A stretch of 64,000 nucleotides of DNA from Tetrapyrgos nigripes. Lineage: Eukaryota > Basidiomycota > Agaricomycetes > Agaricales > Campanellaceae. Each line of letters starts with the position of its first letter. Position 1 is the stretch's first letter. Below, piece by piece: positions 1-64,000 of the stretch. Made by a program: the position numbers and the translations under genes. Under the pieces are notes generated by a model. It saw only the letters and a list, made by a program, of their open reading frames with translations, made no database searches and had not been told where the DNA came from. The stretch is taken from positions 372,001-436,000 of the forward strand of contig JAACJM010000041.1 of the NCBI GenBank assembly GCA_013368315.1, read 5' to 3'.

Positions 1-195
1 AGAGATCACTCTGACTACTACGACCACGAAAAGGCATGTGAATCGCGAGGATTTCGAATACATCATCAGCTACTACAGCATACCAATATATGTGTCTACG
101 CGCTTTTTTTCTTCCTCGACTTTTCGTAACCACCCACCTTCATTTTGCTCCCTTTGAACTCTCGAGATTTCCCCCGAAGACCAAGGTCCTCAACT

Positions 196-2513
196 ATGTC
201 TACTACAAAGGATCGGCTGGCAGAACCTGGGTCTACTGTCGATACCGAAGAGCAGAGGAAAGCAATTCGCATCCTCGACTTGACTATTCTTCCTGTAATG
301 GCGGTATTTTATCTGTTATCCTTTCTGGTAAGCATATATCCGCCCTGATTCGTATACGCATGCGGCATGCTCTGGTAATAGTCTCTAATTAGAAACATTT
401 AGGACCGTACTAAGATGGGTAAATACTTAATATTCAAGTGTCGATTATGAAATTTCTAAGTTGACACTTATCGGCTTTTTTTTCCCCAGGAAATGCAAGG
501 GTTGCTGGTCTTCAGAAAGATCTTGGGATAAATGATAAACAATACGCCCTTGCAATAATAGCTCTTCAGGTGTGAGTCGATTTGCTCTTTGTTGCAACAT
601 TGATTGTAATGAAGATAGCCCCTTCATCCTTGTCGAGCTTTCTTCCAATCTTCTCCTGCGCAAGGTTGCACCACAGCTTCTTATGCCTTCTATCTTGACA
701 ATCTGGGGTATTATAGTGGTTCTTCATGGTGGGTTCTCCTTGGTCTCATTTGACTGGGCAGTCTTATTCCAATACAAATTATTATATACCATATAGGCTT
801 TGTGACATCCTATCCTGGTCTTATCATTGTTAGAGCAATTCTAGGGGTAATGGAAGGTCCAATGGTCCCAGGGATTGTACTATATCTCTCTGGATTTTAC
901 ACTAGGAGGGAGCTAGCTTTCAGGTAAGTAATTTAGTACTAATTCTATTCCAATGACAGACTTGGCTCTGACTCTCTCTCCTTATTGAGGATTGCAATAT
1001 TCCTTTCATCAGGTTCAGTAAGTGCTTTCCAAATTCGTTGTCTGCTTGCCCCGCCCTACAGCTTTCATGAGACAGAAATATTCTACTTACAGCTGAATAC
1101 TTTTGTTATTTATTATTTAGCTTGCAGGTGCATTTTCTGGTCTGTTGGCCGCAGCAATACAGAATATGGATGGGATAGGGGGAAAATCAGGTTGGAGGTG
1201 GATATATATTCTGGTAAGCAATATTTTAAGCTTCAAATTGATTCCTGTTGTGGAAATTTCATATTGTCTGTTTATACTTTCTTCAGGAGGGTATTTTCAG
1301 CACCCTTGTTGGCATTCTTGGTTTTTACCTTGTACCAAATACACCTGATGACCTCAAATATCTGTCTGCACGTCAAAAATGGTGGGTAAATTTCTCCATC
1401 TATATGTGATGAGTATTATTTCACAGCCTAATTCTTTTCTGGGTATTGGCAGGTTGATTGTGTCCAGATTACAACAAGATCAGCCCACACACTTGAATGA
1501 TCATGACCATTTCAGCCTCCAGCAAATTATTGCTTCAATTTGCTCTCCTCACGTTATCTGTGTATTTTTCATGTTTTATATGACTGGGACTCATGTCTTC
1601 GGACTTGCTCTCTTTTTGCCATTTATGGTACACCAGCTGGGGTTCTCTTCAATCAAATCACAGCTATTGAGTGTTGGGCCCTTTGTGGGAGGATTTATTG
1701 GTGTGTTTTTCCTAGTTAATTATGTCTTTAACCTTCCATGCTGAGAGCATCCATTTATAGTGACACTGTTCTCAGCATTCTGGTCTGATTGGTACAATAT
1801 TCGGGCAATTCCCATCATGATCACATATAGCTTTGCTGTGGTAGGATATCTTATGTACTTTGGTAAGTATTTTGGAACCAGTGCATTCAACAATATATTC
1901 AGTATATGTCACACACTTGACTAGCTACCGACGTGAAGTATGGCTCTCTCTACTTGATAGCTGCTGGCGTATTTGGGACCAGTCCCGTATTGTTTGCCTG
2001 GATGGGGAATAACTCAGAGCCGCATTATCGCAGGGCCACGAGTGGGAGATTGGGGTTTATTGCATTGAATGTGGTGAGTTGCGCTACTCGAGCTCTCTAT
2101 GTCATATATCATTCCTGACTGGCTTGCGTAGGGCGGAATCACAAGCACATGGATATATCCTTCAAATGAAGCTCCTAGTTTCAAAAAGGCTACAGTTATT
2201 AATTTAGTCTTGTGAGTCATCAAATTCTCCCCTTCTTCATCTTTTGAAACTTCCTAATTATACTGGTACTCATTTTTGCATTCTTTTGTCATTTAACAGT
2301 GCAGTCCTCATCATTCTATCAGCAGGATTGAATGCCCTCCTTCTACATAGGGCAAATAGCCTTAAAGAGAAGAAAAGAGAGGAACTGTTAGCACCTTATA
2401 TTGGAGCACAAATTGGGAATGGTGAAGATCAGGGCAAGACAGAAAAATATGAAATGTCAAAGGCCTGGAATGAGCTTGGTGATAGACATCCTGATTTTTT
2501 ATATACAATTTGA
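196..2513 (+). CDS. MFS transporter, allantoate/nicotinate permease (anion:cation symporter) type
   Basis: Predicted plasma-membrane major facilitator that would import a small organic anion such as allantoate, nicotinate or another vitamin; the substrate cannot be read from sequence. The ATG at 196 opens a soluble tail followed by a first helix ending FYLLSFL (exon 196-327). A 16-nt exon (403-418) and the exon from 490 then rebuild the loop DRTKMGNARVAGLQ, typical of the Dal5/Tna1 group. Later exons give a VRAILGVMEGPMVPG helix, a GWRWIYIL segment, NTPDDLKYLS before the central loop, and the second six-helix half from about 1500. Splicing 1367/1453 joins KW to LIVSRLQQ in frame. The stop is at 2511-2513 after a hydrophilic C-tail. 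About ten short GT-AG introns; no disruptive mutation seen. Family assignment is firm, substrate unknown. Confidence 0.9.
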
Positions 2514-2859
2514 GTCTTGACCAGGCTGCAGAGATGTGGGACTTAGAAGTGTTGTAGGATGGAACTATTATTTATCGGAGGACTATTGTATATCTTGCGT
2601 CAATGAGGTAACATTGAAGTTTAGTATAGTTTGTATTCATGAATTGATGGGGAAAATTTGCCAAATTCCAGGATCTTGGAGCCCTAAATACCACCCATGT
2701 TCAATCATCTACACTCCTATGGCGAAAGCGAAGGACAGAAGAAAAATCCCCTACGTGTGAAGACTGAACCTCTGAAAATGCACAAAAATCCCTAGGAGTA
2801 AGTTTCAGAATTGGATGGAGGTTTGGCCAATATTTACGAATTCGAAGGAAGGAGCTTAC

Positions 2860-3436
2860 TGTCCGAACGTACCGAGTCGAGCTCCGCTCACCACAAGCTG
2901 GCCATCCGAGTCGTTATCGACGTGAACGCTGGACATTAGATCTCTGAATGCTCGTGATCGACTTGAAGCCTTACCTGATATAGATACTACGGCCCTTTAA
3001 AGCTTTAACGTCGAACTTCATAGCGTCAGGCCAACTCACCGCAGGCCTCAACCCCCTCTAATTACCCCGTACACCCTCGCTCCGAATGTCTTCCCAAGTA
3101 CATCGAACGTACTCCTATACACCTCCGTCCCTCTAGCCAACTCTCCTTGAATCCTTGAAACTGCAAACGAGTTTTTGCGACTTCAGCAGGTTTGGACATG
3201 GTGACCTGTGATAGCGCAGTGAGATGAGACATGATTACTAGTTAGTACTCAGGAGTCAGTTGAAGGACTCCCTGATGAAGAAAAGGCCATACCACTCCAC
3301 AAGTTGCGAGGCCACCAAGGAGGAAGCCTTCAACAGTCGACAAAGGCTGAGGCTCGGGGCCGGGCGGGCATGATGATGGCTTGTAAGAAAGAATCAAACA
3401 GTCACTGACCAGGGTCACCGGTGTCTGGGTTCCCAA
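2860..3436 (-). pseudogene. Decayed mitochondrial carrier, oxaloacetate carrier (OAC1)-like N-terminal part
   Basis: Reading leftwards from 3436, one exon encodes PQPLSTVEGFLLGGLATCGV and splices (donor near 3291, acceptor near 3210) in frame to VTMSKPAEVAKTRLQFQG. This is the first transmembrane helix and carrier signature (PxEVxKTRLQ) of the mitochondrial carrier family; the STVEGF start is like oxaloacetate/sulfate carriers. The next stretch still reads QGELARGTEVYRSTFDVLGK, but only after a frame change, and then ends in stop codons. A later fragment, GARLGTFG, is near 2900. No ATG lies in frame upstream; the nearby ATG is out of frame. The other repeats of the carrier are missing. Best read as a pseudogene; carrier identity is fairly sure, the exact transported species is not. 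Confidence 0.7.
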
Positions 3437-3717
3437 GTACTAGTCTAATTCAGGTGCATCCTAAGCATTTTTGGCCGAATTGAGTGCGCCAGATTGTCAA
3501 GGGACGTTGTTTATCAGCCGAAGCTCTGAGTTCGGACTTTGCGGGTTTCCCGGATGATATCTCCGATGCAATTGCATACTGTCAAAACAACAAACACTTC
3601 CATTCTTTCAGCGACGCCGCGACACTAATTGACTAAAACCACCACCATACAAAATTTGAGTATCTTAACCACCACAAAACGTTAAAAAAAAACAACAGAA
3701 CACCAATACCATCAATT

Positions 3718-5851
3718 TTACGACCTAGCCCCAACTCCAACCGTATTCGTGTGTGGCATCCCCCTTCCCCTCCTCCCTCCATGTCCACCCCTTCCCCCAT
3801 GTCCCCTTCTCCCATACCCATATCCACCCCACCCTCCAACATACGCACCAGGCCCCATAAGCCCAACACCTCCCGGCTCCCCAAATGTCGCAACATTCTT
3901 CTCTCTTTCCTCCTCTCTCCTATTTCTCCTCTCATTACCACTCATACCACTATACCCACCTGCACCACCAGGCCCAGACCCAGCCCCACCTCCACCACGG
4001 CGTCCCCTCCCACCACGAGAAGAAGGTTCGTTCGCCGGTCCGGGGGTTAACTCGTCAAAGAAGGATCTAGTTGGGTTATACGCGACGGATTCTGTTACTT
4101 TGCCTGAACCGGTACCGTTTGCGTCTTGGTCCTTGTCTTTACTCTCGCCTTCGCCATTCTCACTAGGATTCGTCTCAACCTCGTCATCTCCTTGTGCCTT
4201 ATTATCCTTATCCTTCTTACCCCCAGCACTCTCAGTCGCACCACTCTTTTTATCAAACTTCGCATTTGAACTCTGAAAATCGAAATCGGTAGTCGGAATC
4301 GAAATTTGGGTTGTCGCTGGCTTTGGTCCTCCTCCACGTCGTCCACCCCTCCCTCCGGCTCCACCTTGTCCTTGTCCTTGGTTAGACACACGTAAATCCC
4401 CAAGGGCACGTTCCACGGTTTCAAGGGACGCAGCGGCAGAATTGACGTTGACATTGTTGGCGCCGGCACCGTTAGCTCGTCGAGGAGGCTGTTGCGGGTT
4501 GCGACCACCACCGGTATTGTTGATTGCTTGAGGTTGGCCCTGCGCCTGAGCTTGGGCTTGGGCAACGGCGGCGGCGGTACGTTGTTGCTGCTGAGCGTAG
4601 GCGAGGTTAGGGGAAGCAGCGGCATAAGGATATGACTGTACCGGCGCTGGGGCGGGGGCTGAGGAGGCCTGTAGATAGGGAAGAGAAGACCGTTACGTCA
4701 GTACGTGTGCGCTTACAGTGGTGATATGAAAGATGAAATCAAGCCAAAAACGACGAAGAGGGAAAAGGCGTTAATGCGGCAAAGCAAGAAAAAAGTGTAG
4801 TTGCAGCGAGTGTGAAAAAGGTAAAAAGAAGCAGAAGTACAAAAGAACAAATAGGATGAAAAAGCAAGACAACACATACCCCCAATACCGCTGGGTCATC
4901 ATGTACACTCCGTGAAGGCGTGGGCTCGTCCACTGCGAGGTCCTTAACCTCAGAGGCACGGAAGATGATGTACTCATACGGTTCTTGAACTGGTGGGATG
5001 AACTCTGCTGGCGGCCTAATAGAAGGGGGTTATTATGTCAGTGTCAGTTACTGCTGTGGAGAGAACCGAAACAATGGTCGACAAGAGTAGCTGGCGGTCA
5101 CGGGGACGCCGACAAGCCTGGGTGTTACGCGGAATGCGGAGGCTTTCCAGCTATACACCAGCGCAAGAGGCACCCGATGAATAGTGTCTGGCCATATTAC
5201 GGAAGACTACTGAGGATAACCGCAAGGGTGCGTCAAGAGAAGGAACCAGTGTACACATGACGGGCACGACGAGCTCAACCACCCGGTAACATGCAAAGAA
5301 CCACTTCAACGAGGCAACGTGCATCATATGGCTCCCTTCCAACGCGAAAGTTCGCAGCCCTGAACCAAACAAGCCAACGTGTAACCTGCGCGCTCAAGCC
5401 GTCGTCAAGCTCAGCACCTCGCGTTCCTTCGAGATTGAACCAGCTGTAACATCCTCTCAGACACCTCTCCCAACAAGCTTTCCATCTTTCCTTAGACCTT
5501 GCACCCGTTGGAGTAGAGTTCCAAACCACAGAGAGGCCGGAACCGCCAGCGACACATTGTCACGAAAAATGAACCAAAAACCAAGAACCACTCACCTTCG
5601 CGACTCGGTGCCCATAGAATACACTGTAAAAAACACTTTAGCAAAGTCTTCGGTATTCCCAGTCGATTGACCACGCACCTCTGGACAACTGGATTGTCGA
5701 AGCCGCTGGGTCAATGCCAGCTAAAATCCCTCTGTACCGCACATCAGAATGCGAAATAAGTGAAATAGGTTTTCTAGACGGGTTGAATAGTGAGATTCTG
5801 GTCTTTTCAGAGCAAGAAAATAGGGAAGTACCCAATAAAACTCATAGCCAT
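3718..5851 (-). CDS. SCD6: LSM14/Scd6-family mRNA-granule protein
   Basis: Cytoplasmic translational repressor and decapping activator of the Scd6/LSM14/Tral family, expected in P-bodies and stress granules. The start at 5849-5851 gives MAMSFIG (exon 5832-5851), spliced to KPISLISHSDVRYRGILAGI and then VYSMGTESRR, the N-terminal LSM14 domain. Exon 4880-5015 continues PPAEFIPPVQEPYEYIIFRA. The last exon (3718-4668) begins with a Gln/Ala-rich linker, then holds the FDF box (TTDFDFQSSNAKFDK), an FFD box (RSFFDELTP), and a C-terminal Arg-Gly-Gly-rich tail. All the family's landmarks occur in the usual order and the frame is intact over five exons. The third intron (5016-5595) is about 580 bp, far longer than the 50-210 bp introns nearby. 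A damaged copy of the 5' part lies at about 34770-35045. Confidence 0.92.
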
Positions 5852-6890
5852 GGTTAAAGAATGAAGATGGAGAAAGAAAAATGAGGATGTCGAGGCGTGA
5901 CACGATACGGCTCTCAAGCTGCGTTTGTTTATTCCAGAAGATGTTGCGAAACAAAGTCGTGGCACCACATTGCCACATTTGTCTCTGCCGCTTGCTCTAA
6001 CATCTGATGCTGGGCATCAGGAGGTATCTGACTGCTGTGGATTATTGGGCCCAATGAAAACTGACTCTGGCGAAATCTGTGGAAATCTGACAAAATCGGC
6101 GAGGATACCAAAAGTGTAGCTCGTCCAGCTATTCTGTCAGCGAGAGCTTGTGACTTGAAGAAATTTTCTTCTCGACGACAACTCGCCCGAGTTCCCTGGT
6201 CAAATGAAATTGGTGATAAGTTCACACGCTCCACCGCTTCGACGTACCACCACCATCCCTCTTCAACGTCGTCCTGCTCTGTAGGGCGAGTGTTATGCTG
6301 TCCTATACGCGTTTCTGGCTGGTCTGACACGTCTTCTCTGCCAGAAGGGACTCGCTCGTATCTGGTATCCAAGTGAGTATGGTATGGCCTTATACGCGTA
6401 TTTGACTCTTCTGACGCTTTCTCTCTAACAACAGGACTCGTACTAACTGTGTGATAGTCAGGTGTAGTTAATAGGTATGTGTAATACGCAGTTTATCTTG
6501 GTCTATTGTCTCTGACTTCTGCCTTTCCAGTCTTTATGGGCTCGTATTCCTTCTCGCGGACGTCAAACTACTCAGTATCAATATGTCGCCCCTCTTCTAT
6601 TGTTCCCAATTCTTAATCTGTCGACTTCGCTGTAAGAATGACATTGAGGTGGTGTTGGACAAGTACCTGGTCCTGTCTTTCTTGTGTTCTTGTGTTTTTC
6701 TCTAGACTCATGTAGTAATCACTGTTGTATTCTCAATTGGTACTACCTAATAGTAATACGATGTATTCTATCAGAATTGGCCAGGAACATGCGGATTGAA
6801 GCAGAAATCTAGGAACTGTTTTAGGAACAGTAGCTGGTCGGAATTCCACATATGATTCTGAGAGCTATGAAATTTCTCAATGAGGGGGAT
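5852..6890. other. Intergenic stretch, no assignable gene
   Basis: Holds the promoter side of the Scd6-like gene and about 900 further bases. A 147-codon minus-strand frame (5929-6372) and plus-strand intron-like borders (donor GTGAGT near 6372, acceptor near 6434) are visible, but no protein family or transposon motif is recognisable, so no gene is called. Confidence 0.4.
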
Positions 6891-7169
6891 GTGGGCCACC
6901 ACTGCGTGTGGCAATGACGAGGCCCCCCAAAAGGAAAGGGAGTGAGTCACTGAGTGGCAAGTGCTGAAGATAGATAGATAGATACACGCCAAGTGGCCCC
7001 TTCAGGGCCCGGCGGGGTGGCGTTGCGTAGTCACCTAATCGATGATATGAGCGCAGTCAACTGTTCGGTACTGGCCTCTATCAAGATTCCAAGCCAGGAG
7101 ACGATTTCAGCATAGCCACACAGCAAACCGTGGGTTTGTAAGAACGAGTCCCTTAAAAGGGCCTCGTAA
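6891..7169 (+). repeat. Dispersed repeat family R1, copy A
   Basis: About 279 bp. It starts with GTGGGCCACC followed by GGCAATGACGAGGCCC and ends with a module GCATAGCCACACA...TAAGAACGAGTCCC...AAAAGGGCCTCGTAA. The same two end modules occur at 31380-31627 (reverse) and 55608-56598, with fragments near 25757 and 28850. The GAGGCCC near the start and GGGCCTC at the end form a short inverted repeat, so it may be a small non-autonomous DNA element. No clear target duplication in this copy. A short gata microsatellite lies inside. Confidence 0.6.
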
Positions 7170-7254
7170 CTATGAAAGAGGTAAGTACCGTTCCCGTCGC
7201 AAAAGAAGTTTCCTTCAGAATACCGCTGCTACAGCAGCTTCCGTAGTTCAATAG

Positions 7255-7342
7255 TGACGGTCAAAGTGGGTCGCAGAAACACTCGCAGAAATCAATTCTG
7301 CGGAATTTCTGCGAGCGCTTCTGCGGCCCACTTTGACCGTCA
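7255..7342. repeat. Foldback (MITE-like) element, 38-bp arms
   Basis: Left arm 7255-7292 begins TGACGGTCAAAGTGGG; right arm 7305-7342 is its reverse complement with three mismatches. A 12-base spacer separates them, so the whole 88-bp unit can form one long hairpin. It has no coding capacity. Likely a miniature DNA transposon or foldback repeat; target duplication not evident. Confidence 0.75.
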
Positions 7343-7532
7343 AGAATATCAACACTGGATCAACATCATGATCCTGACTACAATTGTCTTGGACCCATGC
7401 CTTGCCCATGCCATGTAATGAACTTCTCCTACTCCTCCCGCCGCAATGCATCATACAAGTGCGTCGCGGAAAATCTACATACGCCAAGGAATCTACATAC
7501 TCATCTTATTTTTTAGAGCCTGTTCGACAGTG

Positions 7533-7715
7533 ACAGGACGTGGATCAGGATGTCCATGAATTTCTTCCTAGTCGCATGTAACCTTATATAGTAGTCCGGT
7601 GAATAAATTGTTTCCTGTGGTGACAATCGTCCAATGAGAGCTGTACGTGTCATCACTGCTGTCGACGATGGACTACGACGAATACGGATACAGCTACGAG
7701 GAGTTGCTGACCTTC
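7533..7715 (+). repeat. Repeated 5' module of an unidentified element, copy 1
   Basis: Shares with 28888-29063 the sequence TGTAACCTTATAT-GTAGTCCGGTGAATAAA, a GTGACAAT-GTC block about 30 bp later, and an ATG opening a frame that reads MDYDEYGYSYEELLTFL here and MDDGNYEELLAF there. Here the frame stops after 17 codons. It looks like the promoter and first codons of a repeated gene or element truncated at both sites. Its family is not recognised. Confidence 0.5.
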
Positions 7716-9063
7716 CTATAGGATCGGACGCATGGAGTACATTGGTTCCTTTGGCATGCGGCGGCATGATGGGAGTCAGACTGTCATATTACCAAGACCT
7801 CTTGTTCTTCCACTTTGCACACTCGGGGTGGGCACGCTTGAATACCTTCAATGATGTAAACACCAAAATCGGACTGTTCCTGAATGAGCATGACCGTATG
7901 CCACTCTCTGCCACTGATTCCCAAAGTCACATTAAAGATGCATCAAGGCATCCGTCTTTTGTGACGAATATATCACTGGCCACAACTATAGTCCATTTCC
8001 TAGTCTGTCAGCAAGCTGCATCTTTGGTTGATCTTTCAACCGTACAAACCCACCTTGTTTCAACCTGAAGGCAGAAGCATTAGGGGGCGCTGCTCTCAAC
8101 GCTCACTTCAAAGTCCCATGACATCGTGGATGATCAGAACCAGTTCAGACATTCAGTCCTCAGAAGTCTTTATCCAGCTTGAAAGCAATAGTGCACAAAG
8201 TCATGTTACTGAAGGCAAGGTGAGTCAAACTGCTGCTAGAGTGAGAAAGAAAGTCAACTCATTACCTGGAACCAGAGACATTGTTGCATTTACAACTTCA
8301 ACCCCAACATCAACAATGGTTACATTGACTGATGCTACTGGTCAAAAGGCCATACCAATCCAAGTGGTGATATCAACCAGTTTCTTTACCTTTGTTACAA
8401 CATTATCATCTACCCCTTCAGTTTCATTGTAAATGTGTTTCAACCCATTGCAGGTAATCTTGAAGCTCATCTCCTTGCAGTATCCCTAGTACTTAACCAA
8501 TACCACAGAGCACAAGCAAGAGCAGTGCTGAAACAATGGCTGGAATAGCAGAGTTGTTGTACTCATAGTCCTTGGAATCATACACTCCTACAGAAAGAGA
8601 GAACATAAGTGGAGACGGAATCTTGTTGTAATGAATGTCCCTATGACTGTTCCAGTCAGCTCCAGTGCAACAGAAAGATAACTTCAACCATTTAATCTGA
8701 AATATACATCAAGTTCAGTTCAGGAAGAGAATGGACATCAGAGAGGCACAGCAAATGGCTACATTTCAATGGATCCACATCCAATAAAACCCGGGCTCGA
8801 CTCCATCCACCTATCAGAATCCAAAAATCCATTTGAGTCTCCAATGAAGGAGATATCCAGCATCTAAATTTAATGCTTGGACACTCACTGTCATTGCACT
8901 GTCTACTCATTTGACGATCCAAACCACCACTACCCATACAACACGCCAAAATGCAGCTACAAGAAGAAACTGATGATAAAACGGGAGCAAGTAAGAAAAC
9001 TGCAGCAGGCTTTCAACAAATCCCAAATGGAATGGAAGGAATGTAAGTGGCTATGAGGAGAAT
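7716..9063. other. Degenerate spacer left of gypsy-1
   Basis: Only short open frames, for example 8028-8432 (+), none with a recognisable domain. The base composition is poor in CpG like the tract right of gypsy-1, so this and 16983-19084 were probably one continuous decayed tract before gypsy-1 inserted. Confidence 0.4.
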
Positions 9064-9068
9064 GATGG

Positions 9069-9567
9069 TGTCAAGGTCGTAGGTACACTCAATAACCACC
9101 CAAGTCACTCGATGCAAGAAAGCCGGTTACAAGAGAATAGATTGTTGCAAGAAGTAGAGAGATAGAGGAATGGAGAGAAAGTAAGCTGACTAGGCTCTAC
9201 ACTGCGTAGTAAAAGTACAGAGCGGAGACGAAGTGAACGAACTAAGGAATAGGTTACAAAGATCACAGGTATATAAGTAAAATATGAACAGATGGGAAAG
9301 AGTAAGTAATAATAGACGGTATCATGTGGAAATGTCAAGGGCGAGAGAATAATGAGTCAAATATGGATAGATGAAGGTACTGGATCATACGGAGTGATTG
9401 ACAGTGAGAATGTCCATGGAGATAGGAATATGAGTCATAGATCTAGAGAGATGGTAACTATAGACGATGATGAGAAATGGTTGATGTTTATGGGTTTAGA
9501 GTGGGAAATAGGTAGTAAAGGGAAAAGAATAGAAAGGAAATGAATAGGCAGGAGATGATTCATGACA
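9069..9567 (-). repeat. gypsy-1 3' LTR
   Basis: 499 bp, TG...CA bounded, near-identical to 16463-16977. It is 16 bp shorter because the other copy has a local duplication near 16821. Confidence 0.93.
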
Positions 9568-9578
9568 TTACCCCCTCT

Positions 9579-10094
9579 TTAGGACGAGCTTTCACCGGAG
9601 CTCGACAATCCAGTCTTCCAATGCTCCGCCCATTGCTTGCGGAGTCGTCTGTCTACATCCCCTTGGCTCGGCCAATATTTGTCCCAATCTATGGTGTAGT
9701 TTCCAATCTCCCATCTAGGGTCGTTCCAGTCTAAGTTCCCCCACTCCGTTGTGTTGGTAGCCGTTCCCCATCCCCCTCCATTGTCGTCCATGTTCCATTG
9801 TACAACGTTGTCTGCCCCCCATATGCTGGCGTCTCCCCATCCTAGATTTCCTCTATGTTCCGCACGTAGCGACGTCCATTGTACCACACAACGGGCTTTA
9901 TGTCCTCTGCCCAATCTGCACCGTCCTGGTTCATCCTCTCCTCCCCACGTGCAGCGTTGACACCCGTTGTGAGGTCCTGCATGTTGTTTCGCCATTCGGC
10001 ATCGACGTCCGGAACGGGTTCCATAGGTGCAGCGTCCCCTATTGGCTGGGAGCGCGTCGTTCACGTTGGTGTTGGTGGAGGAAGTGGTTGACAT
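9579..10094 (-). CDS. Accessory Cys/His-rich ORF downstream of gypsy-1 pol
   Basis: 171-codon frame between the chromodomain end of pol and the 3' LTR. The chosen ATG (10092-10094) starts MSTTSSTNTNVNDALP; the open frame extends upstream, but a TATA-like TATAAAAG lies at 10194-10201, about 100 bp before this ATG, suggesting its own promoter. Residues about 20-70 contain two similar modules, RCTYGTRSGRRCRM...H...H...C and RCTWGGEDEPGRCRL...H...C, plausible tandem zinc-binding units. The rest is Trp/Asn/Asp-rich and ends in a Ser-rich tail. No family recognised; it could be a captured host gene or an element-specific extra protein. No Env-like signal peptide or membrane helix is seen. Confidence 0.6.
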   Translation of the reverse strand: MSTTSSTNTNVNDALPANRGRCTYGTRSGRRCRMAKQHAGPHNGCQRCTWGGEDEPGRCRLGRGHKARCVVQWTSLRAEHRGNLGWGDASIWGADNVVQWNMDDNGGGWGTATNTTEWGNLDWNDPRWEIGNYTIDWDKYWPSQGDVDRRLRKQWAEHWKTGLSSSGESSS

Positions 10095-10267
10095 GGCTAT
10101 GATGAAGGTGTAGTATGAGGGGAGTAAGGTGAAACTGGTAGGATGTGGTTGAGTTCTGTCCTTCTTCGTTGTGGAGAGGGGGTCTTTTATACTTGTCTGT
10201 CTGTATGGAGGGAATTTTGAATAGACGGTCAAGTTATCCCCGAAGATGGTTTTGACAGTAGACGCCG

Positions 10268-13200
10268 TTAACGAGGGAATGCGATTGATGAGTGATGACA
10301 GAAATCTGAGTTCGATTGCCAAGTGGGGTGTGAAGGCGGGCATAGAATACCCACGGTTCGTAACAGTGTTTCTCCTCGGAGTTGTGCTTTCGCTTGAAGC
10401 ACACGGGTACTTCGCCATATGTCTTCCATGGCGATTCCTAGTGAACGTACCGTTGTTCCCAGGCGTATCAGGTTCTTGGGTCGATATGCATCTGGATGTT
10501 GTCGATGGAAGGTCTCAATCATCTCCTTCACCTTCGTCAATCCTGACGCTGGTTCCCATGAATTTTCCGAATCAGCATAATCCAACCATTTGACAAGGTA
10601 TTGTACTCCCCGTCGGTTTCTAGTTGGTTTTGAATCTAAAATTGCTTCTACATCGTATTCGTTGTCTTCGGGTAGCAGCTCAGCAGGTTCTCCCGGATAG
10701 TTCACTCCGTGGGCTTCGGTCTCTTTGTACGGCGATAGGAGTGAGGCGTGGAACACTGGGTGAATGCGCCAGCCATTCGGTAATTTGAGTTGATAATTGA
10801 CTTCACTGATAATGTCAGTGATTTCGAATGGTCCGTGTCGACGATTTGCCAACTTAGCTTTCGGTCTCGTCGTTTTCAGATTCTTCCCGTCCAGCAACAC
10901 TTTATCCCCAACCTTAAACTTCACCCCTTCGTTCCTGTAGTCCTTGTTTTGCTCTTTCATCAGTTCAGCCGCTGTCGCCAGACTTGCTTTTAGTTCTTCT
11001 TGAACTGCATCCAAGTTCTGGAGGCGTTCTTCGACTTTTGGTACGTGTGAAGTTGGATTGATAGAAGGGAATAGCCGGGGCAAAAATCCATGGAGTAATT
11101 CAAACGGCGATTTCCCAGTTGCTGAGTGAATTCGGGTATTATGACAGAATTCGGCGTACGGCAGGTATTTGACCCAATCGTCTTGACGATAGTTACAGAA
11201 GGTTCGAAGGTATTGTTCCAATTCTTGATTGAACCTCTCTGTTTCGCCGTCTGTCTGCGGATGATAAGCTGTACTGAGTGCCGAAGTGATACCTAACTTA
11301 GCGTAAATGCCTTTCATTACTTGGCTTGCGAATTGAGGTCCTCGGTCGGATATCATTTTATCCCATAAGCCATATCGCCGCCAAGTGTTGTTGAACAATA
11401 AGTCGATAGTTCCGTTGCTATCAATATCTTTTCTGCATGGGGAAATGACAACTGTTTTTGTTGAACGGTCGACCGTGACGTGAATTGCATTGAAGCCGTC
11501 ACATTCTGGCAGGTCTGTGATGAAGTCAGTTGTAATGGTACCAAAGGGTCGTTCCGGTATTTCGTTCGGGATTAAGGGTACATGCGCAGGATGGTTGTTT
11601 GCCTTGGTTAACTGGCAGGTAGCGCATCCTTCAACGTAGCTGCGGACGAATACTGACATACCAGGCCACCAGAATTCTCTACTGACGAGTTTGTATGTTT
11701 TGAATCGTCCCGGGTGACCTGCAGTAAGGCTGTCGTGGTGCATTTTAACGATGTCCCGTCTGAGTTGTTGATCGTTAGGGACATAGATCTTCCCTCGGAA
11801 CAAGATAATTCCGTCTTCGTAGTTCCATTCCTGTAAATTCTTTGCCAAAGCGCGTGGTCCGTTGTCAAAGATAGTTTGTAACGCACTCACGACTTCAGCA
11901 TCCTTATCTGGACACTCCTTAATCCGCCTTTTCAACTCCGCATCTCCTATTGCGGTTACTGTTCCTGGTCGTGTCGCTCGAATTCTGAAGAATCTAGGGT
12001 CAAGCAAGACCCTGTCCTTGTTGTCGTTTTCAACCCCCGCTTTATGATCCGATCTCCGAGAAAGTGGGTCACTTCGATTCAGATTTCCAGGTTTATGGGT
12101 GAGCGTAAAGTCGAATCTGGTCAGGAACAAGGCCATCCTTGCTTGCCGTCAGCTGAGTTTTTGAGCTGTGGTGAAGTATCTAAGGTTGTCGTGATCAGTC
12201 AAGATTTCGATGGTGTGCGGCCCTCCTTCCAGGTAGTGCCGCCAGGCTTCAAGTCCGCGTATGATCGCTAGTAGTTCTTTGTCATGAATGTCGTAATTCC
12301 GTTCGGTTTCGGATAACGCCTTTGACAGGTAGGCTACTGGGTGCCATTTGCCATCCGATCCTTGTTGTTGCAGGATACCTCCTGTGGCGTAATCTGACGC
12401 GTCAACTTCTACTCGGTATGGTTTAGAATGATCGGGCATTAGAAGAACTGGTGAAGTCGTGAACGTATCTTTGAGTGCCTGGAAGGCCCTTTGAGCTTCC
12501 TCGGACCATTCCCATGGATGTTCCTTTTTCGTGAGATCGAACAGTGGTCGTGCGATTTTTGAGAAATCTCGTATGAAACGACGATAAAAGTTCCCGAAGC
12601 CGAGGAATGACTGTACGTCTTTGACGTTCCGTGGGACTGGCCATTTAGTTACGCCTTCGACCTTGACTGGATCCATCGCCAATGTGTTGTGTGACACGAT
12701 GAGGCCGAGGAATTCTACTGAGTCGGTTTCGAAGGTGCATTTTTCCAGTTTAGCATATAAGTCGTTATCATGGAGTCGTGCCAGTACTTGTTTTACCATG
12801 TATCGATGTTCTTCTAGTGATTCCGTGAATATGAGAATATCATCCATATAGATTACGACTTTTCCAGAGTCGATCAGGTCCTTGAATAGAGTGTTCATCA
12901 TCGCTTGGAATGTGGCTGGAGAGTTCATAAGACCAAAAAACATCACCGTTGGTTCGAAGAGACCGCGGTTGGTTTTGAACGCCGCTTTCCATTCATCTCC
13001 CTTCTTGATACGTACGTTGTTATATCCCCATCTAAGGTCGATTTTGGAAAATATTCGTGCCCCTTTGAGTTTGTCTACGAGTTCCGATATAAGCGGTAAA
13101 GGGTATTCGTTCTTGACGGTCCCTTTATTTAGGGCACGGTAATCCTGTACTGGTCGTAGTTTTCCGTCTTTCTTTTTTACAAAGAAAAAGGGACTTGCCA

Positions 13201-13447
13201 TAGGAGACTTCGACGGTCTTATGTACCTTTTCTCCAAGTTTTCCTTGATGAATTCATCAAGCTCCTTTTGTTCATTTGGGGACAACGGATATGTTTTGCA
13301 AGGGCGTGGTTCAAAGTCCGATTTTAACTCGATAGCATGATCCCATTCGCCACGTTTCGGTAATCGTTCTGAGGTTTTTAAGAGATACATCGACCTGAAC
13401 GCTCTGAGCTGCCTCTGCGAGTTCTTGTGCTTTCGTAAAACCCGCAC
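10268..13447 (-). pseudogene. gypsy-1 pol: reverse transcriptase, RNase H, integrase, chromodomain
   Basis: In element sense the frame runs from 13447 through the RT ([30 protein letters not shown], catalytic YMDDILIF) and RNase H ([19 protein letters not shown]). It then meets TGA at 12149-12151 between KLS and RQARMALFL, where relatives have Arg. It resumes in the same frame with an H-H-C-C zinc finger (HHDSLTAGHPGRF...CATC), the integrase core (TTDFITDLP, SDRGPQFAS, YHPQTDGETERFNQELEQYL) and a C-terminal chromodomain (VEAILDSK...VQYLVKWLDYADSENSWEP). The first codons are offset by one base from the protease part. One nonsense codon plus one frameshift make it formally a pseudogene although all catalytic residues are present. 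Confidence 0.9.
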
Positions 13448-14327
13448 GGATGTTCAGATCCGGTGTCCCTGACGCTTCTACATCGAATCTCTCCTCTTTC
13501 CCTAACAATTCTTCCATTACATCCTGTTCCCATCGTTCTGGGATCGTATCTCTCCCGTAGTCATCTTCGGTAAAGATTGCCGTTCCTTCTGAATTTCGGT
13601 GGAAGGATCGGACAGGAATTCGACGACATCGCCCTGCATTTTTCGATTGGGCAATTGGTTTGAATCGTCCAACTGGTTCTATCCACCTGACTTGGTACTC
13701 CTTGTGGTGGGTTCTTGGATCGATGACTGTGGGTTTCAAGGCTCTAGTTTTCAAGTGGAGAACGGGAGGTTTTGCTGTGATACATGTTTCTGGGCATCTA
13801 GTCATGTCTACCCGTGAGTCTGACCAGTCTATATCTGGATTATGTTCTTCCAACCAGTCGGTGCCGAGGATTATATCGTGATCCCCAATGTCCGTTACAT
13901 AGAATTCGGCCCGTTCTTCGTGGTACGCCTTGTTGTCTCGAGAATAGATACGAAGATTTTGGATAGTGTATTCCCGTACCCATCCCATGGTGTTTTCAGA
14001 GCCGTCAACGTTTCGAACTGGGAATGGGTTTTTGATAGGAAGGAGGGTAAGTTGATTTCTTTGTGCGAATTGACTGTTAATGATTATGCCTTCTGCACCG
14101 CTGTCTATTAAAGCGTTTGCGTCGATTTTTCTGCCAGTAATTTTGCCGATTAGTTCAGTTTTGAGTGTGATTGATGGTATCTGTTTATTGCGAGTGATTG
14201 CTGACATTCTTATTTCTGAAGGAAAGGCTCGCTCACAAGAGGGGTATAACACACTATATCGATTGTTCTTTAACTGTCCGGTGTACTGTTTTACTCCTAC
14301 TGACGACGTAGCAGAGGAGTGATTCAA
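13311..14327 (-). CDS. gypsy-1 pol N-terminal part: aspartic protease
   Basis: Starts [14 protein letters not shown] at 14327, overlapping the gag stop by a few bases in another frame, a usual gag/pol arrangement. A retropepsin-like domain has the active site [10 protein letters not shown] at about residues 72-81 and the conserved [19 protein letters not shown]. The frame continues to [21 protein letters not shown], where an A5 run (13375-13379) shifts it off the RT frame; the matching continuation [17 protein letters not shown] is one base away. A loss-of-function indel is likely, though a +1 shift site cannot be fully excluded. Confidence 0.85.
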
Positions 14328-15571
14328 AAATCCAATTTAGACATAATGTCCTTCAAATAGACGGTTGCTTGTTCCTTTTCCTCTCCTTCTAATCCTTTAA
14401 CCCTATTTACCATGTCAGAGATTTCTTTGATCGTGTTTCGAGATGAAGATGCCTGTGCTACTGTTGCCGGTGGAGGGGATGCGGTTTCGGCTGTTCGAAT
14501 GGTACGAGAGGGGAAGGTTCGGGAAGTATTCTGAGATGACGTCTTTGGGAATGTTGGACATTCGTTGCTCATATGTCCGGTTTGTCTGCATGCGAAGCAC
14601 GCTCCTGCTTTTCGAAGTCGGTCCCTTTCATCGGGTGTCAGTTTAGGCGGTAGGTTAAAAGACGAGTTAGCACCTGATCCCATGAGCGCATTGACGCTTG
14701 CTACTGTCCTTCCCTGAGACAGACCTGAACTACTCTTCGACGTTGAAGTAGTCTTCCAGCGTCCCTGTCTTTCTCGTTCCTTCAACCACTCTAAATGAAG
14801 CTCCACAGCTCTTTCCTTATACTCGTCGAAGTCATCCCATTTCGGATACGTTCTTCCAACTGCTTCTCGGAGTTTGGGTGGCAACCCATCCTGATAGAAT
14901 TCCAATAATGCTGCTTCTCCGAATTCGGACTCTTCTCCATATGTGTCGAAGATGCTGTTGTAGCTGCTGATATCCGTCCCCTTCATTCTGGCAAATTTGA
15001 TCTTCGTCCTGGCCACATCTTCTGAGGCTAAAGGTTTGAAGTCCTTTTTGAATCTATCACGTATCTGTTTTAAGGTTATCCATCTCCATTGGTTTGGTGT
15101 ACTCGCCAACTCCTCGTTTTCCTCATCTGCATCTCGTTCCGTCAATCTCTGCGTTGCCCAATCTCCTCCTTTTTCTCCCGTGAAGAATGACAGGAATAAT
15201 GAAACCTGACTTTCCTCAGTTGGGTACTTTCCTTTATTCATGCGTAGATAATTATTAAACTGGGCCAACCATCGTTTTGCCTCGCTACGTTCTCCGCTGA
15301 AGGGATCCGGTTTCCTCCCTCGTTCAGAAGTTCCGTTCGACCCGATAGGAGGTGTATCGGCCATCACTGAGTCGTTCGGGTCTGATGGGTCTGGAGAAGG
15401 GGGTGTAGGGGGGCGACGAGGGGCTACGGATGGTCCTTCGGTGGATGGAATGGTGGGCGAAGAAGGTGGGGAGGTGGGGTCGTTTGGTTCTGATGGGTTA
15501 TTGGAAGGTGTTTCTGGTACTGGGTTGGCCTGATCTGGTTCTAGGTTTTCGATGTGCTTTTTGAATTGCAA
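14324..15571 (-). CDS. gypsy-1 gag
   Basis: Structural capsid/nucleocapsid protein of the retroelement. After a Pro/Ser-rich region comes a capsid-like domain starting GRKPDPFSGERSEAKRWLAQ and ending near LEWLKERERQGRW. A CCHC zinc knuckle follows (CFACRQTGHMSNECP, CX2CX4HX4C), about 100 residues before the C-terminus. No ATG begins this frame: upstream coding (QLQELAIQ) lies in an adjacent frame up to about 15797, so the 5' end is uncertain or carries a small frameshift near 15570. Confidence 0.85.
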   Translation of the reverse strand: MQFKKHIENLEPDQANPVPETPSNNPSEPNDPTSPPSSPTIPSTEGPSVAPRRPPTPPSPDPSDPNDSVMADTPPIGSNGTSERGRKPDPFSGERSEAKRWLAQFNNYLRMNKGKYPTEESQVSLFLSFFTGEKGGDWATQRLTERDADEENEELASTPNQWRWITLKQIRDRFKKDFKPLASEDVARTKIKFARMKGTDISSYNSIFDTYGEESEFGEAALLEFYQDGLPPKLREAVGRTYPKWDDFDEYKERAVELHLEWLKERERQGRWKTTSTSKSSSGLSQGRTVASVNALMGSGANSSFNLPPKLTPDERDRLRKAGACFACRQTGHMSNECPTFPKTSSQNTSRTFPSRTIRTAETASPPPATVAQASSSRNTIKEISDMVNRVKGLEGEEKEQATVYLKDIMSKLDF

Positions 15572-15807
15572 GTTCTTGGAGCTGGGTTATAACGTGTAAC
15601 CAACTCGGGAGTTCTACGTCAGTAAGTCGCTGAGTGTTGTATCTGTTCAGGCAAGGTTGCGCACTACACGGAACCCAAGGATCGTTGCCGTTTTCAGGGA
15701 TATAGCAGGCGTCTTGGTTTGATGCGGGATGGAATACGTGTGGTCGGTTGGCACAACGGAGTTTCGGATCTGCAGATGCGGACCGTCGCTCAGTCATACA
15801 CTGATTT

Positions 15808-16218
15808 TTATGAAAGGTAGTTGGGTCCTAGGATATAGGAAGATGCTAGGCCGTATTCGGGGGAAGGTGCTAATGGAGAGTAGTCGATGTGTTCTTTGAG
15901 GAATAAAGGTCCTTTAATCTGAACCACAGTTTCTCCTGTATCGAAGTCCTCTTTTACTGTTATGTACGAGAATGTTGAGAGGACTACGTCACCTGAGATA
16001 AGTTTCCACACCCAACGTCTTGTGCAAACGAAGTGTCGGTCGAGACTCCAAGGATCTGTTCGTAGTTTTCTTCTGTGGGAGACCGCGTATTCGGAGTACA
16101 AGAGGTAACGGGGGAGGGGAAATGGAATCCGTTCGTAGTCACGAGGGGTTTCAGGAGGTTCGATACAAATTCGGGGGCGTGGGGTAGACAGAGTGAAAAA
16201 GGATTCTTTGGATTTCAA
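15808..16218 (-). CDS. Leader ORF upstream of gypsy-1 gag
   Basis: 136-codon ATG-started frame in the leader between the 5' LTR and gag, starting MKSKESFFTLSTPRPR. It contains WSLDRHFVCTRRWVWKLISG and later VLSTFSYITVKEDFD. A related but diverged reading, HWIRLNKRTWAKGEVTIFEY, lies at the same relative place in gypsy-3 (about 57400-57490), so the ORF seems to be a conserved trait of this retroelement family. No known domain recognised; it could also be an N-terminal piece of gag joined by splicing. Confidence 0.55.
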   Translation of the reverse strand: MKSKESFFTLSTPRPRICIEPPETPRDYERIPFPLPRYLLYSEYAVSHRRKLRTDPWSLDRHFVCTRRWVWKLISGDVVLSTFSYITVKEDFDTGETVVQIKGPLFLKEHIDYSPLAPSPEYGLASSYILGPNYLS

Positions 16219-16462
16219 TTACAGAACCGGTCGACCACCTTACTCGGGTTTAGCGAGTCTGGTATTACATCTCGAGACTGTGTGGACGGGGGATGACCTC
16301 GTGTAACTACTCCTTGAGTAGTTCACGCCTGCCAACCTGTGAGGCTCCTCACACAGGGTAGAGATGATGGGCTTTGGGGCACCGTAGGGGAGGGATAGGA
16401 TAATAGGAAGGTTCAATACAATGGAAGGATTTGTGAGGTGGGTGTATGGGAGTTCGTTCAAG

Positions 16463-16977
16463 TGTCAAGGTCGTAGGTACACTCAATAACCACCCAAGTC
16501 ACTCGATGCAAGAAAGCCGGTTACAAGAGAATAGATTGTTGCAAGAAGTAGAGAGATAGAGGAATGGAGAGAAAGTAAGCTGACTAGGCTCTACACTGCG
16601 TAGTAAAAGTACGGAGCGGAGACGAAGTGAACGAACTAAGGAATAGGTTACAAAGATCACAGGTATATAAGTAAAATATGAACAGATGGGAAAGAGTAAG
16701 TAATAATAGACGGTATCATGTGGAAATGTCAAGGGCGAGAGAATAATGAGTCAAATATGGATAGATGAAGGTACTGGATCATACGGAGTGATTGACAGTG
16801 AGAATGTCCATGGAGATAGGAATCGGAGGAGATAGGAATATGAGTCATAGATCTAGAGAGATGGTAACTATAGACGATGATGAGAAATGGTTGATGTTTA
16901 TGGGTTTAGAGTGGGAAATAGGTAGTAAAGGGAAAAGAATAGAAAGGAAATGAATAGGCGGGAGATGATTCATGACA
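16463..16977 (-). repeat. gypsy-1 5' LTR
   Basis: 515 bp, TGTCAAGG...ATTCATGACA; same as 9069-9567 except for a few substitutions and a 16-bp partial duplication of GGAGATAGGAAT near 16812-16835. In element sense the sequence just inside is CTTGAACGAACTCCC; no standard tRNA primer-binding site is recognised there. Confidence 0.93.
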
Positions 16978-16982
16978 GATGG

Positions 16983-19084
16983 TGTAAATACAGACATTGG
17001 AGAGTCAGTTGAGTTCAAATTGGGCAAGGGGATTGACAGATGAGCCTCCACCTGGATGTAGTTATATGGATTATGGCTGTGGCAAGCTGACTGCCTCTAG
17101 TGCTTGGTTTCAAATCAACATGTGGCACCATATCCCATCATTGATCATATCAGTACATGCTCACCCAAGGTGGTACTTTTCCAACCTGCATGATCATTAG
17201 ATTGTCCCTCCTGTCATCTCCTTTTAGATACTAGACTCTGTAACCTGACACAGTTAACATTCTGCATCAACAGCAGGATGAGGTACTTTGGTGTCTGAGA
17301 TATTCTTCCAGTAGACAAGCTCAGTTCTACATCGCCTCATCTCAGCACAGTGGTTTGAATACCATGTTTTGCGAGTACATAAGACGGTCCAGCAATACTT
17401 CACTGTACTAAGTCAATCTTGAAGATACCCAGCCCTTGAGGTACACACAAGTGAATTTTTTCCTACAATTTCTGATCCTTTTGTGAAAGCAGAACTACCT
17501 ATCTATTTATTACATATTTACCCTACCTCCATCATGCAAATCTCTACAACCTCTGTTCAACTTTTGCCATCCTGGGAATGGTTCTTGTCCTATCCACACA
17601 AATTTATCAGGCCAGCACTGGGCCAATTCTGCCTCACCAGCTTGGATTACAAGGCCAAAGAATGAGGCTGAGTTGTTAACAGTAGAAATCTGCATGTGGC
17701 TATGCCTAATTGGTCCCAAATCCACCTGTCTGTCCAATTCCAATTTGGCACTGTGGTTTTTAATTTGACTCCTAATTTCTGCCTCTTTTCTGAGCTTCCA
17801 GTTCCCATTGTGTGCACTCTTCCTTTCCAACCAACATGACTCCTTGCTGCTTCCTTCTGCTTTGCAGCCCTTTCTTGTCCTCACTTTTGTGCTTGACTTG
17901 TGATGACCATTTGCATCACCAATCCATTGCTTTTCTCCCTTTGCTGGATTCTACTTGTTTGGAGTGGCTTCCCTGCTTCTATAAAAATGGCTATATCATA
18001 TGCAACACTGCCAGTTTGGCTAGCACCCTGTCTTCTTTTAAGTTTTGGTTCAGCTACCTATATAGATCCTTACAACCTCACCATTTCTGACCTAAATTCT
18101 ACTGCTTTCTCAACATCTGATTGTGCCCCAGAAGCAGTTTACAAGAGTGGAGTCTGGTTCAGCGGTACCAAAGAAAGTTCAATTGCAACAAATGGAGTCC
18201 ACATCAGAAACTCTTGTTACTGATCATTATTTGAAAGTTACAGACTCTAGTAAGTTCCTGGTTTTGGAAGGAACTTGGATACCCTTTTAGACTGATGACT
18301 TTAAGAGGAAAATTGGAGCTGATTCAACTAGCATACTACTACTGAATACTGTACTTAAGTACTACAACTATGAATTTGGATCAAGAGTCTTGTGAGTAAC
18401 AAGAGACTATGAGAGGCTATGAATGAGAACATGAAAACAAGAATATGGATGTGGTGAGTAATGAGTATGACTACTAGGCAGGTCATTACACTTTTTTTTC
18501 TGGATACTCCACTGAATAATCAATTTTCGGTCCAAGGAAAAGCAACCATACAAAAGGTTTTCCATGCTCTCCTGAGGATTGGAAACACATTTTTTCTCTT
18601 CCATTGTATACAGAGGAGATTCCAGTGGGCAGTGTTCATTCAGTTGGGTATACAGTTGGATACTACACTTGTAGTGGTGAGGCTACACTATTGTTGAATC
18701 TTAAGTTTGTAATTCTCTGCCCCGGTGAAGAAAGAAAAGGTAAAATAATTTTTAGTCCAGGTCTACATGTACTATTCATTTAGCATTAGTAAAAAAGAAG
18801 CTCAATGACAAATAATGTGTACTTCAAGTTTATCTCTTGCATTCTACAGCCTCGTACTTGCCACGCCTCCATATGATAACATAGCTGAGCATATGTGAGC
18901 AAGGGATTTTTAGTCAATTCTCTAAGGCTTATCAGGTACCCACTTACCAGCTCTATGTGTGTGTAGCACTGATGATCCTTCATGTATCCCTGCCAATTGC
19001 TGAGGATCATACTACTGATTATTTATTTAATATTGATGTCATTCATTTCATATTTATGAGCTTTTGCTACTGCTGATAAGCATC
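16983..19084. other. Decayed spacer between gypsy-1 and gypsy-2
   Basis: CpG-poor, TG/CA-rich sequence with frames of up to about 124 codons (17510-17884 -, 17900-18223 +). One has hydrophobic stretches, but none shows a recognisable domain or credible exon pattern. Probably old transposon remnants. Confidence 0.4.
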
Positions 19085-19089
19085 CCACA

Positions 19090-19475
19090 TGTCATGACAT
19101 CTATATTTGGTACTATTTATTTCTTAGATCTTTACACCATTTGACTCTTGTTCCACATGCTACACACTGGACCTTTCATTTCTCCGATACAGCTTCTTGA
19201 CAGCTTCCTTTACAGCTTTCTTTACAGCTTTACTTTTACATATATAAACCCTGCCCTGACACCTGGTTCCCCATCTCGACCTCTTTGTCATTGGGACCAG
19301 GTGTGTATTCCCCTTTTCATTACTTCTTTCACCTTTACTGATGGGCACTGTAGTTCCAGGTATTTAATACATTCTTCATCGTTGGGACCAGTTCCAGTAC
19401 TTACTGCTGTCTGTTAGTTGAGTTGAGCCTGTAGCTCCTCGTTATCGCTATCTAAGCACTCGCCTCTTTGTGACA
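19090..19475 (+). repeat. gypsy-2 5' LTR
   Basis: 386 bp with a TATATAAA promoter-like motif near 19240. It is shorter than the right LTR. Confidence 0.9.
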
Positions 19476-19899
19476 TTAGGTTGAGATCCCTTACTGCACT
19501 GACGGCCTCTGTATAGGTTGTCCTTGCAGGTGCTACTGTCACCACATCTGGACGATACGCTGCACCATCCTCAGTCTCTGATTCATCTGTCTCTGCATCT
19601 CCTCCACCATCTCCAACACCACTGCTCTGTGTAGATTGGCTACACGGTCTTGACTTAACAGATCAGAAGCACGTCAGCTTTGATATTGACAGCTACCTTG
19701 AAAACGGAGAAGAGCTCTACAACAACTGCCAGCAACAGCCTTGTTCCCATGCTCATCCCTCCATCCCCCAGGTCTGCTACTACTTCTGGGAAGAAGAAAA
19801 CAGTATAATCCTACCCAGCAATCCAGCCCAACTCCACTCCCACTTCCTATGCCATTCTCCAGTCCTGAATCTAGTACTTCCACTGTTCCATTGCCAGAC

Positions 19900-21200
19900 A
19901 TCACTCACACCCCACTACTGCTATCTGCTCCACCTTCTGCCATACCAACAGCCTGTCCCAGTCCTACACTCATACCCAATCCATCCCCTCTTCCTGTGTC
20001 ACCAGTCCCACTCAGTCCCATTGCTTCCCCGATCACTGACATTGAGAAAACCTCCTCCAGGCTCTGGTCAACAACCAGAACCACCTGCAGCAGGCAATCA
20101 CCAATTTTGTCAATAGACCTACCCATGAATCCTCAGACAAAACTGCCAAACCTGCCCCATTCAAAGGCAAACCAGCCAAACTCAACTCATTCTTATCTCT
20201 CTTCATTCTCTGGGCTGGAGAACAAAAGTGGCTCAAACTTGACAGTGGGAAACTCGATCCACGGAAGTGCATTGCAGAAGCACTCCTTATGATGGAAGGA
20301 CCTGCTGCAGAATGGGCCACAGAGTATGCTCGTCATATCAGTGGAGTCCGAGCAGACGAAGCTGGAGCAGTCTTCCCCTGGGAAGGCAACTGGGACAACT
20401 TCACCCATGCACTAAAAATTCAGTTCAGGGTAGCAAATGAGCAGCAGCTGGCCAAGAACAAGCTTGAGGCATTGAAGCAGGGAGATAAAACAGTTGTGGA
20501 GTTCTCTCAGATTTTCAAGATGTGGGCAGAGAAGACTGGGTTCTCGGATCAGGACCTCCAGTACAAGTTCCGAAAGCACCTTCATAAGGACCTATTGTTC
20601 CCATTAGCAAATATGGAGCTAGGACAGAAGGAGGCCCCTAAAAACCTAGACGAGCTGATCAACCAAGCACTTCATGTGGAACAGACCCTAGCAGAATTTG
20701 TAGGAAAACCAGTCACTGGCCCTATCCCATCCCTCTCCAGATTCTCCTCTGTGTGAGACCCTAATGCCATGGACATTGACGCCTCCCGTACCAAGCGTCC
20801 CCAGGATAACGGACGCACCTTCGTGGACTACCAGAAGGCAATGCAGGGGTGCTGCTACAGCTGCAGTTCCAAGGATCACATGAAACGAGATGGGAACCAC
20901 AGATGTGACAAGTGTGACTACTGTGAGAGGATGGGTCATCACTCTTCCGTCTGTCAGGACTGATACATGGGTCAACCCAGAGGAGGGGGCCAAAGTAGAC
21001 AACGTGTGGCTGCCACTGTTAGTGACACCTTTAGTCTCTTCTCCAATGATCCACCCTCTCCTACCCCTGCCTCTGTCCCCATTGCTACTGTCGCTGCTTC
21101 CTCATCCACTGAATCGCCGTCTATGCTCTCTGCCTTGCAACAATCTATCGCTGATCAAACTGCCTTACTCCATAACATCGCTAACCAACAGGGTTTTTGA
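19900..21200 (+). pseudogene. gypsy-2 gag, degraded
   Basis: The recognisable frame begins near NNQNHLQQAITNFVNRPTHE, passes the capsid-like core (PFKGKPAKLNSFLSLF, MMEGPAAEWA, QFRVANEQQLAKNKLEALKQ) and reaches a CX2CX4HX4C knuckle (CDYCERMGHHSSVC) near 20920. TGA codons interrupt it at about 20754 (before DPNAMDIDASR) and 20960 (CQD, then YMGQPRG), both where Arg is expected. The 5' end before 20040 is unreadable in one frame. Confidence 0.8.
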
Positions 21201-24200
21201 AATGGGTGTCTGTTCCTGCCACAGTGCAAACACCCCTGAATACCCATATGCTCTCTTGTTCCTCGTACAATTCTATTCCCTCATGTACCATATCCAGTAT
21301 CCCTGAAATAGAATCTTGTGCTTCTCACTTCTGTATATATGTGAAACTCCGAGGAAGACAAAATGAGGCAGTGATAGTGGCGATGGTTGACAGTGGAGCT
21401 ACAGGACTGTTCCTGGGACAGTCATTTGTAAAGCAGCACCAAATCCAAACCTATCCCCTCCGTAAACTCCTAGATGTCTACAACATTGATGGGACCCTCA
21501 ACCGAGCAGGGCATATAGATCGGTTCTGTCAGCTAGCTATGACAGCAGATGGACAGGAGGCATGGCTAGATTTTCTGGTTATGGACTTAGGCAGAGAAGA
21601 CGTCATCCTGGGTCTTCCCTGGCTGCATAAGATGAACCCACAGATCAACTGGATGAGCGGCCGGCTGCAAATCCCTGTAGCACCACCCCCATCAGTGGAA
21701 GAGGTTCCCAATCAGGATCAGTTCATTGCTACCAATTTTGGACCAACCCCAAGGGGAAACGTCATCCTGGAAGGCGCAGAATCTGAACCAACCCAGTCAA
21801 TTCCTCAGGGAACACATGCACCCATAGACCAACCCCCAGATCTGGCAACAGAAGAGGAGGAGAGGAACCCCAAGTATATTGCATTCGTGCTAGTCAGGCT
21901 CCAAGGCGCTCCTGGAAGAAAGCAGGGATCCTTGCTGACACTGGAGAAGAAGTCTGGTGTGCTGCAGGGTTCACTTACTCACAGCAGCTGACTGAAGAGG
22001 CAAACTGGATGAAACCGAAACAGTCGTTTGAGGAGATAGTCCCTCCTCAATATCGGGATTATTCTCAGGTCTTCTCTGAAGCTGAGTCAGAATGCCTCCC
22101 TGCACACAAACCCTGGGATCATGCTATTGAACTGGTACCTGGAGCACCCGCTACCCTACGAACCAAGATCTACCTGATGTCCATCAACAAACAGCAGGAA
22201 CTCAATCAATTCCTTGACGAAAATGTCTGCAAGGGATATATCTGACCCTCCAAATCCCCTCTGTCCTCTCCAGTCTTCTTTGTGAAGAAGAAAGATGGGA
22301 AACTTTGGTTTGTTCAGGATTACCGACACCTAAACGAGTACACTATTAAGAACTGCTACTCTCTTCCCCTCGTTGCCAACATAGTCAGCCACCTTCAAGG
22401 TGCCAAGTACTTCACCAAGTTTGACATATGTTGGGGTTACAACAATGTCCAGATCAAACAGGGGGATGAGTGGAAGGCAGCGTTTGCAACCAACTGAGGA
22501 CTTTTTGAACCTACCGTCATGTTCTTCAGATTGACAAACTCACCAGCTACTTTCCAAGGCCTCATGAACTCCATCTTCTCAGACTTGATTGCAGCAGGCA
22601 AGGTAGCAGTTTATCTGGATGACATCCTGATCTTCAGTGGGACTCTGGAAGAACACTGAGAAGTGGTTCAGGAAGTGCTAGCCAGGTTGAAAAGAAATGA
22701 TCTGTATCTGAGGCCAGAGAAATGCGAGTTTGAACGAGAAGAGATAGAATATCTGGGGCTGATTATCTGAGAGGGGCAAGTTCACATGGACCTGGTGAAG
22801 GTGGCAGCAGTACAGCACTGGCCAGTTCCCTGCAATGTCCACGACATTTGGGCATTCTTGGGTTTTGCAAATTTCTACCGACGATTCATAGAGAACTTTG
22901 CTAAAACTGCTCGGCCTCTGAACGACCTTACTCGTAAAGACATCTCGTTTAATTGGGGAACTCACCAACAGGAAGCCTTTGACTCCCTTTGAACAGCCTT
23001 CATGTCTGCGCCCATTCTTACACTCTGGTCACTGGATCGTCCTACCTGAGTTGAAGTAGATGCTTTGGGCTTCGCAACAGGGGGAGCTCTAATGCAGATG
23101 TTGGAAGACAGTCTTTGGCACCCAGTAGCATTCTGTTCAGCATCCATGCAGTCAGCTGAATGCAATTACAAAATCTACAACCGAGAGATGCTGGCTATTA
23201 TCGAGGCACTGCAAGATTGGTGGAGTTATCTGGAAGGACTACCAAAGCCCTTTGAAATTATCACAGATCACTCCAATCTAGAGTTCTGGCAAACACCACA
23301 GGATCTTAGTCGATGACAGGCAAGATGGGCCCTGTGGCTATCATGCTTTGACTTTCGACTAATCCATCACCCAGGCAAAGCAAATACCCAAGCAGATGCC
23401 CTCTTCCACCTTCCCTCCCACCAAGTAACAGACTGGGAAGACAATCTGGAAACCACACTTTGTAAGGCTTGCCACTACTATGCTGGCCAACCCCCTAGAG
23501 GAACAAATTTGTCAGGCACTGGGAAGAGAAGTGGAGGTGTTAAAAGGACTAGAGCAGTTAAAGAAGGAAGGATTGCAACAACTGGCTAATAGTTTACCTG
23601 AATGGGAAGAGGATAATGGATTGGTATACCACAAGGGGCGAGTCTACGTCCCCCCAAATGAAGAGCTGTGGAAGGCAATAGTAGAACAGTGCCATGACGA
23701 ACCATCAGCAGGACATCCAGGGCTACATGGGACACTCAATTTGGTAACCTCGCACTTCTGGTGGCCCACCATTCGCTCTTTTGTAGAGAAGTATGTGGAG
23801 GGATGTGATAAATGCACCAGGAAGAAGCTGCAACGTCATCTGTGAGCAGTAATCTAACCTTTGGACGTACCCTTAGGACTCTGGGAAGAAGTTGGAGTTA
23901 ACCTCATTACACAGCTACTATCCTTGCAAGGCTATGATGCAATCCTGGTCTGCACTGACCTCTATGGAAAACAAGTCCATACCCTTCCCTGCACCTCTAA
24001 TATCACTGCTACTGAAATCGCCAACCTATACTACCGAGAAATCTTCCGCCTTCACGGCCTCCCACTTCGCTTTGTATCAGATCATAGTCCACAGTTTGCA
24101 GCGCAAACCATGCGTTCTCTGTTAGACTGACTCAGAATCAAGTCAAGCCTTTCCTCAGGCTACCAACCCCAGACGAATGGACAGACAGAACGAGCCAACC

Positions 24201-24955
24201 AGGAAGTGGAGAAATATCTGCACCTCTACACCAACTACAGACAGGACAATTGGGTGGAGCACCTTCCTATGGCTGAGTTTGTTCTGAACTCCCACACACA
24301 CTCTGCACATGGCATGGCACCTTTTGAGGTGACTTATGGCTACCTTTATCTATTCAACATACCAGTAGGCCGGCGCACAGGCATCCCAAATGTAGAAGAC
24401 CGTCTCAAAATCCTAAGACAGGTTCAGAGAGATGCAGAATCAGCACTGCACCTGGCTAAGCACTGGATGAAGGAAGGATATGAAAGAGGGAAACAGAAGG
24501 GACATCAGTTCAAGGTCGGGGATCATGTCTGGCTGAGTGCAGAAGACATCAACTTGAAACTTTCAAGTGACAAGTTAGGGGATCAGCAACTGGGACCATA
24601 CGAGATTGTAGAGAAAATTGGAGATTTGGACTATTGGTTAGACCTCCCTGAAACTCTTAATCACCTGCACCCAGTATTCCATGTCGACAAACTCTACCCC
24701 TACAAGGGTAATCTAGTGAATGGACTCTTACCTGAGGAACCAGAGCCAGTATACCTTGAGGGGGAGGATGAGCCTGAGTATGAAGTGGACACTCTTCTGG
24801 ATAGCAGGATATGATGGAGGCAACTGGAATACCTTGTCAAGTGGAAAGGATACGATGACGGTCACAACTCATGGGAGCCAGTTGCAAATCTCAAAAATGC
24901 GAAGTGTAAGATCACAGCATTCCACAAGAAACACCCAGAGGCAACAAAGACTTAA
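21197..24955 (+). pseudogene. gypsy-2 pol: protease, RT, RNase H, integrase, chromodomain, degraded
   Basis: Protease shows VAMVDSGATGLFLG and DVILGLPWLHKMNPQINW. RT shows [28 protein letters not shown] and the catalytic YLDDILIF. RNase H shows VEVDALGFATGG and YNREMLAIIEAL. The integrase zinc finger (AGHPGLHGTL...CDKCTRKK), core and SSGYQPQTNG follow, then a chromodomain ([30 protein letters not shown]). In-frame TGA stops occur within GYI-PSKSP, ATN-GLFEPT, EEH-EVV, DSL-TAF, RPT-VEVDA, DLSR-QARWALW, LLD-LRIK and SRI-WRQLEY, almost all replacing Arg. A TAA lies between AVI and PLDVP. Frames shift near 21880 and 23455. Inactive. Confidence 0.9.
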
Positions 24956-24992
24956 GATTCATTGAGGACGATGAAGTGTAGGAGGGGGGTAA

Positions 24993-25426
24993 TGTCATGA
25001 TGTCTATATTTGGTACTATTTATTTCTTCTTATCTCTGTATCCTCAGATCTTTACACCATTTGACTCTTGTTCCACATGCTACACACTGGACCTTTCATT
25101 TCTCTGATACAGCTTCAATACAGCTTCTTGACAGCTTCCTTTACAGCTTTCTTTACAGCTTTACTTTTACATATATAAACCCTGCCCTGAGACCTGGTTT
25201 CCCATCTCAACCTCTTCGTCGTTGGGACCAGGTGTGTATTCCCCTTTTCATTACTTCTTTCACCTTTACTGATGGGCACTGTAGTTCCAGTACTTACTGC
25301 TGTCTGTTAGGTATTTAATACATTTTTCATCGTTGGGACCAGTTCCAGTACTTACTGCTGTCTGTTAGTCAAGTTGAGCCCATAGCTCCTCGTTATTGCT
25401 ATCTAAGCACTCGCCTCTTTGTGACA
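24993..25426 (+). repeat. gypsy-2 3' LTR
   Basis: 434 bp; longer than the 5' LTR because ACAGCTTC and the block GTTCCAGTACTTACTGCTG are locally duplicated. Confidence 0.9.
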
Positions 25427-25431
25427 CCACA

Positions 25432-28400
25432 TAGTATCTATGTATATTCATTGCTGTATATTGCACTAATAGTCATGAAATATCATTCCCTAATCTGAGG
25501 GACTTGACACCAAACTTGAAAAACTGTTCTTGGAAATGCAGCCACATAATAGCAAAAAATTGTAAAGTGGTCCATTGGGCATCTAATAATCTATAACCAG
25601 TCCTACTTCCAGGCATGTCATTGAGAGCAATGAGGATGCATGGCAGAGGGGAAAGAGATGATCACTGATGATCAGTGTGGCATCGCAGAGAATGTCAGGT
25701 GGAGAGCTCAGGAGTTTTAGGAATACGATTGGGAAAAGCAGGGATTGATTCAACATAGCCACACATGGAAATGGAGTGTAAAGAACTCACCCTCATTTCG
25801 TTTGGCCTCGTAACCAATTACTCCACATCTGCTGCAGATATTTGCAGATTTTCACATATGAGGGAAAATTTTCAGTGAAAATCTGCAAAATGGTAAGGGA
25901 AAAAGAGGGACCAAGGGGAAGGTGGGCCAAATATCTGGCACATCAGGTAGGGAGGGAGAGGGGTTCTGACCTTGGGAAAAATTTTTCTGACTGCACCTAA
26001 AATCAGATGTTTTGAGCTTATTTTCAGCTAATCACTGATAGTTGTAGAATATCAAGACTTTTTCACTTTGCCTTGGCTACTTATTCCGCATGAAGCTGCA
26101 AATATGCACCACATACTTGTTATGAGTGGAGTTGAGGAAAGCCTGGACATCTTATCTCATCTCTTTTTGGCAGGATTAGGGCTTACAGTATCTTATCTCT
26201 GTATCATGTGACCGCAGATATACTATATAAGGCAGGTGAGGGGGAGGGGGGGTCTAGTGAGGTCACTAAAAAATTTTCTGAGTGGATGTAAAAAAATTTT
26301 TAGCTGCCTCCCCCTTGAGAGGGACACAGATTTCACCAGAGTCAGTTTTCACTGGGTATTGGGTCTTGTAGTGCCTTGTCCTTGTGTCATTTTTGATGGG
26401 CAGTAGGATTTGGTGTAGTCTCGTGTAGCCAGATTGATGATATACACTTGACAGTCTTTATGTGCATAAGTATATGTAGTCTGGTTCAAAAGTAGAGAGC
26501 TGTGTAATGCAACTTTGATGATGAGCTAATCATTTTGCAGGAAAACAGCTGGAGAGAGCGCTTTGCTGGTAGTCTCAATACCAGACTGAGGATACACATA
26601 CTGTTTATGTACTTTGCTGATCAAATCCAACAATTGTCCTCGCAATCTGACCCCAAGTCACAGTCACTTCCTCTTTGTCTTCCTACCTATTTTTGGGCTC
26701 ACATCAACTCAGTTAATCTTTATAAGCCTCCTGGAGAACTTTTCTGGCATTTTCGTGAGGATCTGCATGCAGAAAAGGGCTGAAAATGTAATTATGTCAT
26801 CTTAAAAGCTGCATTATACACAGTACTAGGTTTGGTGCCTATAGTAGTAAGCTTGCAGAGTCTGTGAACTGCTACCAGTACTGTCTCCTGCTATTGCATT
26901 CTTCCTGACAAATTTCAGCACTTCCAGATTGTGCTTGGATACTCTCTATGAAACAGGGTGTCAGTGAGGAGATGCAAGTAAGTACTTCTCAGACTTAAAG
27001 CAGTCCAAGATGGCAGAATTCAAATACTTACCTACCTCTGGGTTTGAGGGTGTTTGTGTGGAAGACAGTGACCAAAAATAGCCTCATTACTCAAGTATTT
27101 GACAGATTGCTTGCAGATACATTGTATCACTGTTGTATACTGGAGCAAGGGGCCACTGCTTTGCATGGCAAGTTACAAGGTCTGTTCCCCCTCAATAAGA
27201 TTTTATGAATACCAAAAGTTTTTTGCTACTTGTAACAGCCACTGACAAAGTAATATGAGTGAAATGAGTATGGTGGTAAGCCATGCAAGAAACAAAGTGA
27301 CTAGAACATGAACTATATCAATACAACACAAAGAAAAGACATGCCCAACAAAATATTGACAATATTTGCACTAGCAGTCCTTATGAGTGAATTAGGAGCT
27401 TGGAAACAAATACACAATACACATGTACCATAGTTAACCACTTCTGGCATTTTGGTGAAGAAAAGATGGATGAATGTAAAGACCACTGACACACATGCAA
27501 TACACAGAGATTAAAGAAAAAGAAAACAAAAACACACCATTAAAACTTATTGTGAAGAACACATTGCCATTCCAAGTGGTAATGGGTGGGAACAGGCTGC
27601 ACAATCCATACATCCTCCACCAATGACAATTCTACCATGGCAAGCATTGGTGATAGATGGCAGTAAGCCTGGACATACTCAAACCAATTTGTCAAAGCAG
27701 TGTTGAATTGGGCTTTATTGCTTTTGAAGTGGGAAAAGAAAAAAATCAATGGAGAAAGATGGAATACAACGGAGTACTTGAAACTAATTGCTGTCTGCAC
27801 CATAAAAATGAGTCAAACTGTGTGCATCAACAATTTCCCAATAACTAGAAGGACTAAGGTACACTGGCAATGACTCAAAGACAGTGTGGCAGTACCTAGT
27901 GCTAGGGGACCATTGCAACTGTTAACCAAAGAGGGAGTGGAGAGTTAGAAGGAAATTATGTAGGAAAAGCAAAATAATGGAGAGGGGGAAAGGAAGAGAG
28001 GAAGCAGATGACACAATGCAGTCCTAGCTGGAGAAACACTGATACTTGAACAAAACAAAAAGGAAATGAGAAGGTAGCAGAAGCTGCTGATGTCAGTTGA
28101 CCTTTGATCAGTCTACACCAGAGCAACAGCTAGCATTGTCGAGTGGAAACAAAAGCAGATGGTGTCTGGAGTGGTATCAAATCGGTAATGGTCACAGATA
28201 CACATACACACGAAACAAAGTGAAGAAAAGAAACTTGACGAAGTAAGACTCATGACCAATAATAATCCAACCAATATCTGCCATGCAAGGAATTTGTCAC
28301 CCTTATCAGGGTGGTTGTTGAAACAGGACTTGACAGTCAGGACAGCGCAAAGGAGGTGAGGTAACCAGCGGGGGTATGGACAACACCCTTAGGCTGACCA

Positions 28401-28887
28401 GTGGATCCGGATATCTGAGAGTGAAGCTAAGCTGCTGAAAGATGAAGAAGACAACGAAAAAATGCATGTGGAAGATGAAAAATGGGTCCTCGCTACTTGT
28501 ATTCTCAACCCGCAAATCCCAACTCGGTTGGAAAATATCACTATCCATCCCAAATCCATCCCCTTCAGCAGAACCTGGGACTCCTTCAGCACCTGATAGA
28601 ACAATGGCCTTGGTAGCAGCTGTTGCTTGGGTGGCAACTTTGAATAGCATAGAGGTCTCCATCCATCTTTGCCTGGGTGAGGCCAAGTCCAGTCGTAAAA
28701 TGTGAAGGTGGAGACAGGAGTTGTAATCGACAGCATCGGACCACCCATTCCAGAGTCCAGACTGAGTCTAGACATTTCAGTTGTCGGGAAGAGTAGAGAC
28801 CGGCTTAGGGGTGGGAGATTGAATCCGTGGAAAAGATCTGGGAGGTAAATTAACTCGGCCTTTAAGAGGCCTCGTAATTAGGGCAGC
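25432..28887. other. Decayed transposon-derived tract, no assignable gene
   Basis: CpG-poor sequence. An R1-like end module (CATAGCCACACA...TAAAGAA...GGCCTCGTAAC) is at 25754-25813; 15-bp inverted arms TTTGCAGATTTTCAC lie at 25841-25855/25875-25889; a second R1 end (TTTAAGAGGCCTCGTAA) is at 28861-28877. Open frames such as 27540-27803 (-) and 28306-28775 (-) show no recognisable family. Confidence 0.4.
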
Positions 28888-29063
28888 GCTAGGACGTCCT
28901 GAGCGGACGGACGGATTTTGTCCTCGCCATTAAATGTAACCTTATATGGTAGTCCGGTGAATAAACCATTTCCGCGCGTGACAATTGTCTGAGAGTGAGT
29001 GTATGCGTCATCGCAATCGACAATGGACGACGGCAACTACGAAGAGTTGCTGGCCTTCCGACG
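28888..29063 (+). repeat. Repeated 5' module of an unidentified element, copy 2
   Basis: Counterpart of 7533-7715, with the same upstream block and an ATG at 29023. Here the frame stays open longer, reading MDDGNYEELLAFRRRIIAAT and then a hydrophobic stretch to a stop near 29150. Could be the start of a transposase or other repeated gene; not recognised. Confidence 0.5.
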
Positions 29064-30000
29064 TCGAATCATAGCTGCTACTGCATATGTTGTTCAAACT
29101 ATCAGCTTGGCTGTGGTGTTATATGCGAGTGATACGTCGATGGGTATTTTCTGATCCAGGTCCCAGAAGCCCGAAGATGGTCGGAAATGAAGATTCCCTT
29201 CCGTACCTTCCTAAATCGTTTGGATTTGCCGGCGATTGACCCGCCCTCCCCATTTGACTCTGAGTTGCCGTCTTGACCACGAAATACATATTTTTGGATT
29301 TTTTGTCATGGCGTGATTTTTTTTCTGACGATGGTGGAGGCTGTGAGCAGGAGGAGGAGGAAAAGGAGGAAGAGGAGAAGCCGTTTAGGCTGGGATCAAG
29401 AACTGATACGCCGCCGCCAGGAGAAGCTTTGTGCTGCCCAGTGTCCTTGTCTTCTTTCAAAGGACAGCGCTGGGATTGGACGTGAAGCTGCTGTCCGTCC
29501 ATTGTCTTCACCTTGATGTCTTTCTTTGATTTTTCTGTTTTATTTTCCTTCTTGTTTTGTTTTTTTTCATCGCGTCATTCTGACCAACCGACTGGCCAGG
29601 GTTCACGCCAATATTACGCTCCCAACGCTGCCAGCAGTGCCTCCACACTCTCTTCTTTAAACCCACTATACCTACATATCCCTGTCCCCTAACTCTGCTC
29701 ACCCAAATCCGTACCCGACATTCCTAGCATTATTATAATAATATTATTAATAATTAATATCCGGCATAAGAACCTGCGCCACCGGTCAAAACGTATGCTT
29801 CTGCGTCTTGGACTTCTAAGGCCCTGGATCGGATAATACCCATCGACACTGTACTCGTTATATACCTCACCGTACTAAGTGCTGGAAGTAGCCATATCAC
29901 ACTTCAGCTCTGACAGGTCATGATCCTAGCGCGTGTCCTGGCGCTGCCGAACAGGCCCTAGTAACTAACGTTAACGTCTAATAGCCTGATAAACGCTGAA
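29064..30000. other. Spacer, AT-rich block at 29727-29760
   Basis: No assignable gene. A Ser-rich minus-strand frame at 29119-29511 has no recognised domain. A run of ATTATTATAATAATATTATT-like sequence marks 29728-29757. Confidence 0.35.
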
Positions 30001-30148
30001 GCGCTGATACATACGACACACGCCCAAAGGACAAAAATATCCGCTCGACGGATAAATGACATTATTGTACTGATATAAGATGTTTCTGTACGCCTTTCTG
30101 CCCAGCGGATATTTTTGTATTTTCGGCGTGACATCCCAGCGCTACTCA
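30001..30148. repeat. Imperfect foldback (MITE-like) element
   Basis: ACAAAAATATCCGCT (30031-30045) is perfectly inverted at 30104-30118, and the similarity extends outward with gaps to GCGCTG (30001) and CAGCGC (about 30143). No coding capacity; target duplication not clear. Confidence 0.5.
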
Positions 30149-30762
30149 TAGTCATAGACGGAAGACCAGCCAATCGCGTTAGTGCAGTGTATCAGTTCGA
30201 ATGTTTTTAATTTTGGGGCAACTCGTTCCGAAGGGTTCCTGCTGCGGGCCAAGTTTAAATTGGACCCTCCCGCGATACCATTCTCAACGTAGTCAATGAA
30301 TTGGCTGGCAGGTCGAAGACATATTCAGGGCTCCTTCTGCATCATTTCCCTTTTACTGTACGTGTAGCCGTCAGCAAATTTCTTGAGACAACTTATGGAT
30401 CCAAATTCAATAAGTGCTAAACCCGCCTCGGGAGTCGGAACGTTTTTCAGACTCATCCTGAGTCATTGGCAATCACATTGGCGTCTTCGCAACCTGATGT
30501 ACCACTGTATCTTACCTTCTACGCAAGTCTAAGGGGCCGCGTAGACTGAGCCCTTCAAGCTGCCTGCTCGGGCAATATCCGACTACTTCTTTTGGTGATC
30601 ACAGATGTTCCAACTTGAAGCTGGTCCCCGTACTGTCCTTTATTCTTCTTTGCCTGAAACATTAGCTTACCATAAGGAGGAGAAGCGTTTATCGTACTTG
30701 ACTTGGGACAGATTGGTGTGTAGACATATTATGTATCAAAGCTATTAAAAGAAGTAGAATCC
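30149..30762. other. Spacer between two foldback elements
   Basis: No open frame or motif of note on either strand. Confidence 0.35.
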
Positions 30763-30890
30763 ATAGTTACGGATATGCGTCCGAAAAGACAATAAATCCG
30801 GCTTCCAGATATGGATGCCAATAGTTCATAAGTCCGTTGAGCGGATATGTGAATTCTTATTGTCTTTTCGGACGCATAATCCGTAACTAT
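30763..30890. repeat. Foldback (MITE-like) element, 33-bp arms
   Basis: ATAGTTACGGATATGCGTCC... at 30763-30795 is matched in reverse complement at 30857-30890 with a single one-base indel, around a 61-base spacer. A weaker match (GAATCC / GGATTC) continues outside. Typical of a non-autonomous miniature DNA transposon. Confidence 0.7.
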
Positions 30891-31379
30891 GTCCGGATTC
30901 TCGATTCTTGGTCTTTTTGTACTTATATCTAGCTTCCAAATATATCTCATTTTTGTATACATATCCGGTCACATATCCGTAAAGCGGAATATATTTTCCC
31001 TTTTTGGCGTGGTACTTACTTATATTTCTCTCCCTTCCCCACTATTCAACGCACTGTGGGTAGAACCTCATTGCTGTCCCTCTATTGCCTCCGCGGCTTT
31101 AATCGTTGACGCCTCGGGGCTAGACACCCGATATGCCTCCGAGGCTTCGTTACACGTCTCCGGACTCAAACACTCTCACATTCAGTCTTGATGATCGGAT
31201 TTTGTGGGTGTCGTTGGATTTCTTGGCAATAGACTTACATATAGAACCGAGACTTAGATCAGCCGAAACCAGTGATGATTCGCTACAACCTTGTTCCAAT
31301 TTCGTTATGGGGTTCCAACAAGTGGATGAATAGCCCAATAGTCATCAAAATATGATGGTCGACATCGTATCATTTTCAT

Positions 31380-31627
31380 CAGGGACTCGTTCTTAATGAT
31401 CTGAGGCTTCTGGGTGTGGCTATGCAATGTACTTACTTCCGTCCTTTTCTCGCCCGAAGGCGATAACGGCTTTTGCCGTCACACCATGCCTCGCGCAATG
31501 AAGCAATGTGACATACTATTCTTGTACTATTCCAGCTATGGGTCATCTCCGTACCATTTTTTGCGTGCTGTTATCCCCTGGAGCCAGCCTAAGGGCCTCG
31601 TTATTGCTACGTGAAGCGGTAGCACAC
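31380..31627 (-). repeat. Dispersed repeat family R1, copy B (reverse)
   Basis: In reverse complement it begins GTGTGCTACCGCTTCACGTA followed by GCAATAACGAGGCCC and ends CATTGCATAGCCACACCCAG...TTAAGAACGAGTCCCTG, the same two modules as copies A and C, in about 248 bp. The final AAGGGCCTCGTAA is missing. Confidence 0.6.
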
Positions 31628-32870
31628 AAGCCTGCAACAGGCAAGCAAAAGCACTGGCGCTTCCAAATTTGATTTTCTTGTGGAGGAAAAATCGTTTCCC
31701 CATTATAAGCGCCTTATTGAACTTCTTCGAGTTGACAATGAGGCATGATGGCACTTTCGGATCCCACTCAACCAGTATGCTCGAGTCCCACCCCAGTTTG
31801 AAGGTTCGGAGGCTCTCTATGACGCCTGAATTGAATCAACAGGAGGGAAAGGGAATTTCGCAGACAGGATATGTGGAGCAGTAAAGGGTGATTGAAAAGA
31901 CATGATAAAGCCAGACAAATGAGAGATACAGAGTTGAAAAGAAGAATTGTATGAAGAAATAAGAAGTGTTAGAGTGAGACAAATTGAACAGTTGAAAGAA
32001 AGACTCGTATGAAGAAATAAAAGTGAAAGAGTGAGAAAAATAGGACTTGAGTGAAGACGTGAAGTAATAACGGGGAAGCCGCAGGACGGAAAGGAATGCA
32101 GGAATAAATGGAGATACGCCCCCCGCAGAGCGTAGACACCGTAAGAAGAAACGTGTAAAGGCGAGATCGCAGAGAGCCGGAAGAGTAAAACAAAATGACG
32201 AGTTGACAAATATACGGAATCCGGGGAACCGCAGAGCTAAAAATCTGATAAGATGGTAATGCCCAGGAGTGGTCAACGACAGATAAAGGTGTTTTCCAAA
32301 AGGTGAGATCCGTAGATGAAGAGATGAAGGCCAGAGGCGACGAGGAAGAATGAGAAGAGTGGAGAGAGAGTGGGGAAATGCCGTTATACGAAAAATAGTC
32401 CACTTTAAGACCCTAAAGAAGGCCCATAACCTGTAGGAGTCGGAGATCGAAATAGACGCAGAAGGAGAACGACGTATATGATGGTACAAGGACAAGGTAC
32501 GACGTACAATACACGAGGCTATAGAATACATCAGCCGAGGACTAGGACACAACGTCAACAGTTTTAGTGTGCGAATTGCGTTGAATTCCTTGTCGTTTGC
32601 CTGCTCACCTGGTCTCAGAAATCTCAGCTTTGTAAAGCCTCAGATCACACCTCCACGCGAGGTGCGACTTGAGTCCCCCAATGCACGATTAAGGGAAAAG
32701 TGGCGTTATGAGCCATTGGTGTCAGCCAAACCTTTCCCAAGACTGAAACCACCTCAAGATTCTGGATGACAATCCTGAAACCAGCAGAATCCGAAAATCT
32801 GCGTAGAATCTAGTCGACATATGTATTTAAGAGGCTGAGTTCTGCAGTCTGAAATCTCAGCTTCTCACCA
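31628..32870. other. Purine-rich spacer with a 58-bp imperfect tandem repeat
   Basis: Two copies of a unit around GTATGAAGAAATAA and AGAGTGAGA lie at 31941-32056, offset by 58 bp. The minus strand is open in two or three frames at once over 31836-32558, as expected of purine-rich low-complexity DNA. No gene is supported. Confidence 0.4.
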
Positions 32871-33039
32871 ATGTCCTCTCCTAACCACTCTAACCATTTA
32901 ACAACCCAGAGCTCTCATCGTCGCGGTCATCTTTCGAGAAACCCCCCAAGGGATGAAGACATCGAGCAAATCAGAATGCTTCTTCGTTGTGGGGATGTCA
33001 GTACTTCACTTCATTCCACGAGCTCACTAGACTCAGAAC

Positions 33040-33623
33040 ATGTCTCCTCAGGGTGCGAACGAGATGGACCTCAAGAAATCCATTGATGTTGTCTGCCTCG
33101 CCTTTCGGGAGATGAGGAACCAGGTAGAAGTGGCCAGGGACAACGATATCGACAGCCAACTTTCTATGGATTCCATTGTGGCGATTTCTTTGCTTGGACA
33201 GTACGTGATAGGACTACTGCATATTCATCCATCGATACTATTCATTTACTGCTCATTTTTAGGAGAATTTCTGACTTTGCAAATGATTTCCAGCCTAGAC
33301 TTGAAGACCGGGGGGGTGTTGAGCACGTTTCGGGCCAAGAGGTACCTTCGTCCTATCAATTACATTTAGTTCCATCTTCTCAACGTTGAAATTTTATATT
33401 ATATCTGGTTCGTTTGAAGATGCCAATTCAGGACATCCAGAGGGACATGATGGCTCCCGGATCTAATCGGCGCGATGGACTAGGACCCAGCGCTTCGCAA
33501 TTGCAATCTTCCGGCGCGAATGCGAGTGTTCATCATGTTCATTACAACTGCATCCAGGGAAACTATCACTTGCAGTACGGGGGAAACCCGCCTCATCATC
33601 AAGGAAGATGCGCAACCAAGTAA
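33040..33623 (+). CDS. Small hypothetical protein, three exons
   Basis: A splicing model joins MSPQGANEMDLKKSIDVVCL...VAISLLGQ (33040-33199) to RISDFANDFQPRLEDRGGVE (33263-33342), then to MPIQDIQRDMMAPGSNRRDG...GRCATK with a stop at 33623. The introns have GTACGT...TTTTAG and GTACCT...TTGAAG borders and keep the frame. About 150 residues, hydrophilic; the tail VHHVHYNCIQGNYHLQ is His-rich. An alternative start at 32871 (MSSPNHSNHLTTQSSHRR) would need another junction that I could not resolve. No family recognised. Confidence 0.45.
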
Positions 33624-33724
33624 TACGCACCGTTCTAAGCACGGGAATCATCGCAGGGGCAACCACACTGGGCGAAGCTCGTAAGAGGCTCGAGTTTACA
33701 AATATTTATTTGAGCTGAGCGTGT

Positions 33725-33748
33725 ATCCATCCATCCATCCATCCATCT
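33725..33748. repeat. (ATCC)n microsatellite
   Basis: Short run of about five ATCC units. Confidence 0.7.
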
Positions 33749-33885
33749 ATCAACCTACATATCTATCTAGTTTCAGAGTTGTGTACTTAATACTACAAGC
33801 AAATCATAAGTACAACTAGTGACACAGATCGACTGTTACTGTTAGATAAATTATTCATCATAAGTTAAAGTGCTGTGAAGACACC

Positions 33886-34346
33886 TCAATGTGACGCAAA
33901 TCCCTCCCCACGACAATGATTCTTGTTGCGCTTTTGAACTACCACACTAGTATTCCCAGAATTATTCGTCGCCGAGACATACTCATAATACGTGTTCATC
34001 TGAGAGCCGTGAACGATACAGACGGTGGTGCTTCCTTTGAAAGCACTGATGTTGCGGAGGTGACCCGTAGCCATCTCCGTGATTGGACAATGCCCGCATG
34101 CACGTGAACTGTCGGCTTTGTTTTGGCATTGATGATTGTTTGAGTGGAATGCTTGAGTCAGGAGCATCGCAAACACGTCATGGACTCCTTGGTTCGGCCT
34201 ATTACAAATAAATCAGAGATATTTCGGGATTTAGGGGAAGTAAACTCGTTACTCACGAAGTAGATGCCGCTGGTCTGTGGGACTTGCTCATGTGTTGATC
34301 AAACCAGCAATTGAAGTCGGTGGCGTGATGAGGACGAGAGGGAGCT
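33886..34346 (-). CDS. Hypothetical protein, 5' end unresolved
   Basis: In reverse, an exon reading PSRPHHATDFNCWFDQHMSK...AASTS (about 34257-34346, preceded by an acceptor-like TTAG) is spliced with a GTGAGT donor near 34256 to an exon ending at 33886. That exon reads NQGVHDVFAMLLTQAFHSNN, then a Cys-rich part (HQCQNKADSSRACGHCPIT) and a neutral tail. The first exon was not identified. No family recognised. It lies next to the damaged Scd6 copy, so it may itself be a decayed gene. Confidence 0.4.
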
Positions 34347-34769
34347 AAGCACATTAGAACTGATGGAGGCTGAAGAGAATAGTAGTGTGACAAGATATGT
34401 AACAAGCTTGCTAAATAGTCAAGGCTGTTCAGGTGCCGGGAAGACAGAGCTCTAAGAGTTCAAGTTTCTTTAAGAGTTCCTAGGAACAAGTCCAGCCTTT
34501 CATGAATTGAATCAGCAGGCAATTCGAGATGCTGGTGCCGTCAGTGTGGAGGCAGGTTTGCGCGAGGTATAGGGTCAGGAAGCAACACTCAGGACAATAG
34601 AAGTGGAGAAAAAAAGCTTGAGGACTGCATGTTTCAGCAGGCCATGACATTGAGCCCATTCAAAGAAAGTTTGAATCTTGATGCCATACATACCTGGGCC
34701 ACGACCACCAGCCACGGTACACGTGTCTCGGCAATGTATATGTCGTCCCCAAATGAACCACGGCTCGCT

Positions 34770-35045
34770 ACTACTCACCGTCGCGACTCGGTGGACATAG
34801 GATACACTAAAAATAGCGGTTAAGAAGAATCTTTGGCCTTCCAAGCAAAATGGTTGCGCACCTCTGGATGGCTACTAGGAACCCCTCCGTAGCGCATTGC
34901 ATCAAGAGACAAACGAGATAGGTCTCAGGTTGCATGGTAAGCTTCTGGTTGGAAAGAAGTTATCCAGCAAATTTTATAACTCCCCATCGTTAGAAGGAAA
35001 GACAAGTAACTGAAGACTGAAGTACTGAAGGTCGAGGCGTGCATA
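34770..35045 (-). pseudogene. Truncated duplicate of the Scd6-like gene 5' end
   Basis: Aligns by eye with 5575-5900. Shared features: the exon-3 splice donor and CTCACC-TCGCGACTCGGTG, the intron, GCGCACCTCTGGA at the end of exon 2, a CGCATTGCATC block matching CGCACATCAGAATGCG, and far upstream GTCGAGGCGTG. About 35 bases of exon 2 are deleted, and translation gives only PIS.VS.DAMRYGG-like scraps. The copy includes introns, so it arose from DNA duplication rather than from mRNA. Nothing of the FDF, FFD or RGG parts is present. Confidence 0.7.
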
Positions 35046-35103
35046 TTTCCAGAGATCTCTGTGCAAACTTAAATTTCGGATTTTTCAATGCCATTTTTGC
35101 TTC

Positions 35104-35162
35104 CCGGAACTACTCCATATAGGACCGATTTGATGCCGAACTGCCATATGGAGTAGCTCCGG
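35104..35162. repeat. Short inverted repeat, 17-bp arms
   Basis: CCGGAACTACTCCATAT (35104-35120) and its reverse complement with one mismatch (35146-35162). Can form a hairpin; role unknown. Confidence 0.5.
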
Positions 35163-37539
35163 CACTGAGCAGAAATTCGTCATTTATGTTGCCTCCAAAT
35201 ATGCATTGCCGCCAAATTGCCGTCCAAGGTGATTGACACACATCATGTGATCGGATACCTGGCCCAGGGTAGTCTAGTTTTAAGAGATCGAGAGCTTAGG
35301 GACCAGTTTTTTGCTTACAAAGATGACTTATTGCGTAATATTCCCGCAGTCTGTTTCCCTTATGTGCCGGTCATTTTCGGTGCTTCTGGGGGTTGTAGGA
35401 CCATTAAAGAGTCTGGAATATAACATCTATAGCTTTATTATCACAAAATATAACGGGAGGAAGCAGCAGAGTCGTTGGGACGAGTTGAGCAGAAAGAGCA
35501 CCGCTTCCCAAAATAGGTCGTGTGAAGATTCCGTTATAAGTCTTTTCTATTACCTTTGTATTGACAAAAACTGGTCCCTAAAAACCCCCGCTTTGACGAC
35601 AGACTGCTATCGCATCATTTCAATGATCGCTGATACTGTCTGTTTATAAGAGACTAGGCCCAGGGATATTTGTGGTAGCGTCCCGACCACCATCTCCAAC
35701 GTCGTCAACGTCCAGCTCAACGTCAACGGCCTCTACCACGAAATTCAGGGTACGTCATCACTCCCGTTTTGATGCTAATTCATTCTGTGTACATATTCTC
35801 AAGCATTATCAAGCTTTTACAGTCTCACATCTGAGACCTCAAGAGTCCAAGACACAGTCTCTCCACTCAACGCGACTATTGTTCTAGGAGGTCCTCCAAC
35901 TCATTCAGCAGACCATCTGTCAACGTTCTCCAGAAATCTTATCACTATAACAGTAACCTAACGCGGAGCAGCTCCACCACAATGACACATCACTCTCCTA
36001 ATCTTCTTCACTCCTACGCGCTCGACGACGTACTCATACGTCAACATCTCCCTCTTCACTTCCTTTCCTGGTCCCATTCATCTCTCCAGTCCGCTACAAC
36101 TCAAAACTAGTTCTCATGTTTTTTACTCAGACAATTTTGGTACTGAAACAGAACTCGATACTTTACAACTGTAGCCAGCGCCTTCAGCCTCCAAATACTC
36201 GTGTCACTACTGTGAATATGCAAGTAGCCAAATATCCGATTTTCACTTTACAAAATTACGAGTCTCACCAAGTGTACTACCAATAGTCAATAGGACGCGC
36301 ATTGGTTCTAATAGATATCAGCAACCACTGAGAAAGTGCCCGGCTACCCGATGATGATTCATGATGACTTTCGGTTCGGGTACACATTCCCCCTGCCCCT
36401 ATCCCGTGGTTATCAGCGTTGGATTGAGAGAAAAGCTAGCCAAGGAAGTGTCCTCCGTCTCATGCCAATCCTTCCATCCCCGCCCACTTCCTCGGTGATC
36501 CCCATCTCATCATGGCTCATATGGATAGGTGTATCCGGGCATCGTACATGTGTTGTCCGCATACATGTATATTATGAGGAGTCGAATTAGGCACTGAGGA
36601 ATGTACAAGCGACATTGAAAAAGCGCTGACCGATACCACCACCAACGCCGATGTAGACGCTGACAGAGAGATGATAGCGAAGGGAGTGAATGGAGAAAAA
36701 AAATGTAGATAGGATAGGACATGGATAGCGAGGGATTACCAAAGGACCAAAATGCTCGTTATGACTCTGGCACGGTGAGGACCAGTACGATCAATGTTGG
36801 TCCGACATTATTGGCGTAGCTTGCACGTTGTCGGCCGTCCTTCAGGCTTCCACTGTCCGGTTCAGAGTGAGATTTGGGAACGCCGAGGGTAGGCGGTCAG
36901 ATGATGCTGCACCAGTCGTGGACGTGGAGACAGCGGGACAAGAGCAAGATATCTCGTCTGACATGCTTCGTGACGTTGTTGTCCTGTTAGCGTTGAAGGA
37001 CGTCGAGAGTAATACACGAGAAGAGATGACGGGCTTGAAGGGCTATGACTGGCCATAGCTAAGGAGTAGGTGAAGAAGGGAAGAAATTTGAGTCAGGGTC
37101 GTCGTTATAGACCTGCGGCAGTCAAGAATGTGGTTTCCACATACTTGGAAGGAAGAAATGACGTAGACTGCGAGATGGAGCCATATCTTGGGTCTTCTAT
37201 ACGCACATGTTGATTTGACTCTCCCCATGAGAAGTCTCACCTGCCGCCTGCAAGCATCCTTAGAACAACATACTGGGAACAAAAAAAGGAAGAAGGAAAC
37301 GCACCTTCTCTGTCTTGTATTTTCCTATTCCAATTCCTCTCCACACCTTTTTGCTTTCCTCTCGGTATTTCCATGTCCTTGCCCTCCTTTTCCTACATAC
37401 CCTCTGAATGCGATATGCTCCGCAGCAAGACGTACATTGTCATGACGGTCAAACTAGGAGCGTTACCAATACAACCTGACGGAACGACAGCGAGATTGTA
37501 TGCATGAGGGCACTGGCATTGTGCAGCAATGGGCACATC
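35163..37539. other. Spacer with unassigned short open frames
   Basis: Frames at 35311-35649 (+), 35672-35887 (+), 36336-36590 (+) and 36828-37058 (+) have no recognisable domain. A splice-bounded gene cannot be excluded near 36.8-37.5 kb. Confidence 0.35.
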
Positions 37540-37544
37540 CTCAT

Positions 37545-37943
37545 TAATGAAGCAGCAAATATTCAGCGTATGGTGACCAGTCAATAGAGCTCACCAAATA
37601 GAGGGCTGAGTAGAAAGCTTGTAGAGCTTAGATACGAGTTGCTTGTAGAGCAGATAGAACTAGATATTGTTCTGTAGTATCTACGACTTTACAGAGAGCT
37701 TTTATACTAGATAAAGAGCATGTAATTACTAATATCTACATTGTCCATGGACATACCTAGAGACTAAGAGGATATTGCCATTGGCCATATTGCTATCTAC
37801 AGAGATATCACTACATAGTAGAAGATAAGAGTAATGTCCGGAGAATGTCCTGGAGGACTAGCATACTTATAGCTACCTAGAAGTTTCATAATAACTCCAT
37901 ATAGAATCATAGTTACTATACATGGAAGGTATATATTTCAACA
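37545..37943 (-). repeat. copia-1 3' LTR
   Basis: 399 bp, TAATGAAGCAG...ATTTCAACA; seems identical to 45253-45651. A strict TG...CA reading starts three bases inside. Confidence 0.93.
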
Positions 37944-38091
37944 CTCCCCCTCGCTTTAGATGCGGACTTAAGTGCAGCATTGTAAGCGCACATCAAGGAT
38001 TAAATGATTCTTGCATGAGTATAAACATAATGGAATGCGAATAGTATCCACTCTGAAAATCTTGACGGTTGTTTCCAACCCATAAGTATAT

Positions 38092-40644
38092 TTAAGAATC
38101 AAAGAATAGTCCTAACTCATTTCGGAATTTAAGAAACTTAATGTGCCCAAGATTCTTCGTTAGAAGGTCTGCACGATTTTCGTTTCCAGGAGTAAAATAG
38201 AGTTGGATCTTTTTAGACTCCTGAATCAGTTCTCTTATAAAATGGTAACGAATATCAATATGCTTCGATCTTGATTCAGTGATAGGATTTTGACTAATAA
38301 AGATCGAGCCTTGATTGTCACCAACAATAGGAACATGATTCAATTTAAAACCGATTTCTTTTAATAGAGTTTTAATCCATAGAGCCTGTTTTGCACATTC
38401 ACAAAGTGCCATGTACTCAGCTTCAGTGGAGGACAATGCAACAGTTTTTTGTTTTCGACTTGACCAGCAAATTGAGCCCTGTGCAAGCTCAAATATAAAA
38501 CCAGTCTGTGAATGACGATTATCTCTATCTTGTGCCCAGTCACTATCACAAAAACCTATAAGACCACTAGATTTAGATCCATCATAGATGAGTCTATAAT
38601 GTTTCGTAGAAAGCAAGTATCTTATGATGTACATGGCTTTCTTTAGATGGTCTGGTGAGGGATTTGCTGAGTATGTTGATAACTTGATAACAGCAAAAGC
38701 TATATCAGGGTGAGTACCAAGCATAAGATAAAGGATCGAGCCAATCACTTGTTGGAACAAAGTTCTAACTTTGGTATCAACATTTCCATCGTGTGCTAAA
38801 GGAATATACGACTGTGGCATAGGCGTCGTTGCGTGCTTCATATTCTCAGCACCAAAACGTTTGATGACTTTATTTAAATAGTCTTCTTGATCGAGAGTAA
38901 GAATACTCTTCTTTCGATCACGTTTTATGCGCATGCCTAAAAATTCCTTTGCATCTCCGAGATCATGAGATTCCCATTTAGCCATGAATTGATTCATCAA
39001 TCTGTTTAATAATTTCAGATCTGAACCCATCCATAACACATCGTCTACATATATGATGGCTATTATGGTTTTGCCATTCATACAGTAAATATATACGCCG
39101 GCATCTGAATGTAAGCGCTTAAAGCCTAAAGATTGCATATATTTTGTGCATTCAGTCCACCAGGCTAAGCTTGCTTGTTTCAGACCATAAAGTGCCTTGC
39201 GTAACCTCCAAACCTTGCTTCTGTCCTGACTAACAAAGCCATCAGGCTGCGTCATATAGATTTCTTCGTCAAGAAGTCCATAGAGAAAAGCACTTTTGAC
39301 GTCTAGTGCCTTGATCTCCCAATTCTCTATAGCAGCAATGGCAAGTAACAGTCTAACCGTTTCGAAGCGGACTACTGGACTGAATACATTGTTATAATCA
39401 ATTCCTTCTGTTTGGGAAAAACCCTTTGCAACGAGTTGTGCACGTTTTGTTTTGTTTGATTTAATATTGAATACCCAACGACATCTGACTGGTTTATGAC
39501 CTTTGGGAAGATCTACCAATTCAAAGACATTTCGTTTTTTCAATTGATCAATCTCATACTGACAAGCTTCTTCCCATTGCTTCTTAAGATCCTTTGGAGC
39601 GTTCCTGAAATCATTAGTTGATGTCCAGTGCTGCACGAAGGTCTTATTCTCCCAATAGTCTATCAGATCTTTTGTAACTTTAACTCTTTTATTTTTTGGA
39701 TCTGGATCTCTATTGGTATCATGGTGATATGAATATTCATCCACTAAAGCAATAGGAGTATTGTGAATAAAAAGAGGTGTCGCAGAGGAACTTCCTTCTT
39801 TATTATCTATAAAGGCCTGTGATAAGAGATAATTTTGTAACCATACTCCCCCTTGTTGAACACGTTGTTCTAAAACATCTTGTTCAAGAAACTCCGCAAT
39901 TTCTCCACTAGGTCCTGGTTCTGTTTCAGATTGATCTTCATTGTCACTCTCTTCTCTGACTTGAGAAGTCGATGGAGTTGGATCTGTTACAGTTTGAGAA
40001 CCAGTAGCACGAGATTGAGAACGAGTTACTCTCGGAGTTACTCTAGTCCATCCACCTCGTGGTATGTCTCTACTGTGTTGCATGTTCGGATCTGTAATTC
40101 TCCAATTTGGTCTAGATTGACGATCTGAAGATCTAGTCTGATTTGGATTAGGTTCTCTATTTATAAATCTACCAGTAGTTAAATCGACGTTTCGTGGATT
40201 AACTGGTTGAGGACCTTGTACAGGTACAGGATCAGCAGGTACTTGAGCAGGTGGTTCTGGTGTAGGTGGTGGAGTCGGTTCACGAGATTGTGTAGATTCT
40301 GTTTCAGAGTCATTTGGATCAGAAGGTTGGTGTGCACCAGGATCATGGTCTTCGGAACTAGCATCCGAACCATTTCCAGCATCAATATTTTGATGATCAC
40401 CATTACCTTCATCGGGTGGTGGACCCTGATCATCAAATTGATCTCGGAACAGGTCATCTAAATCGAGGGGTACTACAGGGTCAGGTGGGAGATTATTTGT
40501 ACCCTGTTTGTGCAAACTGCGCATTAATTCGAGGTTGGACAGGTTTGGTGGATTTGTCGCTTTCTTCTGTTTCGGATGATAAGACTCGTGGAAACCATTT
40601 CTCAATGAAGAGTGCTTGTGGACTAACAAAGAGTGAATTGTCAC
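38092..40644 (-). CDS. copia-1 pol C-terminal part: reverse transcriptase and RNase H
   Basis: Starts in a Pro/Ser/Asp-rich linker. The RT follows (ELVDLPKGHKPVRCRWVFNI, VAKGFSQTEGIDYNNVFSPV, LDVKSAFLYGLLDEEIYM, catalytic IIYVDDVLWMGS), then RNase H (GFCDSDWAQDRDNRHSQTGF, SSTEAEYMALCECAKQA, SKHIDIRYHFIRE). The stop is at 38092. The true frame enters from the upstream ORF: an extra base in a GGG run (40502-40504) separates FAQTG from TNNLPPDPVVPLDL. Confidence 0.9.
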   Translation of the reverse strand: MTIHSLLVHKHSSLRNGFHESYHPKQKKATNPPNLSNLELMRSLHKQGTNNLPPDPVVPLDLDDLFRDQFDDQGPPPDEGNGDHQNIDAGNGSDASSEDHDPGAHQPSDPNDSETESTQSREPTPPPTPEPPAQVPADPVPVQGPQPVNPRNVDLTTGRFINREPNPNQTRSSDRQSRPNWRITDPNMQHSRDIPRGGWTRVTPRVTRSQSRATGSQTVTDPTPSTSQVREESDNEDQSETEPGPSGEIAEFLEQDVLEQRVQQGGVWLQNYLLSQAFIDNKEGSSSATPLFIHNTPIALVDEYSYHHDTNRDPDPKNKRVKVTKDLIDYWENKTFVQHWTSTNDFRNAPKDLKKQWEEACQYEIDQLKKRNVFELVDLPKGHKPVRCRWVFNIKSNKTKRAQLVAKGFSQTEGIDYNNVFSPVVRFETVRLLLAIAAIENWEIKALDVKSAFLYGLLDEEIYMTQPDGFVSQDRSKVWRLRKALYGLKQASLAWWTECTKYMQSLGFKRLHSDAGVYIYCMNGKTIIAIIYVDDVLWMGSDLKLLNRLMNQFMAKWESHDLGDAKEFLGMRIKRDRKKSILTLDQEDYLNKVIKRFGAENMKHATTPMPQSYIPLAHDGNVDTKVRTLFQQVIGSILYLMLGTHPDIAFAVIKLSTYSANPSPDHLKKAMYIIRYLLSTKHYRLIYDGSKSSGLIGFCDSDWAQDRDNRHSQTGFIFELAQGSICWSSRKQKTVALSSTEAEYMALCECAKQALWIKTLLKEIGFKLNHVPIVGDNQGSIFISQNPITESRSKHIDIRYHFIRELIQESKKIQLYFTPGNENRADLLTKNLGHIKFLKFRNELGLFFDS

Positions 40645-43510
40645 GTCTCATGAATAACCAGGCTTTAGAACCTTTTTCATAACCAACAAAGATCATTAAT
40701 TCCGATTTTGGGGAGAGTTTATTTACTCTTTTCTTTTCTGGGATGAATACATATGCAGCACATCCCCAAGAACGGAAATAAGATACATCTGGTTTCTTTT
40801 TGTACCACAATTCAAAAGGAGTCTTCCATTTGAGTCGTTTTGTTGGTGTGCGACATGCTACAAAACTAGCTGTGGCAAGAGAAAATTCCCACCAAGAAGG
40901 AGGTCCATTTGCATGATGGCGCATGGCTTCTGACTTCTCATTGAGTGTTCTAATTATTCTCTCGGCACGACCATTTTGTTGATGTATGTATGGGGCTGAC
41001 ATTTGTCTTATAATGCCTTTTTCAGCAAGGAAGTTGTCAAAATCTTCGTTCATAAACTCTGTACCCAAATCTGATCGTAAAGTCTTTAGTTTTTTGCCAG
41101 TAGACTGTTCTGCCCAGGCAACGTACATTTTAAAAGACTTGAAGACATCAGATTTCCTTACTAAAAGGAAGGTTACAGGGAAAGAACTAAAATCATCAAG
41201 AAAGACAACGAAATACTCGTACTTGTGATATGATATAGATGGTTGTTGTTTCACATCTGTATGCACAAGTTCTAATACTTCTGTAGCTCGCTTTTCTGAT
41301 AAAGGATAAGATTTCGATGGAGTCTTGCCTAAGGCACAGCCTCGACATACACTATGTTTAGGTACTTTAAATGGTTTCAAGCCTTTAGTATTCTTTATGA
41401 TATGACTTTCCACTGCCTTTCCAGCATGTCCATAGCGGTTATGCACGATGTCATAATCAGTAGGAGTAGATGATAAATTTGCTGACTCAGGAATGATTAT
41501 CTTCGATTTGAGCCAATGCAAATTGTCTTTCCGATGCATGGAAAATAATAATGTCATCAGAAGACTTTGATCTACTTCTTTCCGAAACTCGGACTTGCCA
41601 TCTCGTGAGATTTCATAGTATCCTTCACGAAGAATACATCCTCGAGACAACAAACGATGTGTGCAAGTTGGTTGATAAAACACTGGGTATAGTTTTATAG
41701 TATGTTTGACTCCTTCTTCATTTATGTGTTCAATAAACACAGTTCCAACACCTTCAAGGTAAGTTTCAGATCTTTTATCAGCAATCTGAAGTGGAATTGG
41801 ATTGGGTAACTTATGGTACTGAGCAAAATCCATTAAATTGTTTGTAATATGAGTCGATGCACCCGAATCTGAAACCCAATAGGTTATTTCATCAGTGATC
41901 TTACTCTTACAAATACTATTCAAAGGATACTTTTCACACGTTGAGCAATGTGCACGAGCAACAAAACTTTGTTCACAAATAAATACAGGCACATCATTTG
42001 TAATAATAGTACAATTGTCTATAGCCACTAGGGCTGTATGAGATTCACAATAGTCCGACGACATTGAGATCTGAGGCAATTGTATGAGTGCACTATTTTT
42101 ATTAGAGGTGTGAAATACTTGCCAGAAAGCCATAGTTTCGTCTCCATCAATATAAATTTCCACATCTGATTCTGAACCAAGACTGACACCATCATCATCG
42201 GCAAGGTATCCAGATGAAATGGATACATTTATCGCATCTGCCAGAGATGAAGGACCAGCTTCTTCTTCTAAAGGTGCATCATAGCGAGGTTTCTTCGAAG
42301 TATTTCCAGATTCATCAGGTTCTCTTTTCATATTCTCGAGGATTGGATCTGTGAACATGTGAGACATTCTGTCTTGCCACATTTTGAATGCAACACTCGG
42401 AGGAATATATTTAAAGGAACTTTCTTCGCTATGATCCGAAGATGCAGAATCTGATGATTCAGAAGAAGACGAACCTCGAACAGCCTTTCGCTTTCTACTT
42501 GAAGACGACGATGACGCTTTAGTATAATTAAAAGGTAGAGTGCGAATGAAATCGGGATATAGTGATGTATCATGAAATTGAGTGTTGATTGTAACACCAT
42601 TTGTGCGCATAACAGATTGAGCAGGAGTAGGCCAGTAAGCTCTCTCAATCAAGGAAGGAGGCTTTGAAGGAACTGGCTCACGTTTTTTAAACTGCTGTGG
42701 AATCCATTTATGGTTGCGCATATCAGCCAAAGCTTTATTCATGATATAACGGCAAAAATACTCGACCTCTTCCTCGATTTGTTTCTGAATGGGACGAATA
42801 GTTCCTTCATGATCAAACCATTGGTTTGTCATGTCTTCGTCACCATTGAGATCCTCTTTTGCTCGAAGATAAGGTTCTGTATGAGTGCCATCAGAATTGT
42901 ATGTGTAATCCCAAATTTCGGCTAGCTTATGGGTCATTTGATGACGAGCTTCTACTCTGAGAAAGCTTTCAAAATCAACTGTCTCCTGTGCGAGTTCATT
43001 GATCATGAGTCTCTCATAATGAGTAAGAATGAAGTAACCCGAAATCGTTTGTGGTCTGACCTGTTTAGCTAAGTTCCGCTTTACTCTTTCCTTCAAAGAA
43101 GAATCATTGTTCTCGTCTATAAAACAATCTGATCGAACAATCAGAAAGTTATGATAGGGAAGAAGTTCATAAATGGGTTGCTCACATGTCTCTGGTAGAT
43201 CATCAGTGTCACTGATTTCGATTGGATCTAATGTGGCATTTATAAAAGGATTTGCCATGAAAGCGGTCACCATTAAAGGAGCATCATCATCAGAATCTGA
43301 ATCAGCTTCGACTTCTGGATTAGCTAAATTAGCAGCACCTTTTTTAGAACCCTTCTTCTTCTTACTGCGACGAGTTTTCTTCTTCTTATCTCCCCCTTGA
43401 TTCGCATCACCTGTTGTAACAGGTTTAGAAGGTTCCTGAGGTTTGGGTTGTTTACCCTTACCCTTGTCTTGGTTCTTCTGTTTAGAAGATCCAGCCTTCT
43501 GGTTGTTTCA
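40493..43510 (-). CDS. copia-1 pol N-terminal part: protease and integrase
   Basis: Frame open from the TGA at 43508-43510 (Lys-rich gag tail KKKKTRRSKKKKGSKKG) to 40493. The aspartic protease shows YWVSDSGASTHITNN. The integrase zinc finger is HNRYGHAGKAVESH...CRGCALGK and the core has VHTDVKQQP, LRSDLGTEFMNEDF and the Glu in HQQNGRAERIIRTLNEK. A typical GKR-like linker (GCAAYVFIPEKKRVNKLSPK) follows. It ends prematurely at QFAQTGYK through the one-base insertion. Confidence 0.88.
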
Positions 43511-44410
43511 ATTGGGTGCAGAATCAAACTTTCGTCTATCTCCAGTAATGCGGGTAAGAAGAGATGATTCAGAAGATTGCCCAGTCCGTCGTTTGTACTC
43601 GACGAGAATCAGTCCTTCCACATGTGCCATAGTCAGGTTCTTTGGTTCGATAGTGGCAAGTGTGAATTGAGCATAGTTTCCCCAGGATTGCGGAATGCGA
43701 TCCATCAAGAAAAGAGCTCTAAACTTGTCATCGACTGTGAATCCATAGGCTTTAAGACGTGTGAGAACTGCTCCCAGAGATGCGATCTGGTTTGCAGGAT
43801 CTTTTTTCTCATCAAGCGTCCAAGACATGAACTCTTTGAAGTCTAAGAACCATGACGTCGGGCCAGGAGAACTGTATTTCTTGTCTATTTTATCCCAAAG
43901 CATTTTAGCGGTATAATCTCCTTTTGCTTTGGCACAAGGGTCTTCTTCTATTTCTTCTCTAGTGAACTATCTCATTTCCAATCCCACATCATTCGGAAGA
44001 TAGGAGGAAATAAAACCCAAAGCCTGTTCATCTTTGTCATCCCAAGAACTATGAAGCTTATAAGTTTCAACTAATTCCCGATCATGTTTATTAACCAAAA
44101 TTTGATATTGATCCCATTCATGAGCGAAGGTGTCAACGATTTGGTTATAAGACGATTGTTCAGATTCAGTTAAAGCATTAAAAACTTCATTAGAAACTAG
44201 TACAAATCCTTCAGGAAGAGAAGGTGCATTACCTGTTTCAGTGGGACTTGTGTTCACATAACGCTTTTGGGTACCTGAAGCAACCCTGCTAAGCCCTTTG
44301 GCTTCAAGGAGGCGGGTGATAGCATAGTTCCAAAACTCATAATTGGTAGTATTGAGGATGGGAACGTTGAAGATGCTTTCAGCGTTGTTGATAGCGTTGT
44401 TGGAAGACAT
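43511..44410 (-). pseudogene. copia-1 gag, interrupted by TAG
   Basis: ATG at 44410 starts MSSNNAINNAESIFNVPILN followed by TNYEFWNYAITRLLEAKGL, the standard copia gag N-terminus. TAG at 43967-43969 follows GLEMR; the same frame then continues FTREEIEEDP through the UBN2-like core (WDKIDKKYSSPGPTSWFLDF, MAHVEGLILVEYKRR) to SAPN and TGA at 43508-43510. TAG is explained by CAG and TGA by CGA, each a C-to-T change. Confidence 0.85.
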
Positions 44411-45232
44411 ATTGATCTATGAAGCATCAATCAGTAAAGATGTGCATTCAATAGGTCACAAGTACCAAGGAACATCGAAGGGTCTAATACAACCACAGTG
44501 TATAGGATGATCGCAATATTCCTTCTCCTTTCTGAGCAAACGCCTCAGACAAGGAATGTACATAATACATTTGCATTAATCAACTATATGCCAGTAGAAA
44601 ACCGTTCATCGGTACGTGCACATAATGGAATCCTATATTAACTCCTTCATCAGTGCTTCTCAATCAATTTCACACTGTCAGAGACCATACTCTTGACAGA
44701 GAGCACATGATTACTCTAGAAGTCGCAATATTGACCGTAGTGGCACAGTACTTCCTAATGGGTATAGAGATGCCTTAAAGCATATAGGGGAGCACTATCT
44801 AACTACTGTTTTTCTATAGATCTAGATCGGCGACTTTTATAAACGCCCCTGGCTCATCCGAATGACTACGGAGTTTTGCCTGAGTGCGAAAAACAGTCCC
44901 ACACTAAAGTGGAGGCTGCAAAGCGTGCCAGTCACTCTGCATACAACTATCTGTAGATCCATAAGGGTTCCACAAATAACTGTTACAGGTATAAAGTGAC
45001 TTATCTAGATCTATAACTAAACCAGCAAAGAGTGCCTAATGCGACTCTAAACTGAACCCAGGTTATATATTTTACCGGGCAATATAGATGAAGAAGGAGA
45101 TAAAGCGAAACATCGATCCACCAACTGCACAACATCGAGTCTGACAGCTTACTCGGTGATGAGCTCGCCGTTGACCTCGACAATGCGATCCATCTTGACA
45201 ACGTAGTTGTATGGGATAAGACCAGCATCGAT
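44411..45232 (-). other. copia-1 leader between 5' LTR and gag
   Basis: About 820 bp of untranslated leader without a convincing ORF. Confidence 0.5.
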
Positions 45233-45252
45233 GGCCCTCGGGGCCCATAACC
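45233..45252 (-). promoter_or_regulatory. copia-1 primer-binding site, half-tRNA initiator-Met type
   Basis: Plus-strand CTCGGGGCCCATAACC directly inside the 5' LTR resembles the anticodon arm of eukaryotic initiator tRNA-Met (GGGCCCATAACC). In element sense it is therefore complementary to that tRNA. Some copia elements, such as Drosophila copia, prime from a tRNA-iMet fragment cut in the anticodon loop. Confidence 0.6.
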
Positions 45253-45651
45253 TAATGAAGCAGCAAATATTCAGCGTATGGTGACCAGTCAATAGAGCTC
45301 ACCAAATAGAGGGCTGAGTAGAAAGCTTGTAGAGCTTAGATACGAGTTGCTTGTAGAGCAGATAGAACTAGATATTGTTCTGTAGTATCTACGACTTTAC
45401 AGAGAGCTTTTATACTAGATAAAGAGCATGTAATTACTAATATCTACATTGTCCATGGACATACCTAGAGACTAAGAGGATATTGCCATTGGCCATATTG
45501 CTATCTACAGAGATATCACTACATAGTAGAAGATAAGAGTAATGTCCGGAGAATGTCCTGGAGGACTAGCATACTTATAGCTACCTAGAAGTTTCATAAT
45601 AACTCCATATAGAATCATAGTTACTATACATGGAAGGTATATATTTCAACA
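45253..45651 (-). repeat. copia-1 5' LTR
   Basis: 399 bp; same as the left LTR over its whole length as far as can be read. Confidence 0.93.
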
Positions 45652-45656
45652 CTCAT

Positions 45657-46638
45657 CGTCTTAACTCTTGAGTGAAAATGTGGAAGAATAAGAGAAAACT
45701 CGAGATTTTTTCCCACCTGTGTCTTTAGACCCAACGAAATCCCTGAAAAACCCTCCTTCTGCAGCAGCACCTGAAAGCCTAAGACGTGTTAGGGCTGGCC
45801 CTGTTATGGCAACATGCATTGTGTTGGCAGTTCTGATGTCCACCTGACGTCGCAAGCACTGTGTGCTGTTGCGAGTCGTGAAGAAACAGGAAACGGCAGT
45901 CCAGGTCATCGCTGAAGGCAGAGGCAGACATAGATATAGACGTGGACGTGGAAGTGGTTTTGGGTTTTGGCGTATACGTGGAACGTGCAGGGGTTGGAAG
46001 GAACGGAGTTAGAGGACGCAGGCAGGCCTGGGTTGAAAATTGGAAGGTGGGATATCGGAATGGATATGGACGTAGCCAGACCGTGAACAGTTGAATAGAC
46101 GAATTTGGTCTCGGTCTCAGTCCTCGGTGCGCGTCCCCCAGCTTGAAGTGACACTCCAAAAGGTTCCCTCCTACAACTGTGAAGTTTGTAACTGTCAAGA
46201 GTTGGTCGATATTGATGCCAGCTAAGGCAAAGCGAGCTCAGTAAGAACATCAACGGGTCTTGATTTGGCCAAGATTGGGTTGACGCTGGAATGGAAGGAA
46301 GGAGGGAAAGAAGAGAAGTTGAAGAGAAGGATGGGATGGAATTGGAGGAGATTTGGGACAGGGACAGTGTTGAGACAGCCTAGCGCATGATAGGAATAGT
46401 GTCTATTATTGCCATGGATACGACTTCGAGTGAAGATTACTGTGGTCTGGAGTATTGTGTTCTCGTGTGTCTGGTACCGTACATGGACAACCCCGTTATA
46501 AGACTTGGAGGTGTTCAGAGGTGTAATGGGAGGAAGGAGAACAGTTACTGTAGCGAAAATCTTTAGAAAAAGAATCCTTAAAGGAAGGAAGGAAAGAAAG
46601 AGATGCACCTTGCCTTGCTCGTTCTTCCATGTAATGTC
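45657..46638 (-). other. Possible interrupted host gene, unassigned
   Basis: Minus-strand frames here read ALAGINIDQLLTVTNFTVVG then GNLLECHFKLGDAHRG (about 46230-46130), and MTWTAVSCFFTTRNSTQC (45909). Across the copia insertion the minus-strand text continues DEDVPIAAQCQCPHAYNLAV (about 37540-37470). This would suit a gene split by copia-1, but no family or consistent exon set was established. Confidence 0.25.
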
Positions 46639-47488
46639 TAGGGCTCCTGGCGGATCGGATTCGACTCGGATGCGGATGCATCTGCTCGGATTTGGTCAGT
46701 CAAACATCCCAATCCGCATCTGCGGATGGCATCCGACAATCCGTCGGATTAATCTGCGGATAGTAGCCACCTGTGCTGTGTTGTAACACTGAGCCTGTTT
46801 CTACACTTTTTTTGATTCTTTTAGTGTAATTTTGTCTATTACTATGCTCTGATGTACAGTACTTATGGTAATTACTGAATTTCTCAAGTACAAAGTCTTT
46901 TTGGTTTCTAAACGAGAGAGGTTCTCACGCTTGTTTTTGGTCTATATCCTGCTGTTCGAAAGCACACGTTGCTTTTGGAGATACAAAAATCGAGAATGAT
47001 ATATATCACTGGGTGCAAACACTTGTAATTCCTTGGATATACAGAGGAATTACAGAAGACTTACACTGGTACACTCAATATGTAAGTCCACTTGACTTAC
47101 TGAAGTATTACCAGAGACCAAGAAAAATAGAACAATTATATATGACCATTGTAAGGCATGAAGTCTCACAGTGGTCCTTGGTAATACTTCAGTAAGTCAA
47201 GTGGACTTACATATTGAGTGTACCAGTGTAAGTCTTGTGTAATTCCTCTGTATATCCAAGGAATTACAAGTGTTTGCACCCAGTGTATAGTACCTTGGGC
47301 AAGCCCGAGACTGATCCAACAACCATTGGACAATGCCTTCCCACGTCATTAATCCATCCGCAGATAATCCTCGGATTGGTCGGATGGTATCCGCCGGATA
47401 TTGAGCTCTCAGAGAAGCCATCTGCTATCCGAATCCGAGTGGCTATCGCTCGGATGCTCGGATGCCATCTGATCCGCCAGGAGCCCGA
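46639..47488. mobile_element. Non-autonomous hAT-like element
   Basis: 850 bp flanked by an 8-bp duplication gtaatgtc (46631-46638 and 47489-47496). Ends are TAGGGCTCCTGGCGGATC and, in reverse, TCGGGCTCCTGGCGGATC. Subterminal parts are rich in CGGAT/ATCCG repeats. The 8-bp duplication and YAGGG-like ends fit hAT elements; no transposase inside. A 114-bp-arm foldback is nested in it. Confidence 0.88.
47007..47285. repeat. Near-perfect foldback element nested in the hAT-like element
   Basis: Arms 47007-47120 and 47172-47285 (114 bp each) are reverse complements with only a few mismatches, around a 51-base loop. Ends CACTGGGTGC...GCACCCAGTG, flanked by tat on both sides, a possible 3-bp duplication. 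No coding capacity. Confidence 0.85.
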
Positions 47489-47496
47489 GTAATGTC

Positions 47497-47878
47497 CACC
47501 TCATGTACCCGACAGTGCCCCCAGGCCGGGTCTTACAGCTTCAAACCCTTCCTAGAACACTATATCCACTCCTTCCAGAACATGGTTATCGACTCCATTG
47601 GGTAGTGCCCAAGACTCTTCGCCCGGAGGCCAGGCTGGAAATGGGGGGTTGATAAGATGGCTGCAGACTGACTTTGTGCCCACTGCTCTGACAGTCGCGT
47701 TGATGGAGTCAAAGGAACAACGCCTGGTACCCACAGAATTGTTTTGATAGTTTGGCAGAGGCTTACACCTCAGATAAATACGAATTGTGACCGTGAAGCG
47801 GCTTTTGATGAAAGGACAGCGGCTATAGTATGAATACCGTCCACCACTGCAAATTTCATGTCCATTTGGTTGTGTTTG
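47497..47878 (-). other. Spacer with an unassigned minus-strand frame
   Basis: A 109-codon frame (47552-47881) reads MQTQPNGHEICSGGRYSYYS and later FPAWPPGEESWALPNG. It has several Cys but no recognised family, and its start coincides with the Plavaka left border. Not called as a gene. Confidence 0.3.
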
Positions 47879-48348
47879 CATCAGTAAAATTCCATTATTG
47901 TCTGAGGAGTCTGGGTAAGACTCCTCAGACCTTACAGACTCAGAGACCCGAGTCTACCTAGGGATCGGTAGGAGTCACGAGTCAGACGCAACGAAGTCTG
48001 GATGAAGAAACGTGACTGACACTTACATGTCTGTTCCCAGACCTTTACAGATATCTGTCGCAAGTCCATAGGGTCTGTCGTGTTCTGTTCAGACATCTGC
48101 GTGCGCTCTTGGTCTCATATAATGAATAGATAGATCAATAAATAGGTTTACTATTAGTACTTACTATACATACCATACATACATAGATAATAATAGTAAT
48201 GATACCGATAATAATTCGACAGGAAGTAACACTATTCTCTGTGAGATGTACTCAGGAAAGAATTAAAGGATACACTGCGATGCACATACCTTAATACCGG
48301 CTCTCCTCCATTTCCTCCACCTCTCCACTTTCTTCTTCAACCGATGTC

Positions 48349-48416
48349 TTGTCCTTCTTGTTCTTGTTCTTGTTCTTGTTCTTGTCCTCGTCCTTGTCCT
48401 CGTTCTCGTCCTCATC
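48349..48416. repeat. (TTCTTG)n-like low-complexity repeat
   Basis: Run of TTCTTG and TCCTCG hexamers; on the minus strand it would encode Lys/Asn/Asp/Glu repeats. Confidence 0.65.
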
Positions 48417-48426
48417 TCCGACGTCT

Positions 48427-51400
48427 TCAAACATCCTCTTTCTGATCACCTTTGGCGCCGCTCTCCTCGTTCTCCCGGTTCTCCTCGTCTACCTCATCCT
48501 CATCTTCACAATCCTCTCCCTTGCCATTCTCATCAGATCTTCTGGCAACTAAACATGAATCCCCAACATCCTTTCCAGTTTCCTCAGCGACCTCCTCCCC
48601 ACTGTCTGAGTCATCCGCATAAATCTGTTCAATGGTCTCGGCAGCTTCATCCTCAGTCACCGGTGCAGAAACAGCGGTAGCAAGGCACCAGCCAAATACA
48701 ATTAATTACTGATTTAATCGATTGATTATGATTAAAATTACCATTATAATTACAGATCCCTGTAATCAACCACTAACCGATTACTAATGGGTAATTAATT
48801 AGTCCAACATATGGAGTACTGAGAGTGTATTCTGGCCCTCATTATCACTGCAAAAAGAGTCTTACTTTACCTGTTCAGTATATTTAATCAACATCTCTTA
48901 CTCAAAACTTATTCAGCTTGAGTTGACTAGGCAGACACAGCCTGGTACCATGTTCTTTCACCATAGCCACAAAGTTATTGTAGCAAAACTTGGATAGAAC
49001 TGGCCTCAGAATAGCTGAAGTATTGTCCAGCCAGATAAGTGGAAACTTTGTAAAGGCTTAAGTGACACTGTCTACAACTGTCTATTCCTAACATTCCTAA
49101 GTACTGTTCCAATTAGTGACAGTATAGCATGCTCCTGTCAGTTCATGCAAGGGAAAGTGACTCAATCCATGTAGAATGCATAATTTCAGATAGAGTAGAC
49201 TTGTATTCAGTTTCTGATAACTGATTTCAAGCTACATTTTCATTGTTACAAAAATCCCAATTAATTAGAAATTATAATCAGTTATTAATCAATTAAATTC
49301 CAATTCCAATTAAATACTGGTATTCCAGTAATTGTAATGTAATTGGTTGGAGCCTTAAGCGGTAGCCAATGCCGTTTTCGTACTCCCACTGAACACCTCC
49401 TCCATGTTGTCCACCTTCTCAAAAAACATCTTCCACCAATCATCGCCTAAACCTTGAAGGGTCTTCTCATATTTGGTTGTCCGCTTGACATCGACAAATT
49501 TGCCATTGATATTTGCCCGGTAATCGCCCCAGTTCTTGACGGAAAACTTGTGCGCCGCTTTTCTTGGGTCATACAGGTTGACCCCCGGTTGTCCAGAAGC
49601 CAAGGGCCTGCTCTACCTACAGCCAAAGCTTTAGCTTGTAGGATTTGAATACCAAACACACTCACCGAGATGATAGAAAGCAGAACGGCTGCCAGGGGAC
49701 GTTCATCTGAGCGTAGTTTTTTGTCCAAAGCGGAGAGACCGCGCGGTTTGATGTAGTGGGCCTTAGCGAACGTATAAATGATGAGAGGACTGCGAAAAAT
49801 GCCCTGCGAGGAGAGGTTAGAAAATATCATGAGGTTGAAGCTTACTTACTTTGCCTTTGCCTTTGATATGGTCATAATCCTTGAATAGAAAGGCCTCGAC
49901 GTCCTTGTGGTTTTTTGCAAGGTAAGATTGAGCAAAAAAAGCGATGTCGTCTGCTTCGCGGAGTCTTTCTGGGTTTAGGTCGATTAACCATTTGATGGTG
50001 TCTTGACCTGCTGATCCCAACGCTGAGCGCCAGTTGCTCATCGAGTAGCCCATCTTAAATAAAAAGTGGTTAGAGGGGACAGATAAAATTAAAAGTAGAC
50101 CATGCACCAAACTGTTCCATACATCCCTACCATCAGCTGTATATTTTCCTTGTCCAAAGACCATGTCAAGAATTGCTTGCTGGTCCTCAACATCGAGCCC
50201 AACCCAGGCGGGGAGTATTCCAGCACGTTGTTGAAGTAAAGGTACGACTGAAGACTTCCACGTAACTTTGCTACAAGGTAGATGTTTTAGTTTCCATTTC
50301 TTATCCCCGTCGCGAGCTTCTTTTGCCATTTTGTGTTTCTTGGACGCGGTGTGCTCGACCTTAATGGGTACCTGCAGATGGAGTAGAGTACACATTAATT
50401 ACAACAATGGATAGAAAAATGTACTCACGTCTTCGAGCTTAACCGAGGTCTTTGAATTGGTCACTCCCAAATGCTCAACAGCAGCGTTTTCATCCTTCAT
50501 GCCACCAAATTTCACCATACTATCCTCATTGGCATCAGTGTCAGACGGTGCAGTGGCCATGGAAACATTGCTGGAGGCAGTGGACACGCTACGAGAGTGG
50601 ATGAAAGTTTTGTTGAGACCAGAAGGAACCACAGGTGCCTTGGAAGGCTTTTTTGCAGGTTTCTTCTGTTTCCCGTCCGTCCTAGAAGAGTAAACAGTAA
50701 TCGGTGTGAGTATTAGTTCCTGTCTTTAATGACCACTCACGGTTGGGAGGATTGAGGGCCTGACGACGCTTTGCGCTTGTGATGGTCTCTGTCATCTGGC
50801 GTTCCCGTTGCCGCTTTGGTCACGCGCTGGGTATTGATGTCGTCTCTTGTCTTTTTTGTCACCTGATCGTTCTCAATGTCAACGTCGAATCCTACCTCAA
50901 CTTGAAGGTCCTGCAGAGAGGGAGCTGAGAAGTGGAAGGTACGTCGTGTATATCATTCAATGGAGCGGACCAGGCTTGAATGACCTACCGTCAGGCATGG
51001 TAACATTGGACTTGGTACTGGAGTCTGAGTCGTCGGCATAGCTATTATCGGCGTCTTTCTTCTTCTGTTATATAGGTAAGACTCTATCTCTGGCCGTATG
51101 TGACATGCTCACCTGGTACTTTGCAGTAGTTTTACTGCTGGCAATAGACTTGTTTTTGATTTTACCATGTTGAGCTGCGTTGCCAGCTGGCAAGTTGGGC
51201 TGGGGCTTTTCTGCTCTGAGCTGCTGCTTGTGCTCAACGTCCTCTTGATGCTGGGCATCCTCAATGGCAGCAGCCTTTTTCAGAGCTGCCTCCTTCGAAG
51301 TCTTCACTTTTTGCTTTGCGGCCGCTTTTGCTGGGTTGTCAGTGGCGACTTGTTTGGATGTATGGCGAGGAGCTGGTTGGGAAATGGCACCAGGATGGGT

Positions 51401-51463
51401 GTTTTTGTTTTTGACACGAGTGCCAATTGGAGGGAGAGTCAAATATGTCCTGCCTCCAGACAT
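48427..51463 (-). pseudogene. Plavaka-companion gene, unknown function, disrupted by hAT-like insertion
   Basis: ATG at 51463 gives MSGGRTYLTLPPIGTRVKNK with an Ala/Lys/Gln-rich N-terminus. Several exons then lead to a conserved-looking middle (KVTWKSSVVPLLQQRAGILP, FGQGKYTADGRDVW, GYSMSNWRSALGSAGQDTIK) and GIFRSPLIIYTFAKAHYIKP, ending ...NWGDYRANINGKFVDVKR...TALATA with TAA at 49355-49357. That stop is supplied by the inserted element at 48682-49358. Removing the insertion and one duplication copy puts ALATA in frame with VSAPVTEDEAAETIEQ and a long acidic tail to 48427. A Lys/Asn/Asp/Glu-rich tail may go on to about 48292 in an adjacent frame. A basidiomycete protein family of unknown function is likely; probably a transposon accessory protein. 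Confidence 0.7.
48682..49358. mobile_element. AT-rich hAT-like MITE inside the companion gene
   Basis: 677 bp, flanked by the 8-bp duplication gcggtagc (48674-48681 and 49359-49366). Ends AAGGCACCAGCCAA and, in reverse, TTAAGGCTCCAACCAA. The ends are AT-rich with many TAATTA/ATTACAATTA motifs and partly inverted. No transposase. Its right end supplies the stop codon that truncates the host reading frame. Confidence 0.85.
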
Positions 51464-51649
51464 GATCAGAGTTGAGAGGTGAGTGGTTCAATTTTCACAG
51501 TCATGCATGCAGTCGCTAATGGAGACCAGCGTGGAGCAAACGATGTGCCTGACTGATGCTAGTGTCAGGGTCCCCAAGGTTGGCTTTTATCCGAACCATG
51601 ACCAACTTGTATCCTTCTATTCTACGACAACGCCTCCCTGAAAATCTGT

Positions 51650-54600
51650 CAATCCTTGCAATAAATGTTGCCCGATATCAGGCTGCAAACGACTTTTTCC
51701 AACTCAAAATGCGATTACCATGCACATCCGGAATGATCACGCAAGAAATTGTCATCCAGCTCCTCAATCATCCACTGCAACGACTCAAACAACCTACTCA
51801 AGTTTTCCAACCTTCTGCAGTCCTGAACCCGAGGCAGACTCTTCCATACTCTCTAATCCAGCGAGTCCGATTCTGTCAAGTCCGACGACGTCTGATTGTA
51901 ACTGTGAAGATAGTATTTGTTTCGAAACGGACCATGGAGACGAGTCAGAGAGAGAAGAGAGCCATGAAGGATATCATATTGATGAGCATCCTCTCCTCAA
52001 TGGTATGTATTCGTACAGTGTATTGTTTCTAAAAACTAAAAGTATGTTCTTGCTCTTTCAGGGCAACCCTGCGACCCAAACGGCAACTATCTTCCTGACA
52101 ACATACCACCATCACCCTTCCTCGATCCTCCCACCAATGATTACTCTCCCTACGAGAAACGAACTACTTTTGAATTGGCCAACCTGCTTTTTCGCTGTGA
52201 ACAAATGTCAGGGGGTAACATCGACGACCTACTCCAGATTTGGGTGGCGGATAGTGATGGTGATCCACCTTTTGCCAACAAAGAAGATCTGTACCAAACC
52301 ATCGACAGTACCAAGCTCGGAGATGTACCCTGGGAGTTGTTTTCACTGTCTTACTCAGGAGACCTTGGTTCTTTGCCAGAGCCTTGGATGACAGACAAGT
52401 TTGAAGTACACTATCGAAACCTGGACCTCATCATTCAGAACCAACTTGGAAATTGCGATTTCGCCACTGAGATTGACGTGGCTCCAAAGAAGAAGTTTGA
52501 TGAAAATGGGAGAGTATATGAAAACCTGATGGAAGGGAATTGGATATGGAGGCAAGCGGTGTGTAGATATTTTTCGTATATCTGGGTACTGATGTTGGGT
52601 CATAACAGGATAAACTTTCAAAGGACTCAAATACACATGGGTGTGTTCCCGTTCCCGTTATCTGTGGAAGCAACAAAACTACAGTATCTGTCGCAACCGG
52701 TCAGAACGAATATTATCCTCTCTATATTTCAGCTGGAAACATTCATAACAACGTACATCGGGCACATCGTGATGGACTTTCACTGTGTGCATTTCTTTCA
52801 ATCCCAAAAAGTCGGTGTCTACTTAGTGCTCCTTCTGTCTTTTCAACATCCCAATTGATTACTCATTTCAGCGGACCACGAACATCAAGACAGTGCCCAT
52901 TTCTGTTGATTCCAGAGGCAACTCTTTCACGCTTCATTGCGTGAAGTCTTTCAGCCTCTTCACTATGCCATGACAACCCCAGCAGTCGTACGCTTTGGCG
53001 ATGGACACTATCACCGAGTTGTTTACCTTTTGGGCCCATATATCGCAGATTATCCTGAACAGGTGCAGCTAGCATGTATTGTTCAGAACTGGTGTGGAAG
53101 GTATGATCATATGCTGCCCTAAACTCCTTATTATTCACTCATCCCTCATTCATTTAGATGTACAGCTTTGTCTTCCAATCTGGATGGTCCAGGTGATCGG
53201 TGGACCCACACATTGACATCTGCGCTGATGGATGCACTGGACTCAAAACAGCTTTGGGATAATTATGGTATTGTAGATGGTATAATGGTATGGAATCCGT
53301 GTAGCATTTCATGACAGATATGGCACTGATTTTGCTTTTCCAGCCATTCACCCATTATTTTCTGAATGCAGATATCCATGAACTCTTAGCACCGGACCTC
53401 TTACATCAAATCATCAAGGGCACTTTTAAGGACCATCTCGTTACATGGGTTGAAGAATGGATTGACCAGAACCATAGTAAATCTGAAGCAAAAAAGATCA
53501 AGGCTGAAATAGATTGAAGGTTTGCTCTATTCCATTTTTTGTTCTTCTGTAATACTAACCTCAATTCCGTCTTCTAGAATTGCAGCTGTACCCTACTTTC
53601 TGAATCTTTGTCGCTTTCCGCAAGGCCGTGGCTTCAAACAATGGACCGGCGATGACTCTAAAGCACTCATGAAGGTATGCAAGTATTTTTAAAATTATAT
53701 TCATTACTCTGACTGTTGTTTTAGGTCTATCTCCCTGCTATAAGTGGTATTGTACCTCCTCAAATGGTCTGTGCCTTTGCAGCATTTCTCAATTTCTGTT
53801 ACCTTGTCTGTCGCAACATTATCAACCAGGACACCCTTGATGCGATTGATGCAGCAGTCGCTGACTTTCATCGGGAATGCATTATATTTGCAGACGTGGG
53901 TGTATGTAATCAGGAAACTGGCTTTTCATTGCCTCGTCAGCATCCCCTCACCCACTACCATCATCTCATTGAAGAGTTTGGTGCACCGAATGGGCTCTGC
54001 TCTTCAATCACAGAGTCCAAACACATCAAGGCGGTCAAACAACCTTGGCGGCGATCCAGTCATTTCGAAGCTCTGGGTCAAATGCTCACAGTCAATCAAT
54101 GGCTAGACAAATTGACTGCGGTACGGGTTAACTTCTGCAGCCGTGGCATGCTTGCTGGACCCCTCTCAGAGACGGCTGACATTATAATGGGTCGGTTACC
54201 TCCTAATGATGAGGAAGATGATGATGGCGGTGACATTGAAGGCTGAGACATAATGGGTGAAGTTAAATTAGCTCATTGTCGAAGTACGGATACTCTTTTT
54301 TCTTACCTGTTTATTGACTGATTTTGCTTGTAGTTCATGGTTTACCAACGGAGATGGAGGAGTTGGCCCATCACATAGATGTCCCGCAACTACCCTTCCT
54401 CATAAGACGGTTCTTGTACCAGCAAGACTATCCCGATGCAGACCAAAATGCCCCTATCCTTCCCAGCCAACTACCTCATTATACTGGGCCAGTACACATC
54501 TATCCCTCTGCAGTGGCTACCTTTTACGCACCAAGTGACAAGTCTGGCATTGGTGGCTTGATGCGTGAGCGTATCCGATCTGTTTCGACATGGAGAAAAG

Positions 54601-54908
54601 GTGCCGCGCGTCGAGACTGTGTGTATGTTGAGGGTGACCCTACCCAACTGGGCTTCCGTGGGCTACTCGTTGCACGAGTGATGTTGTTCTTCAGCATCAA
54701 GCATCGCAAAGATCTACGGCGCTTTCCATGTGCACTTGTCACCTGGTTCTCAGCCTGGGGTGATGAACCCTGCTCAGATACCAGAATGTGGAGAGTAACC
54801 CCTGATGTAGGAAGGGACGGTATACGCACTCTGGATGTCATTCACTTGGATACAATTCTTCGAGGAGCTCATTTAATTGGTAATGCTGGAAGTACTTATT
54901 TACCTTGA
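51650..54908 (+). pseudogene. Plavaka transposase, one in-frame stop
   Basis: Cut-and-paste transposase of the Plavaka family. A C2H2 finger (CPISGCKRLF...HIRNDH, about 51680-51738) opens the protein. A Ser/Pro/acidic linker follows, then FELANLLFRCEQMSGGNIDD, LFSLSYSGDLGSLPEPWMTD and, after introns, MTTPAVVRFGDGHYHRVVYL, LGPYIADYPEQVQLACIVQN and the hallmark ELLAPDLLHQIIKGTFKDH. RFPQGRGFKQWTGDDSKALM, HPLTHYHHLIEEFGAPNGLC and SESKHIKAVK-like motifs come next. The C-terminal part reads LFFSIKHRKDLRRFPCALVT and VIHLDTILRGAHLI, with the stop at 54908. A TGA at 52907-52909 (FC-stop-FQRQLFHAS) interrupts a conserved block and fits CGA to TGA. The true start lies upstream of 51650 and is not resolved. 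Confidence 0.85.
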
Positions 54909-55313
54909 GGTTTTCGGGCCACAGAGAGTTTGGATGCTTTCACTTCATACTTTGTTAATAACTTAGCAGATCATCACACTCATGAAATAGTATTCTGATT
55001 TCTTCATACATCTCGTCGCTGTAGGGTGCTTGTGGCAGTGAGTTTCTGGAATGAGTCCAAATAAGGAAGGAGCCATGCAGCTTGCACTCAGTTGCGTTTT
55101 ACGGACTCAAAGCTCACTCGAGATCCCACAGATTTCATTGGTCCATCAGACCTTCGTGTGCTCATTCACCAGACAGTTTACAGACTTCAGACTCTACAGA
55201 TACATTGGCCACAGACCATAGACTCGACAGATACTCTAGTACAGATCAAAGACTTGTCAGACTCGGCCTGCCAGACGCCAGACAGCCCAGATAATGTTGC
55301 AATTTTACTGATG

Positions 55314-55567
55314 TGGTCTCACCACGAGACTGCCAAAATCCATGGCACACACAACGTTTTGTCCATTCCCTCATCATTTTCAGCACCGAATACCTACGAA
55401 AAGTCATTAAAGCCTGTCTATGCTGTATATACATCAATGTGTTATAAATTTGTCCATTAACCCTGACCATATCCTACCAAATTACCCATATCTTCATCAC
55501 TTTCTAGTAATTCCTTCTCTTCCAAGTCTGTCTCCTCCACATTCGAGCTCTCTGCTGTGTAATAAGG
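55314..55567. other. Spacer between Plavaka and gypsy-3
   Basis: 254 bp, nothing recognisable. Confidence 0.4.
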
Positions 55568-56976
55568 TGTCATGAATCGCCACTCTTCCCTATTCTATGA
55601 AGGCTTTGTGGGCCACCGCTTCGCATGGCAATAACGAGGCCCATATTTGATTAGTACATTTTCCCCCAGCATGCAAGAAATGGCACGGAGATCAGCCAGA
55701 GGAGGTCAAAACATAGTTATGAAATCAAATCCAGATTCTTGACCGATACTGCCTTTGCTGAGTGCCGATGGAAGCTATTGACCTTCGGGAATAACAATAA
55801 CATCCTGAGGCTGAACCCTGGCAAATGGCAGAAAGAAGACCGGATGCCGACTATCCCAATTCTAGAGTATTATATTGTTATTGCTAGCTTGGAATTCAGG
55901 AGATAATCGGATAAGAGCCTGTACTTGGGCATCGACGAAAAAATAAGTTTGAGTACTTGAGACAACCGAAAATTAAGACAAAAAACTGTTATAGTGATTA
56001 GTGAATGCAGAAGGGTACACACCGTGCAAGCATCCAAGAAAGAGGAGTGACACTTGACGATCAATGACACATGTTCGGGAATGCATTGGGGAGCGAAACG
56101 ACATAGCCACAAGGAGAAACTGTGTGTAAAGAATGTTGTTTGTCTGACTCGGATTTGACCAGAGATAGTCGAAATCTGGCATAGTCTAATTTTCTGACAT
56201 TTTCTGAGGGAAAGGCTTCAAGCTCAGATTCGCTCAGATTTTTAGATATCCTTCAGAAAATACTTAGTCGGAATTAGTCGACATCGATTTCACTGGGTAT
56301 CAGGCTTTGAGATATAGGTATGGAAATGGGAGAAGTGACATGCAGTGTGTACTGAGACGTAGAAGTAGGCCGAGTGAATGGTGAGGGTGGTGGAAGGATG
56401 TTTGGTGCGGTTGATTGCCTACAGCCTGGGGAGACAAATAAAGCTGACATAATATATGGGAACTGAACGGGACTAGTTCAGTACTGGCTCCTATCAAATT
56501 CCGAGTTGGAAATTAGTAAGAAAATCTGTATATCCAAATTGCATAGCCACACACAGAAACATCAGATTATAAGAACGAGACCCTAAAGGGCCTCGTAATT
56601 TCCTAACTCCATAGACTACTATTCATTTCTTTCATACTCTCACCATCATCTTCCTTGTCTATGGTTACCATCACTTGATCTGACATGTACATCATTTATC
56701 TCCGATTCCTATCTCCATGGACATTCTCACCTATTCACTTGTTCTCAATTCACTTCTTTCATATATATACCAAGGGGCTTGTAACTAGTTCTTTAGTCTG
56801 TTCACTTCGTCTCCACTCCACTCTCAGTACAGTGCAGTGTCGAGCATAGTCAGCTACTCGTTCTTTCTTGTCTTTACTATTCTCTATATCTTTCTCTCGT
56901 CTCATTGTAACCATCAATCTATCTTGCTCATCGTGTAACTTGGGTGGTTATTTGCTAAGTGACAATGTTCTTGACA
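55568..56976 (+). repeat. gypsy-3 5' LTR, split by an R1 insertion
   Basis: Begins TGTCATGAATCGCCACTC at 55568, like the gypsy-1 LTR in the same sense, is interrupted at 55607, and resumes at 56599 through TATCTCCATGGACATTCTCA, TTCACTTCGTCTCC and ACTTGGGTGGTTAT, ending TTCTTGACA at 56976. The rest of the LTR is clearly homologous to, but diverged from, gypsy-1. Confidence 0.8.
55608..56598 (+). repeat. Dispersed repeat family R1, copy C, inserted in the gypsy-3 LTR
   Basis: Starts GTGGGCCACCGCTTCGCATG, then GCAATAACGAGGCCC, and ends GCATAGCCACACACAGAAAC...TAAGAACGAGACCCTAAAGGGCCTCGTAA. It is 991 bp, longer than copies A and B, and holds a second inner CATAGCCACA...TGTAAAGAA module near 56102-56135, so it may be composite. 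Flanked by ttt on both sides (weak 3-bp duplication). Confidence 0.65.
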
Positions 56977-58080
56977 CTTGAACTGACTCTCTTACACCCA
57001 CCTCACAAACAGACCTCACAACCCACTGCAACATCTCCATTTTACTGGACTTCCAATTTCCTATCTTTCCCCTACGGTGCCCCCAAGCCCATCAACACTA
57101 CCCTGTGTGAGGAGCCTCACAGGTTGGCAGGTGTGAACAATCTCAAGGAGTTGTTGCACAAGGTCATCTTCTGTCCACACCGTTTTGAGACATAAAACCA
57201 GACTCGCCGATTCGAGTAGGGTGGTCGACCGACTCTGTAATTTAAATCCTAAATCATACACACTGGCTCTCAACTTCGAACCATTTCTCGACAACCTACG
57301 AGTTTGACCCCCACCCAAATACTGCTATAAAATCGAAAATTCAGACAGCTTCAAGGACTACTCGCAACGAGTCAAAAGCACAGTACAAAAACACGCCATT
57401 GCACTCGATAACCACTGGATCAGACTAAACAAGAGAACGTGGGCCAAAGGTGAAGTAACCATCTTTGAATACCTTCGAATAAAGATATCCCCTGAAAACA
57501 CATCCCCACGTTATGTGGCAGTCATAGACACTTGCTACTTTGTTCGACTTGGAAACACTTCTATCCCTTGTTGGTTCAGTCACGACGACTACAAGGATAG
57601 CGACATCCTAGAACACTGCCAAGAAGAATGCGAGAGGTATTACCAAACTCAAATTCCCGGAATGAACGACTACTATCGACAAGGGTTCCATTGGGAGGAC
57701 GTACCCATTGATCAGTGGGATCACCTATTCTCAGAATCTGAAGATTTCCACTAGTGTATGTCCGGAAGCGGAAACCCTAGAACCCGATCTCGATCACGCA
57801 CTGCATCCTGAATCCCCAGTCGTACCTCCTCACCTCTTACCATTGTTTGTATCTGTTGACCCCACGCATACCATTCTCAATGACAAGAAGACTATCACGT
57901 TTCAGTTAACAACCAGTGGGACAGCTGTTTAAACAACTCATGCCCATACCGACTCTCTATACACAATTGAGTCCTCACTCGAACAGAACTAGGATACGGT
58001 CTAGAACCCATACAATCATCTGGGCAGCACGTCGCACCAGAACCCACTGCAGAGGTTCAACCCCCAATAAACGAACCGAC
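56977..58080 (+). pseudogene. gypsy-3 leader ORF and start of gag region
   Basis: Follows the 5' LTR; 57060-57260 is the counterpart of the gypsy-1 leader (GTGTGAGGAGCCTCACAGGTTGGCAGG shared). A frame from about 57310 to 57754 reads HWIRLNKRTWAKGEVTIFEY, VAVIDTCYFVRLGNTSIPCW and ends WDHLFSESEDFH, related to the leader ORF of gypsy-1; an in-frame stop lies near 57305. Pro-rich gag-like sequence then runs to the transposon insertion point at 58080. Confidence 0.6.
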
Positions 58081-58206
58081 TTACCATCAGTGGGACACAC
58101 AAGGTTAAAACCTGAGAGTGCCCATCATAGATCCGACAACTTGGGTCCACTTCCGGTAAGTTCGGACAGTGGACATCCCTATCCAGTTCAATTCCTTCGT
58201 GTACAG
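58081..58206. repeat. Left 126-bp terminal inverted repeat
   Basis: Begins TTACCATCAGTGGGACACAC and carries GGTTAAAACCTG and CCCATCATAGATC, all mirrored at 63514-63639. Confidence 0.9.
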
Positions 58207-58584
58207 TGCGTAAATATGTAAGTATTTTTTCAATGCAAGTGGTCCTTCCCAGCATAGCTAGGTAGAACAACTTGCCAGCAATTCCCGAAGGCTTCAAAGC
58301 TAAATCTGAAGTTGCTGCATACACGACATAAGGTACACGCGTGGTGTTCACTGCCACCTTTCACACTCTGTTTCCAACCATATTGTTGCTTCTTACCGAG
58401 TGCATCAGCAACCAGACAGAGAGCTATGAGTTTAAGTAGATATCATAAATATAAAGTACTATTAAGTACTTGCATAGATAGTCATACATAAATGTGTACT
58501 GCTGCGACGGGAGGAGTTGAAACTACATACTGGCTTGTCATATCAAAATGTCTGCAGCTTGACGGACATCTGTCTGAAGATCTC

Positions 58585-60191
58585 CTAGCCCTGAATGGCT
58601 GACCTCATTCCAGCAGATAAGCTAGGACTTCCAATTTCTTGGTATGCCCTCCAAGCCTTTCTATCAAAATCTGCATCAACCCAATGCATGAGCTCATCTC
58701 GTGGAGGCAGCCGCTTCCACAATGCATCAACAGATTTATGATGTACTGGTATTCTGCAATCTCTCAGACCGTATTGTTCTGGACAGCGCATGAGTTGATT
58801 TGGAGTTGTTCCAGATGGGTAGGATGAATTGGGTTGTTTTCTGATACGGTGAGAATTCCAGTAATTCCAGAAATTATCCAAGCATCCCTGAACAATTTTC
58901 GAAAAAATCCAATGAAAAAGATCACTTTATCAGCAATGTCAGACTCAACTGGAGCACTTGACAATAAGTAAGTACTTACACATGGTCCTGTCTGTGTGCA
59001 TGAAAATAGCCATTGAATTTCCCTTCCTGAAGGATGTCTCGGAGATCCTTGCCCTCAAAACGTTGAAGCCAATACCACATAGATTCTGCAACAATATTCC
59101 TAGTACTTGGAACAGCATGGAAAGCAGGCCACTCTTCTTTATCCTGAAAGAGTTCAGGACTGAAGAGCTCACTGCAAAATCCAAGTTTTATTAAATCACT
59201 AATCAATAGTTAAAAGGCTCACTGTAGCACCACTTGTTGTGCGTACATCTCCCCAGTCTCAGAACCTTTATCAACTGTGATCTGGACCGGAATATCTATG
59301 TATGTTTTTACGACATTAGTATTCATTTGAATTACTGATTTACCAGCATGATATGCACTATAACCACATTCTTCTATTAGATCAAGGTGTAGATGACCGA
59401 TAACATCAGCGTGGCGTGCATCAGGCACAGCTACAAGCAAAGAAATGTGACCAATATGTTGCCGAAAGCCGTAAATAGGAATCCCGACCCCACCCATATC
59501 CAGTCCAGAGGCTGCAAGCTTTTCATGGCCATCGCTATGGATCTGCTGATAGGGACCTAATACCAGTAATGGCTTACGTGGAATTCGAAGCTTCTGTCCA
59601 GATGGAGCCCTGAGGAGGCGATATGCAGGATCCTCATTCTCCTTTTGAATACAACGGACTGTATCTCTGAAATGCATGAAATCACTATCAGTATCATACT
59701 AATAGCATGTCATCCTAGAGCATAGTACCTTGGTAAAGGCATCATGTCAAGACGGAGCAATGACTGAACTGAGACTGGGCCTAGTCGATGATACGGATCA
59801 CCTTCAAGCTTATCAACTACCAAAAATGTCTTGAGGCCATTGGAAGTTTGCTTTGCATTACGTCTAGTAGTCGGAATAGCAAACTTTGTAAGTAGGGTGC
59901 TCAAGATGCGATCGCTTCAAAAGAAAATTCGTTCTAAGTGTCTGTGAATGGGACCTGAAAACTGTGATCAACTTACCCAATATGATACTTGAATTTCTTT
60001 GCCAATGCCGCACGAATTTCCAGATGCTTGAGACCTTCATGGACAGCTAAATGCATCAATTCCTCTCGAAGTTGATCATCGGGAGGTTCTGAAATCCATG
60101 GTGAGCACACTAAATTAGTTTATTGCATAAGTTGATTATACTTACTGATACTGTTGCTGTGCTGGTTTTTTCCACTAGGATTAGGAGCCAT
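58585..60191 (-). CDS. Integrase-like DDE transposase of the TIR element
   Basis: The start at 60189-60191 gives MAPNPSGKNQHSNSIS, spliced to a helix-rich part (DDQLREELMHLAVHEGLKHL, EIRAALAKKFKYHIGDRIL) that may bind DNA. The catalytic core carries Asp in GPYQQIHSDGHEKLAASGLD, then GGVGIPIYGFRQHIGHISLL, HADVIGHLHLDLIEECG, a second Asp in VQITVDKGSETGEMYA and the Glu in STRNIVAESMWYWLQRFEG. The end has DNFWNYWNSHRIRKQPNSSY and PSGTTPNQ, as in integrase-core proteins of basidiomycetes. Introns are short GT-AG; I found no premature stop, so this gene seems intact, unlike its neighbour. Stop at 58585. Confidence 0.82.
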
Positions 60192-60561
60192 TGTAGAAGA
60201 ACACTGGAGATTTGCATGCCCTCAAGAAGAAGTACAAGGATATGTCTGGTTTGACTGTCTCCTTTTAAGGGCAATGTGTGCATAGAGCTGTACCCAACAT
60301 TGTCCCAAGATGTACCTGAATTCATCAAAAGCCACCGTTGACTCCTATCTCTGGACTTGTTAGCTTTCGCGAACTCATAGTTTGAGTGGCCACAATTGGA
60401 CTGACAAAACTTTCAGGGTGAACATATGCGCCACTGTCTTCTTACCATCGACTCCTTTACAAAATTTACAAGAACGCTGCAACTGCTTCGCTGGATTTTT
60501 TGCCTGCCAGTAAAGACAATAGTAAATCATCAGTGGCCGTATTTTTAAGTATTTCTGGAGG

Positions 60562-60568
60562 TATATAA
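60562..60568 (+). promoter_or_regulatory. TATA-like box of the alpha-kinase gene
   Basis: TATATAA, about 70 bp before the ATG at 60639. Confidence 0.5.
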
Positions 60569-60638
60569 GCTGGTGTAAAAGTCTTGCTGTTGGTCAGACA
60601 TCTTGCTCAACTTTCTTCGACTTTGCTTCCTCACATTC

Positions 60639-62929
60639 ATGTCACAATCCACTGAAAATCCTTCTTCAATTTGCGAAGGTCAAGATCCTGGTGACGGATG
60701 TTCGAGCTTGTTTCCACACAAGAAGGATCCAGGACTTTGCATCGCTACTAGTCCCAGTGCTGAACCTATATCTTCACAGAACATACCTCAATGTCAGGGG
60801 TGTGGACAAATTGGTTGCAATATGCGAGAGCCATTCTGTGGATGCTGTAAACAAATCACAGGTAAATGTGACCTCTCACTCTTGCATTTCGAGTTTAATA
60901 ACCATTCATGTCTTATAGGTTCATTGGTGGAACCTGTGACAAAAACTCAACCCAAGAGCTCTGCTGACAGTGCTGCATCTTCTATTGCTGCGAACAACAT
61001 GTCTGACAATTTCACAGCTACTATGCAGGCTGCAAAGCAACGACAAGCCCAACTCGATGCGATCAAGTTTCCACCTGCGTCATCTCCTTCCACTGAAATG
61101 GCTGCCTTTCGGAATGCTAAAGCAGGCAGTGGACGAAACATTTTGGCTTATGGTCGCCTTCCCATCCCTGAAAAGGTTCTCATCAATTTTCTGAATGATA
61201 TGTTGACATTTGATGCAGCTGATAATATCTCCGGTATTTGTTCATGAGCTCTCGAAGACTTTTGGTTCTAATTCCGCTCCAGGGAGCTTGCAGTAGTATG
61301 TATATCTTTTTTGCCTCCAATCAGACACTTTCATGCTCAGTGATGAGGTGAACATTCGTTGGCCATTCAATGTCAAGCTCAGTGGTGACACTGAGCATGG
61401 TACTGTTGGATGTGTCTATGACACCCATGTTGCCATGAATGGGTTTCCTCTCAAGAATCTGGTCTCGCTAGCTGATCAAACCAAGAAAAGTCCAAGCCCC
61501 CGACAGTGTAATGGACAATACATGCACTTCTGGCTCATTGTGGATATATCAAAGGTATGTTTCCCTCAGACTTACTTTTTTGTCATCTGCTAATTTTGAA
61601 GCACAGCTTGGCACACTTCCTCCAGCTTTGGGTGGTTCTGCACGCATCAAAAGGCAGCTTGACGATGATGGTGAAATCCAAGCACCTTCTAAACATGCCA
61701 GTAAGCTGTAATCAAGAATGTACAAATTGATTTTTACTGATTCATGCAATCAAGCACTGGTTTTTACGTATGGACAGAAGCAAATTCATACTCTGCAATC
61801 CAAAAATGGCCCCAAGTTGAACTTGTCATCAGTGGCAATGAAACTCCGTATTGTGAAGGTTGAGGAAGGGGAGGAGGGTGAAATTCAGATCAACTTTGAT
61901 GAAGGAGAGGAAGTACCTGCTGTGGCATCCAGTACACCTATCAGTACTGGCCTGGCGAAAACAGTGTTCCAGGCGAGTCTATTCATGGTTTATATTTTCT
62001 CAGTACTGATTTTTAACTCAGGGTATTATGAAAGTGTCAGATCGAATTGCGTTCAAGAGAATGACCATCCCTTACAGTATGCACAATGTTTCTTGGGCTT
62101 TAGAGTCTGAATTTCGAAACATCTACTGCAGCAAATACTTTTTGGACCTGTTTCAGAGAATCTGTCAAGAGTCAGGGGTTCATATTTCTTCTAATGCAAA
62201 CTTGAATGATGGTTTACTTACAGACTTAAAAAGATTTTTCTTTCACAGATGCATATCTTGCAGAAGAAATTGTTGAAAACAATACCCCGTCTACTCTCTC
62301 TGGTGTCACTGCTGAGCGGTATGTTGACGAGATGTATGAACCAGGGTCAGAAGATTTGGAAACCCTTCAAATACTTTGGCTTATGGAACCCTGATGGAGC
62401 ACAGAAATCACCAAATATTCTGGAACGATGACTCAATTTGACCGCAACACGCTTCCCTACATGACAATGGCCACTTTTGCTCATTTCACTCTTCACTGGA
62501 CCAAAGGGAAGATGGTATTTGTTGATATACAAGGTATTATTTACAGCTTTTTGCATATAAAAATTTGGATTCTGATCAACATTCTCTGTTGATTGACAAC
62601 AGGATCTCCCACTGCACAAGGACAGGTTCTCTTTGATATTATGACACACACTAGAGATGGGTACGTATTTGATCTACAAGACTACCTTTCTATCCATCTG
62701 ATATCATTATCTCCACAGAGGAAGCTGCCCCAGAGATCATGGCTACACAGGCCTTGATGAATTTATCAGGAATCACAAATGCAACCACATTTGCCATGGT
62801 ATTGGTCTGGAAAAGTTGACTGTTAGTAAAGGCAAGGGGTGTGCTAGCACTACTGAACATTCTTCAAGCCGAACACATTCTCGTTCTCAAAAGCAGGCCA
62901 GCCCTGAAATTGATAGTGATGATGACTGA
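60639..62929 (+). pseudogene. Alpha-type protein kinase gene carried by the TIR element
   Basis: ATG at 60639 (MSQSTENPSSICEGQDPG). An N-terminal Cys cluster (CQGCGQIGCNMREPFCGCC) precedes a Ser/Ala linker. The C-terminal half has alpha-kinase landmarks: KVSDRIAFKRMTIPY with the candidate ATP-binding Lys, a DAYLAEEIVE block, LPYMTMATFAHFTLHWTKGK, MVFVDIQGS (the conserved Asp-x-Gln), LFDIMTHTRDG, and the zinc-binding end GLDEFIRNHKCNHICHGIGL. Splicing uses short introns, one apparently GC-AG near 61972. TGA (61245-61247), TAA (61269-61271) and TGA (62392-62394, in LMEP-stop-WST) break the most natural frame; each fits a C-to-T change from Arg or Gln codons. Ser/Asp-rich tail, stop at 62927-62929. 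Confidence 0.82.
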
Positions 62930-62970
62930 AACTTATTTTCATTTTTACTTAAATGATTATAATAAAAATT

Positions 62971-63332
62971 TTATCTACTAGTATTAGCGTAGAGATAAAG
63001 AAAAATAATTGAACACCAAATCAAATGCTTACCTTCGATGCATTCAGAGCACCTCCATTCACCTCCGTTCCGGCTTCCTGTTCTGACAGTGCCACAATTC
63101 ATGCATTGGTTATACGTCTGTCAAGGATAAGTCATTTAAACATCTGTAATGAACAAAAAATGTAGCTTACCGCCATAGTCTCTACGCCATCGTGCTGATC
63201 CTTCAAAGTTTTCCAGAGGGTGCATTGGCCACAAAGCCCAGTAGTCATTTTACGGGGAAATTTCTGACCACATCCTACATTGCCAGGCACTTCAACTGAG
63301 TAGCACATACTAGGTGTTGCCATTACAGACAT
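62971..63332 (-). CDS. Small Cys-rich (zinc-ribbon-like) gene at the right end of the TIR element
   Basis: The start at 63330-63332 reads MSVMATPSMCYSVEVPGNVG, then GCGQKFPRKMTTGLCGQC and, after one short intron (about 63119-63174), NQCMNCGTVRTGSRNGGEWR followed by CSECIEG. Paired CxxC motifs suggest zinc binding. A TATATAAG lies at about 63358-63366, and the frame ends at TAA 62971-62973 unless a further intron follows the GTAAGC near 63030. It resembles the Cys-rich N-terminal region found before alpha-kinase domains, so it may be the detached head of a second kinase gene. Confidence 0.55.
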
Positions 63333-63513
63333 GGGTTCATCTAGACAACCGTTATACTTATATATCCCTCCACCTGAGGCTGTGCAGGCTAAGGAAAGGC
63401 AAGCCACTACAGTAATATAGCACAGAGTAAAAGAAAACGAGGACTGACAGCATCCAAGACCCTCACTGCCAATCCTGATCATGACTGACAGCTATTGGAT
63501 AGGGGCAGGTGCC

Positions 63514-63639
63514 CTGTACACTAAGGAATTGAACTGGATAGGGGTGTCCACTGTCCAGACTTACCTGGAGTGGACCTGAGTTGTCAGATCTATGATGGGC
63601 GCTCCCAGGTTTTAACCTTGCGTGTCCCACCGACGGTAA
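63514..63639. repeat. Right 126-bp terminal inverted repeat
   Basis: Reverse complement begins TTACCGTCGGTGGGACACGC; ends against the ccgac duplication at 63640-63644. Confidence 0.9.
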
Positions 63640-63948
63640 CCGACTCCCAAACCAGAACTTCCACTTTCCCCTATCGAACCACAAACTCCCCTTAGAAGAT
63701 CTCCATCTGATAGCACCCCCAGTGCAATCCAAGAACCCATATCTGTCCCTCCCCAACAGATCATCGATCTTCAGAACATCCTTTCTAACCTTGAAATGTC
63801 TGAACACAACAACCCCATTTCAGCCACTGCCACCGCAGGAGGAACAAACAGACCCCCTGCTGACACCCTCTCTGACGATGACCAGCTCCCAAACAAAACC
63901 ACAAAGGAAAGAGGAGCGAAACCAGAAAGGTTTACAGGAGAACGAAAC
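63640..63948 (+). pseudogene. gypsy-3 gag continuation
   Basis: Plus-strand frame reads PISVPPQQIIDLQNILSNLE, MSEHNNPISATATAGG and then KERGAKPERFTGERN, matching the gag capsid start GRKPDPFSGERS of gypsy-1. It is the far side of the gag region cut by the TIR element. It is broken off at 63948 by an LTR in the opposite sense. Confidence 0.7.
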
Positions 63949-64000
63949 TGTCAAGATCGATGTCACTTAGCAATAACCACCCAAGTCACGCAATGAACAA
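63949..64000 (-). repeat. Start of a further gypsy-type LTR (reverse), cut by the window end
   Basis: TGTCAAGATCGATGTCACTT and AATAACCACCCAAGTCACGC match, in reverse sense, the last 50 bp of the gypsy-3 and gypsy-1 LTRs. It implies another insertion, or an inverted end, inside gypsy-3. Confidence 0.75.

Follow-up and report, generated by a model that had tools for sequence, protein, structure and literature searches.

Transposons of the IS3EU/GingerRoot superfamily carry a DDE transposase between TA..TA termini; in the available portion of one report (PMC10045372), complete IS3EU families always have these termini, their target-site duplications (TSDs) are usually 6 bp and a kinase is not mentioned. 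The available part of a 2025 paper by Kojima (PMC12730594) describes TET+ IS3EU families of rust fungi and Tuber, with TA..TA ends, terminal inverted repeats (TIRs) longer than 30 bp and an alpha-kinase opposite the transposase. All TET+ families hold a TET/JBP gene between these two oppositely oriented genes, and the TET/JBP genes were proposed to provide escape from methylation-based silencing; in the rusts, the TSDs of these families are 6 bp long and the ends are TAYGG..CCRTA (PMC12730594). Alpha-kinase genes (PF02816) are also numerous in basidiomycete genomes, with 79 and 39 in two columns of one table in a report that terms the family highly expanded in rusts (PMC4469406), and one rust alpha-kinase is among 46 proteins listed as being under diversifying selection in a candidate-effector search (PMC4469406, PMC4150398). 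In the available parts of these reports and of a third (PMC5295586), the kinases are handled as gene families and no transposon link is given. Within the open-licence literature, only PMC12730594, in its available part, was found to link a transposase with an alpha-kinase, and no description was found of a lineage with 7-bp TSDs, of its Cys-rich gene or of the share of alpha-kinases that lies in transposons. An earlier sequence-only reading of the locus reported here had considered a kinase on such an element not to be a standard description, which is only partly correct, the pairing itself being already described (PMC12730594).

The element lies in the window, a stretch of 64,000 nucleotides from Tetrapyrgos nigripes (contig JAACJM010000041.1) whose numbering is used throughout. 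It occupies 58082-63638 (5.56 kb), has TIRs of 128 bp with the ends TACC..GGTA, and is a DNA transposon copy in decay, IS3EU-related and of a lineage with 7-bp TSDs. The window family differs from the TET+ IS3EU families (PMC12730594, available part) in its 7-bp TSD (6 bp in rusts), its TACC..GGTA ends (TAYGG..CCRTA in rusts), its Cys-rich third gene and a gap of just 447 bp between transposase and kinase with no TET/JBP gene in it; a search of ten ORFs and the gene models of the window element gave no TET/JBP match. The TSD and the ends make the element IS3EU-like and not Ginger-like, and because the TSD differs it is called IS3EU-like and not a plain member. Ginger1 and Ginger2 have TSDs of 4 or 5 bp, in contrast to 7 bp here, while Kyakuja-Dileera-Zisupton (KDZ) elements have 8 bp (Zisupton and a named Dileera element; PMC12730594, available part). 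The reading preferred here, with a probability of roughly 0.85, is that of such a transposon, in which the kinase is a constant part maintained by selection.

An inverted-repeat search matched 58081-58209 with 63511-63639 (129 nt, 88 %), while the runner-up in this region measures 29 nt. Combined with the family copies, this placed the left TIR at 58082-58209 (plus strand, starting TACC) and the right TIR at 63511-63638 (minus strand, finishing GGTA), and comparison of copies and empty sites placed the 7-bp TSDs, ACCGACT, at 58075-58081 and 63639-63645. Family 1 (F1), to which the window element belongs, is by itself compatible with either TTACC..GGTAA plus 5 bp or TACC..GGTA plus 7 bp, because all of its duplicated targets read A-N5-T. 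Family 2 (F2; C190 and C477) has the ends TAGC..GCTA, the TSDs GGTTGCA and CATAATC, and non-complementary bases outside TA..TA, so that the outer T and A belong to the target and not to the element; a 5-bp TSD with TTACC..GGTAA is thus ruled out. F2 ends also bound four more copies, three of them 1.7-2.8 kb and one 8.9 kb in length, whose TSDs are ATATGGA, ATAGGCC, GTTCGAG and AACAGAG; F2 termini across copies are TAGC or TAAC..GCTA. Exact 7-bp TSDs were present at nine independent insertions of F1 and F2 together, and of the F1 copies for which both ends were read, five in number, one (C170) had none. The sequence-only reading had described 126-bp repeats with the ends TTACC..GGTAA and a 5-bp ccgac duplication that should recur in further copies: the long repeats and the exact recurring duplications stand, whereas the ends are TACC..GGTA and the TSD is 7 bp. 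The transposase would cut at TACC..GGTA and insert with a 7-bp stagger, by a presumed cut-and-paste reaction.

Family 3 (F3) has the ends TATGG..CCATA, with a 6-bp TSD in four of six copies (C58, C20, C160 and C163); the exceptions are C154 (7 bp) and C243 (only 4 bp). These ends are as described for TET+ IS3EU, whereas the TIR match by BLAST is just 26 bp, against more than 30 bp there (PMC12730594, available part). An 11-kb copy with F3-type ends (C142) has no TSD.

The insertion was correctly placed by the sequence-only reading within a retrotransposon, the left flank being repeated retrotransposon sequence with at least 40 matches including the window itself (best 40 of 57 candidates). Empty sites, which that reading proposed to look for, are present in other retrotransposon copies: when the window flanks were joined with a single ACCGACT (201 positions), 38 of 40 scored rows (best 40 of 87 candidates) spanned the junction at 74-98 % identity, the best at 98 % over positions 2-201, and the other two rows were the window's own halves.

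Between the TIRs lies an rve/integrase-type transposase gene on the minus strand (58585-60191; seven exons, 418 aa). Its exons, 60191-60146, 60088-59977, 59914-59729, 59666-59359, 59295-59223, 59171-58980 and 58924-58585 (stop included), have tentative borders that were drawn, as for all genes of the window element, from splice signals and homologue comparison; the latter placed a 63-nt in-frame intron at 59358-59296. The match to PF24764 is under the cut-off (17.7 versus 26 bits, for a model with the 63-nt intron unspliced), and a profile of the transposase gave no matches to PDB sequences at E<=0.1. The homologue P0003 has a predicted fold of integrase/IstA type, although its Foldseek similarity to solved structures is weak on the whole (of 287 matches, 4 reach E<=0.001, with TM 0.22-0.25 on the query), and relatives have a tblastn link with the F3 transposase, at a best E of 8.8e-7. 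By the fold modelled for its homologue, the transposase is a DDE enzyme of predicted integrase/IstA type, and IS3/IS481-like character, as in IS3EU, is a candidate assignment. Between this gene and the divergent kinase gene, the gene models leave 447 bp (60192-60638) as a putative shared promoter region.

The alpha-kinase gene (60639-62929, plus strand) encodes a Cys-rich N-terminal module and a PF02816 domain in nine tentative exons: 60639-60861, 60919-61233, 61325-61554, 61607-61700, 61755-61972 (followed by a GC-AG intron), 62022-62211, 62249-62533, 62603-62660 and 62719-62929. The border between exons 2 and 3 is uncertain, as the sibling protein P0001, the kinase of copy C91, has about 23 residues there that are absent from the window model. 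A kinase of alpha type had been recognized from the sequence alone, and PF02816 matches 62395-62592, a single exon, with 36.8 bits against a cut-off of 21.3 (87.4 bits in P0001). The motifs VDxQ, LFDxMxH and HxxNxxC are present in all five aligned relatives. By PF02816, the protein is a divergent alpha-kinase with predicted catalytic activity. MHCK-A and eEF2 kinase are host signalling enzymes. Their catalytic region is homologous to that of the element kinase, and their N-terminal parts are different (PDB 3lkm, 7shq). The AlphaFold model of the kinase was too poor for use (mean pLDDT 43). In P0002, encoded on C434, residues ~121-210 and 241-270 in the N-terminal half of the kinase reach block pLDDT values of 55-87 with mixed strands and helices; these moderately confident stretches follow the Cys module and precede the kinase domain.

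The Cys-rich gene, also noted by the sequence-only reading, is located near the right end on the minus strand (62971-63482; tentative exons 63482-63171 and 63117-62971) and appears zinc-ribbon-like by eye. It has no match in Pfam. Weak similarity to the N-terminal Cys module of the kinase (E 0.002-0.006, single comparisons) is suggestive of a relation between the two.

The genome searched comprises 98.5 Mb in 587 contigs. Several loci are duplicated with near-identical flanks; the genome may hold both haplotypes, and match counts are therefore not counts of independent genes. Eleven TIR matches, from the search with the terminal repeat that the sequence-only reading had proposed, resolved into six F1 sites, five of them independent (C27 and C143 are a single site), and the kinase catalytic exon was present in all six, including the internally deleted copies C27, C143 and C53, which have no transposase match. 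F2, which in a 1.55-kb part of the transposase region shares ~68 % DNA identity with the window element, has the same divergent (head-to-head) pair, with the kinase colinear with the transposase. This colinearity in a sister family rules out that the kinase was inserted later as a nested element. The two outcomes that the sequence-only reading had named as refuting it, F1-ended copies without a kinase and a nested kinase with its own borders, were thus not encountered, and its proposal that a TIR transposon moves an alpha-kinase is supported. Six F3 copies of 7.0 kb (C163, C58, C154, C243, C160 and C20; L049-L054), this family being of IS3EU type, have both ends and each contain a divergent kinase and transposase; across a compared stretch of 3.15 kb their identity is 99.4-99.8 %, and F3 looks recently active. 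A candidate fourth family (C240/C426) was rejected, with no ends readable and both loci matching across the entire 11.2 kb fetched.

The window copy is broken. A transposase described as intact-looking by the sequence-only reading contains an in-frame TAG at 58585-58587 (minus strand) that shortens it relative to its siblings, and the catalytic exon of the kinase contains an in-frame TGA at 62392-62394 (plus strand); C91 and C170 read through both. C91 is without the transposase N-terminus and the first kinase exon, C170 has several stops, and no fully working copy was seen among the F1 copies compared. Changes unique to each copy were counted in a three-way alignment that spans 4,131 columns. 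Of the 68 window-only changes, 49 were C>T or G>A, with 62 of 88 in C170 and 6 of 25 in C91, and the proportion of changes at ancestral C or G that fell at CpG was 36 of 54 (a raw count, uncorrected for a baseline CpG frequency), 32 of 70 and 2 of 6, respectively. As the C>T/G>A excess of the window copy is largely at CpG, these elements are probably subject to CpG methylation. In copy C91, element positions ~1820-9975 (L011/L012) are an 8.15-kb self-reverse-complement of ~99 % that replaces part of the sibling element; it is either a palindrome of giant size or a fold-back introduced by the assembly.

Between F1 and F2 the kinase has pN 0.25 and pS 0.73, giving a dN/dS of 0.115 (C91, 538 codons) or 0.131 (C41), and the Cys-rich gene has 0.14 (C91) or 0.20 (C41) over 83 codons, all of which are rough because synonymous sites are near saturation (kinase pS 0.72-0.73). 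For the transposase (pN 0.23, pS 0.76-0.80) dS is saturated and hence no ratio is given. These comparisons show that the kinase sequence is under selection between families. Ratios within F1 were mixed, reflecting few changes and in part post-insertion decay: 0.96, 0.35 and 0.41 for the kinase, transposase and Cys-rich gene of C91 versus C41, and 0.65, 0.66 and 1.55 for C91 versus C170.

A sequence search with the kinase (7,997 candidates scored) included at least two Tetrapyrgos proteins among the matches listed, and a search with the kinase domain (435 candidates) found five proteins, three of them outside Tetrapyrgos, from Stygiomarasmius scandens, Marasmius tenuissimus and Marasmius sp. 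AFHP31. According to the protein records, the kinase and a transposase homologue apparently share one contig in all three species, with consecutive locus tags in two (VKT23_012248/012249 and PM082_018519/018520). These records show linkage of kinase and transposase in related genera.

As in the rusts (PMC4469406, PMC5295586, PMC4150398, available parts), PF02816 matches are many in T. nigripes, with 38 in the genome. A known terminus lies less than 12 kb from 22 of them, of which 20 are situated inward of it (14 flanked by mapped ends on both sides, six by a single mapped end), while the remaining two, C27:452013 and C143:13047, fall just beyond F1 ends; about 0.8 of 38 would be expected by chance, a rough estimate for random places that ignores local clustering. 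An F1-F3-type transposase is located within 13 kb of 19 of the 38, in divergent orientation for 16 and convergent for three (C151, C139 and C31). The 18 matches not inside a mapped element comprise the two just outside F1 ends, five with only a transposase nearby (C151, C139, C31:100746, C197 with a distance of 12.1 kb, and C23, where the transposase comes from a PF24764 match left out of the count of 19) and 11 with neither terminus nor transposase near (C233, C240, C256, C426, C6, C20:525876, C36, C51, C261, C31:141866 and C99). Thirteen kinases, these 11 and the two outside F1 ends, are unconnected to F1-F3. At least part of the many alpha-kinase genes of T. nigripes are transposon genes, and the suggestion that the transposon is a mechanism of kinase expansion is borne out in this genome by the 20 matches within such elements. 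Amplification of these elements would multiply alpha-kinase genes.

An accessory role of the kinase in transposition itself is somewhat more likely than not. The kinase would then be a functional helper of the element; its most likely substrate would be the transposase or else a host protein, one of chromatin or repair or one that restrains transposition, and such phosphorylation would license transposition or set its timing. The Cys-rich protein may assist by binding nucleic acid or a partner. If the kinase were instead passive cargo, a host gene captured once or several times and unused by the transposon, copies without it would be unsurprising. Eight copies with F2 or F3 ends do lack a PF02816 match (C122, C119, C49, C35, C51:301408, C109, C150:190866 and C53:432700), internally deleted F1 copies survive and the convergent pairs differ in orientation. 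However, seven of the eight measure 0.2-3.1 kb by coordinates (C35 is 8.9 kb), the size expected of non-autonomous copies, and on size the short ones are judged to be such. The head-to-head layout is constant over three families that differ in ends and TSD lengths, the linkage extends to other genera and, in the available part of PMC12730594, to rusts, and the between-family dN/dS of the kinase is low, all of which makes passive cargo improbable. Less probable still, to the point of being nearly negligible, is recent capture of a kinase by an rve transposon, Ginger-like or of another kind, that makes 5-bp TSDs: the integrase-like fold modelled for P0003 would suit it, as would F1 taken alone, but F2 has 7-bp TSDs with TA..TA ends, and the kinase-transposase pair predates the split of F1 and F2.

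A role in anti-silencing defence or host signalling and not in the transposition reaction, comparable to that proposed for TET/JBP, is a tentative alternative of some weight, although unlikely. It draws on the position of TET/JBP between transposase and kinase in TET+ IS3EU and its proposed part in silencing escape (PMC12730594, available part), and on the C>T/G>A and CpG changes of the window copy, from which CpG methylation probably acts; against it, the ten ORFs and the gene models of the window element gave no TET/JBP match. It is about as likely as not that a whole superfamily of basidiomycete transposons has alpha-kinases as a standard part under selection and so runs a phosphorylation step of its own, the rust and mushroom 'expansions' being mainly transposon genes and the window family a distinct 7-bp-TSD lineage. 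If many alpha-kinases are transposon genes, counts of the rust expansion and the associated selection tests need re-reading, and the kinase becomes a regulator of DNA transposition that can be put to the test, a role for which few precedents are known.

Among the short kinase-free copies with F2 or F3 ends are C122:33197-34940, C119:23047-25863, C49:105940-107687, C51:301408-304074, C109:170096-173160 and C53:432700-432875, the last only ~176 bp long. The insertion shared by C27 and C143 has an empty site on C51, either an empty allele or a paralogue, and lies within ~140 bp of the PF02816 match of another alpha-kinase gene (L058, C51:436689-439937; L047; L034).
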